A DNA stretch of 47,551 bases from a virus: positions 1-47,551 of the IMG/VR virus record IMGVR_UViG_3300046715_000069. One strand, written 5' to 3'. The notes under the pieces were generated by a model. That model was not told the DNA's origin, did no database searches, and worked only from the letters and a program-made list of their open reading frames with translations. The position numbers and the translations under genes were made by a program. Positions 1-47,551 of the stretch are shown here, piece after piece (position 1 is the stretch's first letter; each line of letters opens with the position of its first letter).

Positions 1-33
1 GCAGCCGGTGAACCGCTCCGGTTCGAGTAGCCC

Positions 34-65
34 GCCGGCCCGGGGCTTCACCGCCCCGGGCCGGC
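34..65. terminator. Perfect 13-bp hairpin, probable bidirectional terminator
   Basis: The arms at 34-46 and 53-65 are perfect reverse complements (GCCGGCCCGGGGC and its complement) around the loop TTCACC. There is no long T-run on either side. It lies downstream of the leftward antitoxin gene. It would also lie just after the rightward MurG-like gene if the window ends are joined. Confidence 0.6.
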
Positions 66-74
66 ACACCACAG

Positions 75-98
75 CACAAAGCCCCGCCGAAACGGGGC
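75..98 (-). terminator. Rho-independent terminator of the antitoxin gene
   Basis: Read on the minus strand, GCCCCG and CGGGGC (93-98 and 81-86) pair around a 6-nt loop and are followed by TTTGTG. The hairpin sits 32 nt after the antitoxin stop codon. It leaves no room for a co-transcribed toxin gene before it. Confidence 0.65.
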
Positions 99-129
99 CA
101 GGCAGAGCAGGAAGGAGGAGGAGGGCGTG

Positions 130-462
130 TCAGGACGAGTCGAGAGCGCGGCGCTTGGCAAGGTCCAGAGCCTCGCGCAGAACGCGGGCGCTGGTCTTGT
201 CGCTCGGCGTGCCGCTGGCCTCCAGGGTCTGGAGGTAGGCGCGGAGTTCCCGCATCACGGTGACCTCCTCGTACTGCTCCGGCTGCACGACCATCGCGAC
301 CCGCTTGCCGCGCTCGGTGAAGGCGCCGGCCTTCCCGCCCCAGCTCACCTCGCGGATGAGCGACGTCAGGGCGGCGCGCGCGTGGGTCATCGGGACCTCG
401 GCAATGCCGTCCTTCGCGATCTCAATGCGCTGGTCAGCAGGCATGAACAGAGTGTAAGCCAT
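130..462 (-). CDS. Solitary Phd/YefM-type antitoxin-like protein
   Basis: This 110-residue protein has the core pattern of Phd/YefM antitoxins: a helix of the type VPMTHARAALTSLIREV, then a short beta segment ending ERGKRVAMVVQPEQYEE. In the family this N-terminal fold dimerises and binds the operator, while the C-terminal tail neutralises a RelE/Doc-type toxin. The start at 462 is chosen because GAAGGA stands 7-8 nt upstream; an in-frame ATG at 486 would add 8 residues but has no such site. It is the only supported minus-strand gene here. No toxin gene follows before the terminator at 75-98, and none precedes it. It may regulate itself or neutralise a host toxin; the family call is fairly secure, the role is inference. 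Confidence 0.75.
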   Translation of the reverse strand: MAYTLFMPADQRIEIAKDGIAEVPMTHARAALTSLIREVSWGGKAGAFTERGKRVAMVVQPEQYEEVTVMRELRAYLQTLEASGTPSDKTSARVLREALDLAKRRALDSS

Positions 463-569
463 GGTAAGTCCTTCCATCTTGGCCAATCTTTAAAGTAGTA
501 TGGCAGGGCGACCGCAGCCCTGCCAAGACACCGCACGGTCCCATCCACGCATGCCTGAAAGAAGACCCG
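463..569. promoter_or_regulatory. Divergent promoter region with an operator-like palindrome
   Basis: This 107-nt gap separates the leftward antitoxin from the rightward early operon. It contains the most AT-rich stretch nearby (485-501). TAGTAT at 496-501 could be a plus-strand -10, and TACTTT (complement of 492-497) a minus-strand -10; no convincing -35 is visible. A perfect 8-bp inverted repeat with a 7-nt spacer (GGCAGGGC...GCCCTGCC) occupies 502-524, and TTGGCCAA lies at 479-486. Phd/YefM antitoxins normally bind palindromes in their own promoter, so 502-524 is a candidate operator. It could also be a simple hairpin. Confidence 0.45.
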
Positions 570-1376
570 ATGCCTGTCTCCCAGCGCCTCCGCTACGAAG
601 TCCTAAGGCGGGACAACCACGCCTGCCGGTACTGCGGCGCCACGGCACCCGACGCCAAGCTCCACGTCGATCACGTCATCCCGCAGGCGCTCGGCGGCAG
701 CGATCACCCCACCAACCTCGTCACCTCTTGCCAGCCCTGCAATACCGGCAAGACCAGCAGCATGCCCGGTGCCAAAGTCGTCGCAGACGTCGACCAGGAA
801 ATGTTCCGGCAGGCGGCCACGCTCCGAAGCCAGGTGACCGACGCCCGCGTCGACCATCTGTGGCGAGGCGGCTACCCGCCCGAATGGGGTACGCCCGAGA
901 TCGAAGGGCACGCCGCGGAAAGCGCATGGACCTACGCCTGGTCCGTTGCCAGCCACGGTGGCGAGCCAACCACGGACCAATACGACGAGTTCCTCGTGCA
1001 CCGTGCCGCCCTGGCCGACCTCGGCTACTCAGTCGGCGAGATCTTGTGCGCAGCCGTAGATGCTGGAATGCACCTGACTGGGCATCTCTCCTGGGGACTT
1101 AGGGCCGCGGACACGCAATACGCACCCATCTCGGGCGAACAGTTCAGCAGGATGGACGGCGCCTTCGACGCGTGGCTGAGTGCTTGGCGAGAGACGGGCG
1201 GACCCGATCCCACGCCGAACCAGGTGGGAATGTTCAAAGGGCTCCTCACCTGCGCCACCCGCGCCGAATACAGCCGCGAGGCGATCCACACTGGCGCCCG
1301 CATGGCTGGTGAGCGGCAAAGCTGCCACGTCGACGACTTCGCGCCTGAGGCGGCAAACGCGGGCGGTGGCAACTGA
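570..1376 (+). CDS. HNH endonuclease, first gene of the early operon
   Basis: The first 75 or so residues of this 268-residue protein are a compact HNH domain. They contain a CRYCG knuckle, the core HVDHVIPQALGG, an asparagine in HPTNLV and a second knuckle CQPCNTGK. The remaining 190 residues are an uncharacterised extension. The ATG at 570 follows GAAAGAAG by about 6 nt. The stop overlaps the start of the next gene by one base (TGATG), which implies translational coupling to the putative replication protein. HNH proteins of this size commonly sit beside phage replication genes and may act in recombination, packaging or as selfish nucleases. The nuclease fold is clear; the biological role is not. 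Confidence 0.85.
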   Translation: MPVSQRLRYEVLRRDNHACRYCGATAPDAKLHVDHVIPQALGGSDHPTNLVTSCQPCNTGKTSSMPGAKVVADVDQEMFRQAATLRSQVTDARVDHLWRGGYPPEWGTPEIEGHAAESAWTYAWSVASHGGEPTTDQYDEFLVHRAALADLGYSVGEILCAAVDAGMHLTGHLSWGLRAADTQYAPISGEQFSRMDGAFDAWLSAWRETGGPDPTPNQVGMFKGLLTCATRAEYSREAIHTGARMAGERQSCHVDDFAPEAANAGGGN

Positions 1377-2461
1377 TGGCCCGCGGACACGGCAGGATCC
1401 TCACCTCCATCTGGGAGGACGCCGACTTCATCGCGCTCGACCAGCAGGCGCAGCGTCTCTACCTGTTTCTCATCAGCCAGCCGAACCTGAACCATGCCGG
1501 CCTGCTGGACCTGACGCTGCGCCGCTGGGCACGCAAGGCCGCCGGGCTGTCCGTCGCCGACCTCGACAAGCTGCTGACGGCGCTGGAACACGCCCGCTTC
1601 GTCGTTGTCGACGACGACACCGAGGAACTTCTCATCCGCTCGTTCGTCCGCAACGACGGCGTGTGGCGCATGCCCAAGGTCATGGGAGCCATGGTCTCCG
1701 GCGCACTGGAAATCTCGTCCCCGAAGCTCCGGAAGGCGCTCCTGGCCGAGATGGACCGGATCCCCCTCGACGAGCTGTCCAGCGAGCCGACGAAGACGAC
1801 ACGCGGCGAGGGGACGTCCATCCGGGCGCAGGTCGTCGAGCACATCGAGACCCTTCGACGGGCCTTCGGCAACCCCGACCCAGACCCCACACGAGGGGGT
1901 TCGGGAACCCCCTCCGCAACCCCTTCGGGAACCCCCTCCGATACCCCTGACGAAGGGGGTCCGAAAGGCTCTACGCGCGGGCGCGCGGGCACACACGTGC
2001 GCGCGGCCCCTGCCCTTTCCCCTACCCCTGCCCCTACCCCAGCCCCAGACAAGAGGGGGGTGGCTGGCGCAGACAACGAAACCGCGCCCGCGCCTTCGGC
2101 CGAAGTCTCACGGCCTGACGGCCTCGCCCCAATCGACATCGACGGCTTCGAAGTCACCGACGGCATGCGCCGCTGGGCCCACCGCGACGGCTTCGCCGAC
2201 CTCATCGACATCGACCACTCCACCGCCCAGTTCGTCAGCCACTACCGCTCCACCGGCGCACGCCGGAAGTCGTGGCCCGACGCCTGGCAGAAGTGGATCC
2301 GCGACGACCACAAGCGAGCCGCCGAACGCCGCCAGACCCAGGCCGCCCGCGGCAACGTCGTCCAGCTCCCCACCGGCCAGACCCTCACCGGCACCGACGC
2401 GAAGGTCGCCGGCTGGATGGCCATCGCCGAGCAACTTCGCCAGGAAGGAGATCCCGCGTGA
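1376..2461 (+). CDS. DnaD/helix-turn-helix-like phage replication protein
   Basis: This 361-residue protein has three visible parts. Residues 1-145 are a helix-rich domain (LYLFLISQPNLNHAG, RRWARKAAGLSVADLDKLL, then LLIRSFVRNDGVWRMPKVMG). I recognise this as an N-terminal domain seen in many actinophage replication-type proteins. Residues 145-245 are a low-complexity Pro/Thr/Gly linker with GTPSxTPS repeats. Residues 250-361 are a charged helical C-terminal domain (WPDAWQKWIRDDHKRAAER), a layout resembling DnaD/phage initiator proteins. It overlaps its neighbours by 1 and 4 nt. The linker DNA contains an iteron-like repeat cluster (listed separately), as in phages whose origin lies inside the initiator gene. 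Initiation or helicase loading is inference. Confidence 0.6.
   Translation: MARGHGRILTSIWEDADFIALDQQAQRLYLFLISQPNLNHAGLLDLTLRRWARKAAGLSVADLDKLLTALEHARFVVVDDDTEELLIRSFVRNDGVWRMPKVMGAMVSGALEISSPKLRKALLAEMDRIPLDELSSEPTKTTRGEGTSIRAQVVEHIETLRRAFGNPDPDPTRGGSGTPSATPSGTPSDTPDEGGPKGSTRGRAGTHVRAAPALSPTPAPTPAPDKRGVAGADNETAPAPSAEVSRPDGLAPIDIDGFEVTDGMRRWAHRDGFADLIDIDHSTAQFVSHYRSTGARRKSWPDAWQKWIRDDHKRAAERRQTQAARGNVVQLPTGQTLTGTDAKVAGWMAIAEQLRQEGDPA
1893..1965. repeat. Iteron-like repeat cluster, candidate replication origin
   Basis: The 17-mer TTCGGGAACCCCCTCCG occurs exactly twice, at 1900-1916 and 1924-1940, 24 nt apart. A related inverted copy (GAAGGGGGTCCGAAA) lies at about 1951-1965. The first copy is also part of a perfect 10-bp inverted repeat (1893-1902 and 1905-1914). 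The cluster is inside the linker of the putative initiator gene. The 24-nt period equals eight codons and encodes GTPSxTPS repeats, so selection on the protein linker is an alternative explanation. Confidence 0.4.
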
Positions 2462-3219
2462 ACGCCGACGAAGCAGCCGAACTCCTCGCGCACTGCTCCG
2501 GCTTCGACAACCGGCAGCCGTCTCTCGCTGCTGCCAAGTCCTGGGCCGCGGCTCTGCACGATGTCCCGTTCGACAATGACACCCGCGCTGCCGTAGCGGT
2601 CTACTACCGGACGCCGCCGCAGAACCCGGGCGAGCGTCTGTGGATTCTGCCGCATCACGTGCAGACGCTCCGCACCAAGATCCGTAACGGCAGGTTGGAG
2701 AACTTCCAGTACGAGCCGGTCGAGGGCGAGACCGTCCAGGAGTACCTGGCGCGGCTTCGCGGCCAGGTGCGGGCCGTCGCCTCCGGCCGCGTCACCTCGA
2801 TGGAGCGGCCCGCGCTGGAGGGTGGTCCGTCGCGGCAGTTCCTCGACGGGCTGAGCGCCCGCGGCTTCACGCAGATCGGCCGGGTCGTGCCGGACGCCGA
2901 GGACGCCACAGTCACCGCAATCGACTCGGTACGCCGCGCCGGCCCCCTCGGTGTGATCTGCCCGACCTGCCAGGCCGCGATAGGCCGCCCCTGCAAGACG
3001 CCCCTACCGGGCGGCTCTGAGAAGCAGCCCCTCGGCAAGCCCCGCAAGCACCCGCACTCCGCCCGCCGCCGTGCCGTGGAAGGTGCCGCCGAGGTGACGC
3101 CGCAGCAGCGGGCCGCCGAGGAAGAACGCCGCCGCGAAGCATCCCGCCGCGCCCTGGCCGAGCTGGACGACGGCGAGGTCGTGGACGCGGAGATCGTCGA
3201 TGACGGGGAGGCGTCGTGA
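2458..3219 (+). CDS. Early-operon protein with a C-terminal zinc-knuckle motif
   Basis: The start is the GTG of a GTGA overlap with the previous stop, preceded by AGGAAGGAG. The 253-residue product begins with a helical domain (LLAHCSGFDNRQPSLAAAKSW, then YYRTPPQNPGERLWILP). Around residues 160-200 it has a zinc-knuckle-like motif, CPTCQAAIGRPCKTP, with downstream KHPHSARRRAV. The C-terminus is a charged helix with an acidic tail (DGEVVDAEIVDDGE). The pattern CPxC-x4-G-x2-C...H-x2-R recurs in the protein at 5198-5509 and is common in small actinophage proteins. It probably binds nucleic acid alongside the replication protein. The exact function is unknown. Confidence 0.7.
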   Translation: MNADEAAELLAHCSGFDNRQPSLAAAKSWAAALHDVPFDNDTRAAVAVYYRTPPQNPGERLWILPHHVQTLRTKIRNGRLENFQYEPVEGETVQEYLARLRGQVRAVASGRVTSMERPALEGGPSRQFLDGLSARGFTQIGRVVPDAEDATVTAIDSVRRAGPLGVICPTCQAAIGRPCKTPLPGGSEKQPLGKPRKHPHSARRRAVEGAAEVTPQQRAAEEERRREASRRALAELDDGEVVDAEIVDDGEAS

Positions 3220-3530
3220 GCGACCTGACCCCCGAGGACACCGCGGCGATGCGCCGCGAGGGCGACCTGCCTGGCTACATGCGGTCACTGATCCGCCGGA
3301 CCGCGACCGGCAAACCCGCCACCAAGCCCCAGGCGCCCGGACCGCCAGGCCGCCGGCCCGGCACGTGGCCGCCAGGCACCCGGCCCCCCGACCCGCCCGA
3401 GCCGATACCCGCCGCCGAGATTCAGCGGGCCCTCGCCGAATACCGGCAGTGGCTCGACGACGGCCAGCCCCCTGGCCACTACCGCTGCGAATGCACCAAC
3501 TGCCTCCAACTCGAAGGAGAAAACCGATGA
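3216..3530 (+). CDS. Small proline-rich protein with C-terminal CxCxxC motif
   Basis: The gene starts at the GTG of a GTGA overlap with the upstream stop. The 104-residue product has a short helical N-terminus (TPEDTAAMRREGDLPGYMRS), a Pro/Gly-rich middle (about residues 35-70) and a C-terminal helix ending in YRCECTNCLQLEGEN. The three closely spaced cysteines could contribute to a metal site, perhaps with a partner. No family was recognised. Position and coupling suggest it works with its replication-region neighbours. Confidence 0.65.
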   Translation: MSDLTPEDTAAMRREGDLPGYMRSLIRRTATGKPATKPQAPGPPGRRPGTWPPGTRPPDPPEPIPAAEIQRALAEYRQWLDDGQPPGHYRCECTNCLQLEGENR

Positions 3531-4255
3531 CCGCCATTCAGTGGACCGACCAGAGGCCGGCTCGTCGCTTTCGAGCGGCAGCGGCTTCGAGGATCGGCGT
3601 GACACTCGACGAGTACGACGCCAAGCTCACCGCTGGTCTCAAGTGGTGCACCGGCTGCAAGGCGTGGCAGTCACGCAGCACCTTCACCAAGGACCGGACG
3701 CGCTGGGACGGCCTCAAGTCCACCTGCTCGAACTATCCGACTAGGAAGACCGCCGGCCCGTCCAAGGCGGAACGCCGGCAGCGCGCGGCACGTGGCGAAT
3801 CCTGGTGCCGCGGCTGCCAGATCTGGATTCCATCTGGCGAGGTACGCAGCGGCGTATGCAAGGCGCACGCAGCGGCTGAGGCGAGAGCCAACTACAAGGG
3901 CATGGCCGCCGAAAAGATCCGAGCCCGTGTCCACGCCCGCCAGCGCAATCTGACGCCCATACCGCCCTGGTGGCAGCACGAAGAACGCGAACGGTTCGAC
4001 GGACTCTGCGCCTACGGCTGTGGACGTCCGGCCGACACCGTCGACCACATCTGGCCCGTCTCGCGAGGCGGCAAGTCGGCGCCCGGCAATCTCGCGCCCG
4101 CCTGCCGCTCGTGCAACAGCAGCAAGAACAACAGCGACCCCGCTCCGTGGTTCGAGCGCGGCTACTCCGCCTTCCCCAACGCCTGGGCAGACCTGGTGTC
4201 CCTGGCGCTCACCCTCAACACCGATCACTGGATGGAGACGACCCTCAATGGCTAG
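3527..4255 (+). CDS. HNH endonuclease with N-terminal cysteine motifs
   Basis: The 242-residue product starts at the ATG of an ATGA overlap, with GAAGGAGA 6 nt upstream. Residues 40-75 have a zinc-ribbon-like CTGCKAW, paired with a lone cysteine in LKSTCSNY where a second CxxC might be expected. Residues 88-105 carry CRGCQIW, and further on there is a CKAH. The HNH core lies at about 165-205: CAYGCGRPADTVDHIWPVSRGG, then GNLAPACRSCNSSKNN. HNH proteins with such N-terminal zinc elements often recognise DNA and may be intron-less homing enzymes. The stop overlaps the next start by 8 nt (ATGGCTAG), so it is firmly inside the operon. The nuclease call is solid; the target is unknown. Confidence 0.85.
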   Translation: MTAIQWTDQRPARRFRAAAASRIGVTLDEYDAKLTAGLKWCTGCKAWQSRSTFTKDRTRWDGLKSTCSNYPTRKTAGPSKAERRQRAARGESWCRGCQIWIPSGEVRSGVCKAHAAAEARANYKGMAAEKIRARVHARQRNLTPIPPWWQHEERERFDGLCAYGCGRPADTVDHIWPVSRGGKSAPGNLAPACRSCNSSKNNSDPAPWFERGYSAFPNAWADLVSLALTLNTDHWMETTLNG

Positions 4256-5201
4256 TACAACGAGCATCGAATGGACCCGCGGAGACGACGGAACCGCAGG
4301 CAAGACATGGAATCCGACGACTGGCTGCGACCGGATCAGCCCCGGATGCGACAACTGCTACGCCCTCACGATGGCCCGCCGCCTCAAGGCCATGGGCCAA
4401 GCCAAGTACCAGAACGACGGCCACCCGGTCACCTCCGGGCCCGGCTTCGGTCTGACGACGCATGCGGACGTCCTGACCGAGCCGCTGCGCTGGAAGAAGC
4501 CCCGCCGGGTCTTCGTGAACTCGATGTCCGACCTGTTCCACGCCCGGGTTCCCCGGGAGTTCCTGGCCCAGGTCTTCGCCGTCATGGCCGCCACCCCGCA
4601 GCACACCTACCAGATCCTCACGAAGCGGCCCGAGCGAGCGGCCCGCATCCTCACCGACCTCTGCACCTGCGGCACTGGTCACCCGCCCGGCGAGCACTTT
4701 CGGTCCTCCATGGAGTGGGCCGCCACCTCCCACAGCCCGACCTACGTCCCGGGCCTGGAGAGCGGGATCTACCACCGCTCCGGCTGGCCGCTCCCGAACG
4801 TCTGGTTGGGCACGTCGATCGAGTCCAACGACTACGTCCGCCGCGCCGACGCGCTCCGTCAAGCCCCGGCCGCCATCCGGTTCATCTCCGCCGAGCCCCT
4901 CATCGGCGCGCTGCCCGACCTGAGCCTGACCGCCATCGACTGGCTGATCCTCGGCGGCGAGTCCGGCGCCGGCGCCCGACCCCTCGAACCGTGGTGGATC
5001 GCCGACCTGATCCACGAGGCCCGCCTCGCCGGAACCGCCCCGTTCGTCAAGCAGCTCGGATCGGTCTGGGCACGAGGCACCACCGTCGCCGGCCAGACCG
5101 TCCACGCCTGGGGCGACACGAAGGGCGGCAATCCCGACTACTGGCCGGCCGATCTCCGCATCCGTGAGTACCCCCGCAGCGAAGCCGCGGTGTCGGCGTG
5201 A
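4248..5201 (+). CDS. DUF5131 (phage Gp37/Gp68) family protein
   Basis: The 317-residue product opens with the hallmark IEWTRGDDGTAGKTWNPTTG followed by CDRISPGCDNCYA. This is the three-cysteine cluster of the phage Gp37/Gp68 family (DUF5131). Later conserved blocks include RVFVNSMSDLFHARVP, TYQILTKRPERA, NVWLGTSIE and WLILGGESG. The Cys spacing and the alpha/beta strand order resemble radical-SAM-type barrels, but the biochemical activity is not established as far as I know. The start ATG at 4248 lies within the stop of the HNH gene. It sits between two zinc-motif genes in the early operon, which fits a nucleic-acid or nucleotide-related role. The family assignment is strong; activity is unknown. 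Confidence 0.85.
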   Translation: MASTTSIEWTRGDDGTAGKTWNPTTGCDRISPGCDNCYALTMARRLKAMGQAKYQNDGHPVTSGPGFGLTTHADVLTEPLRWKKPRRVFVNSMSDLFHARVPREFLAQVFAVMAATPQHTYQILTKRPERAARILTDLCTCGTGHPPGEHFRSSMEWAATSHSPTYVPGLESGIYHRSGWPLPNVWLGTSIESNDYVRRADALRQAPAAIRFISAEPLIGALPDLSLTAIDWLILGGESGAGARPLEPWWIADLIHEARLAGTAPFVKQLGSVWARGTTVAGQTVHAWGDTKGGNPDYWPADLRIREYPRSEAAVSA

Positions 5202-5509
5202 CGGCGCGTTGGGGCGCGCCGGCCCCCGATGGCATCCGGCATCTGGCCCGCGCGAAGCATCACCCGGCGCGCGCCGTTGAGTGCCCGCACTGCGGAGCCC
5301 ACGAGCACGCCCCCTGCACCACGATCTCGAAGCGCCGCCGCAAGACCGACCCGTGCCCGTCCCGCGTCACCGCCTGGGTCAAAGCCTCCGCATGCTGCCC
5401 GACCTGCCAGGTCGAGCCCGGCATCGACTGCCACAACAACGGCTGGCCGCTGGGCGCCCCCGCCATCCACCCCGCCCGCAAGACCGAAGCCGAAAGGACC
5501 GCGGCATGA
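5198..5509 (+). CDS. Small protein with two tandem zinc-knuckle motifs
   Basis: The 103-residue product starts at a GTGA overlap with the DUF5131 gene. It has two related modules: CPHCGAHEHAPCTTIS at about residues 28-43 and CPTCQVEPGIDCHNN at about residues 68-82. Each is followed by basic residues and, in the second, IHPAR. The motif CPxC-x4-x2-C...H/R matches the one in the 253-residue protein encoded at 2458. Small double-knuckle proteins of this kind probably bind nucleic acid. Both flanks overlap other genes, so it is translated as part of the operon. No specific function can be assigned. Confidence 0.7.
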   Translation: MTARWGAPAPDGIRHLARAKHHPARAVECPHCGAHEHAPCTTISKRRRKTDPCPSRVTAWVKASACCPTCQVEPGIDCHNNGWPLGAPAIHPARKTEAERTAA

Positions 5510-5751
5510 GCGTCCGCCCCGAGATTGCGGCGCTGATCGCCGCCGGCCACACCGACACCGCCATCGCCGCCCGCCTCGGTATCCACCGCGGTACCGCCAA
5601 CGCCGCCCGGCATGCACTGCGCCGCGACCCCGACGCCCAGCGCGCCCTCGAAGCGATCCCCACCGGCCACGCCCTCAAGCGCCGCGAGTGGACGCCCGAC
5701 GAGCAGGCCCGACACCGCGCGGAACTCCTCGCCGCCCTCACCGCCGCCTGA
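5506..5751 (+). CDS. Small helix-turn-helix DNA-binding protein
   Basis: The start is the ATG of an ATGA overlap, with GAAAGGA upstream. The 81-residue protein has a clear helix-turn-helix at residues 5-38: EIAALIAAGHTDTAIAARLG, then IHRGTANAARHALRRD. This has the spacing of sigma-region-4/resolvase-like HTH domains. A basic linker and a short helix (WTPDEQARHRAELLAAL) follow. It is too small for a CI-type repressor with a dimerisation domain. It could be a transcription factor of the phage or a DNA-binding accessory protein. Confidence 0.7.
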   Translation: MSVRPEIAALIAAGHTDTAIAARLGIHRGTANAARHALRRDPDAQRALEAIPTGHALKRREWTPDEQARHRAELLAALTAA

Positions 5752-5791
5752 CCCCGACTGCCACACCCGCCGCCTGAAAGGAACCGCCGCG

Positions 5792-6022
5792 ATGACAAAC
5801 CCGCCGCCCGACGACTCGGAGGAGCCGCAGAGCTGCCGATCCGAAGAAGGCATCACCGTCGGCCTAGTCGACTCCGTGATCTTCATCTTGCGGGTGCTGG
5901 CACGCCGCGACCTCAGCCCGAAACCCGTCCAAGAAGCCCTCGCGGACCTGATGGAAGACCCAGACCTCCAAACCGTGCAAGCCACACGACGAATCAGCGC
6001 AGAGGACGGCATCGCCCCCTGA
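5792..6022 (+). CDS. Small acidic hypothetical protein
   Basis: A GAAAGGA site at 5775-5781 precedes the ATG at 5792. The 76-residue product begins with an acidic Pro-rich segment. It continues with a hydrophobic helix (ITVGLVDSVIFILRVLARRD) and a second amphipathic helix (VQEALADLMEDPDL). It was not recognised. The gene stands slightly apart from its neighbours (40- and 55-nt gaps). Confidence 0.55.
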   Translation: MTNPPPDDSEEPQSCRSEEGITVGLVDSVIFILRVLARRDLSPKPVQEALADLMEDPDLQTVQATRRISAEDGIAP

Positions 6023-6077
6023 CGGCCTGCCGTACCTCACCCCACAGCCAACCCGACGGACCCACAAGGAGCGTGAC

Positions 6078-6584
6078 ATGCCCCGCAAGCAGCCCACCAC
6101 TCACACAGCACCCCACCTCAGCGCCATCCACAACGGCACCTTCGCCGCCTGCGACCAGTACCCGTGCCAGCCCAACCGGCAGGCCACCGCATACCTGCGC
6201 GAAGACCAGCCCCTCACCCCCGTCGAGGAAACCGCCTGGGCCGCAATCCAGGAACGCCGCTGGATGCTGTGGCACGCCGACGACATCTCCCGCGGCACCC
6301 TCGCCCTCCTGTCCCGCGCCGGACTCCTACGCGACACCGTGCGCGAGCAGCAGCAGGGGAAGGCCGACACGTTCTGGGCCGGCGTCGCCCAGCAGAACCG
6401 AGCCGCCGATGGCCGGGCCATCACCGACTTTGGACAGTTGGCAGCGCAGGCAGCCGACCGGCTCGACGCCGGCGACAACCCGCAGCAGGTCGCCGAATGG
6501 CTGCGCAAGACCGCGGAGGCCATCAGCGGACAGCGCGACCGCGGCCGTTCCAGCAACGCGCCAGTCGATGCAGCAGCCGCATGA
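6078..6584 (+). CDS. Hypothetical helical protein
   Basis: The ATG at 6078 follows AAGGAG by 7 nt. The 168-residue product is mostly helical, with segments such as PVEETAWAAIQERRWMLWHA, GTLALLSRAGLLRDTVREQQ and a C-terminal Ala-rich helix ending in VDAAAA. No catalytic motif or transmembrane segment is visible. Its stop overlaps the ATG of a 24-codon ORF that bridges to the next gene. Function unknown. Confidence 0.6.
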   Translation: MPRKQPTTHTAPHLSAIHNGTFAACDQYPCQPNRQATAYLREDQPLTPVEETAWAAIQERRWMLWHADDISRGTLALLSRAGLLRDTVREQQQGKADTFWAGVAQQNRAADGRAITDFGQLAAQAADRLDAGDNPQQVAEWLRKTAEAISGQRDRGRSSNAPVDAAAA

Positions 6585-6655
6585 CCTGCCCGCATAACCC
6601 TTCCGCCGTAACCCCACCCGAAGGCACCCGCCCCGACCAGGGAGAACACCCGTGA
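6581..6655 (+). CDS. Possible 24-residue coupling peptide
   Basis: This tiny ORF starts with ATG inside the previous stop (ATGA at 6581-6584). It ends with TGA inside the next gene's GTG (GTGA at 6652-6655), so it fills the gap exactly. The peptide (MTCPHNPSAVTPPEG...) is Pro-rich and has no recognisable fold. A GGGAGAA site for the downstream gene lies within it. It may serve only to carry ribosomes across the gap. Confidence 0.3.
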   Translation: MTCPHNPSAVTPPEGTRPDQGEHP

Positions 6656-6999
6656 ACAACACGCCTCAGGCCGTTGTCCAGGCCACCGAGTACACCGTCT
6701 CGTGCATCCCCGAAGACAACATCAACAGCTTCTCGTTCGGGCTGACCGTCCGGTACCGCGGCGGGGGCCGGTGGGCCGTCCAGCGCGGCGAGCACGCGTG
6801 CCTCGGTGCTGACGGCACCTGGGCCGACGGGGTCAAGCCTTACGACCGTGGCGACGACTGGCTGGCCGCGCACCGGTTCGACCTCGACACCGCGCTGCGG
6901 TTGGCGAAGGATGCCGCGCCGCACGTGACGGTGAACGGTTACACCGTCGCCGACGTCCTCGCGATGGCCGCCCGACAGGACGCTGAGGGGGTGCGGTGA
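6652..6999 (+). CDS. Hypothetical protein, actinophage early region
   Basis: The GTG at 6652 has GGGAGAA 5-6 nt upstream. The 115-residue product has alternating beta strands at the start (TEYTVSCIPEDNINSFSFGL, then GRWAVQRGEHACLGADGTWA). A C-terminal helix pair follows (LAAHRFDLDTALRLAKDAAP, VADVLAMAARQ). The look is of a small alpha/beta fold, and no enzyme motif is visible. It is coupled to the XF1762-like gene by a TGATG overlap. Function unknown. Confidence 0.65.
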   Translation: MNNTPQAVVQATEYTVSCIPEDNINSFSFGLTVRYRGGGRWAVQRGEHACLGADGTWADGVKPYDRGDDWLAAHRFDLDTALRLAKDAAPHVTVNGYTVADVLAMAARQDAEGVR

Positions 7000-7466
7000 T
7001 GGCCGACACCACGACGAGGCTGCATCTGGTGCCCGTCCGGTCCCGAGAGGCCCGCCGATTCGTCGCGATGTGGCACCGGCACCACCTGCCACCCGTAGGA
7101 CAGATCTTCGCCGTCGGCGTCGCCACCGACGACGGCGTCCTCTGCGGCGTCGCCATAGTCGGCCGGCCCGTCGCCCGACTCCTCGACAACGGCCAGACGC
7201 TGGAGGTCACCCGTACCGCCACCGACGGCACCCGCAACGTCAACTCGATGCTCTACGGGGCCTGCTGGCGGGCGGCATCGGCTCTCGGCTACACGCGACT
7301 GATCACCTACACCCAGGCCGGCGAAACCGGCGCTTCGCTGCGAGCAGCCGGATGGCGCGTCATCGCCGAGCGGCCGGCGCGCCCCGGTTGGGATAGGCCC
7401 TCGCGTCCTCGCCAGTTGCGCGGCACCGAAGAGATCCCCCGCACCCTCTGGGAGGCCGTGTCGTGA
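6999..7466 (+). CDS. XF1762-like phage protein, GNAT-like fold
   Basis: The 155-residue product shows conserved blocks I associate with the XF1762 family of phage proteins: FVAMWHRHHLPPVGQIFAVG, GVAIVGRPVARLLDNG, TLEVTRTATDGTRNVNSMLY, GACWRAASALGYTRLITYT and a C-terminal WDRPSRPR. The central RNVNSMLYGACWRAA helix and the following strand resemble the acetyl-CoA-binding part of GNAT acetyltransferases. No substrate is known to me. Either the GTG at 6996 or the ATG at 6999 could start it; the ATG gives a TGATG overlap and is preferred. The gene overlaps both neighbours. Acetyltransferase activity is inference. Confidence 0.75.
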   Translation: MADTTTRLHLVPVRSREARRFVAMWHRHHLPPVGQIFAVGVATDDGVLCGVAIVGRPVARLLDNGQTLEVTRTATDGTRNVNSMLYGACWRAASALGYTRLITYTQAGETGASLRAAGWRVIAERPARPGWDRPSRPRQLRGTEEIPRTLWEAVS

Positions 7467-8056
7467 GCGGCGGTACACGGCAGGGCGGGGAAGGCCGGTG
7501 CCGGTCGAGGGGGCGTCGGATGACGACTGACCGATCCGATTCGACCCCCGTGGGGCCGTCGAGCCGTCCCCGTCGCCGCCAGACGGCCCCGAACGGCTTC
7601 GGCGGGGGAATTCCCGCCGGGACGGCTCCCGTGGCCTCTACGGGGCGTACAGAGCTTCGAACCATCACCCCGCCCCCCTGCGGCCACCCCGACGCCCGCC
7701 CCGACTACTGCCCGAGCTGCCGCCGGGAACGCCACGACGCCATCTACACCATGCGGCACCGCGGCCACCACATCGTTGAAACCGCCGCCACCCGCAGCGA
7801 CGGACGCCACTACCGGCAGTGCCTCACCTGCGCACCCTGGCGCACACCACTCCTGCCCGGACCGCCACCACTCGACGAGATCGCCATCGAACGGGCAGTG
7901 GCCGGAGAACCGCCCGAGCGGATGCGGCCCGTGGAACGCCGCGCCGCGATCCTCCAGCTCCGGCCCAAGCCGGTTCCGCTCATCGCCGAACTCGTGGGCT
8001 GCTCCGAACGCACCGTGTGGCGCGCTCTCGCAGCCGCACGCGACCAAGCCGCATGA
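7463..8056 (+). CDS. Protein with zinc motif and C-terminal helix-turn-helix
   Basis: The gene starts at a GTGA overlap. The 197-residue product has a disordered basic N-terminus (about residues 1-65). A Cys/His cluster follows at about 72-90 (CGHPDARPDYCPSCRRERH) and CLTC in the middle. A C-terminal helix-turn-helix is visible (VERRAAILQLRPKPVPLIAE, LVGCSERTVWRALAAARDQ). This suggests a sequence-specific DNA-binding regulator. The first 20 residues could be dispensable, since an in-frame ATG lies at 7520. A hairpin terminator follows the stop. The target is unknown. Confidence 0.65.
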   Translation: MSGGTRQGGEGRCRSRGRRMTTDRSDSTPVGPSSRPRRRQTAPNGFGGGIPAGTAPVASTGRTELRTITPPPCGHPDARPDYCPSCRRERHDAIYTMRHRGHHIVETAATRSDGRHYRQCLTCAPWRTPLLPGPPPLDEIAIERAVAGEPPERMRPVERRAAILQLRPKPVPLIAELVGCSERTVWRALAAARDQAA

Positions 8057-8066
8057 CCCGCGTGGC

Positions 8067-8105
8067 CGGGCCGTCCCTTCCGCCGGTAACGGAAGGGCCG
8101 GCCCG
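8067..8105 (+). terminator. Hairpin, probable terminator or attenuator
   Basis: CCCTTCCG (8075-8082) pairs perfectly with CGGAAGGG (8090-8097), extended outwards by GGGCC/GGCCC pairing with small internal bulges. No T-run follows. It lies in the 104-nt gap before the gene at 8161, one of the few real gaps in the early operon. Confidence 0.5.
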
Positions 8106-8160
8106 TCACCCCGCGATCCCACCACACCCGCACCCGCCCACAACACCCTGGGAGAACCCC

Positions 8161-8496
8161 ATGTCGTACCCCACCCTCTTCGCCACCCCCGGCGTGAAGG
8201 CATTCGCCGAAGCCGTCGACACCGAGCGTCAGGCCCAGCTCGCCAAGTGGGGCGACCAGCACCACCCCGACGGAACCGGCATCAGCGACGCCCAGCGGAA
8301 GTTGGCCGACGATGCCCGCGCCGTCTGCCAGCAGGTCTTCGCAGAAGGCAAGGGCGACTGGGCCCACATCCTCATGGAAGAGATCCGTGAGGCGTTCGCC
8401 GAGTCCGACCCGGCCAAGCTCCGCGCCGAGCTGATTCAGTCCGCCGCCGTCATCGCCGCCTGGATCACCGACCTCGACAGCCGGCCCACCGCCTGA
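8161..8496 (+). CDS. MazG-like all-alpha phage protein
   Basis: The 111-residue product is all helical. It contains ERQAQLAKWGDQHHPDGTG, then ILMEEIREAFAESDPAKLRA and ELIQSAAVIAAWITDLD. The EExxE helix followed by a second acidic helix resembles the MazG-type all-alpha NTP pyrophosphohydrolase layout. The second helix has ELIQ where ExxD is usual, so catalysis is uncertain. The ATG at 8161 has GGGAGAA upstream. An in-frame ATG at 8053 in an ATGA overlap would add 36 unlikely residues translated through a hairpin. If active, it might clean up nucleotides during replication. Confidence 0.55.
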   Translation: MSYPTLFATPGVKAFAEAVDTERQAQLAKWGDQHHPDGTGISDAQRKLADDARAVCQQVFAEGKGDWAHILMEEIREAFAESDPAKLRAELIQSAAVIAAWITDLDSRPTA

Positions 8497-8513
8497 ACCC
8501 CACCCCCCTGTTC

Positions 8514-8540
8514 GCGTTCCCGGGTGCCGCCCGGGGACGC
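8514..8540 (+). terminator. Hairpin, probable terminator
   Basis: GCGTTCCCGGG (8514-8524) pairs over 11 bp, with one G-T pair, to CCCGGGGACGC (8530-8540) around a 5-nt loop. It follows the MazG-like gene by 17 nt. No T-tract is present. Confidence 0.5.
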
Positions 8541-8558
8541 GGGCCAGAAAGGACCACC

Positions 8559-8945
8559 GTGACCGCCACCGAGGCCATCCGACGCAACCTCAGCCGCACC
8601 GGCAACCGCTGGTACGACCTCCTCGCCATAGCGCACGGCTACTGCAACCGTCGCTCCCGCACCGACGACACCCCAGCGGGCGGAGGCGGCTACACCCACT
8701 GGCGGTGTGCACTCCGCCGCCGCCACAACGGAATGCACCGCTACGGCAACTACGTGTGGACAGACGACGGCGCCGTCGACTACCTGCCCGCACCTGTCGG
8801 AAGCGGCAAGGAGGCGTGGCAACCGAAGAAATGGGACCGCAGCCTGACGCCGACGCGCCGCCAAGCCCGCGCGATGCGCCAGTGGGTCGACGGTCAGCAC
8901 AAGAAGCGCCACACGCTCACCGCCCCTGAGAGGCCCAGCCGATGA
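8559..8945 (+). CDS. Hypothetical protein
   Basis: The GTG at 8559 follows AGAAAGGA. The 128-residue product has an N-terminal helix (ATEAIRRNLSRTGNRWYDLL) and a middle with scattered Cys/His/Trp (AHGYCNRRS, THWRCALRRRHNG). A basic C-terminus follows (DRSLTPTRRQARAMRQWVDG). The middle could hold a metal ion, but no standard spacing is seen. It is followed by an ATGA overlap. Function unknown. Confidence 0.6.
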   Translation: MTATEAIRRNLSRTGNRWYDLLAIAHGYCNRRSRTDDTPAGGGGYTHWRCALRRRHNGMHRYGNYVWTDDGAVDYLPAPVGSGKEAWQPKKWDRSLTPTRRQARAMRQWVDGQHKKRHTLTAPERPSR

Positions 8946-9154
8946 ATGCCGCACCGATCACCGCGTGCCTGCTCCACGCCGACTACCACGCCATGGATGC
9001 TGACTGCTGGGACGTCACCACCGGCTGGTACTTCGACCACCAAGACGAGCCGACCCGGCAGCAGCGGAACGCCTACCAGGCCGCCGTCGAACGCCGCATC
9101 CTCGACGGACTCCGCCCCACCGTTCCTGCCGTCGGGGAGCAGCCCCATGCCTGA
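8942..9154 (+). CDS. Small hypothetical protein
   Basis: This 70-residue product starts at an ATGA overlap. It has a Cys/His/Asp-rich first half (CLLHADYHAMDADCWDVTTG) and an amphipathic helix (RQQRNAYQAAVERRILDGL). The stop lies inside the next gene's first codons (8-nt overlap, ATGCCTGA). No family was recognised. Confidence 0.55.
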   Translation: MNAAPITACLLHADYHAMDADCWDVTTGWYFDHQDEPTRQQRNAYQAAVERRILDGLRPTVPAVGEQPHA

Positions 9155-9626
9155 CACGACACTGCCGGACGGCCACCCCATCCCGTGGGACCAGCTCAAG
9201 CCCTACGAGCAGCACCAAGGCGGCTACTGGCTCTACGGCCCCCACTGCGACGTGTACGGCAACGGCAAGCAGTGGGTTCCCGTACCCCGGCCCGAGGAGC
9301 CCGGCGAACTCGACAGCGCCCTCCGCCAGATCGAGCACCTCGCTGCCCGGATCGGCACGCGCGCCAAGGAGACCAGCAACGCGGACATGGCCGCGCTTGC
9401 CGCCGCCGTCCTGGGCGCGTCCAAGCCCGGCGTCCAGTACGGATTCAAGCTCCGCGACGGCACGCTGCTGGATTTCGACACCAAGGCCCACCGTGACGCC
9501 CGCATGGCCGACTTCCTAGAAGCCGAATGGCAGGTCACCCCGCTGATCCGCCAGGCGTGGCCCGCGAAGTACGGCGAATGGACCGAAGAGACCCGTGCCA
9601 CCACCCCCGGAGCCCCCGATGCCTGA
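9147..9626 (+). CDS. Hypothetical protein
   Basis: The start overlaps the preceding stop by 8 nt. The 159-residue product contains a Tyr/Trp-rich N-terminal segment (YEQHQGGYWLYGPHCDVYGN), a helix (LDSALRQIEHLAARIGTRAK) and a beta-like motif (GVQYGFKLRDGTLLDFD). The C-terminal region ends with AWPAKYGEWTEETR. No known domain was seen. The next gene begins with the same 8-nt ATGCCTGA overlap. Confidence 0.55.
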   Translation: MPDTTLPDGHPIPWDQLKPYEQHQGGYWLYGPHCDVYGNGKQWVPVPRPEEPGELDSALRQIEHLAARIGTRAKETSNADMAALAAAVLGASKPGVQYGFKLRDGTLLDFDTKAHRDARMADFLEAEWQVTPLIRQAWPAKYGEWTEETRATTPGAPDA

Positions 9627-10047
9627 CGACACCCCGCCCGCCCCCGACTCCGCCCAGGCCACCAGCCGCGACCGCACCTGCGACGCCACCACCAGCGGCG
9701 GCACCCTGCACCCCGCCACGTTCGGCCCCTGCACGCGCGACCGCGGCCACGACGCCCACCGGGACGCCAACGGAGACGCCTGGTACAGCCCCGGACAAGG
9801 CGATGCCCGCGAACGCGCCGAACGCGCCGAAGCCGCACTCGCTGCGGGGATCCCGCTCATCTGCTCCGACGAACGGCATGAGGCCAAGGTCGAGGCGCTG
9901 GAAGCCGCACTCGACCGGGTGCGGGACCTCGCCGGCCGCCTCGACGGTTTCGCCGACGTGGCCCTCACGGTGCCGGACCGGGAGCTGTATCAGACCCTCG
10001 CCCGCAGCCTGCGCGAGGCCATCGACGGACAGAAGCCCACGCCGTGA
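9619..10047 (+). CDS. Coiled-coil hypothetical protein with Cys/His cluster
   Basis: The 142-residue product is read from the ATG of an 8-nt ATGCCTGA overlap; an in-frame ATG at 9595 is less likely. An N-terminal Cys/His cluster (RTCDATTSG, then GPCTRDRGHDAH) precedes a long Ala/Glu-rich helix (ARERAERAEAALAAG, then HEAKVEALEAALDRVRDL). The helix probably forms a coiled coil. It is followed by a GTGA overlap. Function unknown. Confidence 0.55.
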   Translation: MPDDTPPAPDSAQATSRDRTCDATTSGGTLHPATFGPCTRDRGHDAHRDANGDAWYSPGQGDARERAERAEAALAAGIPLICSDERHEAKVEALEAALDRVRDLAGRLDGFADVALTVPDRELYQTLARSLREAIDGQKPTP

Positions 10048-10328
10048 CCGGCCGTCTGACCGCTGCGAAGGCCCGTGCTGTGATCGATGCCGCGGCCCTC
10101 GTCAAGGCCCCGTCGTGGTCGGAGGATCGGCGGTGGCACGTCACGTCCGGCGGGACCATCCTCGTGATCGTCGAACCGTCCTACGGCGGGGCATCCCGCT
10201 CAGGCCGCAACGGCTGGACCTGGTGGCTCGCCAACAGCGCCCGCATGCACAACACGCCCCGCGCCACCCGCGAACAAGCCGCCGTCGCCGGGTTGGCCGC
10301 ATGGGAACGATCCGCCACCACACGGTGA
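10044..10328 (+). CDS. Small hypothetical protein
   Basis: The gene starts at a GTGA overlap. The 94-residue product has an N-terminal helix (TAAKARAVIDAAALVKAPSW), a beta hairpin (RWHVTSGGTILVIVEPSY) and a Trp-rich segment (NGWTWWLANSARMHN) ending in a helix. The look is of a small compact alpha/beta domain. No family was recognised. Confidence 0.55.
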   Translation: MTGRLTAAKARAVIDAAALVKAPSWSEDRRWHVTSGGTILVIVEPSYGGASRSGRNGWTWWLANSARMHNTPRATREQAAVAGLAAWERSATTR

Positions 10329-10567
10329 CCCGCCACACTGGCCCCATGACCCCAGACGCCCCGCTGCTACCCGGCCTCGCTACGGACGCCGAGCTCGCGG
10401 CGGGGCGTCGCGTCATCCGCTGCGGAATGTGCGGCAGGCCGTTGGCGGGCCGGGAGGCCCGGCTGCGCGGTGTGGGAGATGGCTGCGCCCACAAGCTCGG
10501 CACAGACCCCACCGTGCGGCAGCCCGGGCGGTTCGAGGTCGAGCAGGACTGGCTGTTCGGGGAGTGA
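10325..10567 (+). CDS. DUF6011-like small zinc protein
   Basis: The 80-residue product carries IRCGMCGRPLAGREARLRGV, then GDGCAHKLG. This CxxCGRxL...R-x-G-x-G-x2-C arrangement matches the DUF6011-type zinc motif common in actinobacteria and their phages. The GTG at 10325 is preferred because it gives the usual GTGA overlap; ATGs at 10301 and 10346 are in frame. It is the last gene of the early operon before the promoter region at 10568-10664. Function unknown. Confidence 0.6.
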   Translation: MTRHTGPMTPDAPLLPGLATDAELAAGRRVIRCGMCGRPLAGREARLRGVGDGCAHKLGTDPTVRQPGRFEVEQDWLFGE

Positions 10568-10664
10568 GCCGGGCTGCTCCAACGCGCCATCCGGGCCCGT
10601 GGGTTGCTCGCGTCAACTCTCGATAACATGCAATATCGCGGGCGAAAAACCGGTACAATTAGGC
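10568..10664 (+). promoter_or_regulatory. Promoter region of the integrase unit, probably leaderless
   Basis: TACAAT (10654-10659) fits TANNNT and lies 5 nt before the ATG at 10665, so transcription would begin at or next to the start codon. There is no ribosome-binding site. Leaderless messages of this kind are common in Streptomyces. The 45 bases before it are unusually AT-rich for this window. CGATA (10621-10625) and TATCG (10634-10638) form an inverted repeat where a -35 would be, a possible repressor site. GTTG...CAAC slightly upstream is another short inverted repeat. No consensus -35 is visible. Confidence 0.5.
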
Positions 10665-11084
10665 ATGATGAATCGACATGATCCAAACTGGTTGTGGGAG
10701 TTCCAGGCCGAGGACTTCGTACACGCCCGGCTCCGCGAAGGCCTCGCCGAAGCCGAAGCGTTGCCTCCTGGCCGCGAGCGCGACGCCGCGGTGGACCGCG
10801 TCATCTCCCTCCGCCTCGCCGTCGTCCAGCACTCGCCCTACGTGGACAAGGACGGTCAGAGTTGGGGCCGGTGCATCACCTGTCCCGGCGCCTGCGGCTT
10901 CCCCTGCTCGACGATGCGCTTCTTCACCCGCATGTGGCGGCAGCACCCCGACTACCGAGCCGGATGGAACGAGACGCTCGACGGAGAGACCGGTCCGACG
11001 GACTGGTCGCGCGAGCAACTGCGTCTCGCAGAACTCGGTGGCTACCGCAACGAGTTCCTCGCTGAGCACCCGGACGCGGCATGA
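10665..11084 (+). CDS. First gene of the integrase unit, hypothetical
   Basis: The 139-residue product starts at the first of two adjacent ATGs (10665 or 10668), with no ribosome-binding site but a -10-like TACAAT just upstream. It has an N-terminal helix (WLWEFQAEDFVHARLREGLA), then VDRVISLRLAVVQHSPYVDK and a Cys cluster CITCPGACGFPCSTMRFF. A C-terminal segment follows (WSREQLRLAELGGYRNEFLA). The protein resembles small actinophage proteins adjacent to DUF6221-like genes, but I do not recognise a function. It is coupled by ATGA to the next gene and through it to the integrase. Confidence 0.6.
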   Translation: MMNRHDPNWLWEFQAEDFVHARLREGLAEAEALPPGRERDAAVDRVISLRLAVVQHSPYVDKDGQSWGRCITCPGACGFPCSTMRFFTRMWRQHPDYRAGWNETLDGETGPTDWSREQLRLAELGGYRNEFLAEHPDAA

Positions 11085-11269
11085 CCGAGTCTGTCGCCCC
11101 GCCGTCGGACGTTCCCATGACCCGCGAAGAGCTGGAAGAAACGGTTGCCGCCGTCATCTGCTGCCATACGCGGATGAGCCCCGCCGTCCGGTGGGAGATC
11201 GACCTCCTGATGGGCGCGGTCGACAAGCACATCGCGCTCCGCCTCGCCGAATCGAAGGACCAGCCGTGA
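11081..11269 (+). CDS. Small protein directly upstream of the integrase
   Basis: The 62-residue product begins at an ATGA overlap and ends in a GTGA overlap with the integrase. It is helical (REELEETVAAVICCHTRMSP, RWEIDLLMGAVDKHIALRLA). Its position is that of a possible recombination accessory protein. It lacks the winged-helix signature of an excisionase. Function unknown. Confidence 0.55.
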   Translation: MTESVAPPSDVPMTREELEETVAAVICCHTRMSPAVRWEIDLLMGAVDKHIALRLAESKDQP

Positions 11270-12285
11270 CCGATGCCCTCGTTCCACACCAGCCGGACGC
11301 CGCCCCCGCCGTCTACGACGCTGCGACGCTCGCCGTCCTCGCCGCCATGGAGAAGGCTGCGGACGAGCACATCGACGGCCTGATCCCCAAAAACACCAAG
11401 CGCGGCTACGAGAACGACTGGGACCTCTGGGAAGAGTTCCACGACTGGCTCGCCGACCGCACCGGCCACCGCATGCCGTCGACCGCCGTCACCAAGGGCA
11501 CCCTCGTCGGATTCGTCGTCTGGCTCGACACGATCAAGCTCGCCGCACCCAGCAGCATCGACCGCAGGATCACAGGCGTCACCGTCACCGCCCGCCGTGA
11601 ACACGGCATCGAGGTACCCAAAGAGGCGACGGTCGCCGCCCGGAAAGCCCTCAAGCCGCTCAAGGTCGACGAAGACCGCATCGCACGCGGCCGAGGACAA
11701 GCCAGAGCCGCCACCCCCGAACAGCTCAAGCAGATGGCTGCCGCCGTGCCCGAGGGACTCACCGGCCTACGCGACCGTGCACTTTGGCTCATGGCGTTCT
11801 TCATTGCTGGCCGCTCCGCCGAAGTCGCGGCTCTCCGCGCCGACGGCATCACCCTCCACGGCAAGGGCCTCAACGTGCGGGTGCCCGGCGTCAAAGGCAA
11901 GGAAGCCCGCGAGGTCGTCGTCACCTACAGCGAGAACCCTGACCTGTGCCCCGTCCGTGCGTGGCTCACCTGGAAGACCGCCTCCGGCATCAGTAGCGGC
12001 GCGGCCTTCCGCGCCATCGACCGATGGGGCAACATGCCCAACCGGCACCTCACCGCCGAGACCGTCCGCGAGATCATCGCTGCCAACGCCGAACGAGCCG
12101 GCGTCGCCGTCCGACTCACCGGCCACAGCATGCGCTCCGGGTTCATCACCGCCTCCCGCGCCGCGGGCAAGCGCGAAGAGAAGATCCGCGAGCAGTCCGG
12201 ACACGCCCCGAACAGCCCCGTCTTCTGGCGCTACATCCGCGAAGCCGACAAGTGGATCGACGCCGCATCGGAAGGGATCCTGTGA
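11266..12285 (+). CDS. int: Tyrosine recombinase (integrase)
   Basis: The 339-residue protein has a core-binding domain (about residues 25-130; NTKRGYENDWDLWEEFHDWL) and a catalytic domain (about 150-335). The tyrosine recombinase residues are visible: Arg183 in FIAGRSAEVAAL, Lys210/212 in VPGVKGKEA, His287-x-x-Arg290 in LTGHSMRSGF, His313 in QSGHAPNS and Tyr323 in FWRYIREAD. It therefore looks active. It should catalyse site-specific insertion and excision, probably between attP and a host attB. The GTG start lies in a GTGA overlap. It sits mid-window rather than at an end, unlike a typical integrated prophage. No arm-binding N-terminal domain of lambda type is obvious. Confidence 0.92.
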   Translation: MTDALVPHQPDAAPAVYDAATLAVLAAMEKAADEHIDGLIPKNTKRGYENDWDLWEEFHDWLADRTGHRMPSTAVTKGTLVGFVVWLDTIKLAAPSSIDRRITGVTVTARREHGIEVPKEATVAARKALKPLKVDEDRIARGRGQARAATPEQLKQMAAAVPEGLTGLRDRALWLMAFFIAGRSAEVAALRADGITLHGKGLNVRVPGVKGKEAREVVVTYSENPDLCPVRAWLTWKTASGISSGAAFRAIDRWGNMPNRHLTAETVREIIAANAERAGVAVRLTGHSMRSGFITASRAAGKREEKIREQSGHAPNSPVFWRYIREADKWIDAASEGIL

Positions 12286-12812
12286 CCGACGATCTGGTAC
12301 GTGCACGCCAAGAGGTCAAGCGCCAAACTGCAGCCGAGCTTGAGTGGCTGGGGGCGACGACCGTCGGACGCCCCAGCTTCGCCGAGGCAGAGGCGCTGGA
12401 CCGACGAGGAATCCCCGCCTGTCACGCGTGGGCCGTTCCTGAGGCAGACGTTCCGCCGCATCTGTCGGCGGTGCAGGCGCTACGACGGTGGCAGGACGGA
12501 TCATGCGCCCTGTGTACAGCCTCCGGCGGCCGCCTCCTCGTCGACCATTGCCATCAGAGCGGTCTCATTCGCGGACTGCTCTGCACCAGCTGCAACACGA
12601 CGGAATGCCTGCAAGACGCGCCCGCGTTCGTCGCCTACCGCGAGCGACCGCCCGCCGTGATGCTCGGGGTCGAGGAGCAGTACGGCTATCCCTGGGATGG
12701 CTTCGGACTCCCGGCAGGCGCCAAAGCGGCAAGCGCTATACGGCACGCCGACGCCGCCGACGCGCTGTTCGCGGGCGTCCTCGATCGCTTCCGTACCGGC
12801 GGCCACAGCTGA
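12282..12812 (+). CDS. Endonuclease VII-fold HNH nuclease
   Basis: The 176-residue product has a helical N-terminal half (QTAAELEWLGATTVGRPSFA). The recombination endonuclease VII motif lies at about residues 75-110: CALCTASGGRLLVDHCHQSG, LIRGLLCTSCNTTE. Both zinc knuckles (CxxC) and the DH-x-H-x-G core are intact, so it is probably active. T4 endonuclease VII resolves branched DNA before packaging; smaller relatives are often nicking or homing enzymes. It starts in a GTGA overlap with the integrase, so both are made together. A role in recombination is possible but not shown. Confidence 0.8.
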   Translation: MTDDLVRARQEVKRQTAAELEWLGATTVGRPSFAEAEALDRRGIPACHAWAVPEADVPPHLSAVQALRRWQDGSCALCTASGGRLLVDHCHQSGLIRGLLCTSCNTTECLQDAPAFVAYRERPPAVMLGVEEQYGYPWDGFGLPAGAKAASAIRHADAADALFAGVLDRFRTGGHS

Positions 12813-12904
12813 GGGCGGCCTGTGTCACAACTAGGTCACTGAGCCCACCGGCCACCAAGCGGACTGTCACGATCACGCCCTGACCACCACGAGGGGGATG
12901 GATC
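12813..12904. other. Intergenic segment with GTCAC repeats, possible attP region
   Basis: This 92-nt gap follows the integrase unit. GTCAC occurs three times in direct orientation, at 12824, 12835 and 12866, spaced by 11 and 31 nt, close to one and three helical turns. Direct repeats phased like this are typical of integrase arm or accessory-protein sites. No core site can be identified without the host attB. The ribosome-binding site for the next gene (GAGGGGGA) is at its end. Confidence 0.3.
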
Positions 12905-13348
12905 GTGCACAACCGCACCACACTCGCCACCGGCCTGCTCGCCGCCGCCGCACTGCTCACCGCCTGCTCCAGCGGCAGCGGGGGAGGCGACGGCACTCTC
13001 AGCAGCAAGTGGAAGGGGCCGCTCGACGCGCTCGCCCGCAGTGGCGGCGTGGCCGCCTGCCAGGACTTCAGTACCACCGACTGCCTCACCGCAATGACCA
13101 GCGCGGCCAGGACGACCGCCAACATCCTGAGGGACCTGAATGACGGAGGGCTCGTTGACCAGTACCCGACGACCGTCGCCGCGCTGCAAAAGTACGCTGC
13201 AGCCAACCAGGACTTCTCGGACGCCGGCTGCCCCGGCAACCCTGATGCCGGGACGATCCTCAACCAGTGCTATGGCGACGCCTCGACGGTCACCGTCGGC
13301 GTGACCAACCTGGAGGCCGACATGCAGGCCGACGAGAGCGGAAACTGA
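12905..13348 (+). CDS. Putative lipoprotein next to the integrase unit
   Basis: The GTG at 12905 follows GAGGGGGA. The 147-residue precursor has a basic start (HNRTT), a hydrophobic core (LATGLLAAAALL) and a lipobox LLTAC with Cys21, then a Ser/Gly linker. The mature part is helical with four more cysteines (VAACQDFSTTDC, DAGCPGNPD, LNQCYGD), possibly forming two disulfides. It should be anchored to the outer face of the membrane. Phage lipoproteins beside lysogeny genes sometimes block superinfection (for example Ltp of phage TP-J34). That role is inference from location; no sequence match was recognised. Confidence 0.75.
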   Translation: MHNRTTLATGLLAAAALLTACSSGSGGGDGTLSSKWKGPLDALARSGGVAACQDFSTTDCLTAMTSAARTTANILRDLNDGGLVDQYPTTVAALQKYAAANQDFSDAGCPGNPDAGTILNQCYGDASTVTVGVTNLEADMQADESGN

Positions 13349-13385
13349 CCGGGGCCGTGTCGGGTGTACGGAGCACAATGACGGC

Positions 13386-13538
13386 ATGAGGCAGCCGGAT
13401 CCGAACGACCCGATCGTGCGCTCGGTCCTGCGGGCGTTCAGGCTCAAGCCGCGTCACATCGGGATCGGCCTGCTCGCCATCGACGGGCACGCCTACCGCC
13501 GGCGGCAGCGCAACCGCGTGAAGAGGAGAAGGCGATGA
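13386..13538 (+). CDS. 50-residue strongly basic protein
   Basis: The ATG at 13386 opens a 50-codon frame whose stop overlaps the next ATG (ATGA at 13535). The product has a short helix (IVRSVLRAFRL), a hydrophobic stretch (HIGIGLLAID) and a tail with a dense run of arginines and lysines (AYRRRQRNRVKRRRR). It could bind nucleic acid or an acidic partner. The start lacks a strong ribosome-binding site. The coupling and sharp charge pattern support it as a gene. Confidence 0.5.
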   Translation: MRQPDPNDPIVRSVLRAFRLKPRHIGIGLLAIDGHAYRRRQRNRVKRRRR

Positions 13539-13723
13539 GCCACCGTCCGTATCCGAGTTGGGAGCGCGCCTTGAACCAGCTGTGGCGGCATTGCGCACCC
13601 CGCCTCATTGCGGCTCACGCTGCTGACCGCAACGCTCTCGCTGACTTCGTCTTCGACGCGCACCCTGACCTGCGCGAGCTGGACTCGATGCTCGACAACG
13701 CCTACCGGACGGACGGCCAGTGA
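13535..13723 (+). CDS. Small helical hypothetical protein
   Basis: A 62-residue product between ATGA and GTGA overlaps, with AGGAGAAGG upstream of its ATG. It is helical throughout (WERALNQLWRHCAPRLIAAH, ADFVFDAHPDLRELDSMLDN). Not recognised. Confidence 0.55.
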   Translation: MSHRPYPSWERALNQLWRHCAPRLIAAHAADRNALADFVFDAHPDLRELDSMLDNAYRTDGQ

Positions 13724-14163
13724 CCGCCGACCCGCTGACGTTCCTGCGTGACGCCCTGGACGCCCGGCAGAAGCAGGCTGAGGCGGCGGCCGAAGAGACC
13801 TGGCGGGCCGCGGACACGCCGTTCGGCCCCACCGTCCACATCGGCGACGACGGTGACACGTGGATCCGCGAAGGCCGAGGTGTCGATGCGGCGTACCGCT
13901 GCGATGACCCCGACGACACCTGCGCCGACGCCCGCAGCGGCTACCTCGCCGAGGCCCGGCTGATCGCCGAACTTGGCAGCCCCGCCGCCGTGCTGCGCAG
14001 GATCGCCGCCGACCGGAAGCTGATCGCGAGGCACCGCGACGACGGCTCCGGCAAGTGCGTCGAATGCGGCCAGGGCTACGGATGCGGCGACTGGGGACCC
14101 GACGCCCCATGCGACACCATCCGCGACCTCGCCGAAGGCTGGGGCTGGAAGGAGTACCAGTGA
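13720..14163 (+). CDS. DUF6221-like protein
   Basis: The 147-residue product begins LTFLRDALDARQKQAEAAAE and contains ARLIAELGSPAAVLRRIAAD and RKLIARH. It ends in a Cys motif CVECGQGYGCGDWGPDAPC and DTIRDLAEGWGWKE. This order matches the actinobacterial DUF6221 layout (an FL-x-RLDEDE-type start, PAxVLRxIxAxRxII, then a C-terminal PC-TLR segment). The start is a GTGA overlap. Function is unknown. Such genes are frequent in Streptomyces phages and integrative elements, supporting the proposed host range. Confidence 0.7.
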   Translation: MTADPLTFLRDALDARQKQAEAAAEETWRAADTPFGPTVHIGDDGDTWIREGRGVDAAYRCDDPDDTCADARSGYLAEARLIAELGSPAAVLRRIAADRKLIARHRDDGSGKCVECGQGYGCGDWGPDAPCDTIRDLAEGWGWKEYQ

Positions 14164-14363
14164 GCGCCAGGTCACGCGCATTGAACGACGTCGCCCGACA
14201 CTTCGAAGCGCTCCGCGACGGGGCGTGCGGCGAACTCCCGCGGGATGGCCAGCCGATCTACAACGGATGGGAGTCCTGGGATCGCGCAGCCGACATGGTG
14301 CGCCGTACCGCCGCCGACGAGACCTGGCGATCCCGAATCACCCGCAAGCTGCGACTCCGCTGA
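14160..14363 (+). CDS. Small hypothetical protein coupled to the DUF6221-like gene
   Basis: The 67-residue product starts in a GTGA overlap. It contains one helix (RALNDVARHFEALRDGACGE) and a C-terminal basic segment (WRSRITRKLRLR). No family was recognised. A 65-nt gap follows, in which GGCTCCC and GGGAGCC form a long-looped inverted repeat around the next ribosome-binding site. Confidence 0.5.
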   Translation: MSARSRALNDVARHFEALRDGACGELPRDGQPIYNGWESWDRAADMVRRTAADETWRSRITRKLRLR

Positions 14364-14428
14364 CTGCCGCGGGGTTGTCGGGTGGCTCCCGCACACTGTT
14401 GGGGTAGCCGCACGAGGGAGCCGCCACC

Positions 14429-15154
14429 ATGCACACGTCGCCCGTCGCCTGCCCCGGCCGCGAGAATCGCGTCTGGCGTGAAGCCGAGATCGCCCGCGTG
14501 GAGCAGGGCACGCCGCACGACCTGTCCCCACGCTGGGGTGACCCCGTCCACTGCGAACCCTGCACCCACCGCGCCCGCCAGCAGCTCGCTGAACTGCCCG
14601 AGCTCGTGGCCGCGATCTGGCTGGAAGCCACACACGCCTCCCGCGGCCCGAAGGTCGGCACGATCGGCCGGATCTCCGGCGCGATCCCGTCCTGGCCCGG
14701 CCAAGCCTCCCGCTTGCTGACCGACCTGATCGTCGGCGGGCTCCTTGAACTCGAAGACGACATCCGGGACCTGCGCCGCCTCAACGCCCGCCCCGGACGG
14801 GGTATCGAAGGCGCCGCAATGACCGGTGCCGTCCGGTTCCTCGGTGCGCACCTCGACTGGGCACTCACCCACCACCCCGCCGCGCAGGAGGCCCACGACC
14901 GGGACTCCGCCAACCCCGCCGCGCAAATCGGCGCGTGGCACCGGGCCGCACAGCGCTTTACCGCCCGGGATGCCCGGCTGGAGCACCACCGCGTCCCGTG
15001 CCCCCGCTGCGAACTCCTCACCCTGTTCCGGGCCGACGGTGACGACTACATAGCGTGCCGCAACCCGGCCTGCGAGTTGCTGCTGACGCCCAGCGAATAC
15101 CTCGACCACACGCGCAAAGTGGCCTTCGAATGCAAGGCGGACGCGGCTGCTTGA
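14429..15154 (+). CDS. Actinophage protein with C-terminal zinc ribbon
   Basis: The ATG at 14429 follows GAGGGA by 8 nt. The 241-residue product starts with a Cys-containing segment (CPGRENRVWREAEI, then VHCEPCTHRARQQLAELPEL). A helical middle (about residues 55-190) follows. It ends in a clear zinc ribbon: CPRCELLTLFRADGD, then YIACRNPACELLLTPSEYL. Proteins with this arrangement occur in Streptomyces phages and mobile elements, and a nucleic-acid-binding role is likely. The stop overlaps the -35 of the promoter at 15151. Confidence 0.65.
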   Translation: MHTSPVACPGRENRVWREAEIARVEQGTPHDLSPRWGDPVHCEPCTHRARQQLAELPELVAAIWLEATHASRGPKVGTIGRISGAIPSWPGQASRLLTDLIVGGLLELEDDIRDLRRLNARPGRGIEGAAMTGAVRFLGAHLDWALTHHPAAQEAHDRDSANPAAQIGAWHRAAQRFTARDARLEHHRVPCPRCELLTLFRADGDDYIACRNPACELLLTPSEYLDHTRKVAFECKADAAA

Positions 15155-15180
15155 CAGCTTGATCCCATTCGTGTCAGATT
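15151..15180 (+). promoter_or_regulatory. Strong promoter: perfect -35 and extended -10
   Basis: TTGACA (15151-15156) is a perfect -35. After 18 nt comes CAGATT (15175-15180), preceded by TG one base away (extended -10). This is the best housekeeping-type promoter I can see in the window. Transcription should begin near 15187, only about 22 nt before a terminator hairpin. Confidence 0.6.
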
Positions 15181-15186
15181 TCTGCC

Positions 15187-15240
15187 AGAGCATACGTGTC
15201 TTCTCAGGAGCCCCGGACCCAGCGTCCGGGGCTTTCTGTG
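15187..15240 (+). ncRNA. Possible about 54-nt RNA or attenuated leader
   Basis: The interval runs from the predicted start of the 15151 promoter to the end of the terminator at 15209-15240. If termination is efficient, the product is a very short RNA. If it is conditional, this is an attenuator controlling the excisionase-like gene at 15260. No reading frame with a ribosome-binding site fits inside it. This is a prediction from the two signals only. Confidence 0.3.
15209..15240 (+). terminator. Rho-independent terminator before the excisionase-like gene
   Basis: AGCCCCGGAC (15209-15218) pairs perfectly with GTCCGGGGCT (15224-15233) around a 5-nt loop and is followed by TTTCTGTG. Stem strength and the T-rich tail are typical of intrinsic terminators. 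Confidence 0.7.
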
Positions 15241-15259
15241 TTCCTGCGGGAGGTCACCG

Positions 15260-15472
15260 ATGGTTATCGACGGCGATCTGACGACGACCACGTGGACGAC
15301 CACGGAAGCCGCCGAGGCAGCGGGCGTGAGCACGGACGTGATCTACCAGTGGAAGCGCCGCGGGAAGATCGCACCCGTCAACCGTCGAGGCTGGCCCCGC
15401 TACCGGGCTCTCGACATCCTCCGGGCCGAAGCTGCGACCCGGCAGCGCGCACACCGCACCCACGCCGCCTGA
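15260..15472 (+). CDS. Excisionase-like / MerR-type HTH protein
   Basis: The ATG at 15260 follows GGGAGGT by 5 nt. The 70-residue product contains a winged-helix type motif: WTTTEAAEAAGVSTDVIYQW, then KRRGKIAPVNRRGWPRYRAL and DILRAEAATR. This is the AA-AGVS-x-IYxW-RRGK...Y-x4-L layout of small excisionases and MerR-like DNA-binding proteins. It lies 3 kb from the integrase and behind its own promoter/terminator element, so it could control the direction of recombination or act as a transcription factor. The HTH is clear; an excisionase role is inference. Confidence 0.65.
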   Translation: MVIDGDLTTTTWTTTEAAEAAGVSTDVIYQWKRRGKIAPVNRRGWPRYRALDILRAEAATRQRAHRTHAA

Positions 15473-15473
15473 G

Positions 15474-15677
15474 GTGGCCGCTTACATGGCCGCAGCGTTC
15501 GAGCGCGGCAGGCTCGTTTGCGAGATGGGCGGCGACGGCTGGGGCCTCACCGCGTGGGAGGCCACTGTCCTCGCTCACGATCTCCGCGAGGAGTTCCCCG
15601 GCGCGGTCGTGGCCATCCTCCCGGCCAAACCGTGCTGGGAAGGCGGCTGGCCATGGAGCGCCGAGGGTCGCCGATGA
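15474..15677 (+). CDS. Small hypothetical protein
   Basis: The GTG at 15474 lies one base after the previous stop; the ATG at 15486 is an alternative start. The 67-residue product has ERGRLVCEMGGDGWGLTAWE and LREEFPGAVVAILPAKPCWE, suggesting a small alpha/beta fold. It is coupled by ATGA to a 26-codon frame. Not recognised. Confidence 0.5.
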   Translation: MAAYMAAAFERGRLVCEMGGDGWGLTAWEATVLAHDLREEFPGAVVAILPAKPCWEGGWPWSAEGRR

Positions 15678-15754
15678 CCGCCCGCTGCATCCCACCGACT
15701 GTCCCGGCCGGTGGTGGCCCCCGCCGGGGCTCGCAGGCTGATGCCAGAAGGTGA
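15674..15754 (+). CDS. Possible 26-residue peptide
   Basis: This short frame starts in an ATGA overlap with the preceding gene and ends just before the hairpin at 15763. The peptide is Pro/Gly/Arg-rich (CIPPTVPAGGGPRRG) and carries no recognisable motif. Support is only the overlap geometry. Confidence 0.25.
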   Translation: MTARCIPPTVPAGGGPRRGSQADARR

Positions 15755-16085
15755 CGCCTGCCCCGCGCGGCCCGCTCTGACGGGCCGGGCCGCGCGGCCC
15801 TCCTACCCCCGCTGCCCAGCCGGCCCACGGACAGCCAGCCCGGCAGCGGGCCACAAACGGTCGGTGCCGCAAGGCCACCAGACCACGCCCCGGACCCGTC
15901 CCAGCCCACGGAGGCGCCACGGCAGGGGTACAAACGAGCGGCCTAGCCTCGGGGACGGGCAACGAGCCGCCACCCACAGACGGGGACGCCGCCGGCAGAC
16001 GAGGCCGTCGTCCCAGGTGGCCAGCACCGGTTCAACTCCGGAACGGCGGCGATCCCTGAACCCAATCCGTCTCAGAAGGAGCTCG
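15755..16085. other. 331-nt gap with hairpin, no convincing gene
   Basis: Apart from the hairpin at 15763-15797 and the ribosome-binding site AAGGAG before 16086, nothing coding is supported. An open frame through it encodes only an Arg/Pro/Thr-rich string typical of GC-rich non-coding DNA. A tRNA T-arm-like element (16026-16042) was examined and not accepted as a tRNA gene. The gap may hold regulatory or recombination sites that cannot be recognised by eye. Confidence 0.4.
15763..15797 (+). terminator. Strong GC hairpin, probable terminator
   Basis: CCGCGCGGCCCG (15763-15774) is a perfect complement of CGGGCCGCGCGG (15786-15797). An alternative inner hairpin is GCCCG-CTCTGA-CGGGC. It is followed by a pyrimidine-rich CCCTCCTACCCCC rather than a T-run. 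Confidence 0.5.
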
Positions 16086-16343
16086 ATGCGTCTCCGTGCC
16101 TTCGCCGCCGCTGCCGTCACCGTGGTGGCGCTGTCCGGTCTCGCCGCGTGCGGCCACCACGACCCCAACCCGGGCCCGACAGCCACACAGACCGGGCCGA
16201 CGCATCCGCCGACCTCCCGGCCGCCCACCACTCGGCCCCCGACGACTCCGCCGCCGCCGACAACCCCAGTGCCGACGATGTCTCCCACCACCCCGCCGAC
16301 GACACCACCGGTGACTACGCCGCCCACAACGGGCGTCAACTGA
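16086..16343 (+). CDS. Short lipoprotein with Pro/Thr-rich tail
   Basis: The ATG at 16086 follows AAGGAG by 5 nt. The 85-residue precursor has a lipoprotein signal peptide (MRLRAFAAAAVTVVALSGLA) ending in a lipobox with Cys22. The whole mature part is a low-complexity Pro/Thr stretch (PPTSRPPTTRPPTTPPPPTT and similar) with no folded domain. It would be a lipid-anchored, extended and possibly O-glycosylated surface string. Tandem hairpins follow the stop. It may be a surface-modifying lysogeny product; this is inference. Confidence 0.65.
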   Translation: MRLRAFAAAAVTVVALSGLAACGHHDPNPGPTATQTGPTHPPTSRPPTTRPPTTPPPPTTPVPTMSPTTPPTTPPVTTPPTTGVN

Positions 16344-16358
16344 GCACCGACCCATACG

Positions 16359-16414
16359 CCTGCCGCTGATCACGGCAGGAAGGAAGCCCCGGAGTCTCCA
16401 GGCCCGGGGCTTCC
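16359..16414 (+). terminator. Two tandem terminator-like hairpins
   Basis: CCTGCCG/CGGCAGG (16359-16365 and 16373-16379) is followed two bases later by GGAAGCCCCGG/CCGGGGCTTCC (16382-16392 and 16404-16414). Both stems are perfect. They isolate the lipoprotein gene from the next operon, which begins at 16433. Confidence 0.6.
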
Positions 16415-16432
16415 GAATTCCTGGAGGACCGC

Positions 16433-16684
16433 ATGGCACTCGAACGGCACCGTCTCGAAGTTCGCTGCCCCGGCGGCAACCCGAGCACCGCGACCATCCA
16501 CCTCGACGGACAGCAGTTGCTGTTCGTGACCCGCGTCGAGCTGGTTCTCGACGGGGACACGCGCGAGGCAGCGGTGCGGCTGACCGTCCCCGCCGCGATG
16601 CTGGACCTCGACGTGGACGCCGCGGTGTTCGTCACCGGGCACACCGACGAATCCGCCGCCCCGGACGCGGAACGCACGCCGTGA
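16433..16684 (+). CDS. Small beta-rich hypothetical protein
   Basis: The ATG at 16433 follows CTGGAGGA by 6-7 nt. The 83-residue product alternates strands (HRLEVRCPGGNPSTATIHLD, LLFVTRVELVLDGDTREAAV). It looks like a small beta sandwich. It is coupled by GTGA to the next gene. Not recognised. Confidence 0.6.
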   Translation: MALERHRLEVRCPGGNPSTATIHLDGQQLLFVTRVELVLDGDTREAAVRLTVPAAMLDLDVDAAVFVTGHTDESAAPDAERTP

Positions 16685-16995
16685 ACGAGCACATCGCCTC
16701 CTATCCGCACGGTACGGATCGCGTCGTCTGCACCTGCGGCTTTGACTCCGGCGTCGTTCCCCGCGCGTTCGCATGGCCGGACTACGACCGGGAGTGGAGC
16801 GACGGCCCTGTCGCCGCTGTGTGGCGCACGCACATCGCGGACATCACCTTCCAGACGCTCACCGCGCTCGGCTGGCGATTCGATGACAGCGAGCCCATGG
16901 CAGGCCGCGACTTCGACCCCAACCCCGGCGGCCACTGGACCGGTTGCGCCTGCAAGTGGTGCACCGCCGACCAGCCCGTCCACGAGAGGGCGTGA
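16681..16995 (+). CDS. Hypothetical protein with Cys/His motifs
   Basis: The 104-residue product starts in a GTGA overlap. It has VVCTCGFDSG near the start and HWTGCACKWCTADQPVHERA at the end. These could form a small metal site around the helical middle (AAVWRTHIADITFQTLTALG). It is followed by another GTGA overlap. Function unknown. Confidence 0.55.
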   Translation: MNEHIASYPHGTDRVVCTCGFDSGVVPRAFAWPDYDREWSDGPVAAVWRTHIADITFQTLTALGWRFDDSEPMAGRDFDPNPGGHWTGCACKWCTADQPVHERA

Positions 16996-17180
16996 CAGGC
17001 GTGCGGATCACCGTCGTGTCCGGCGACAAGCAGGTCTTCGTCCGCATCAAGGGCAACGGACGGAAGCAGCTCGCCCGCGCCGAAGCCACCGCGCGCCGGC
17101 TCCTCGACGCCACGCCGGTGCCCGAGCCGAAGAAGCCCATCGGATTCAGCGTAGGCAGCGATACCGAACTTGAGGACTGA
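16992..17180 (+). CDS. Small hypothetical protein
   Basis: A 62-residue product read from a GTGA overlap. It has an N-terminal beta hairpin (VRITVVSGDKQVFVRIKG) and a basic helix (GRKQLARAEATARRLLDA), then a short acidic tail. Not recognised. Confidence 0.55.
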   Translation: MTGVRITVVSGDKQVFVRIKGNGRKQLARAEATARRLLDATPVPEPKKPIGFSVGSDTELED

Positions 17181-17192
17181 GCGGAGCTCGCC

Positions 17193-17378
17193 GTGGCAGG
17201 AATCCTGCACATAGCACCGCAAGGCGACCTGATCACCCACGACACCTCATCCACCGAGGCTGACTGCGTCTGCGGACCCCGCACTGTTCCCGTGGAACAG
17301 AAGCACGGCGGCTACGGCTGGCTGATCGTCCACCACAGCCTCGACGGCCGAGAACGCGAGGAGTCCAACGATGCTTGA
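17193..17378 (+). CDS. Small hypothetical protein
   Basis: The GTG at 17193 follows GCGGAG. The 61-residue product contains HIAPQGDLITHDTSSTEADC, then VCGPRTVPVEQKHGGYGWLI, a small beta-rich chain with one CVC motif. Similar short proteins accompany phage structural genes in actinophages. Its stop lies within the first codons of the next gene. Confidence 0.5.
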   Translation: MAGILHIAPQGDLITHDTSSTEADCVCGPRTVPVEQKHGGYGWLIVHHSLDGREREESNDA

Positions 17379-17520
17379 GCTGATCTGCTACCTGGTCGCG
17401 GTCGTCCTACTCGCTCTGGCTGCGCTTCTGCCGGATCCGATGCGCCGGGACCGCATCGCCTACGCCGGACTCTGCGCGTCCGTCATCCCCGCATTCGTCC
17501 ACGCCGTACAGAACCACTGA
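17371..17520 (+). CDS. 49-residue membrane protein
   Basis: The ATG at 17371 overlaps the previous stop by 8 nt (ATGCTTGA). The product is MLELICYLVAVVLLALAALL, then PDPMRRDRIAYAGLCASVIP and AFVHAVQNH. It has one clear transmembrane helix, a basic loop and a second, weaker hydrophobic helix. It ends directly before the ribosome-binding site of the fibre-region genes. Its size and topology would suit a holin-type or regulatory membrane peptide, but the main lysis genes lie 27 kb away. Confidence 0.5.
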   Translation: MLELICYLVAVVLLALAALLPDPMRRDRIAYAGLCASVIPAFVHAVQNH

Positions 17521-17537
17521 CCGCGGGGGGAGGGGCC

Positions 17538-17909
17538 ATGGGGCAGCTCCCCACACAGGTGCAGTTCGCCACCGCGGCCGGCTCCCGGTGGCGGCAGACG
17601 TTCACCCTCACTGACGCCGACGGCACCGCGATCGACCTGTCTGGGATGGCGTGGGAGTTCGTGATCCGGCCGAACAGCACTGACACCACCGTCCCCGCCC
17701 TGGTGTCCGTCACCACGACCCCCAGCGCGCAGGGCCAGATCGACGTCGCCCCGCTCCAGGGCATCGTGACCGTCACCCTCAACCCCGCCGCCACGAGCCT
17801 CCTCAGGCAGGGCTCCCGCCCGCACGCCCTGTGGTCCAACCCCGGCACCACCACCCAGACCGTCTGGGCCGAAGGCCGGTTCAACACGCAGCTCGTCGCC
17901 AACCCGTGA
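17538..17909 (+). CDS. Small virion-associated beta protein
   Basis: The ATG at 17538 follows GGGGGAGGGG. The 123-residue product has a pattern seen in phage baseplate or fibre accessory domains: RWRQTFTLTDADGTAIDLSG, MAWEFVIRP and a C-terminal VTVTLNPAATSLLRQG. This resembles BppU-like N-terminal domains that anchor fibres. It sits directly upstream of a fibre gene (10-nt gap). A structural role is likely; the exact family is uncertain. Confidence 0.55.
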   Translation: MGQLPTQVQFATAAGSRWRQTFTLTDADGTAIDLSGMAWEFVIRPNSTDTTVPALVSVTTTPSAQGQIDVAPLQGIVTVTLNPAATSLLRQGSRPHALWSNPGTTTQTVWAEGRFNTQLVANP

Positions 17910-17919
17910 GGGGGCCGCG

Positions 17920-18894
17920 GTGACCGTCAACATCAGCCAGCCCCCCACCGTCGTCATCTCCACCGACGGCACCCAAGGACCGCGCGGCAACACGATGCTC
18001 AGCGGAGACGGCGCACCGGCACCGACGGTCGGGATCGACGGGGACTACTACACCGACGTCGCCAACTACCCGGCCACCGTCACCCTCTACGGCCCCAAGA
18101 CCGCCGGCGCATGGCCGGCCCAGGGCGTCGTCATCGGCGGCGGCGGATCCGTCGGCGCGCTCCTCGCCGTCAACAACCTCGCAGACGTCGACGACGCTGG
18201 CGTGTCCCGCAGCAACCTCGGGCTCGGCGACGCGGCCATCCTCGATGTCGGCGACACCACCAACACTGTGGCGGCAGGCGACGACAGCCGCTTCGGGCTG
18301 CTCCTCGGGACCATCCCCGTCACCGGTACCCCCGCCGCAGGCAAAGCCCCCATCCTCACCGGGCCAACAGCGGCAGCCTGGACCACGGTCGGCGGTGGCG
18401 GCGGTGGCGGTGCGACGATCACCACAGCAGACCTGCTCATCGACAAAGAAATCATCACGCTGCCCGCCTCACCCGGCAGCTACCGCATCATGACCACATC
18501 GCCCGCGACCGGCAGCTTCCCCATCGCCTGCTCCATCCCAGCAGCCGTCGGCGACCGAGTCCGCTGGTCCCTGTCCTGGATGCGCACCGGCGGCGTCCTC
18601 TTCTACGACGTCGCGCTCCTCAACTCCGCTGGCGGCTTCTCGCGGTTCACGTCCACACACAGCCCCACCCCGGCGGTAGAGGGCTACCCGCCGTACTACA
18701 ACCAGGAGCCGTCGTTCCCCGGCATCGCAGGCGACCAGCAGTTCGCCATCCAAGACAACGAAATCGACGGCAACGGCATGGTCACCTTCGCCCTCGCCTA
18801 CCAAGGTGCCACTGACGGACAGCAGCGCGCCTACTTCGGCGGCGGCTACCCCGGCTACTGGCTCCTCACCAACCTCGGACCCGAACCCGCCTGA
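17920..18894 (+). CDS. Putative tail fibre with collagen-like start
   Basis: The 324-residue product begins with a beta segment, then a short collagen-like stretch (DGTQGPRGNTMLSGDGAPAP) and the common fibre motif VGIDGDYYTDV...TLYGPKTAGAWP. Next is a fibre-like repeat region (NNLADVDDAGVSRSNLGLGD, TVAAGDDSRFG) and a Gly hinge (GGGGGGG at about residue 165). A 150-residue Tyr/Trp-rich C-terminal domain could bind a receptor (GYPPYYNQEPSFPGIAG). The start GTG follows GAGGGGG. It should project from the virion and contact the host surface. Unusually it lies upstream of the terminase genes, 20 kb from the other tail genes. Confidence 0.7.
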   Translation: MTVNISQPPTVVISTDGTQGPRGNTMLSGDGAPAPTVGIDGDYYTDVANYPATVTLYGPKTAGAWPAQGVVIGGGGSVGALLAVNNLADVDDAGVSRSNLGLGDAAILDVGDTTNTVAAGDDSRFGLLLGTIPVTGTPAAGKAPILTGPTAAAWTTVGGGGGGGATITTADLLIDKEIITLPASPGSYRIMTTSPATGSFPIACSIPAAVGDRVRWSLSWMRTGGVLFYDVALLNSAGGFSRFTSTHSPTPAVEGYPPYYNQEPSFPGIAGDQQFAIQDNEIDGNGMVTFALAYQGATDGQQRAYFGGGYPGYWLLTNLGPEPA

Positions 18895-18904
18895 CGGAGG
18901 CACC

Positions 18905-19303
18905 GTGACCTCGCCCGACATCACCGCCAGCACCCCCGGGCCGGCCTGCGCCGTCTGCGGCGGAATCGCGATCGTGCACTGGCAGCGGCGCCTCACCAGC
19001 GACGAGATCGCCGTCGAGCAGGCCAAGGAACAAGCCCGCCGCGACCAGCTCACGGCCCTCGCCGACCCGCAGCTGCCCCCGCCGGACTTCGGGCCCATGC
19101 CCGACTGCGCCGACTGGACCCGCGCCGTCTACGCCTGCATGACCCACGCCATCAACGGCAGTAACGACGCCGGCGCCCGCATCCACCAAGCCACCTGCAC
19201 CGCCCCCAACCCGGCAGACCTCCCCGGCTGCAACTGCACCCCCGAACCGCTACCGCAGCCCGACCCCGACCCGGTGCCGCCAGAGCTGCCGCCCGGCTGG
19301 TAG
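18905..19303 (+). CDS. Cys-rich hypothetical protein before the terminase
   Basis: The GTG at 18905 follows CGGAGG. The 132-residue product has an N-terminal CAVCGGIAIVHWQRRL, a charged helix (IAVEQAKEQARRDQLTALAD), VYACMTHAI and a C-terminal HQATCTAPNPADLPGCNC before a Pro-rich tail. The Cys/His pairs suggest one or two zinc sites. Such proteins recur next to actinophage terminase genes, but the role is unknown. Confidence 0.55.
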   Translation: MTSPDITASTPGPACAVCGGIAIVHWQRRLTSDEIAVEQAKEQARRDQLTALADPQLPPPDFGPMPDCADWTRAVYACMTHAINGSNDAGARIHQATCTAPNPADLPGCNCTPEPLPQPDPDPVPPELPPGW

Positions 19304-19320
19304 ACCCCCGGAGGGACGTG

Positions 19321-20061
19321 ATGGCGCGTCGCTCCCACCCCCAGGACTACGCCGGTGAACCCCCACCAGAACGGCGCTGCACCGCCACCGTCAAAGGCAA
19401 GAGGAAGACCGTCGGCCAGCGCTGCTCGCAGTGGTCCGTACAAGGCTCCGAGCTGTGCCCTTCCCACCAGCCCGGCGCCTGGGTTCCCTCCCACGACCCG
19501 CCACCCGAACGCCGCTGCCACGGGAAAAGCCTCGACGCCGACGGCCACCGCACCCGCCCCTGCAAACTGTGGGCCATCGCCGGCCTCACCGTCTGCTACC
19601 GCCACGGCGGCTCCAACCGGTACATGAGAGCGGCAGGTGAACGACGCGTGGCCGAAGACAAAGTCGAGAAGAAGGCCCGCGCCCTGGCGCTGCGCCTCGA
19701 CATCAACCCCGTCGACAACCCGCTGCAGGCCCTCGCCCAGCACATCGGCGAAGAGGTCCGTTTCAAGGACGCGCTCCTCAAGCTTGTCCAAGACCTGGAG
19801 GAGATCCGCTACAAGGGTGCGGCTGGCGAGCAGATCCGCGCCGAAATCACCCTGTACGAGCGGGCTCTCGACCGCATCGGCACCCGCTTGGCCGCCTACG
19901 CAAGGTTGGGCATCGACGAACGGCTCGCCGCGATCGAAGAGAAGCAGGCTGAGGCGGTCATCCGCGCCATCGAAGCGGCCCTCGCGCACGCTGGCATCAC
20001 AGGGCCAGCGCTCGTCGAAGCCCGGCAGGTCGCCGCGGCGGAGCTTCGAGCCGTGTCCTGA
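19321..20061 (+). CDS. terS: Terminase small subunit-like protein
   Basis: The 246-residue product has two tandem Cys/His modules: RRCTATVKGKRKTVGQRCSQ with LCPSHQPG, then RRCHGKS with RPCKLW and VCYRHGG. A long helical domain follows (EEVRFKDALLKLVQDLEEIR, EQIRAEITLYERALDRIGTR). It ends GIDERLAAIEEKQAEAVIRA. This layout and its place 17 nt before the large subunit fit the zinc-containing small terminase proteins of Streptomyces phages, which recognise the packaging site. The ATG at 19321 is preferred over the GTG at 19318 because of spacing from GGAGGGA. Confidence 0.7.
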   Translation: MARRSHPQDYAGEPPPERRCTATVKGKRKTVGQRCSQWSVQGSELCPSHQPGAWVPSHDPPPERRCHGKSLDADGHRTRPCKLWAIAGLTVCYRHGGSNRYMRAAGERRVAEDKVEKKARALALRLDINPVDNPLQALAQHIGEEVRFKDALLKLVQDLEEIRYKGAAGEQIRAEITLYERALDRIGTRLAAYARLGIDERLAAIEEKQAEAVIRAIEAALAHAGITGPALVEARQVAAAELRAVS

Positions 20062-20078
20062 CCGCAACGAGGTGAACC

Positions 20079-21551
20079 ATGGGCGCCTTCCTCCTCGCCG
20101 CAGACCGCCTCGAAGCCTCCACCGAACAGGACCGTCGATCGGCTGAGTACGCCCTCGACCCAGCACGATGGGCACGCGACAAGCTCGGCGAACACATGTG
20201 GTCCAAGCAGGTTGCCATCGCCGAGTCCGTCCGCGACAACCGGCTCACCGCCGTCCAGTCCTGCCACGGCACAGGCAAGAGCTGGACCGCGTCCCGGCTG
20301 ACCGCCTGGTGGCTGGACATCCACCCGCCCGGCGAGGCCCGCGTCGTCACCACCGCCCCCACCGGCGACCAGGTCAAGGCCATCCTCTGGTCGGAGATCA
20401 ACGGCGCGTTCGCCAAGGCCCAAGCCCGCGGCAATCCGTTCCTCGGCCGCATCAACGAAACCGACTGGAAGCTCGACAAGCGGCTCCTGGCGTTCGGCCG
20501 CAAGCCGTCGGACTACAACCCGCACGCCTTCCAAGGCATCCACGCCAAGTACGTTCTCGTGCTCCTCGACGAAGCGTGCGGCATCAACAAGCAGTTTTGG
20601 ACTGCCGCGAACTCGATCGCCACCGGCGAGCACTGCCGCATCCTCGCCGTCGGCAACCCCGACGACCCCGGCTCCTACTTCGCGCAGGCCTGCGCCAGTG
20701 GGCGTTGGAACGTCATCCGCATCAGCGCGTTCGACTCGCCGAACTTCACCGACGAGCCGGTCCCCGACGAAGTGCGGCCCATGCTCGTCGGCCAGTCCTA
20801 CGTCGACGACATGCGGGCCGAGTACGGCGAACAGTCGCCCACCTACATCTCTAAGGTCCTCGGCGAGTTCCCGTCGGACTCCGACGACGGTGTTGTCCGC
20901 CTGTCCGCGATCCGCGCCTGCGCTCAGCCCCGCGACACCCCGCACACAGACCTGGACCTCGCCCCCGTTGAACTCGGCGTGGACCTCGGGGCCGGCGGCG
21001 ACGAAACGTGCATCCGCGAACGACGCGGCCCGCAGGTCGGCCGTGAATGGCGGTCCCGGGAAAAGGACCCGATGAAGGTCGTCGGCCTCATCCTGGAAGC
21101 CATCCGCACCACCGGCGCCACCGCCGTGAAAGTCGACTCGATCGGCATCGGATGGGGCATCGTCGGATCGCTTCGGGAAAAGCGCGAACAGGGACTCCAC
21201 CAGGCGGAGATCCTCGGCGTGAACGTGTCCGTCGCGTCCAGTCAACCCAACCGCTTCCCTCGGCTGCGCTCGCAGATCTGGTGGGAGATCGGCCGCAAAC
21301 TCTCCGAAGACGGCGCGTGGGACCTGTCGCAGCTCGGCGAAGACGACCGCGAGCGGCTCATCTCCCAGCTCACGGCGCCCAAGTATTACGCCGACTCAAG
21401 CGGCCGGATCGTCGTGGAGCCCAAGGAAGAGACGAAGAAGCGCATCGGCCGGTCACCGGACAACGCCGACGCCCTCCTGCTGGCCTTCTACGCGGCGCCC
21501 GGCGGCCACGACGAAGCCATGGCGTGGCTCAGCGCCTACCGCAACGCCTGA
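20079..21551 (+). CDS. terL: Terminase large subunit
   Basis: The 490-residue protein has both motor parts. The ATPase has Walker A CHGTGKS (residues 62-68) and Walker B YVLVLLDEA (158-166). The RNase H-like nuclease has VDLGAGGDET with Asp302, VDSIGIGWG with Asp353 and RSPDNADALLLAF with Asp461/Asp464. All catalytic acids are present. It should pump DNA into the prohead through the portal encoded next and cut it at packaging ends. The start follows GAGGTGA by 4-5 nt. Length is normal for the family. No interruption is seen. Confidence 0.93.
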   Translation: MGAFLLAADRLEASTEQDRRSAEYALDPARWARDKLGEHMWSKQVAIAESVRDNRLTAVQSCHGTGKSWTASRLTAWWLDIHPPGEARVVTTAPTGDQVKAILWSEINGAFAKAQARGNPFLGRINETDWKLDKRLLAFGRKPSDYNPHAFQGIHAKYVLVLLDEACGINKQFWTAANSIATGEHCRILAVGNPDDPGSYFAQACASGRWNVIRISAFDSPNFTDEPVPDEVRPMLVGQSYVDDMRAEYGEQSPTYISKVLGEFPSDSDDGVVRLSAIRACAQPRDTPHTDLDLAPVELGVDLGAGGDETCIRERRGPQVGREWRSREKDPMKVVGLILEAIRTTGATAVKVDSIGIGWGIVGSLREKREQGLHQAEILGVNVSVASSQPNRFPRLRSQIWWEIGRKLSEDGAWDLSQLGEDDRERLISQLTAPKYYADSSGRIVVEPKEETKKRIGRSPDNADALLLAFYAAPGGHDEAMAWLSAYRNA

Positions 21552-21581
21552 CTGCCGCAAATCAACACCAAGGGGGTTGCC

Positions 21582-24275
21582 GTGAGCCGTAGGCGCAACC
21601 GCCCGCGCAAGCAGCAGCCCATCACCAAGGCTCCCCTGGCCCGCAACACCGCGGGGGCCACCCTGTCCAGCACGGAGATCATGGCTGCCGCGTTCGCGGC
21701 TGGCCAGAACTTCGCCGCCGCGCAGGCGATGCCGCGGGACACGTTCCCCTACGCGTTCGGGCCGGGCGTACCCGCGACACCGGCGGCACTGGACCCTGTA
21801 CGCCGGGACACAGGCCGACCGGAACCGCGGATCTTCGAGTACGACGTGTCGTGGAACCTGCCCGACGCAGGCAACAGGCACCGCCTCATCCCGTGGAAGA
21901 CCCTCCGTGACGCCGCCGACAACATCCCCCTGTTCCGGCGCTGCATCGAGATCCGCAAGAACGAGACGGTCTCCACCGACTGGGACATCGCACTGACCAA
22001 GCGAGCCGTGCAGACCGCGAAGCGCGGCAACCCCACCGCGTCCCGGGCGCAGCTTGAGGACGACCTGCGGAAGGATCTGGACCCGCAGATCGACCGCATC
22101 ACCACGTTCTGGCGCACCCCCGACCAGGGCAATGGCTACACCTTCGCGGAGTGGCTCGGGCAACTCCTGGAGGAGCACTACGTTCTCGACGCCATGGCGA
22201 TCTACCCGCGGTACACCTACGGCGGGGACCTGTTCTCACTGGAGATCCTCGACGGGTCGACGATCAAGCCGCTCCTGGATCACCGTGGCGGCCGCCCCGT
22301 GCCTCCTTATCCGGCCTATCAGCAGGTGCTTCACGGTTTTCCCCGCGGCGACTTCACGGCCGACACGAGCGTCGGCGATGAGGGTCAGGAGATCCCCGGC
22401 GGCTACCCGTCGGATCAGCTGATCTACATCCGGCGGGCCGTGCGCACCTGGACCCCCTACGGGTACTCGGCTGTCGAGCAGGCACTGAACGACGGCGACC
22501 TGTACATGCGTCGCTACCAGTGGCTCAAGAGCGAGTACACGGACGGCGTCATGCCTTCGGGCTGGCTGCAGCACTCCACCGGCGCAGGCCAGAATTCCTG
22601 GTCCCCGCAGCAGCTCCTGGAGTACGAGCGGGACTTCAACGACTTCTACGGCGGCGACACCCACAACCGGCGGCGCTTCCGAATCCTGCCCCCAGGGCTG
22701 GAACCGGCGGACTCTTCGGATGCGGCAGAGCGCTACAAGCCCGAATACGACCTGCACCTGATCAAGCTGCTGGCGTCGCACTTCGACGTGTCGATCTCCG
22801 AGTTGGGCTTCACCGAAGCCAAGGGCCTCGGGTCGGCCGGCTACCACGAGGGCCAGGCGGACGTGCAGGACCGCAAGGGCCGCCTACCGTTGCTGCGGTG
22901 GCTCGCCTCGATCATCACCGACATCTCCCGCCAGCACCTTGGCATGCCGGACGAACTGGAATTCCGGTTCCTCGGTCTGGAGAACGAGGACGAGGCGGCT
23001 GCCGACGAGGTTGCGGGGTCGCGTGTCGGCGAAGCACGCATGACCATCAACGAGGACCGCGACCGGCAGGGTCTGCCCCGCTTCGCATTCCCCGAAGCGG
23101 ACATGCCGTTCATCCGCACATCAAGGGGCATCGTCTTCATCGACGGCGCGTCGAAACTCGTACCGGCCGGGGAGACCATCGACCAGGTCACGGGTGCACC
23201 ACTCAAGGACGAGGACTCGGACGGCATCCTGGATGCGCCACAGGGTCCGGACGCCGACTCATCGGAACCACCCCCTGGCTCCAACACGGACGGCGACCAG
23301 GAGGCGGACGATCCCGAGCGGCAAGCGGCTGTGAAAGCCGAGCGGGCAGCATTCCGCAAGTGGGCTGCCAAACGCGGGAATGGGGGACGCCCGTTCCAGT
23401 GCGCCGTTCTCACCAAAGCCGACGCGCCGGACCTTGCCGACAACCCGCGCATCGTATTCGTGGCCGCCGACCATCCGCCGGACCGGGACGCCGACCCAAA
23501 ACGGCAAGCCCCTGGCACGACTATATGGCCGGGCTGGGGGCCTGACCTCGAAGCCGTCGACTACTGGGTGCCGCGCATCCGCACTGCGGTGCGCGGCACG
23601 CTCGACACTGACGACCTAGCCCGCCAGTGGGCAGCCACGCATCAGGCGCCACCACAAGGGCAGCCACCGCGTCAGGACGACGACAGTGACGCCCTGGCAT
23701 GGCTGACCGCCACCGGCACCGGAGCGGCTCTCCTTGCCGCCCTGGCCGTTATCCCCACGTTGCACCGGGACGGCTGGACCGTCGGCCACCGAGCGGCCCG
23801 CACCGTTCTCGACGGCCACGAGCCTCACGGCCACTGGCGTCCTGGTCGTCCCGCAACGCCCCCCAACGCGCCTCCAGCGCTTCAAGCTCTCATCGACCAG
23901 GCCGCCACAATCATCCGGGGGATCGCAGCCAGCCGCCTCCGCCATCTCGCGCGGATCCTCCGCGACGCCCGCCGTCGGGGCGACACCATCAAGGAACTTG
24001 CGCAGGCACTGCGCGACGCCCTCGACGACAAGACCTGGGCCAAGACCGTTGCCACCACCGAGATCTCCCGTGGCGTCGGCGCTGGAACCATCGACACGTA
24101 CCGGTCCGACGGCATCCGCCGCACCATCTGGCTGACCGAACCTGACGACCACGTCTGCCCGATCTGCGTTGACAATGCCGCAGCCGGACCCGTTCCCATC
24201 GGCACGACCTTGCCCAGCGGAGACGTCGCCCCGCCAGCACACCCCTCATGCCGCTGCAGCTTGCTTCCCGCCTGA
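21582..24275 (+). CDS. Portal protein fused to a MuF head-morphogenesis domain
   Basis: The 897-residue product combines two proteins usually encoded separately. Residues 60-520 are an HK97-type portal (AADNIPLFRRCIEIRKNETV, YVLDAMAIYPRYTYGGDLFS, VRTWTPYGYSAVEQALND, FDVSISELGFTEAKGLGSAG). A charged Pro/Asp-rich linker spans about 530-700. Residues 760-897 are a MuF/SPP1 gp7-type domain (TVATTEISRGVGAGTIDTYR, ending DDHVCPICVDNA and PPAHPSCRCSLLPA). Portals form the dodecameric DNA gate; MuF proteins are minor head proteins carried inside the capsid. The GTG start follows AAGGGGG. No frameshift is needed for the fusion. Confidence 0.88.
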   Translation: MSRRRNRPRKQQPITKAPLARNTAGATLSSTEIMAAAFAAGQNFAAAQAMPRDTFPYAFGPGVPATPAALDPVRRDTGRPEPRIFEYDVSWNLPDAGNRHRLIPWKTLRDAADNIPLFRRCIEIRKNETVSTDWDIALTKRAVQTAKRGNPTASRAQLEDDLRKDLDPQIDRITTFWRTPDQGNGYTFAEWLGQLLEEHYVLDAMAIYPRYTYGGDLFSLEILDGSTIKPLLDHRGGRPVPPYPAYQQVLHGFPRGDFTADTSVGDEGQEIPGGYPSDQLIYIRRAVRTWTPYGYSAVEQALNDGDLYMRRYQWLKSEYTDGVMPSGWLQHSTGAGQNSWSPQQLLEYERDFNDFYGGDTHNRRRFRILPPGLEPADSSDAAERYKPEYDLHLIKLLASHFDVSISELGFTEAKGLGSAGYHEGQADVQDRKGRLPLLRWLASIITDISRQHLGMPDELEFRFLGLENEDEAAADEVAGSRVGEARMTINEDRDRQGLPRFAFPEADMPFIRTSRGIVFIDGASKLVPAGETIDQVTGAPLKDEDSDGILDAPQGPDADSSEPPPGSNTDGDQEADDPERQAAVKAERAAFRKWAAKRGNGGRPFQCAVLTKADAPDLADNPRIVFVAADHPPDRDADPKRQAPGTTIWPGWGPDLEAVDYWVPRIRTAVRGTLDTDDLARQWAATHQAPPQGQPPRQDDDSDALAWLTATGTGAALLAALAVIPTLHRDGWTVGHRAARTVLDGHEPHGHWRPGRPATPPNAPPALQALIDQAATIIRGIAASRLRHLARILRDARRRGDTIKELAQALRDALDDKTWAKTVATTEISRGVGAGTIDTYRSDGIRRTIWLTEPDDHVCPICVDNAAAGPVPIGTTLPSGDVAPPAHPSCRCSLLPA

Positions 24276-24295
24276 GGCATTGGGCTGCAAAGTGC

Positions 24296-24325
24296 CTGAT
24301 GGCAGGGGAAGTTGGGCGATAGAAT
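24296..24325 (+). promoter_or_regulatory. Possible promoter for the first nuclease cassette
   Basis: TAGAAT (24320-24325) matches the -10 consensus at five of six positions. CTGATG (24296-24301), 18 nt upstream, is a weak -35. Transcription would begin about 24332, just before the hairpin at 24340-24367, and run into the nuclease gene at 24399. Confidence 0.35.
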
Positions 24326-24339
24326 GGCCAACAAAAAGG

Positions 24340-24367
24340 CCCCGCCGGTGGTAGCACACCGACGGGG
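24340..24367. terminator. Hairpin at the left edge of the first nuclease cassette
   Basis: CCCCG-C-CGGTG (24340-24350) pairs with CACCG-A-CGGGG (24357-24367) with one internal mismatch. On the minus strand it is followed by TTTTTG, a canonical terminator tail; on the plus strand only TTGATG follows. It could stop antisense transcription or end the portal message. Confidence 0.5.
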
Positions 24368-24398
24368 TTGATGCCGAATCCGAGCAAGCGGAGTCGAC

Positions 24399-25052
24399 GT
24401 GACAGAAGGTACATGCGCCCTGGCCACCTGCCAACAACCCATCCGTTCCAAAGGATGGTGCCGGACGCACTACGATCGCTGGCTTCGCCATGGCGATCCC
24501 GAGAAGCTACTGCGCAACCTGCGGCCTCAGCGCACCGCTGAAGAACTGGCCGCATCGGAGAAGTCGTGTTCCACTTGCGGCAAAGTCCTGCCTCTCGATG
24601 CGTTCTCGCCGCGAAGCGACGCACCCGACGGTCGGGCGTACCAATGCAGGGCCTGCTTCCGCGCGGCCCGGGTCCGCGAGCGATACGCCAACGACCCCAA
24701 CTTTCGCGAGAAGCGCCGGCACTACTGGCAGCGACACAAGGATCTCAAGGGGCCTGAATGGGCTCGCGAGCGGAACCGTCGCTACAAGCTGGAGGCTAAC
24801 TACGGCCTCTCGATTGAGGACTACGACGCCTTGTCGGTTGCGCAAGGCGGCGTGTGCGCCATTTGTGGCGGGCTGCCCTATGGGGGTCGCGTTGACGCCC
24901 GTAAGCAGTTTCTCTCAGTCGACCATGACCACGTCACGGGCGCAGTTCGGGGTCTCCTCTGCGATGGCTGCAACACCGGCCTCGGCCAGTTCAAGGACGA
25001 CCCTGATCGACTTATCGCGGCGATCGAGTACCTAAAGAGAGCGGCCTCGTAG
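24399..25052 (+). CDS. Endonuclease VII-type nuclease with zinc finger, cassette in the head operon
   Basis: The 217-residue product has an N-terminal CxxxxC-x7-GxC-x2-HY-x2-W finger (CALATCQQPIRSKGWCRTHY), a second zinc pair (CSTCGKVLP...CRACF) and a basic helical linker. The endonuclease VII core is at about residues 148-200 (CAICGG, SVDHDHVTGAVRGLLCDGCN). Catalytic His and zinc cysteines are intact. It is inserted between portal and protease genes that are normally adjacent, with hairpins on both sides. This is the hallmark of a free-standing homing nuclease. The GTG start has GCGGAG upstream. The same N-terminal finger is in the nuclease at 28609. Confidence 0.85.
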   Translation: MTEGTCALATCQQPIRSKGWCRTHYDRWLRHGDPEKLLRNLRPQRTAEELAASEKSCSTCGKVLPLDAFSPRSDAPDGRAYQCRACFRAARVRERYANDPNFREKRRHYWQRHKDLKGPEWARERNRRYKLEANYGLSIEDYDALSVAQGGVCAICGGLPYGGRVDARKQFLSVDHDHVTGAVRGLLCDGCNTGLGQFKDDPDRLIAAIEYLKRAAS

Positions 25053-25070
25053 CCGCACAAGACCATGAAG

Positions 25071-25097
25071 AGGGGCGTCCAGTGGGCGCCCCTTTTA
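25071..25097 (+). terminator. Terminator closing the first nuclease cassette
   Basis: AGGGGCG (25071-25077) and CGCCCCT (25087-25093) form a perfect stem with a 9-nt loop, followed by a T-run (25093-25096) and ATG. It separates the nuclease from the protease gene. Confidence 0.65.
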
Positions 25098-25155
25098 TGT
25101 GCCCAGAAACGGTTCTGACGAGCCCTCGCTGACGCGGCGAGCACAAGGAGTTGCC

Positions 25156-26817
25156 ATGAACATCGCGCGTGCTTACGCCGCGGACATCACCAAGTTCGAG
25201 CGGAACGCTGACGGTGACCTCGTCGTCTACGGCAAGGCTACTGGCCCTGACCTTGACCTCGACCAGCAGATCTGCGACTCACAGTGGTTGAAGACCGCCA
25301 TGCCGGACTACATGGTCATGGGAGGCGCTGTCCGGGAGCAGCACTCTTCGATCGCGGCGGGAGTCGCCACTGAACTGGCGCAGGACGGCGACTCGTGGAT
25401 GCTCCGGTCGGTCATCGTCGACCCGAACTCGGCCCGCAAGGTCGAGAAGGGTGTTCTGAAGGGCTACAGCATCGGCATCAAGAACCCCCGGGTGGTCAAG
25501 GATGCCGCAGCCCCCGGCGGGAAGATCGTTTCGGGAAGCATCGTCGAGGTTTCACTCGTGGACGTGCCATGCAATCCGACCTGCACGCTGGTGGTTTCGA
25601 AGACCGCGACGCCTGGCATGCAGATCAAGGCTGCGGACTACGACGAGAAGACCGGTCTGGTGCGCGTCGAGGAACTCCTCGAAGGTGAGGCCGCAGACCT
25701 GTCCAAGGGTGCTGACGCGGAAGCCGAGACCGGCCCCGCCGAACCGGTGGACCAGCCGGTATCCGAGCCGACTGGCGAAGCAGGCGACCCGAACGCGGAG
25801 CAGGACGCGGCGGCGTCGGAGCAGACCGCCAGCGTCACGCCTGAGGGGAGCGAACTGAACATCTCGTCCCCGGCCGAGGTCATGCGCACGGTCGGCAGCG
25901 ACATCCCTGCTCACCTCAGCGCCGGCATCCCGGTCGATCTCGACGACCGCATCACCCGCGCCGTCGAAGCCGCCCTCGCCAAGCGCGCCTTCACCGCCGA
26001 CCAGCGACGCGAAGCGGCCGACAACGGGCAGGCCATGAGTGACGGCGGATTCCCCATCGCCAACGCCTCCGACCTCCGCAACGCCATCAAGGCCATCGGC
26101 CGCGCCAAGGACCCCGCCGCAGCCAAGCGGCACATCATTCAGCGCGCCAAGGCCCTTCGCCGCGAAGATCTCCTGCCCGACGCGTGGAAGTCCACCGACC
26201 CCGACCTCATCAAGGCAGACGGCCCCTGGGTCCACGACCCCGCCGAACTCGCCGCAGTCCGCGACGGCCTCATCAACGTCATGAAGGCCGAACTCGACGA
26301 ATTTGCGCAGGGCGACGACGAACGCTGCGACCTCCAGCAACTCCTGTGCTCCCTGTCGATGTACCTCGACTGGTGGAGCCACGAGGCCGCAGTCGGCGAG
26401 ACCAGCGCCCCCTTCACCGACCGCGCCACCGCCACCACCGGTGACGACATGGTTCAGGTGGCACTCGCCGCCGAACCCGACAACACCAAGACCACGAGCC
26501 CGACGCCCGCCCTTGACGAAGAGCGCGTCAACCAGCTCATCACGGCAGCCGTGACAAAGACCGAGGAAGCCTCCAAGGAGCGCATCGCAGCGCTTGAGGC
26601 CGAACTGGTGAAGGTCAAGAGCAAGCCGATCCCCGGCGGTCCCGTCCTGACAAGGACTGCCGCCGACACCACCCGGGCCGCCATCAAGGACGACCACCTG
26701 GCCAAGGCCACCCGCTTCCGGGCGATGGCCGACCAGGTCGCGGACCCCAAGGCGAAGGCCGGCTACCTGCAGATGGCCGCCGACGCGACCAAGGCTGCCG
26801 AATCCGACGGCGCCTGA
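25156..26817 (+). CDS. Prohead protease fused to DUF6582 and scaffold-like regions
   Basis: The 553-residue product starts at an ATG 5 nt after AAGGAG. Residues 1-165 resemble an HK97-type prohead protease: DLVVYGKATGPDLDLDQQIC, VREQHSSIAAG with a candidate catalytic His62, KGYSIGIKNPRVV with a candidate Ser, and SIVEVSLVDVPCNP. Residues 290-350 match DUF6582 (DGGFPIANASDLRNAIKAIG, RAKDPAAAKRHIIQRAKAL). Residues 455-553 are charged coiled coil (ITAAVTKTEEASKERIAALE), typical of a scaffold. One chain probably provides scaffold and maturation protease for the capsid encoded next. Catalytic residues are inferred from context. Confidence 0.78.
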   Translation: MNIARAYAADITKFERNADGDLVVYGKATGPDLDLDQQICDSQWLKTAMPDYMVMGGAVREQHSSIAAGVATELAQDGDSWMLRSVIVDPNSARKVEKGVLKGYSIGIKNPRVVKDAAAPGGKIVSGSIVEVSLVDVPCNPTCTLVVSKTATPGMQIKAADYDEKTGLVRVEELLEGEAADLSKGADAEAETGPAEPVDQPVSEPTGEAGDPNAEQDAAASEQTASVTPEGSELNISSPAEVMRTVGSDIPAHLSAGIPVDLDDRITRAVEAALAKRAFTADQRREAADNGQAMSDGGFPIANASDLRNAIKAIGRAKDPAAAKRHIIQRAKALRREDLLPDAWKSTDPDLIKADGPWVHDPAELAAVRDGLINVMKAELDEFAQGDDERCDLQQLLCSLSMYLDWWSHEAAVGETSAPFTDRATATTGDDMVQVALAAEPDNTKTTSPTPALDEERVNQLITAAVTKTEEASKERIAALEAELVKVKSKPIPGGPVLTRTAADTTRAAIKDDHLAKATRFRAMADQVADPKAKAGYLQMAADATKAAESDGA

Positions 26818-26867
26818 GCGCACCCGGACCCGATCGCCACTCCACTTCACCAGAAACGGACCCAGAC

Positions 26868-28487
26868 ATGCCTTACGCCGTACCAAAGCCCTCCGAGATG
26901 TTCTCCGACGCCGAATCCGGGGTCGAAGTCGCCCAGCGGTTCGAGCAGTACAAGGACACTCTGAAGAGCGCCCACACCAAGGCCGCCAAGGGCGGCACGA
27001 CCTTCGCCCCGGGCGAGGGAATCGTCAAGACCTCCACCACCAGCGCGGAGATCGCCGAGAAGGTCGACACCCTCACCAAGTCCCTGTCCGCAGAGGCCGT
27101 CGCCTCGATCCAGGCGCAGCTCGACGAACTGAAGGCCGTCGGCGGCGACATCAACAAGGACTGGACGACCACTACCCCCAACTCGACCGGACTGGTCCCC
27201 GTCGACCTGGAGGTCCCGGCCAAGCTGCTGGTGCCGCGGCTGACGCCGCTGCGCAACAGCCTGCCCCGCGGCAAGGGCCAGGGCACCGCCCGCCAGTTCA
27301 AGCGGATCCTCGGCTGGTCCAACTCGGGTGTCGGGGGCGTCGCGGATCTGAACCCGTTCATGGACTCGCAGACACAGACTGCGAGCTTCGGAGCGCTGTC
27401 CCTCCGCCGCGGCGCGAAGATCAACTACGCGTCGGACTCCAAGTCCGTCATCTACAAGGAGATGGGCCTGTCCGACAGCGTCTCCTGGAAGGCGCAGTTC
27501 GCCGGCCAGGGCTTCGAGGACATCCGCTCCCTGTCCCAGACCGCCCTGCTATGGGCGACGTTCGGCGGCGAAGAGCGCGCCATCCTCTTCGGGCGCGGCA
27601 CCGACACCGGCTACGCCGGCGCCATCTCCGCCCCCGCAGTGTCCGCCGCCGCGTCCGGCACCTCCGGCACGATCCCGGCTGCCACCTACTCGGTGAAGGT
27701 CACCGCCCGAGGTGGCTTCGGCGAGTCCGTGCCGTCTTCGTCTGCGTCGGTCACCGTCACCTCCGGCCAGATCGTGACCGTCACCGTCACCACGGAGCCG
27801 ACTGGCGCCTACGGCTACAACCTGTACTTCGGCCCGTCGGGATCGGAGGTCTTCCAGACCTCCTTCACCGGCAACTCTGTGGTGCTCAGCGCCTACACCA
27901 CCGGCACCGCCGCCGTCCCGTCCTCGGACAGCAGCGCCTCCTCCAGCGCATACGACGGCTTCCTCACCGTCCAGGCCGACCCCACCCAGTCCGGGTACGT
28001 CAAGCGTCTCAACGCCGCCCTGAGCAACACCAACCCGGGCACCGAATTCCAGGCTGCGTTCCTGTCGCTGTACCAGTCCGTGAAGGCCGACCCCGACCAG
28101 ATCTGGGCCGACGCCGGCACCATGGTCGAGGTCGGCGACCTGCTGAAGACCTCAAGCTCCGCGAACTACCGCATCGCGCTTTCCAACGACGGTCACGGCG
28201 CCACCCTCGGCACGTCCGTCACGGGCATCGAGAACGAGATCACCCACAAGATGGTCGATCTCCAGGTCCATCCGTACATGCCGTCCGGGACCGCCCTCAT
28301 CCGTTCCCTGACGCTGCCTGTCCCGGACTCCGAGGTGTCTAACACCGCTGAGATGGTCTGCGTCCAGGATTACATGGCCGTGGATTGGCCTGTGATCCAG
28401 GCTACGTATGACCAGTCAACCTACGTCTACAGTGCACTGGTGCACTATGCGCCCGCCTGGTCTGGGCTGATCCTCGGAATCAAGTAG
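26868..28487 (+). CDS. Major capsid protein, HK97 fold with inserted Ig-like domain
   Basis: The 539-residue product has an N-terminal charged helical delta-like region (about residues 15-95). The capsid core contains NSTGLVPVDLEVPAKLLVPR and LTPLRNSLPRGKGQGTARQF, and the P-domain-like DLQVHPYMPSGTALIRSLTL lies near the C-terminus. Inserted at about residues 255-355 is a Ser/Thr/Gly-rich beta domain (ATYSVKVTARGGFGESVPSS, PTGAYGYNLYFGPSGSEVFQ) of Ig/fibronectin type, as in phages with built-in surface decoration. It should form the icosahedral shell with the insert exposed outside. The position after the protease-scaffold gene supports the call. Confidence 0.88.
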   Translation: MPYAVPKPSEMFSDAESGVEVAQRFEQYKDTLKSAHTKAAKGGTTFAPGEGIVKTSTTSAEIAEKVDTLTKSLSAEAVASIQAQLDELKAVGGDINKDWTTTTPNSTGLVPVDLEVPAKLLVPRLTPLRNSLPRGKGQGTARQFKRILGWSNSGVGGVADLNPFMDSQTQTASFGALSLRRGAKINYASDSKSVIYKEMGLSDSVSWKAQFAGQGFEDIRSLSQTALLWATFGGEERAILFGRGTDTGYAGAISAPAVSAAASGTSGTIPAATYSVKVTARGGFGESVPSSSASVTVTSGQIVTVTVTTEPTGAYGYNLYFGPSGSEVFQTSFTGNSVVLSAYTTGTAAVPSSDSSASSSAYDGFLTVQADPTQSGYVKRLNAALSNTNPGTEFQAAFLSLYQSVKADPDQIWADAGTMVEVGDLLKTSSSANYRIALSNDGHGATLGTSVTGIENEITHKMVDLQVHPYMPSGTALIRSLTLPVPDSEVSNTAEMVCVQDYMAVDWPVIQATYDQSTYVYSALVHYAPAWSGLILGIK

Positions 28488-28541
28488 TCTTGATAACGGC
28501 AGCGTTCGTAATCACCTGAGACGGTAGGATGGTCACACAGG

Positions 28542-28573
28542 CGAGGGGACGGAGCAGCCACTCCGTCCCCTCG
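28542..28573 (+). terminator. Hairpin at the left edge of the second nuclease cassette
   Basis: CGAGGGGACGGAG (28542-28554) and CTCCGTCCCCTCG (28561-28573) pair perfectly over 13 bp around a 6-nt loop. No T-run follows. It lies 54 nt after the capsid gene and may also stabilise or end the abundant capsid message. Confidence 0.6.
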
Positions 28574-28608
28574 TGGCCGACGCCCAGTTCTCAGGAGAGT
28601 GACGACCG

Positions 28609-29463
28609 ATGCCCAAGCCTAGGGGCACCTGCACCATCGAAGATTGCGACCAGCCGCATCTAGCGCGAGGGCTGTGCCAGATGCACTACGGCCGGTGGCA
28701 GCGCACTGGCAACACCGACAAGTACGAGTACGTCCCGCCAACCTGCACGGTTGACGGGTGCGCCACTCGGGCCAAGTCCCGGGGCATGTGCGGGCGCCAC
28801 TACCAGCAGTGGAAAGCTCACGGTGCTGTTCGGCCGGACCTCACGCCGACGGAAGCGTTCTGGGCCCGGGTCGAACGCACAGGCCACGGCGGCTGCTGGT
28901 TGTGGACAGGATCAACCAGCAACGGGTACGGAATCATCAAGTGGGCTGGCCGAGGCAGCGGCGCTCACCGTGTCGCCTGGGAGATCGCCTTCGGTGCCAT
29001 CCCAGACGACCGCGAGATCGATCATCGTTGCCACACCTCGGACTGCCGCCTCGGCGCAAAGTGCCCCCACCGTCGGTGCGTGAACCCATCGCACCTCAAG
29101 CCGGTCACGCACGCCGAGAACATGGCGCCCGACCGCTCCTCTCTCGGCGCATCCTCGCGAGAGCGGAACCGGGCCAAGACGCACTGCCCCCACGGCCACG
29201 AGTACACGCCCGAGAACACCTACTTCACTCCGTCAGGCAGTCGGTACTGCCGGGAGTGCAACCGGGCAGCCGCTCGGGTCAAGCCTGAGGACCGGGTGAC
29301 CGTCAAGAAGAGGCCGGTACCTCGGAAGCTGACCGATGAGCAGGTGGCGGAGATCCGTTCGCGCCTTGCTGGGGAGCGCATCTCCCAGACTCGCCTGGCT
29401 GCCGAGTACGGGGTGTCCCAAGCCCTGATCAGCCAGATATCGCGGGGCAAGTCCCGTATCTGA
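28609..29463 (+). CDS. HNH homing endonuclease with tandem zinc fingers and HTH, second cassette
   Basis: The 284-residue product is modular. Two copies of a CxxxxC-x7-GxC-x2-HY-x2-W finger come first (CTIEDCDQPHLARGLCQMHY at about residue 8; CTVDGCATRAKSRGMCGRHY at about residue 46). An HNH_3-type nuclease follows at about 95-175 (CWLWTGSTSNGYGI, GAHRVAWEIAFG, REIDHRCHTSDC, RCVNPSHLKPVTHAENM). Next come more zinc ligands (HCPHGHEYTPENTYF, YCRECNRAAA), and a helix-turn-helix at 240-280 (TDEQVAEIRSRLAGERISQT, LAAEYGVSQALISQ). It lies between capsid and connector genes and is bounded by hairpins, as expected for a selfish homing gene. It looks intact. Confidence 0.87.
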   Translation: MPKPRGTCTIEDCDQPHLARGLCQMHYGRWQRTGNTDKYEYVPPTCTVDGCATRAKSRGMCGRHYQQWKAHGAVRPDLTPTEAFWARVERTGHGGCWLWTGSTSNGYGIIKWAGRGSGAHRVAWEIAFGAIPDDREIDHRCHTSDCRLGAKCPHRRCVNPSHLKPVTHAENMAPDRSSLGASSRERNRAKTHCPHGHEYTPENTYFTPSGSRYCRECNRAAARVKPEDRVTVKKRPVPRKLTDEQVAEIRSRLAGERISQTRLAAEYGVSQALISQISRGKSRI

Positions 29464-29473
29464 CCACCCTTCC

Positions 29474-29507
29474 GAAGGGCCCGCCACCGCTTGGTGCCGG
29501 GCCCTTC
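29474..29507 (+). terminator. Terminator closing the second nuclease cassette
   Basis: GAAGGGCCCG (29474-29483) pairs perfectly with CGGGCCCTTC (29498-29507). The loop itself contains a CACC/GGTG mini-stem. Only GTCATG follows, so termination strength is uncertain. Confidence 0.6.
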
Positions 29508-29526
29508 GTCATGCCAGGAGGAACCA

Positions 29527-29769
29527 ATGCGTGTTGCCGCCCCCGACGGGGCCGTCCGTGAAGTCGACGGCATCACCGGACGCCGCTACCGATCTTGCGA
29601 CGGCGTTTACGACATGCACCCGGCCGACGCTGCCGCTCTGGTCAAGGCGGGCGGGTTCAACCCCAACCTCGGAGGCCGCACGAGCGGCGGCTACCGCTGT
29701 ACGGCCTGTTCCTTCGGGTCGTTCTTCACCACTTGCTCCCGCTGTGGCGGGACCTGCGAAAAGGAGTAG
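29527..29769 (+). CDS. Small Cys-rich protein in the head operon
   Basis: The ATG at 29527 follows AGGAGGAA. The 80-residue product has EVDGITGRRYRSCDGVYDMH, a helix (PADAAALVKAGGFNPNLG) and a zinc-ribbon-like end (YRCTACSFGSFFTTCSRCGG, then TCEKE). Small proteins of this kind follow capsid genes in many actinophages. The function is unknown. Its stop overlaps the ribosome-binding site of the next gene. Confidence 0.65.
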   Translation: MRVAAPDGAVREVDGITGRRYRSCDGVYDMHPADAAALVKAGGFNPNLGGRTSGGYRCTACSFGSFFTTCSRCGGTCEKE

Positions 29770-29772
29770 CGG

Positions 29773-30063
29773 ATGCCTCCGCGAAAGCGGGCTGCCGCGC
29801 AGCCCAAGGAAACACCCACCCTTGAGGACCCCCAGGCGCCCGTGGACTCGACGGAGGAGCCCGGGGCCGACAACGCCCCGCAGGTCGAACCCACGGACAG
29901 CGCCAACCCCGACGACACCACCGACGCGACCCCCACGCCCAGCGGCGACTCGGACGACACCGAGCCGAGCGAGCAGCCCTGCACCCAGTGCTGGCCAGCC
30001 GGCTGGCCCGAGGGCGCCACTTCTCTCGGCTGCGGACACGGCTCCTGGAATCGCGACCTATAA
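29773..30063 (+). CDS. Acidic Pro/Thr/Asp-rich head-region protein
   Basis: The ATG at 29773 follows AAGGAG. The 96-residue product has a basic N-terminal tag (PPRKRAAAQPKE) and a long acidic disordered part (STEEPGADNAPQVEPTDSAN, DDTTDATPTPSGDSDD). A C-terminal Cys motif follows (PCTQCWPAGWPEG, LGCGHG). No domain match was recognised. It may be a capsid-associated or connector accessory protein. Confidence 0.6.
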   Translation: MPPRKRAAAQPKETPTLEDPQAPVDSTEEPGADNAPQVEPTDSANPDDTTDATPTPSGDSDDTEPSEQPCTQCWPAGWPEGATSLGCGHGSWNRDL

Positions 30064-30083
30064 CTGGATGAACGGAGGCCGCC

Positions 30084-30965
30084 ATGACCGACGTGCCTTA
30101 CGTGTCCACGGCCGCGTTCAGAGCACACCCCACTTACCTGGATGTGACCGGCCTCAGAGTCGACTCCTCAGATCCGACCGACCAGGACGCTGAACTGAAC
30201 AACATCCTTCTCGCCGCCAGCGCGTGGGCAGACAACCAGTGCAACCAGCCCTTGGGTGCGCACGCCAAAACTCAGCAGTTCCGGCAGCGGATGGACCGAT
30301 ATGGCCGCCTGTCGATCCACGCCGACGACAACCCGGTCGTCGCCGTGACCGGCCTGGCGTGGGGCTACACGCCAACGAGTCTTAACTCCGTAGCGGATCT
30401 GTCTGGGGTGTGGATCGAAGACTCCCGGCAGATCCTGGTGACACTGCCGGGGCCGTCCATCCCTGCCTCCTCGGGACTCCAGTTCGGCAGCCCGGTCGGC
30501 GAGGTGTTCGCGCGACTGTCCTACCAGGCCGGATACGTCGCCACCGTCCTCGGCACGGATTCGTCCGCCGGAGCGACGACGCTGACCGTCGCCGACCCGA
30601 CAGGCATCGTCCCGGGCGGCCAGTACCGCATCTGGGAACCCGGCAGCGAGGAAACCATCACGGTCTCCCCGACGTGGACGCCGCCAGCGGCCACGGCCCC
30701 ACCGGCCCCGACAACGGTCACCCTCGCCGCGCCCGCCCTCAACACGCACACCGCCGGCAGCGACTTGTCGGGGATGCCCACCGAGGTGCGTACCGCGGTC
30801 ATTCAGTACGCCATGGCGACGCTGATGCGCCCGGACTCTACGGCTGAGGACGAGTTCCCGAACACGTCACTGGGCTCGGACACGCGTCGCAACGACCCCC
30901 GCAACGGGTCGGGTTTGATCGCTGAGGCGGCGCGAACGCTCGCGTCCTACGGCAGGGTGCGATGA
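30084..30965 (+). CDS. Head-tail connector protein with inserted beta module
   Basis: The 293-residue product starts 5 nt after CGGAGG. The N-terminal 55 residues and the C-terminal helices (VRTAVIQYAMATLMRPDSTA, GSGLIAEAARTLASYGRVR) have the helical layout of gp6/gp15-type adaptor proteins, which form a ring under the portal. Between them, residues 158-226 form a beta module (SSAGATTLTVADPTGI, GQYRIWEPGSEETITV, TTVTLAAPALNTHTAGS). A similar module recurs in the tail tube and minor tail proteins. Adjacent genes (capsid before, tail terminator after) support the connector role. Confidence 0.7.
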   Translation: MTDVPYVSTAAFRAHPTYLDVTGLRVDSSDPTDQDAELNNILLAASAWADNQCNQPLGAHAKTQQFRQRMDRYGRLSIHADDNPVVAVTGLAWGYTPTSLNSVADLSGVWIEDSRQILVTLPGPSIPASSGLQFGSPVGEVFARLSYQAGYVATVLGTDSSAGATTLTVADPTGIVPGGQYRIWEPGSEETITVSPTWTPPAATAPPAPTTVTLAAPALNTHTAGSDLSGMPTEVRTAVIQYAMATLMRPDSTAEDEFPNTSLGSDTRRNDPRNGSGLIAEAARTLASYGRVR

Positions 30966-31421
30966 GCATCCGAAGCGTCCTGGACGGTCGGTGTCGTCCG
31001 TAGGGCGTGGGCCGCCGACGACAGGCTCGCGGACTTCTTCAACGGCCAGGATGCCGGGGCCCGCACGGGCTGTCAGATCGTCATCTACATCCCGCAGGAC
31101 TCCGAGCAGCGCTTCGCCGTCGGCGGTGAGCACGGCGGAATGAAGAACGTCCGCTACAGCATCGTGATGGCCTGCTACATCCGGTCCCGCACGCCCCATG
31201 CGGAGGACGCCCAGGACGACGTGTATGCCCTGCGTGACGCCCTCAAGGAGCACATGCGGGCTGACCGCGCCTTGGGCGGGGCCTGCTTTGAGGCTGGTGA
31301 GGCGGTCGACGGCGGCCAGGGTTCCATCGACTGCGAGTACGGCCAGCCCGACACCAAAGCTGGCCTGACGAAGAGTTTCCTCCTCATGTCCTACACCGCC
31401 CTGGAGATCGTCCAAGCCTGA
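30962..31421 (+). CDS. Tail terminator-like protein, reading frame broken near its start
   Basis: The ATG at 30962 (ATGA overlap) reads MSIRSVLDGRCRP and hits TAG at 31001-31003. The real protein continues one frame later without any usual start codon: VVRRAWAADDRLADFFNGQD, then QIVIYIPQDSEQRFAVGG, YSIVMACYIRSRTPHAEDAQ and TKSFLLMSYTALEIVQA. The main frame is open from 30966 to 31421, directly after the TGA of the connector gene. Removing one base between 30962 and 31000 would give a normal protein of about 150 residues, the usual size of tail terminator or completion proteins. Mutation, sequencing error, +1 frameshifting and TGA readthrough are all possible. The first in-frame ATG (31140) would give only 93 residues. 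Confidence 0.7.
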
Positions 31422-31470
31422 CAGGACGGCCCGCGCCCCATCACCCCTGTTCACCAGACCGGAGTTCCGC

Positions 31471-31827
31471 ATGCCCGCGAAGCCTGCCCACGAGCCGGAG
31501 CCGGATGCGACTCCGGCCCCCGCCAAGACCACCGACACCGCCCCCGCACCCAGTGAGCCGGAGCTGGAGGCCGTCCCGGCCGGCCGACTTGCGGCCGGCG
31601 TGTACGAGTTCACCGGCCCGATCGCCACCCAATACCTCGAAGTGCCGCTCACGGCGCGCCCGGCCGACCCGGGCCGCCCGGCCGCCGACGACGAGCCTGC
31701 GATCGCCGCGACCCCGGCAACGGTCTTCGACTGGCAGTTCTCCGCGCCTGGCGACGGCCGCTGGGCCCCCACCAAGAAGAAGCCCAACCAGCAGCCGGAC
31801 AACGCCCCGGCCCTCCCGGAGGAGTGA
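31471..31827 (+). CDS. Small tail-region protein with Pro-rich start
   Basis: The ATG at 31471 follows CCGGAG. The 118-residue product has a disordered Pro/Glu/Thr start (residues 1-35). A beta segment follows (GRLAAGVYEFTGPIATQYLE, VPLTARPADPG), then TVFDWQFSAPGDGRWAPTKK and a disordered end. It lies immediately before the tail tube gene. It may be a tail accessory or decoration protein; the family was not recognised. Confidence 0.6.
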   Translation: MPAKPAHEPEPDATPAPAKTTDTAPAPSEPELEAVPAGRLAAGVYEFTGPIATQYLEVPLTARPADPGRPAADDEPAIAATPATVFDWQFSAPGDGRWAPTKKKPNQQPDNAPALPEE

Positions 31828-31830
31828 CCG

Positions 31831-33087
31831 GTGCCGACTCCCACCACGTTCGCATCCACCAAGCAGTTCATCGGCATCGCCCCCGAGGTGTCGCAGGGCG
31901 CTGCCGTGGCGATGACCGCCACCCAACTGCTCACCACGTTCACGCCCAGCGACAAGCCGACGTTCCTGAAGGATCAGTCGTGGCGCGGCAGCATGGGCAC
32001 CGACTCCTTCGCGCAGATCCAGGGCGTCGCCACCGCAGACATCAGCTTGGGCGGGCCCGTCTACGGCGACACCCTCGGCTGGTGGCTGCGCAACATCCTC
32101 GGCGACGTTGCCGTCACCGGCACCCCCACCGGCGCCGGGTCGACGACCCTGTCGTCGCAGGCCACCGCCGGGTCGACGACGATCTCCACGGCCGCGACGA
32201 TCCCCGCGGCGACCGTCGTACAGATCGGCACCGGTGCGACCGCGGAGGTATTCACCACCGGCACCCCGTCCGGGTCCGGCCCGTTCACGATCCCCCTGTC
32301 GTCGCCGACCGGTGGCCTCGTCTACACGCACGCCTCTGCGCAGACTGTCGTGCCCGTGGTCACCGCCGGCCCGTACACGTACACGTGGTCGCTGCTCAAC
32401 TCCGGTGGCGGGCAGCCGCCGTCGCACACCCTGACGCACTCCCTCGGCCCGACGGCAACGGTGGGTGCCCGGCAGTACCCGGGATTCTGCATGTCCGGCA
32501 TGAACCTCACGTTCAATGCCGAGTCGGAGTTGTTCGCGTGGACCGGGCAGGGCACCTCGTGGCCGTCGGTCATCGCGGGCGCGGCGCCGACGGCGAACCC
32601 CACGACGATCCTCCCGGTCGCGTCGTGGCGGACGAAGGTCGGCATCGGCGGCCCCGCCTCGGGCGGCACGCTCGTGCAGAACGTCACTGACGGCGAGGTC
32701 GACATTGCCCGCGAGCTCACGCCGATCTTCACCGCGAACGGCGTGCAAACGCCGTACATCATCCAGCGCGGCGGCCTCTCGGTGTCCGGCAAGATCAACT
32801 TCGGCGCCGTGAGCGACGAGTCCGCGCTGCTGTACATGCTGAACAACACCCAGCCCCAGGTACAGATCCTCGTGAGCAACGGCCTGGCCGGAACTGCGGC
32901 GATCACCGTGCAGATCGACTGCCAGGTCGCCGCGTTCACCTCCGCAGCCCCCGACACGTCCAAGGCCGCCGTCGCCTACCAGGACGGCTTCGAAGCCGTC
33001 TTCAACACCACCAACGCGGGCGGCTCCGGCGGCATGTCCCCGATCAAGGTCTCCGTGACCTGCGGCATCACCCCCGGCACCTTCTAA
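31831..33087 (+). CDS. Major tail (tube) protein with inserted beta module
   Basis: The GTG at 31831 follows GGAGGAG by 6 nt. The 418-residue product has tail-tube features: an N-terminal STKQFIGIAPEVSQGAAVAM, then WRGSMGTDSFAQIQGVATAD and DTLGWWLRNILG. The C-terminal half has WRTKVGIGG, RGGLSVSGKINFGAV and AYQDGFEAVFNTTNA. Residues 110-170 carry the recurring beta module (TAGSTTISTAATIPAATVVQ, FTIPLSSPTGGLVYTHAS). Stacked hexameric rings of this protein should form the tail tube. The position between tail terminator and chaperone genes and the strong terminator after it support the call. Confidence 0.82.
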   Translation: MPTPTTFASTKQFIGIAPEVSQGAAVAMTATQLLTTFTPSDKPTFLKDQSWRGSMGTDSFAQIQGVATADISLGGPVYGDTLGWWLRNILGDVAVTGTPTGAGSTTLSSQATAGSTTISTAATIPAATVVQIGTGATAEVFTTGTPSGSGPFTIPLSSPTGGLVYTHASAQTVVPVVTAGPYTYTWSLLNSGGGQPPSHTLTHSLGPTATVGARQYPGFCMSGMNLTFNAESELFAWTGQGTSWPSVIAGAAPTANPTTILPVASWRTKVGIGGPASGGTLVQNVTDGEVDIARELTPIFTANGVQTPYIIQRGGLSVSGKINFGAVSDESALLYMLNNTQPQVQILVSNGLAGTAAITVQIDCQVAAFTSAAPDTSKAAVAYQDGFEAVFNTTNAGGSGGMSPIKVSVTCGITPGTF

Positions 33088-33107
33088 CCCCGCCGGACCC
33101 CCTCTAC

Positions 33108-33142
33108 TGCTGCCCCTGGGTTGGAAGGGCCCGGGGGCAGCA
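33108..33142 (+). terminator. Hairpin after the tail tube gene
   Basis: TGCTGCCCCTGG (33108-33119) pairs over 12 bp, with one G-T pair, to CCGGGGGCAGCA (33131-33142). A partial terminator here would lower expression of the chaperones relative to the abundant tube protein. No T-run follows. Confidence 0.6.
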
Positions 33143-33171
33143 CCACCCTTCCACCGAAAGGCACCACCCTC

Positions 33172-33564
33172 ATGGGACAGCGACACGCCCTCACCACACC
33201 GGAGTCGTGGGTCGAGCTCCGCGACCCGGCCGAACTCCTCGCCGGCGACCTCATGGACATTGAGGACCGGATCGTCGGCCCCAACCAGATGAAGATCCGC
33301 CGCGAGATGACCGACGGCGTGATCCGGGCCCTGGTCGTCGCATGGTCGCTGCCGCTGCCGGTCCCGTCCCAGGCCCCCGAAGTGCCCGGACAGCCGGGCT
33401 CGCTGAGGCTGATCAGCATCCGCGACTACAACACGCTGAAGAAGCTCGTCGAGGACGCGGAGGCCGTGCTCTTCCCGGGCGACCCTGAGCCGGAAGACCC
33501 GCAGGAACTCGCTGAGGCGAAGGCGGATGAGGCTTCCCCTACTGGGGACGCCGACGCGTCCTAG
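33172..33564 (+). CDS. Tail assembly chaperone, upstream ORF (gpG-like)
   Basis: The ATG at 33172 follows GAAAGG. The 130-residue product is helical and acidic (ESWVELRDPAELLAGDLMDI, GVIRALVVAWSLPLPVPSQA, LISIRDYNTLKKLVEDAEAV) with a disordered acidic tail. It has the position and character of the first tail-assembly chaperone between tube and tape measure. The second chaperone ORF lies in the -1 frame and could be made as a fusion by programmed frameshifting near 33534-33540, or by reinitiation. Confidence 0.78.
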   Translation: MGQRHALTTPESWVELRDPAELLAGDLMDIEDRIVGPNQMKIRREMTDGVIRALVVAWSLPLPVPSQAPEVPGQPGSLRLISIRDYNTLKKLVEDAEAVLFPGDPEPEDPQELAEAKADEASPTGDADAS

Positions 33565-33566
33565 CC

Positions 33567-33812
33567 GTGCTCGAAGGCCGACCAATCCCCGGCGAGCACC
33601 CCACCACCCCGCTTGAGGCGATGGCGTGGCGGTACGGGTGGTTCGCCGAACGGTACGGCTGGACCCCCACCCAAGTTGACGCCCAACCGGCATGGGTCAT
33701 CAGGCAGTTTCCCGTGTTCGCCGGCGTTGTCGACACGGCCAAGGCCACGATGCAGGCGCAAGCCCAGGCGGAAGCGGACGCGGAGGCGAAGCGGACAGCC
33801 AGCCGGAGGTGA
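33567..33812 (+). CDS. Tail assembly chaperone, downstream ORF (gpGT part)
   Basis: The 81-residue frame reads LEGRPIPGEHPTTPLEAMAW, RYGWFAERYGWTPTQVDAQP, AWVIRQFPVFAGVVDTAKAT, typical of the second chaperone segment. The GTG at 33567 is 2 nt after the previous stop and has no ribosome-binding site. The frame stays open upstream only to the TGA at 33528, so a -1 shift would have to occur between about 33531 and 33561; TTCCCCT at 33534-33540 is the best slippery candidate, though weak. It ends in a charged helix (AQAQAEADAEAKRTASRR). Confidence 0.72.
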   Translation: MLEGRPIPGEHPTTPLEAMAWRYGWFAERYGWTPTQVDAQPAWVIRQFPVFAGVVDTAKATMQAQAQAEADAEAKRTASRR

Positions 33813-33816
33813 ACAC

Positions 33817-34257
33817 GTGGACGTCACGATTTCCGTCGACGGCGTCGACGAGTGGGCCACTGCCATCGACGGCCTGCAGCAGCGCCTCCATTCCGCCACC
33901 CGTAAGGCCACGAAGGACGGCATCAGGCTGCTCCAACAACGCACCCACGGCCGGCTGTCCCGCTACTACCATCCGCCGAACACGCCGACCCCGGCGCCGC
34001 CCGGCGGGCCGCCAGCCCGGATCTCCGGGCACCTGCGCGGATCCCTGTCCCCGACAGGACCGGTACCGACCGGCAGCGGCTACGAAGGGCAACTCGGGCC
34101 CACGGCTGCGTACTCCCGCATCCAGGAGCTGGGCGGCCGCACTGGCCGCAACCACTCGGTGACGCTCCCGCCGCGCCCCTACCTGGCACCCACTGTGCGG
34201 GACTCCCGCAACGACCTGCGGCGCCTGTACGCCGAGGCGTGGTCCCGCGCCATGTAA
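33817..34257 (+). CDS. HK97 gp10-like neck / tail completion protein
   Basis: The GTG at 33817 follows GGAGG by 7 nt. The 146-residue product has the gp10 pattern: VDVTISVDGVDEWATAIDGL, a helix (ATRKATKDGIRLLQQRTHGR), RISGHLRGSLS, then AAYSRIQELGGRTGRNHSVT and LPPRPYLAPTVRDSRNDLRR. These proteins join head and tail. In most siphophages this gene precedes the tail tube; here it follows the chaperones and directly precedes the tape measure. Confidence 0.75.
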   Translation: MDVTISVDGVDEWATAIDGLQQRLHSATRKATKDGIRLLQQRTHGRLSRYYHPPNTPTPAPPGGPPARISGHLRGSLSPTGPVPTGSGYEGQLGPTAAYSRIQELGGRTGRNHSVTLPPRPYLAPTVRDSRNDLRRLYAEAWSRAM

Positions 34258-34288
34258 CCCCGCCGACCCTGACCGAACGGGGGCGAAC

Positions 34289-37200
34289 GTGCCGGACTAC
34301 CTGCCCCCAGTTGTTGCGAAACTCCAGGGCGACGACGCCAGCCTCACCCGAGTCCTCGCAACAGCCAAGGACAAGGTCAAGCGGTGGGCCGTCGACGTCG
34401 GCAAGACCAAAGTCACCCTGACCGTCGACGCGAAACTGCGGGATGGCGCGGCGGAGCGGATCCAGCAGCGCATCGGCCGGATCAGCGGAACCGCCACCGT
34501 GGGCCTGCGGATCGACGAGGCGCAGCAGCGCCGGATCTCCGCACAGTTGCAGCGCGGCCCCATGACAGTCCCGGTCAAGCCGGTCATGGACCAGCAGGCG
34601 CTGCGCCGTGTGCAGGTGGTGCTGCGGGAACTCGGCCGGCGTATCGACGTGCCGGTCCGCCCGCAGATGGACGATGGGGCGCAGCGCCGTGCCGAGGCGC
34701 GGCTGGCCCGCATTTCGCGGGATCGCACGGTGACGATCCGCACCCGTGTCGTCGGCGGCGGAACACCCGGCAACGCGGCTGCGGGCGCGGCCAACGGTGT
34801 CGGCGCGATGGCGACGCTGATCTCTCTGGCGCCTGCGCTGACACCGATCGCGGCGGTCGCCACGAACGTGGCCCTCAGCCTGACCGCGGGTACGGTCGCG
34901 GTGGGTGCCTTTGGTCTGGCGGTGAAGTCGCAGCTGACGTCGCTCGGGGCGGCGGCGGACGCGCAGGGCAAGTACGACGCCGCGGTGGCCAAGTACGGGC
35001 CGCTGTCGAAGCAGGCGGTGCAGGCCAATCAGGCGGTGTCCACCGCCCTGGATGGGATGCCGGTGGCGACGCAGCGCGCAGCGATGGGCTTCCTGCACCT
35101 GAAGGACGACTTCAAGGGCTGGTCCGACGGCCTCGCCAGGTTCACGATGCAGCCGGTCCTGCACTCGTTTGCGGTGGCTGAGCAGATCCTGCCCAGGCTG
35201 TCGCCGATGGTGAAGGACACCTCCGGCCAGCTTGACCGGCTCGTCACCGTGGCGGGCGGCGCGGTGAACACGCCCGGCTTCGACCGGATCATGAAGGAGT
35301 TCACGGCCTTCGCTGACGGCGCGCTGAAGCACAGCGTCGACGACCTGATCCACTTCACGCGGGTGCTGTCCGAAGGCGGCGGCAACGGTGCGGTCGGCCA
35401 GTTCCTGGCCTACGCCAAAGCCGAGGGCCCGCAGGTCAAGCAGACCATGGCGGACATTGCCAGGGCCGTTGAGACGCTCCTGAAAGCATCGTCGGAGGCC
35501 GGGCCGGGCATGCTCACGCTCGTCGACGACGTGGCGAAGCTCGTCGCTGCCCTGCCGCCGTCGTTCGTGGCACGCGTCATGCAGGCCTACGCGGCGTTCC
35601 GGCTGTTCAAGCTCGCGAACTCCGGGATCACGGCGGTCACGGACTCCGTCAGGACCCTGTCGACTCGTCTGGCCGGTCTTCGTGCCGCATCGGCCGGCGC
35701 GGGTGGTGGCGTGCGGGGCGTGGGCGCCGCGGTCGGCTCGCTGTCGACGGGCGCGAAGGTAGCAGGCGCGGTCGGCATCATCGCCGGACTGGCGTATGCC
35801 GCATACAAGCTCACGGACAGCAACAAGCAGGCCCGCATCAGCGTCGATGACCTGTCCCGGTCTATCCAGACGGGCCTGTCCAAGGGCCGCATCGCCTCGC
35901 CGGTCCTCGACGAACTCCGCCAGGGCATGGCCGGGGTCCTGAAGGAGACCGATGCCTCCGCCGGAGCCTGGGACAAGATCGGCTACTCCTTCACGCACTG
36001 GGGCGCAAAGTGGAGCAGCAGCGCCTCCAGCTCGAAGGCCGTTGCGAACGCCCAACGTGACCTGGGAAAAGCCATCGGGGAAGTCGCCCAGAACCAGGGC
36101 GTCGACAAAGCCACCCAGGCGTTGGCGCTCCTCAACAAGGAGGGCGCGAAGGTCCCCACCAAGTACCTCAAGGACTACAACAACGCCCTCGCCGACCAGG
36201 CGTTCCAGGACCAGATGGCCGCCAACGCGATGGGCATGTTCGGCAACCAGGCCCAAGCGGTCCAGAAGAAGCTCGACGCGCAGAAGCAGGCGGCGCAGGG
36301 CCTGCAGCAGGCGATCCTCGACCTGAACGACGCGAACCGTGCCGCGATGGACGCCGAATCGCAGTACCGGCAGTCCATCGACGACGCCACCGCCATGATC
36401 AAGGGCCACACGAAGGCTCTCAGCTACAGCAACGGCGAACTGGACCTCGGCAATCAGAAAGCCCGCGAAGCTTACGGTGCGCTGAGTCAGATGGCTGCCT
36501 CGGCCGAATCCGTGTCCACGGCCGTGCTCACGCAGACCGGCAGCCAGGACAAAGCCAACCGCGTCCTCATCGACGCCCATGACCGCCTGGTGGCGACGGC
36601 CGAGAAGATGGGCCTGAACTCGCAGAAGGCGCACCAACTCGCCGACTCCCTGGACAGCATCAAAGACCCGAAAGTCCAGGTCACCGTCCAGACGATGACC
36701 GCCGAATCGAACCTCGCCAGGGCCAAGGCCAAGGTCAACGCCTTCCCGAAGTCCACGCGGACCACGGCGAACTTCGCCTACCAGCAGGCCCTCGCTGATC
36801 TGCGGTTCTACCAGCAGATGATCGACCGGCTGCACGGCAAGACGGTCACCGTCACCATCAACGGCGTCAAGACTGGCGTCAACGCCTCGACGTACTTCCA
36901 GGCGGGCCCGCACAAGGCCGGAGGTGGCCTGATCACCGGGCCCGGTACGGGCACCTCGGACAGCGTGCCAATGATGGGCTCGAACGGCGAATTCGTGGTG
37001 AACGCTCAGGCGACCCGGCAGCACCGGGCGGAGCTTGAGGCGATCAACAGCGGCAGTACCGGGGTCGTGGCGCGTGCAGCGTCGGTGACGGCAGTCGGCG
37101 GCAACGTGGCCAGCGGTCTCGCGGCGGGCATCCGGGGCGGCCAGGCCGACGTGGTGGCGTCCGCTGTCGCGATGGCCCATGCCGCGATCGGCGCTTTCAG

Positions 37201-38260
37201 CAGCGAGATGGGTATCGCCTCGCCGTCCAAGAAGTTCCGGGCGCTGGGCGCATACACGATCAGCGGCCTGGTGCAGGGCCTGACGGGCTCGACCGCGAGC
37301 GTCAAGGCGGCGACGAAGAAGATCGCGTCGATGCTGTACTCCGACTTCGGCAGCAGCCACAAGGGCCTCCAGCAGACCGTCGCCCGGGACAACGCGCAAC
37401 TCCTGAAGCTCGCCTCACAGCGGGACTCCGTGGCGTCGAAGCTCAAGACGGCGCAGACGAACCTGGCGAACATCGGCAAGCAGTGGTCGTCGGAGAAGTC
37501 GACGATCGCGTCGGGCATCATGCAGGGCGCGTCGATCATCACGACCGGTGCCCCCGATGGCCGCCCAGTGAACACCAACGACGTCATCAGCCAGATGCAG
37601 GACAAGGTCAAGCAGGCCACCCAGTTCGCCGCGGAACTGGAACAGCTCCGCAAGAAGGGCCTGCGCTCGGATCTGATTCAGCAGCTCGCCACGGCGGGCG
37701 TGGACCAGGCCGGAGCGACCGCGCTGGCCCTGGCGGGCGGATCGTCCAGCCAGATCCAGCAGATGAACAAGCTGCAGTCGGGCCTGTCGACGGCGGCGAA
37801 CGCCACGGGCACGGCGGTCGCCAACTCGATGTACGGGGCGGGCATCCAGTCCGCGCGGGGCCTGATCAAGGGCCTGCAGTCGCAGGAGAAAGCGATCGAC
37901 GCGCAGATGCTGCGGATCGCGAAATCCATGCAGGCCGCGATCAAGAAGGCGCTGGGGATCAAGAGCCCGTCGAGGGTGATGGCGGAGCTCGGCGACTACA
38001 CAGCACAGGGCATGGCCGTCGGCATCAACCGCTCGACCAAGCACGCCGTGATCGCGGCCCGCGGCATGGCCATGGCAGTCCGCCAAGGAGCCACCATCAC
38101 CGGCAGCACCGGAGGCGGCTACCGCGGCGGAGACGTCCACGTCCACGTCACCGTGCAGGGCTCTGTGACCAGCGAACGGAACCTCGTCGAGACCGTGCGG
38201 ACCGGCCTCCTCAAGGGCGGCCTCCGCAATTCCAACGTCGGCCTCACGCCGAAACGATAG
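34289..38260 (+). CDS. Tape measure protein
   Basis: The 1323-residue product is the largest gene in the window and sits where the tape measure is expected. It has a hydrophobic segment at about residues 172-212 (ATLISLAPALTPIAAVATNV), long coiled-coil regions and the common motif AGGGLITGPGTGTSDSVPMM with NGEFVVNAQATRQHR near residue 880-910. Two copies of a C-terminal tape-measure motif follow (SPSKKFRALGAYTISGLVQG near 977, SPSRVMAELGDYTAQGMAVG near 1226). At about 1.5 angstrom per residue it predicts a tail near 200 nm. No peptidase domain was recognised in it. The GTG start follows CGGGGGC. Confidence 0.92.
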   Translation: MPDYLPPVVAKLQGDDASLTRVLATAKDKVKRWAVDVGKTKVTLTVDAKLRDGAAERIQQRIGRISGTATVGLRIDEAQQRRISAQLQRGPMTVPVKPVMDQQALRRVQVVLRELGRRIDVPVRPQMDDGAQRRAEARLARISRDRTVTIRTRVVGGGTPGNAAAGAANGVGAMATLISLAPALTPIAAVATNVALSLTAGTVAVGAFGLAVKSQLTSLGAAADAQGKYDAAVAKYGPLSKQAVQANQAVSTALDGMPVATQRAAMGFLHLKDDFKGWSDGLARFTMQPVLHSFAVAEQILPRLSPMVKDTSGQLDRLVTVAGGAVNTPGFDRIMKEFTAFADGALKHSVDDLIHFTRVLSEGGGNGAVGQFLAYAKAEGPQVKQTMADIARAVETLLKASSEAGPGMLTLVDDVAKLVAALPPSFVARVMQAYAAFRLFKLANSGITAVTDSVRTLSTRLAGLRAASAGAGGGVRGVGAAVGSLSTGAKVAGAVGIIAGLAYAAYKLTDSNKQARISVDDLSRSIQTGLSKGRIASPVLDELRQGMAGVLKETDASAGAWDKIGYSFTHWGAKWSSSASSSKAVANAQRDLGKAIGEVAQNQGVDKATQALALLNKEGAKVPTKYLKDYNNALADQAFQDQMAANAMGMFGNQAQAVQKKLDAQKQAAQGLQQAILDLNDANRAAMDAESQYRQSIDDATAMIKGHTKALSYSNGELDLGNQKAREAYGALSQMAASAESVSTAVLTQTGSQDKANRVLIDAHDRLVATAEKMGLNSQKAHQLADSLDSIKDPKVQVTVQTMTAESNLARAKAKVNAFPKSTRTTANFAYQQALADLRFYQQMIDRLHGKTVTVTINGVKTGVNASTYFQAGPHKAGGGLITGPGTGTSDSVPMMGSNGEFVVNAQATRQHRAELEAINSGSTGVVARAASVTAVGGNVASGLAAGIRGGQADVVASAVAMAHAAIGAFSSEMGIASPSKKFRALGAYTISGLVQGLTGSTASVKAATKKIASMLYSDFGSSHKGLQQTVARDNAQLLKLASQRDSVASKLKTAQTNLANIGKQWSSEKSTIASGIMQGASIITTGAPDGRPVNTNDVISQMQDKVKQATQFAAELEQLRKKGLRSDLIQQLATAGVDQAGATALALAGGSSSQIQQMNKLQSGLSTAANATGTAVANSMYGAGIQSARGLIKGLQSQEKAIDAQMLRIAKSMQAAIKKALGIKSPSRVMAELGDYTAQGMAVGINRSTKHAVIAARGMAMAVRQGATITGSTGGGYRGGDVHVHVTVQGSVTSERNLVETVRTGLLKGGLRNSNVGLTPKR

Positions 38261-38268
38261 GGGGGCCC

Positions 38269-41200
38269 GTGCCGAACCCGAAGATCGCGACACTGGTGGA
38301 CGATTTCACCGCGCCGACGATCAACACCACGTTGTGGGGCACGATCACCGGCGGTACGGCGACCCTGGACACGGTCAATGACCAGGTGCTGGTGGCCGTG
38401 CCAACATCGGCGGCGACGAACACTCTTGGCACGAGCGCACTGTACGACGCGACGGGCAGCAGCCTCTACGCGCAGGTCACCCCGGCCGCTCTGGGTAACG
38501 GCGCCACCCGCACGATCATGAGGTTGCAGCTCGACGCCAGCAACAGCATGTCCATGCGCATCGAAGGCGGCGTGTTCCGGCAGGTGGGGTTCACCGGCGG
38601 GGTAGCCAACTCCGTGACGCTGCCCACCTACGACCCGCACGCCCACCGCTGGTGGCGCCTGCGCGAGGCCGGCGGCATCTTTTTCGCGGACGCCTCCCCG
38701 GACGGTCTGAACTGGACGAACCTGTCGTCTCAGTCGTACTCGTGGTCGGCCACCGCGCTCAGTGTCCGTTTCGAGTCGGCAGCCACGGGCGCGGAGGTCG
38801 CGGGCAACGTCTCCGTTTTCGCGCACGTCAACACCCGCAACGGCGGGCAGTTCAACGAGAATTGGCCGCTCCTTGAGTACGGGGCGGGCCTGTCGTGGGG
38901 TGCGAACGGCGGCACGATCCCCAACGACCTGTTCGTGGACGTCACGGCCCGCACCCAGGGCCAGGTCACGGTGTCGCGGGGCCGGCAGTACGAGCTGGAT
39001 CAGGTGCGCGCCGGCGAGGAGAACGCGACTCTCGGCAACACCGACGGCTACCTCGACCCCACGTCGACGACTAGCCCGGTTGCGGGGCATGTGCAGCCGT
39101 TCCAGCCATACCGGATCCGCGCCCAATGGCCCGCCACCGTCAACCTCCTATCGCAGGGCATCGCCACGGGTGGGGACATCGGCGGGGTCACGGTCGGCAC
39201 GATCACCGCGAGCACGGTCCTCGACCTGCTCACGGACACGGACGCCACGGGCGGCAGCGTCGTCGCGTCGGCCACCGCATGGATCGGCGCCCATGTCGCC
39301 CAGTTCTCCGTGCCGATCGGCACGGCTGTTGCGCAGCGCATCGTCCACTGCGGGCAGGTCGCCGTGGTGCCTGGCCAGCCGTACACGGCCCAGTTCCGGG
39401 TCCGCAACGTCACCGCCTCTACGTCGCTGCAGGTGAAACCGTTCACCGGCTGGCCAACCACCGCGGGCTCGGCCACCCCCACCTCCTACACCTACGGCTC
39501 CACGGTCACCCTCACCGGAGCAGCGACCGCCGCATGGACCCTCATCACCGTGACGGGCACCGCACCGGCCGGGACCTACGGCATCGACATCGGCGTGGCA
39601 GTCGCGGCGACCGCGGCAGCGAACTGCTCCATCCAGGTCGACGGCAACCAGTTGGAGAACGGCAGCACCGCGTCCGCCTGGGTGTGCCCCGGCACGTGGT
39701 ACCCGCTGTACGCCGGGTTCTCCGAGGACATCCCGTCCTCGTGGAACATGTCCGGCACCTACGGCGTCGTCCAACCGCCAGCCGCGGACGCGTTCAGCCT
39801 GCTGTCGCAGCTCACCCTCGCTGATCCGCTGACGCAGGAGTTCAACTCCCACGGCCTGCGGTTCCTGTACACCCTCGCCGACCCCGAGGGCTCCACGACG
39901 TTCACGGACACGACGGGCGCGTTCGGGGCGATCGCGGCGACAGCGAGCAAGTACGGGCCCGGCGCGGTCACGGCAGGCGCGGCGATCACCGCAGCCTCAC
40001 CGTCGGGCGTGTACTCGGGGTCGACGGGCACGGTCGTGACGATCACCAACGGCCTGCCGGGCGTCAACACCACGCAGCCCGCATCGTTCCTGGACCTGGA
40101 CAGTGCGGGCATCCTCGGGCCCGGGTCGACGACGTTCACCCGCATGATCGCGTTCCGGTACGCGCCCGCCGTCCACCCGGGCATCGAAGCCGACATCTGG
40201 ACGGCCATCGACAACCACCACGGAGCCAATCCGGGCAGCCAGTTCAAGATCTGGATCGACAGCAGCGGCCACCTCAACGCGAACATGAGCTCGTTCGCCA
40301 ACGGCGGCCCAACCCTGTCGTCGTCCACTCCGGTCGCGGACGGCAACTGGCACCTGGTCTTGGTCGGCCAGGACGCCATCGGCGGCGCCAACACGACGTT
40401 CTTCCTCTCCGTCGATGGCGCTTTCACCAACACGGACTCCTCCGGCGGCACCGGTCACGGCAGCCCGTTCTTCCCGACCGGCATCGTTTCCGAGGCAGTC
40501 GGCGCGTTCGTCGACGGCACCCTCGGCAACACCACCACGTTCTCCTTCTCGGGCGATGTCTCCTACATCGCAGAACTGACGGCCGCGCTCACCTCAACGG
40601 ACTGCGCGAACCTGTACACGGCTTGGAGGTCCGCAGCGGCCGGGGAGTCGTCCGCGGCCCGGTACGCTCGGATCCTCCGCTACGCCTCCTACACCGGCCC
40701 GTCCAGCATCGCCACCGGCCTCACCACCAGCATGGGCCCAGCCGACACCGCCGGACAGGACGTCGTCTCCGCACTGCAATCGGTGGTGGATACCGAGAAC
40801 GGGGCGCACTTCGTGGCCCGAGACGGGACGATCACGTTCCTCGGCCGCAACGCCCGCTACAACGCCCTCACCCCAGCCGTCATCTTCGGGGAGCGGGACG
40901 ACCTCGGCGAGTGGCCCTACGAGGGCGTACAGACGGTCTTCGACTCCACGCACCTCGGCGGCATAGTGGAGGTCACACAGACCGGCACCGGGCAGGTCTT
41001 CTACGCGCGGGATGCGGCCTCCATCGCCGCCTACTTCCCGCGCACCATCACCCGATCGGTGAACGCATCCAGCGCCCTAGAGGTGCAGGATGCTGCGAAC
41101 TACCTGAAGAGCCGCTACAAGAACCCCCTGTCCCGCATCTCCAGCCTGACCCTGCACCCGGCCGCCATGCCAGCGATGTGGCCGACCGTCCTCGGCATGG

Positions 41201-41703
41201 AACTCTCCACGAGGGCGCGGGTGATGCGCCGCCCCCCGAACCTGCCAGCGACACAGATCGAGGTATTCGTCGAGAACATCGGCTGGTCGTGGGGTGACGA
41301 CAAGGCGGACGCCACCGTCACCCTGCAATGCAGTCCGGCGGACACCACCCTGTACGCGATCTTCGCCGCGTGGCACACGACGCTCAACGGCAGTCCAGCC
41401 GCGGGCGTCTCCACGATCACCGTCAACGCCAGCCAGGACACCACGAACCCCCTCGCCACCCAGTTGGCACCCGGCCAGCACCTCATCCTCGGGCAGAACA
41501 CCGCCAACCAGGAAACCGTCACCATCCAGACGGTCGGCGCATCATCGCCCGGCTGGACAACCTGCACCATCGCCCTGGCCGCCCCCACCACCAAGAGCCA
41601 CAGCGCGGGCGACATCGTCTGCGAACCCCTCCCTGCTGGCGTCACCGACCCCACGGTCTACGACGCGGCCAGCGCCTTCGACAGCACGGTTTTCGCCTAC
41701 TAG
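38269..41703 (+). CDS. Minor tail protein with LamG-like domain
   Basis: The 1144-residue product starts at a GTG 3 nt after a G-run. Residues 1-190 are a jelly-roll domain of concanavalin type (VDDFTAPTINTTLWGTITGG, FFADASPDGLNWTNLSS). Residues 195-420 resemble a tail-hub segment (VSRGRQYELDQVRAGEENAT). Residues 600-790 form a LamG-like sandwich (FLDLDSAGILGPGSTTFTRM, VADGNWHLVLVG, FFLSVDGAFTN). The 800-1030 part (NGAHFVARDGTITFLGRNAR) is hub-like, and the recurring beta module is at about 1043-1117. It is probably the tail-tip hub and adhesin that contacts wall glycans; specificity is unknown. Confidence 0.82.
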   Translation: MPNPKIATLVDDFTAPTINTTLWGTITGGTATLDTVNDQVLVAVPTSAATNTLGTSALYDATGSSLYAQVTPAALGNGATRTIMRLQLDASNSMSMRIEGGVFRQVGFTGGVANSVTLPTYDPHAHRWWRLREAGGIFFADASPDGLNWTNLSSQSYSWSATALSVRFESAATGAEVAGNVSVFAHVNTRNGGQFNENWPLLEYGAGLSWGANGGTIPNDLFVDVTARTQGQVTVSRGRQYELDQVRAGEENATLGNTDGYLDPTSTTSPVAGHVQPFQPYRIRAQWPATVNLLSQGIATGGDIGGVTVGTITASTVLDLLTDTDATGGSVVASATAWIGAHVAQFSVPIGTAVAQRIVHCGQVAVVPGQPYTAQFRVRNVTASTSLQVKPFTGWPTTAGSATPTSYTYGSTVTLTGAATAAWTLITVTGTAPAGTYGIDIGVAVAATAAANCSIQVDGNQLENGSTASAWVCPGTWYPLYAGFSEDIPSSWNMSGTYGVVQPPAADAFSLLSQLTLADPLTQEFNSHGLRFLYTLADPEGSTTFTDTTGAFGAIAATASKYGPGAVTAGAAITAASPSGVYSGSTGTVVTITNGLPGVNTTQPASFLDLDSAGILGPGSTTFTRMIAFRYAPAVHPGIEADIWTAIDNHHGANPGSQFKIWIDSSGHLNANMSSFANGGPTLSSSTPVADGNWHLVLVGQDAIGGANTTFFLSVDGAFTNTDSSGGTGHGSPFFPTGIVSEAVGAFVDGTLGNTTTFSFSGDVSYIAELTAALTSTDCANLYTAWRSAAAGESSAARYARILRYASYTGPSSIATGLTTSMGPADTAGQDVVSALQSVVDTENGAHFVARDGTITFLGRNARYNALTPAVIFGERDDLGEWPYEGVQTVFDSTHLGGIVEVTQTGTGQVFYARDAASIAAYFPRTITRSVNASSALEVQDAANYLKSRYKNPLSRISSLTLHPAAMPAMWPTVLGMELSTRARVMRRPPNLPATQIEVFVENIGWSWGDDKADATVTLQCSPADTTLYAIFAAWHTTLNGSPAAGVSTITVNASQDTTNPLATQLAPGQHLILGQNTANQETVTIQTVGASSPGWTTCTIALAAPTTKSHSAGDIVCEPLPAGVTDPTVYDAASAFDSTVFAY

Positions 41704-41712
41704 GAGCCGCAC

Positions 41713-42249
41713 ATGGGCCGCGTCCCACCCTCCCCACCCACCGAGTCCCCGGGCCTGTTCAACACCTCGGCCCTGTTCAACGGCCAGGTCAGGGACCTCA
41801 ACAACTTTGCGCTCACCGTACCCGTGTTCTCCGGGATCGCGACGGCCACGCAGTCGATCACCGGCGGTAACACCATGACGCCCCTGTCGTTCGACACGGA
41901 ACTCCTGGATCCCGACGGCGGCCACTCCACCGTCACCAACCCCAGCCGCTACACCGCAACCGTCCCCGGCACGTACCTCGTCATCGGCACCGTCGGATGG
42001 ATCGCCAACACCACCGGCGACCGGCGACTCCAAATCGGACTCAACAGCGCCGCGGTCGCCGGCAGCGGAACCAGCCTGGACCCCACCCAGGTCGTCATCT
42101 GCGGCATGCTCACGGCCGCCACCGTCACGATGAACGGCACGACGGACTTCGTTGAGGTCATGGCCGCACAGAACTCCGGGGGCGCACTCAATACCAACCC
42201 CACGGCCCCTTTCTCGTGCAGCATGCGCGTGATCTGGATCAGCCGCTAA
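41713..42249 (+). CDS. C1q-like trimeric tail fibre protein
   Basis: The ATG at 41713 follows AGGAG by 7 nt. After a short N-terminus (FNTSALFNGQVRDLNNFALT) the 178-residue product is a single C1q/TNF-like jelly roll: ATATQSITGGNTMTPLSFDT, HSTVTNPSRYTATVPGTYLV, IGTVGWIANTTGDRRLQIGL, TDFVEVMAAQNSGGALNTNP and a final CSMRVIWIS strand. Such domains trimerise and occur in phage fibres and bacterial surface proteins. It is probably a receptor-binding knob or fibre cap attached to the minor tail protein. Confidence 0.78.
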   Translation: MGRVPPSPPTESPGLFNTSALFNGQVRDLNNFALTVPVFSGIATATQSITGGNTMTPLSFDTELLDPDGGHSTVTNPSRYTATVPGTYLVIGTVGWIANTTGDRRLQIGLNSAAVAGSGTSLDPTQVVICGMLTAATVTMNGTTDFVEVMAAQNSGGALNTNPTAPFSCSMRVIWISR

Positions 42250-42270
42250 CCCCCAACCGAAAGAAGACCA

Positions 42271-42510
42271 GTGAGCGACAGCAGCGGGACAACCCAATAT
42301 CAGATCAGTGGGAACCTCGGCGACGACAGCTACGGCGTCACCCTGACCGATCCGGCCATGACCGATGCGGTAGCCCTCGGGATTGCTGAGGCATTCCGCA
42401 CCATGGCGCTGCCCGCCGGAATGACCCGTAGCGTCGCCATCTTCAAGACGGTGCAGAACGCGGTCACCACGACCGCGAACCTCGCAGACCCGAACCCTGT
42501 CTTCTTCTAA
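42271..42510 (+). CDS. Small tail-end hypothetical protein
   Basis: The GTG at 42271 follows GAAAGAAG by 5 nt. The 79-residue product contains YQISGNLGDDSYGVTLTDPA and a helix (MTDAVALGIAEAFRTMALPA). It closes the tail operon before a strong terminator. Not recognised. Confidence 0.6.
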   Translation: MSDSSGTTQYQISGNLGDDSYGVTLTDPAMTDAVALGIAEAFRTMALPAGMTRSVAIFKTVQNAVTTTANLADPNPVFF

Positions 42511-42549
42511 CTCCCTTCCGCCCGACCCCACCGGGCGCACCCCACCCTC

Positions 42550-42577
42550 AACCCCGCGCCGCTGGCCGGGGTTTTCT
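42550..42577 (+). terminator. Rho-independent terminator between tail and lysis genes
   Basis: AACCCCG (42550-42556) pairs with CGGGGTT (42567-42573) and runs straight into TTTTCTC. This is the most canonical plus-strand intrinsic terminator of the late region. Confidence 0.75.
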
Positions 42578-42594
42578 CATGCCCGGGAGGGCCC

Positions 42595-43464
42595 GTGCAC
42601 GTCCGTCTCATCGAACAGAACCACCGCCCCGGCCAGTACCTCGGCCGGCACGAGGAGCACGACCCGCGTAGTGTCGCCTACGCGCACGGCGTCCTGCCGA
42701 AGTCCGCGGTCAAGCCGGTCTCCTGGACTCGGCGGATACCGATCCTCGACCAGGGCCAGGTTGGCTCGTGTACCGGCAACGCCTTCACCGGCGTCGTCGG
42801 CACCGACTCCCTCGGGCGGACCGCCACAACCAGCGTGACCGTGAAAGCCGACTCCAAGGGCATCTTCAGCGCGGGCGCGCACGTCCTCGACGAGTCGTTC
42901 GCTCTGAAGGGCTACGAGCTCAACACCCGCCTCGACAGCGTGTCCGGCCAGTACCTGCCGGACGACACCGGCTCCTCCGGCATCGCGTGCGGCAAGTCGG
43001 GCCAACAGCTCGGCCTGTTCGTCTCGTACACGCACGCGTTCTCTCTCGACGCGCTGAAGTCGGCGCTGCAGACCGGTGCGGTGATGCTCGGCACCCCGTG
43101 GCTCAACTCGATGTTCGACCCGAAGGGCGACGGCACAATCGTTGTCGACCAGGGCTCCGGCGTGGCCGGCGGTCACGAACTGGTGGTGTCGGCGTGGGAC
43201 GGCAGCCAGTTCCGGCTGGACAACTCGTGGGACACCTCGTGGGGCGACGCCGGGTCCGGCTATGTCGCAGAGGCCGACATGGCGTGGCTGCTCTCGCAGG
43301 GCGGCGACGTCACCGTCCCGCAGTTCGCCAGCGTTCCCCAGCCGACCCCCACCCCGACTCCGACGCCCGCGCCGGTCCCGGCGGACGCCGACAAGGCCCT
43401 CGCCGCGGCCATCCGCGCCCGCCGAGTTGATGAGGACGCCTGGCTCAAGGCCAAGGGACTGTGA
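42595..43464 (+). CDS. Papain-like (C1 family) cysteine peptidase of the lysis region
   Basis: The 289-residue product carries the full papain-type active site. Gln53 and Cys59 are in ILDQGQVGSCTGNAF (six apart, as in papain's Gln19 and Cys25). His194 is in VAGGHELVVSAWDG and Asn210 in FRLDNSWDTSWGDAG. There is no signal peptide and no inhibitory prodomain, only about 45 residues before the active-site region. The C-terminus is a Pro/Thr linker (TPTPTPTPAPVP) and a charged helix. The GTG start follows GGGAGG by 5 nt. The gene is coupled by GTGA to a 96-residue protein and then the endolysin. Substrate is unknown: wall peptide, host protein or virion processing. Confidence 0.85.
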   Translation: MHVRLIEQNHRPGQYLGRHEEHDPRSVAYAHGVLPKSAVKPVSWTRRIPILDQGQVGSCTGNAFTGVVGTDSLGRTATTSVTVKADSKGIFSAGAHVLDESFALKGYELNTRLDSVSGQYLPDDTGSSGIACGKSGQQLGLFVSYTHAFSLDALKSALQTGAVMLGTPWLNSMFDPKGDGTIVVDQGSGVAGGHELVVSAWDGSQFRLDNSWDTSWGDAGSGYVAEADMAWLLSQGGDVTVPQFASVPQPTPTPTPTPAPVPADADKALAAAIRARRVDEDAWLKAKGL

Positions 43465-43751
43465 CCGTGGACTCCGTCTACCGCGAGCGCGCCCACCTGG
43501 TAGCGCATCTGGCTGCCGCCTACCCGTCGACGATCGGCTACCACGACCCGACCGAGCCGGACTGGGCTGTCGTCATCGTCAACCTGCCCACCGGCCAGGC
43601 GAGCTGGCACGTCTCCCCGGACGACATGGACCTCTTCGCGCACGTCGCCAGGACGGACGTCAACACCTGGGACGGCCACAGCACCGAAGAGAAGTACCAG
43701 CGCCTCGACAAGCACGCCCGCACGCTTGCCGCAGAGAGGAGCACGCCGTGA
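43461..43751 (+). CDS. 96-residue partner between peptidase and endolysin
   Basis: The product starts in a GTGA overlap and ends in a GTGA overlap. It has YRERAHLVAHLAAAYPSTIG, a beta hairpin (DWAVVIVNLPTGQASWHVSP), DMDLFAHVARTDVNTWDGHS and a C-terminal basic helix. I recall short proteins of this type next to actinophage lysis genes. No enzymatic motif is visible. The tight coupling on both sides suggests it works with the peptidase or endolysin. Confidence 0.65.
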   Translation: MTVDSVYRERAHLVAHLAAAYPSTIGYHDPTEPDWAVVIVNLPTGQASWHVSPDDMDLFAHVARTDVNTWDGHSTEEKYQRLDKHARTLAAERSTP

Positions 43752-44632
43752 CCGTCCTCGGCATAGACGTCGCCTCGTACCAGGGCACGTCGTACAACAC
43801 GACCGGCCTGGGCTTCGTGTTCGTGAAGGCCACCGAGAGCACCAGCTACGTCAATCCGAAGCATGACGCGCAGATTGCCTACGGCCGCACGCACGGCCTG
43901 ATCCCCGGGCACTACCACTTCCAGCGGCCCGGCTCCCCGACGGCGCAGGCCGCGTTCTTCCTGCAGCACGCCCACCCCCAGCCGGGGGATCTGCTGGCCT
44001 GCGACTGGGAAGACGGCGGCGTCTCCGATGACGACAAGGACGCGTTCATCCGGGCCGTCCGTGCAGCCCAACCGCACCTGCGGACCCTGCTGTACTGCAA
44101 CCGCGACTTCTGGCTCAACCGCGACAAGACCGGCTTCTACGGCGACGGGCTGTGGATCGCCGACCCCGAAGCCCCAGTCGGACACCCGCGCGTACAGGCT
44201 CCGTGGACCATGCACCAGTACGGCATCCAGGGCACCGACCGAGACGTCGCGAACTTCCCCAACCTGGCGGCGATGCGGGCCTGGGCGAACTTCTCCAAGC
44301 CCCCGGCCCCCAAGCCGAAGCCCAAGCCCCTCGCCGCCGCGAAGACGGTCCGGCTGCACGTCGCCGTCTGGGCCGCCACCCACTCCGCGGTCGACGAGCG
44401 GAAGTACCCGCAGAACGAACCGGAGATCCTCGCGATCCAGAACGCGCTCGTCGCCAACAAGCACCTCGCCCTTGGCCACTACCTGCCGGGGATCTACGAC
44501 ACCCCAACGAAGAACGCCTACGCCGCAGAGCAGCGCGCCCAGCACTACACCGGCACCGGCGCGGACGGCATCCCCGGCAAAGCCAGCCTCACCCACCTCG
44601 GCAAGCAGCACGGATTCACCGTCGCCGCCTGA
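43748..44632 (+). CDS. GH25 endolysin with C-terminal wall-binding-like domain
   Basis: The 294-residue product has an N-terminal GH25 lysozyme domain (residues 1-185): GIDVASYQG with Asp7, FVFVKATES with Glu29, a CDWEDG motif holding the catalytic Asp-x-Glu pair, and ADPEAPVGHPRVQAPWTMHQ followed by YGIQG. A Pro/Lys linker (PPAPKPKPKPLAA) leads to a C-terminal domain of about 95 residues resembling peptidoglycan-binding repeats (EILAIQNALVANKHLALGHY, YDTPTKNAYAAEQ, DGIPGKASLTHLGKQHGF). It cleaves the MurNAc-GlcNAc bond of peptidoglycan. No signal peptide is present, so a holin is needed. Confidence 0.92.
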   Translation: MTVLGIDVASYQGTSYNTTGLGFVFVKATESTSYVNPKHDAQIAYGRTHGLIPGHYHFQRPGSPTAQAAFFLQHAHPQPGDLLACDWEDGGVSDDDKDAFIRAVRAAQPHLRTLLYCNRDFWLNRDKTGFYGDGLWIADPEAPVGHPRVQAPWTMHQYGIQGTDRDVANFPNLAAMRAWANFSKPPAPKPKPKPLAAAKTVRLHVAVWAATHSAVDERKYPQNEPEILAIQNALVANKHLALGHYLPGIYDTPTKNAYAAEQRAQHYTGTGADGIPGKASLTHLGKQHGFTVAA

Positions 44633-44662
44633 CCACCCCAACCAGCAGAAACGGTCCCTCCC

Positions 44663-45055
44663 ATGCCCACCTTCAAGCTTTTCGGCGTTGAACCGGCGCT
44701 GATCCTTGGCGTCATATCCGCGGCGCTGTCGCTGGTCGTGACCCTCGGCGTCGGCCTGTCCGCCAACCAGGCAGGCGCCTGGTCCGCGGTGATCTCCGGC
44801 GTGTTCGCTGTGATCACCGCGGCCCTGACCCGCCCGATCGCACCCGCCGCATTCACCGGCCTCGTCGCCGTCGTCGCGGACCTCCTCGCCGCCTACCACT
44901 TCAACGTGTCGGCCGGAACGGTCGCTGCCGTCAACGCCCTCGTCGTCGCCGGCCTCACCCTCATCACCCGCGGCCAGGTCACCCCAACCACCGCGGTACG
45001 GCCCGCCGAACGGGCCCTGAAGACCACCGACACCCAGCACCCGACCAGCGCCTGA
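44663..45055 (+). CDS. Holin candidate
   Basis: The 130-residue product has hydrophobic helices at about residues 11-32 (ALILGVISAALSLVVTLGVG), 38-57 (AWSAVISGVFAVITAAL) and 63-77 (AFTGLVAVVADLLAA), plus a weaker one near 88-103. A hydrophilic C-terminal tail follows. The size, topology and position just after the endolysin fit a holin, which would open the membrane for the endolysin. Only a weak ribosome-binding site (GAAACGG) precedes the ATG, consistent with low, timed expression. No holin family signature was identified. Confidence 0.68.
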   Translation: MPTFKLFGVEPALILGVISAALSLVVTLGVGLSANQAGAWSAVISGVFAVITAALTRPIAPAAFTGLVAVVADLLAAYHFNVSAGTVAAVNALVVAGLTLITRGQVTPTTAVRPAERALKTTDTQHPTSA

Positions 45056-45062
45056 ACCAGGA

Positions 45063-45085
45063 GCGCCGCCCCGACCATGCGGCGC
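45063..45085 (+). terminator. Hairpin between the two membrane-protein genes
   Basis: GCGCCGC (45063-45069) and GCGGCGC (45079-45085) form a perfect 7-bp stem with a 9-nt loop. There is no T-run, so it may only be a processing or attenuating structure. Confidence 0.4.
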
Positions 45086-45126
45086 CCCACAGGCACAGAG
45101 CGCGGCACGAAAAGTAGGGGGTGACG

Positions 45127-45435
45127 GTGCCTGATGACGTCTCCGTGGGCGAGACATACCGGCGACTCAAGGACCACGAGACCCGCACCGACCGCATCCA
45201 CGAAGCGATCGAGAGCCGCATCACGAACGTCGCACGCGACTGCGTACCCCTGGCCCTGTACCAGCAGGGCGAGAAAGACCGGGACGACGACATGAAAGCG
45301 ATCTCCGACCGGGTCGCGAAGATCGAAGACCGGCCCGCGATGACGTGGGGCCGCTGGGTGGCCGTCCTGTCCGTAGCCGCCGCATTCCTCGGCCTCGCAG
45401 TGCAGGCATACAGCACCATGAAGGGGGCCAAGTGA
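45127..45435 (+). CDS. Coiled-coil protein with C-terminal membrane helix
   Basis: The GTG at 45127 is preferred over the GTG at 45121 because AGGGGG lies 6 nt before it and directly abuts the other. The 102-residue product has a charged coiled coil (VGETYRRLKDHETRTDRIHE, GEKDRDDDMKAISDRVAKIE) and a C-terminal transmembrane helix (WVAVLSVAAAFLGLAVQA). This layout recalls XhlA-type holin partners. It probably helps the lysis step or anchors at the membrane. It is coupled by GTGA to the collagen-like gene. Confidence 0.62.
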   Translation: MPDDVSVGETYRRLKDHETRTDRIHEAIESRITNVARDCVPLALYQQGEKDRDDDMKAISDRVAKIEDRPAMTWGRWVAVLSVAAAFLGLAVQAYSTMKGAK

Positions 45436-46184
45436 CCAACCCAGATGCTGGAACAGCGCGTCGCCCCCGCCGGGCCACACTCGGCGCGGCGATCGGCTGG
45501 GTGGCAGCGCTCGCCCTCGCTGCATTCATCGCCCTGGTCCTGCACTCCGTGCAAGCCTCCAACAAGCGCCTCGCAGACGGGCAGGACGCGCAAGCAACCG
45601 TCATAGACCGCCTGTCGTCAAGCCTGGACACAACCAGGCAGCAGCTACAGCAGCACGGCGTGACCCCGTCCGCACCGCCCGCGCAGTCCATCGTGAAGGC
45701 CGTCCCCGGCGTACCCGGGGCGGTCGGCGCACCAGGGGTCCAGGGGGAACAAGGCGTCCCCGGACCGGTATCGACGGTGCCCGGACCCTCTGGTCCCCGC
45801 GGGCCGGCCGGACCCGTCTCGACAGTTCCCGGGCCGACCGGGCCAGATGGCGCTCCCGGCGCAGACTCCACCGTCCCCGGGCCGGCCGGACCAGCAGGGC
45901 CACCTGGAGCGGACTCCACCGTCCCCGGACCCAAGGGCGACCAGGGCGATCAGGGCGTGGCTGGCCGCGACGGGGCAGCCGGTCAGCCGCCTGCGGGTTG
46001 GACGTGGACGGACCCGGCGGGGATCTCCTACACGTGCAGCCCGGTCGACGGATTCGACCCGTCCGCGCCCCGCTACACGTGCACCCCGGATGCGGTGACG
46101 CCGCCGACGGAGTCCCCGTCACGCAAGGGCCTCCTCGGCGTGCTCTCCCTCGGATCCCTGGGCGCGTACAGGAGGCTGCAGTGA
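45432..46184 (+). CDS. Membrane-anchored collagen-like protein
   Basis: The 250-residue product begins with a basic stretch and one transmembrane helix (residues 17-38, LGAAIGWVAALALAAFIALV). A short coiled coil follows (DRLSSSLDTTRQQLQQ). Residues 91-185 are collagen-like Gly-X-Y sequence that includes four 16-residue repeats of the type VSTVPGPTGPDGAPGA. A C-terminal domain has two cysteines (GWTWTDPAGISYTCSPVDGF, RYTCTPD) and a weakly hydrophobic end. It would be a membrane-tethered trimeric stalk, probably exposed outside. It starts in a GTGA overlap with a membrane protein in the lysis block. Its role there is unclear: spanin-like, surface display or structural. Confidence 0.75.
   Translation: MTNPDAGTARRPRRATLGAAIGWVAALALAAFIALVLHSVQASNKRLADGQDAQATVIDRLSSSLDTTRQQLQQHGVTPSAPPAQSIVKAVPGVPGAVGAPGVQGEQGVPGPVSTVPGPSGPRGPAGPVSTVPGPTGPDGAPGADSTVPGPAGPAGPPGADSTVPGPKGDQGDQGVAGRDGAAGQPPAGWTWTDPAGISYTCSPVDGFDPSAPRYTCTPDAVTPPTESPSRKGLLGVLSLGSLGAYRRLQ
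45768..45959 (+). repeat. Four 48-bp imperfect tandem repeats (collagen region)
   Basis: The repeats encode VSTVPGPSGPRGPAGP, VSTVPGPTGPDGAPGA, DSTVPGPAGPAGPPGA and DSTVPGPKGDQGDQGV. Copy number is likely to vary by recombination or slippage. Each unit breaks the strict Gly-X-Y phase at STV, giving regular flexible interruptions. Confidence 0.7.
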
Positions 46185-46212
46185 CGCCACCGGACGCCTG
46201 ATGGCCCAGCAA

Positions 46213-46249
46213 CGCCCCGCTGTCCTCCGGGACGGCGGGGCGCTTTGTC
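46213..46249 (+). terminator. Rho-independent terminator after the lysis block
   Basis: CGCCCCGCTGTCC (46213-46225) pairs over 13 bp, with one G-T pair, to GGACGGCGGGGCG (46230-46242) around TCCG. CTTTGTC follows. It separates the phage late operon from the MurG-like gene, which must have its own transcription signals or rely on readthrough. Confidence 0.7.
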
Positions 46250-46324
46250 GTACCCAGCGCCACGCTTCGTCCAATCAACCGTCAGAAACCACAGGAGGTG
46301 TTCCTTGCCAGTAGTCTGCGCCGG

Positions 46325-47500
46325 GTGAACAGTGCACCCCAACCCGCCAACACCTTCCGTCTGATCGTCACCGGCGGAGGGACTGGGGGCCACACCTACC
46401 CCGCGCTCACCGCGATCCGCACCCTTCAGGAGCGGCTGGCGGCCGGGAGCGGCACCCTCGACGTTCTGTGGATCGGCACCCCCGACGGCCTGGAGGCCCG
46501 AGTCGCACCGGCCGAGGGGATCGCATTCGCGACCGTCGCCACGGGCAAGGTTCGCCGATCCAGCAACCCGCTCAAGATGGTGTCCCCGGCCAACGTCCGC
46601 GACATGGCGCGCGTACCGCTCGGCGTCATGCAGGCCCGCAGGATCGTCTCCGAGTTCCAGCCGGACGTCGTGCTCGCGACCGGCGGGTACGTCGCAGTGC
46701 CCGCGGGCTTGGCCGCGCGCATGTGCCATCGCCCGCTGGTGCTGCACGAGCAGACCGTGCGCCTGGGCCTGGCGAACCGCAAGCTCGCCGGCTCGGCAAC
46801 GCGCATCGCGGTCTCCTCGGAGTCGACGGTGGCGCTCCTGCCGGAGTCGGCGCGCAGCATCGCGGTGGTCACCGGCAATCCGGTACGCGCCGAGGTGCTG
46901 ACCGGGCACGCGGACAAGGCCGTCGACGCGCTGGGCCTGAACGGCTTCGACCGGCGGCTGCCGACGGTGTACGTCACCGGTGGCGCGCAGGGCTCGCAGC
47001 AGATCAACGACGTCGTGCGTGGCGCCCTGCCATGGCTGCTGGAGCGCGCGAACGTAATCCACCAGTGCGGGCCGGGCAATATCGGCGCAATGCGGGGCCA
47101 CGCCGCAGCGGTGCCAGCGCACATGGCGGGCCGGTACCACCTGACCGGCTTCGTCGGACCCGAACTGCCCGATGTCCTGGCGTTGGCAGACGTGGTGATC
47201 TCGCGCAGTGGCGCGGGAACGCTCGCGGAGCTGACCGCGCTCGGCAAGCCAGCATTGTTCATTCCGCTGGCCTCCTCGGCGGGGAACGAGCAGGCACACA
47301 ACGCCCGGCACCTTCAGGACGCGGGCGCGGCCGTCGCGCTGATCGGCGAGGTGACCGCCGACCGGCTGCGTGAAGCGGCCGGGCCGCTGCTGAACGACCC
47401 GCAAACACGCGCCGTGATGGCCGGGCGTGCCCGGACGCATGGGAAGCCGGACGCGGCGGACAGGCTCGTCGACGTGATCCTGTCCGCTGCCTCCGGATGA
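46325..47500 (+). CDS. MurG-type glycosyltransferase
   Basis: The product (391 residues from the GTG at 46325; 400 from the GTG at 46298) is a two-domain GT-B enzyme of the MurG family. Visible motifs are the N-terminal G-loop VTGGGTGGHTYPAL, VVLATGGYVAVPAGLAA, the lipid-side segment LVLHEQTVRLGLANRKLA, the second G-loop VYVTGGAQGSQQIN, and the UDP-GlcNAc site DVVISRSGAGTLAELTALGK followed by AGNEQAHNA. MurG transfers GlcNAc to lipid I at the inner membrane. The canonical HEQN is HEQT, and the usual HQ near the sugar is EQ, so this is a paralogue with possibly altered substrate. It follows a terminator and has AGGAGGTG at 46293-46300. It is either phage cargo or host DNA. Confidence 0.85.
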   Translation: MNSAPQPANTFRLIVTGGGTGGHTYPALTAIRTLQERLAAGSGTLDVLWIGTPDGLEARVAPAEGIAFATVATGKVRRSSNPLKMVSPANVRDMARVPLGVMQARRIVSEFQPDVVLATGGYVAVPAGLAARMCHRPLVLHEQTVRLGLANRKLAGSATRIAVSSESTVALLPESARSIAVVTGNPVRAEVLTGHADKAVDALGLNGFDRRLPTVYVTGGAQGSQQINDVVRGALPWLLERANVIHQCGPGNIGAMRGHAAAVPAHMAGRYHLTGFVGPELPDVLALADVVISRSGAGTLAELTALGKPALFIPLASSAGNEQAHNARHLQDAGAAVALIGEVTADRLREAAGPLLNDPQTRAVMAGRARTHGKPDAADRLVDVILSAASG

Positions 47501-47551
47501 TGGGTGCACGGTTCTACGCCTCGCCTCGGCCGGACAGCGCCCGGGTCCAGT
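47497..47551 (+). CDS. Possible start of a gene coupled to the MurG-like gene (partial)
   Basis: An ATG overlaps the stop of the glycosyltransferase gene (ATGA at 47497-47500). The frame MMGARFYASPRPDSARVQ stays open to the window end. If the window is a linear piece of a larger molecule, this is the N-terminus of the next gene in the same operon. If the ends join, the frame closes within a few codons after position 1 and is probably not a gene. Confidence 0.3.
   Translation, partial: MMGARFYASPRPDSARVQ

Follow-up and report, generated by a model that had tools for sequence, protein, structure and literature searches.

Overall, we found that an intact gene near the right end of an actinophage contig is, judged from its sequence, a member of the MglA family, and we consider it probable that the gene represents a lipid II synthase module carried by the phage. 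The window, by which we mean the whole stretch of DNA analyzed, comprises 47,551 nucleotides (positions 1-47,551 of IMGVR_UViG_3300046715_000069). The ability of MglA to replace MurG was already known from a chromosomal gene of Kitasatospora viridifaciens studied by itself (PMC8092295); carriage by phages, a leaderless promoter and an amino-sugar cassette, which that paper does not describe, are added here. Our findings suggest that several unrelated actinophages with the mglA module rework the wall-building chemistry of their bacteria.

Gene start, promoter and family of the window gene

The mglA-type gene occupies positions 46325-47500 on the plus strand and encodes a protein of 391 aa, which was placed in the GT28 lipid II synthase family through Pfam and NCBIfam and through its identity to Kitasatospora genes. 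The N-terminal and C-terminal GT28/MurG-type domains (PF03033 and PF04101) were both detected by Pfam at 1e-29, and the protein contains the glycine loops GGGTGGH and GGAQGS together with the motifs HEQT and NEQAHN, which bears out an earlier note that described a MurG-type transferase with both glycine loops. Against the murG equivalog model TIGR01133, the protein scored 237.7 bits, slightly below the cut-off of 250.25, which leaves it outside housekeeping MurG as defined by that model.

The gene had been thought to extend over 46293-47551. The longest open reading frame starts at GTG 46298; GTG 46325 is most likely the true start, because homology and a conserved promoter both point there. 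The stop lies at 47500, 51 nt before the contig end, and the final nucleotides belong to a convergent gene. A TAnnnT element ahead of an in-frame start was present at 72 of the 95 homologous mglA loci, with a spacing of 7 nt in 62, compared with a mean of 5.1 and a maximum of 12 in shuffled sequences. This conservation indicates a leaderless promoter common to mglA homologues, represented in the window by the putative -10 element TAGTCT (46312-46317, plus strand) 7 nt upstream of GTG 46325. The AGGAGG at 46293-46298 (plus strand), formerly taken as the gene's own ribosome site, was ruled out in that role because it lies too far (26 nt) from GTG 46325 and is not conserved in homologues; only a 7-codon TTG open reading frame follows it. 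Codon usage and GC3 (0.88) did not discriminate between phage and host origin.

To our knowledge, MglA is the only enzyme shown to replace MurG. The K. viridifaciens protein (BOQ63_RS12640) is a distant MurG homologue that takes over as lipid II synthase both in K. viridifaciens and in Streptomyces coelicolor (PMC8092295); S. coelicolor M145 itself has no mglA. Comparison with the K. viridifaciens gene was made through the published mglA primers, which translate to MRLIVTG, DRLVDVL and VLLSVVDR*; matches to the 3′ primer in Kitasatospora fell at five places, all of them at the 3′ ends of members of the window-gene family. Compared directly, three primer-matching Kitasatospora genes, which stand in here for the K. 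viridifaciens protein, were 71-74% identical to the window protein, whereas housekeeping Streptomyces MurG was 34-36% identical. The primers match both ends of these close Kitasatospora homologues (MRLIVTG start region, DRLVDVLLSVVDR end), and the window gene resembles K. viridifaciens mglA, by way of them, in its HEQT and NEQxHN motifs and in its leaderless-type start, with TATGTT ahead of GTG in the Kitasatospora genes.

Housekeeping MurG (SCO2084 type; Escherichia coli MurG 1F0K/1NLM) shares the GT28 family, the glycine loops and the nucleotide-sugar domain with the window protein but differs in overall identity, in its location in the dcw cluster and in carrying HEAN (Streptomyces) or HEQN (E. 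coli) instead of HEQT. In a quick tree that included housekeeping murG, a check proposed in the earlier note, the window gene stood outside the MurG clade, did not group with dcw-cluster MurG and was separated by a branch with a support of 99. We also rejected the idea of an unknown MurG paralogue, since the window gene is closer to MglA than to MurG. HEQT and EQ had been put forward as departures from MurG that might alter specificity. HEQT is indeed present, but it is family-wide (87 of 89 homologues), and EQ is shared with housekeeping Streptomyces MurG, which has GNGEQRLN besides HEAN; EQ was therefore discarded as a sign of new donor specificity, and the argument for altered specificity lost its support. 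Given its family, the window MglA likely has lipid II synthase activity.

A further MurG-like group was observed in Streptomyces genomes (L169, L170 and L171), with 39-41% identity to MglA and HESD or HKSD motifs, and was placed apart from both MurG and MglA in the tree. Matches to the window protein in the phage collection fell below 35% identity; they resembled bacterial MurG from mislabelled entries and were left unused.

Phage context and the end of the contig

The window phage is a Streptomyces-type actinophage. Its plus-strand genes include a large terminase (20079-21551; PHROG 2, 1.1e-35), an endolysin (43748-44632; PHROG 291, 1.8e-30), a holin (44663-45055; PHROG 9752, 1.8e-24) and, as the last phage gene ahead of mglA, a collagen-like tail-fibre-type gene (45345-46184; PHROG 18350/1806, PF01391). 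The distance of 140 nt reported between this last stop at 46184 and mglA holds if GTG 46325 is the start, and the strong terminator reported in between corresponds to an intrinsic-terminator-like hairpin on the plus strand (46213-46242; 13-bp stem, 4-nt loop) that separates the late operon from mglA (z = -4.68; 1 of 200 shuffles folded equally well). Neither end of the window carries an integrase, which leaves the phage/host junction out of direct view; one flank of mglA only is seen, and the contig has probably been truncated. No close copy of the window phage turned up in the phage, plasmid or IMG/VR collections.

A tyrosine recombinase gene was observed in the middle of the phage (11266-12285), 86% identical to 11038-12045 of the related record G411. 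The G411 recombinase has the opposite orientation relative to the endolysin and is accompanied by a separate canonical integrase (62766-64019); the window enzyme may be a second recombinase with a different role. The window also encodes a Phd/YefM-like antitoxin at its left end (130-462, minus strand; below the Pfam cut-off and unaccompanied by a toxin within the window) and a Mom-like DNA modification protein (6999-7466; PHROG 1384, 5e-39).

The last 36-38 nt of the window belong to the convergent gene and not to mglA. On the minus strand (47514-47551), 13 nt from the mglA stop, they encode the C-terminus WTRALSGRGEA*, the 3′ end of a formyltransferase gene that the contig truncates. Three phage records have a formyltransferase immediately behind mglA, and the C-termini of these enzymes are WTRAVSGR*, WTRSLSTGR* and WTRELSRDLPGA*; decayed formyltransferase copies behind chromosomal mglA have similar ends, and the C-terminal pattern gave just 6 unrelated occurrences in 6.5 Mb of strand sequence. 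From the match and the rarity of the pattern, we infer that the contig breaks inside the second gene of a phage-type module. Within the data examined, the full-length formyltransferase version of the cassette occurred in phage records only.

Five IMG/VR records (G010, G011, G012, G487 and G409), whose boundaries are predictions, carry mglA together with a complete cassette, which consists of an acyl- or formyl-transferring enzyme, a DegT aminotransferase, a dTDP-glucose 4,6-dehydratase and a regulator. All five had a portal match, weak in some. By PHROGs, G010 contains terminase, major head, tape measure, holin and integrase genes, and G409 has head-and-packaging genes in common with the window, including a terminase that is 79% identical. 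Moreover, mglA is flanked by phage genes inside related phage records, G010 and G409 among them. Because five phage records have the same module and a phage-type cassette start follows the window gene, the view of the window mglA as phage cargo, one of two alternatives in the earlier note, is well supported. A search of the open-access literature returned no report of phage-borne mglA, which is weak evidence of novelty.

A putative mechanism in lysogens

From its family, MglA would move GlcNAc from UDP-GlcNAc to lipid I and thereby produce lipid II. Its gene lies behind the lysis cassette, is insulated by the terminator and has its own leaderless promoter, an arrangement that would uncouple its expression in the lysogen from the late operon, and MglA would then make lipid II alongside MurG. 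mglA would be the first gene of the module and the truncated formyltransferase the second; by comparison with the other phages, a DegT aminotransferase, a dTDP-glucose 4,6-dehydratase and a divergent NsdA/XRE-type regulator are predicted beyond the contig end. The cassette enzymes, again by family, would yield a dTDP-4-(formyl/acyl)amino-4,6-dideoxyhexose. Effects of the window MglA on lipid-linked wall precursors are plausible because MglA makes lipid II, and conversion of these precursors is the simplest reading because MglA is the sole glycosyltransferase of the module. That the amino sugar and MglA together would change the lysogen's lipid-linked wall precursors, as a form of lysogenic conversion, is a proposal we make tentatively and rate at nearly even chances. 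MglA activity does not depend on a sugar-modified precursor, since MglA without the cassette takes the place of MurG and the resulting peptidoglycan is normal (PMC8092295).

The presence of mglA as cargo of several actinophages gives a testable frame for the reason why so many streptomycetes keep MglA, namely a mobile module that acts on lipid-linked wall precursors and leaves chromosomal solo mglA genes as remnants. Behind this frame stands the contrast between phages, which have a complete amino-sugar cassette, and chromosomes, which tend to lose the cassette and keep mglA. In a broader and more speculative form, which we regard as possible but would not favour, actinophages and plasmids might spread a module that rewrites the wall precursor of the lysogen. 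MglA and a formylated or aminoacylated 4-amino-4,6-dideoxyhexose pathway would then produce altered lipid II (or MurG-independent wall synthesis) and guard against superinfection, foreign lysins or MurG-blocking agents, and the patchy Streptomyces MglA genes would be chromosomal leftovers.

In phages of Salmonella and Shigella, serotype conversion is brought about by gtr clusters. The mglA module would be similar in that a phage-borne glycosyltransferase module would alter the envelope glycan of the lysogen, but it combines a GT28 enzyme of MurG type with dTDP-amino-sugar genes, has no flippase and belongs to a Gram-positive host. The resemblance is thus an analogy of putative working, not membership.

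Chromosomal relatives and competing explanations

Most mglA homologues are chromosomal with no phage genes nearby, which counts against our main reading. Full-length mglA at an identity of at least 65% is patchily distributed: of 296 Streptomyces species genomes, about 46 have it. A few genomes hold two copies, several copies are truncated, and homologues also occur on plasmids. We rejected prophages as the setting of most chromosomal mglA loci, since few viral-like genes lie nearby except in S. griseofuscus, by a check that used a small viral reference set and had modest sensitivity. With neighbourhood genes called by a custom script, the genes upstream of mglA differ nearly everywhere apart from the S. 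griseus group, where mglA and its partners occupy a fixed chromosomal place. Such a locus had been named beforehand as a sign of host DNA. The locus does exist, but the same gene lies inside phages, and we therefore read the distribution as host-phage exchange and not as host-only DNA.

Downstream of mglA and convergent with it, an amino-sugar cassette is often found, comprising a DegT aminotransferase, an ATP-grasp ligase or formyltransferase and a dTDP-glucose 4,6-dehydratase, in some cases with a low-molecular-weight phosphatase, and ending in a divergent NsdA or XRE regulator. The cassette regulator of one variant (L003:13999-15381) falls in the NsdA family (NF053720, 3.5e-112), which is involved in the control of development and antibiotics in Streptomyces. 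Neither MglA nor any of six cassette proteins matched a PADLOC anti-phage defence model. The cassette was complete in 5/5 phage records versus 18 of the 71 chromosomal loci with enough sequence (exploratory Fisher p 0.002); 12 further chromosomal loci had partial cassettes or remnants and 41 had none. Most mglA copies are without the cassette ATP-grasp gene, and all nine ATP-grasp homologues with at least 49% identity in the 296 Streptomyces genomes lie within 3 kb of mglA. On the quick mglA tree, many independent cassette changes were seen, at least 8 of them forced. Because mglA persists without the cassette, it functions independently of the cassette, which agrees with the lipid II synthase activity published for MglA, and the cassette sugar enzymes seem to need mglA.

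The main rival to precursor conversion holds that the cassette product harms MurG-dependent wall synthesis and that MglA is an insensitive substitute protecting its carriers, with bacteria that lost the cassette keeping an orphan mglA against phages or plasmids that bring the full module. This model explains about equally well why mglA outlasts the cassette: close cassette ATP-grasp genes were not seen without mglA, mglA often stands solo or beside a decayed cassette, and the cassette changed independently many times. However, the module contains no transporter or secretion gene, and we know of no toxic activity of such an amino-sugar pathway. Moreover, a use of MglA as lipid II synthase during stress, as has been proposed (PMC8092295), could equally explain why solo mglA persists. 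We consider protection rather unlikely overall. It is more doubtful still that mglA is a redundant MurG acquired by chance and of no benefit to the phage; deletion of mglA left K. viridifaciens visibly unchanged under standard conditions (PMC8092295), but the gene recurs in phages of different types, always with a complete cassette, and its promoter and motifs are conserved. We give least credence to integration of the phage just upstream of a chromosomal mglA, which would make the window gene host DNA at a prophage edge and would suit both the mainly chromosomal occurrence of mglA and the position of the window copy behind a terminator at the contig end, since the partner gene is of the formyltransferase type found full-length in phage records only, the module is internal in five phages, and in relatives of the window phage (G014, G411 and L129) the lysis genes are followed by accessory genes instead of host DNA, with an integrase beyond them in G014 and G411.

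As a separate observation, a conserved minus-strand module encoding uncharacterized proteins, among them one of 695-702 aa without a Pfam match (L205:3300-5408 and L112:14714-16801) lies behind the lysis genes in G411 and adjoins mglA in G409, and similarly placed minus-strand modules lie ahead of mglA in G010 and G011.
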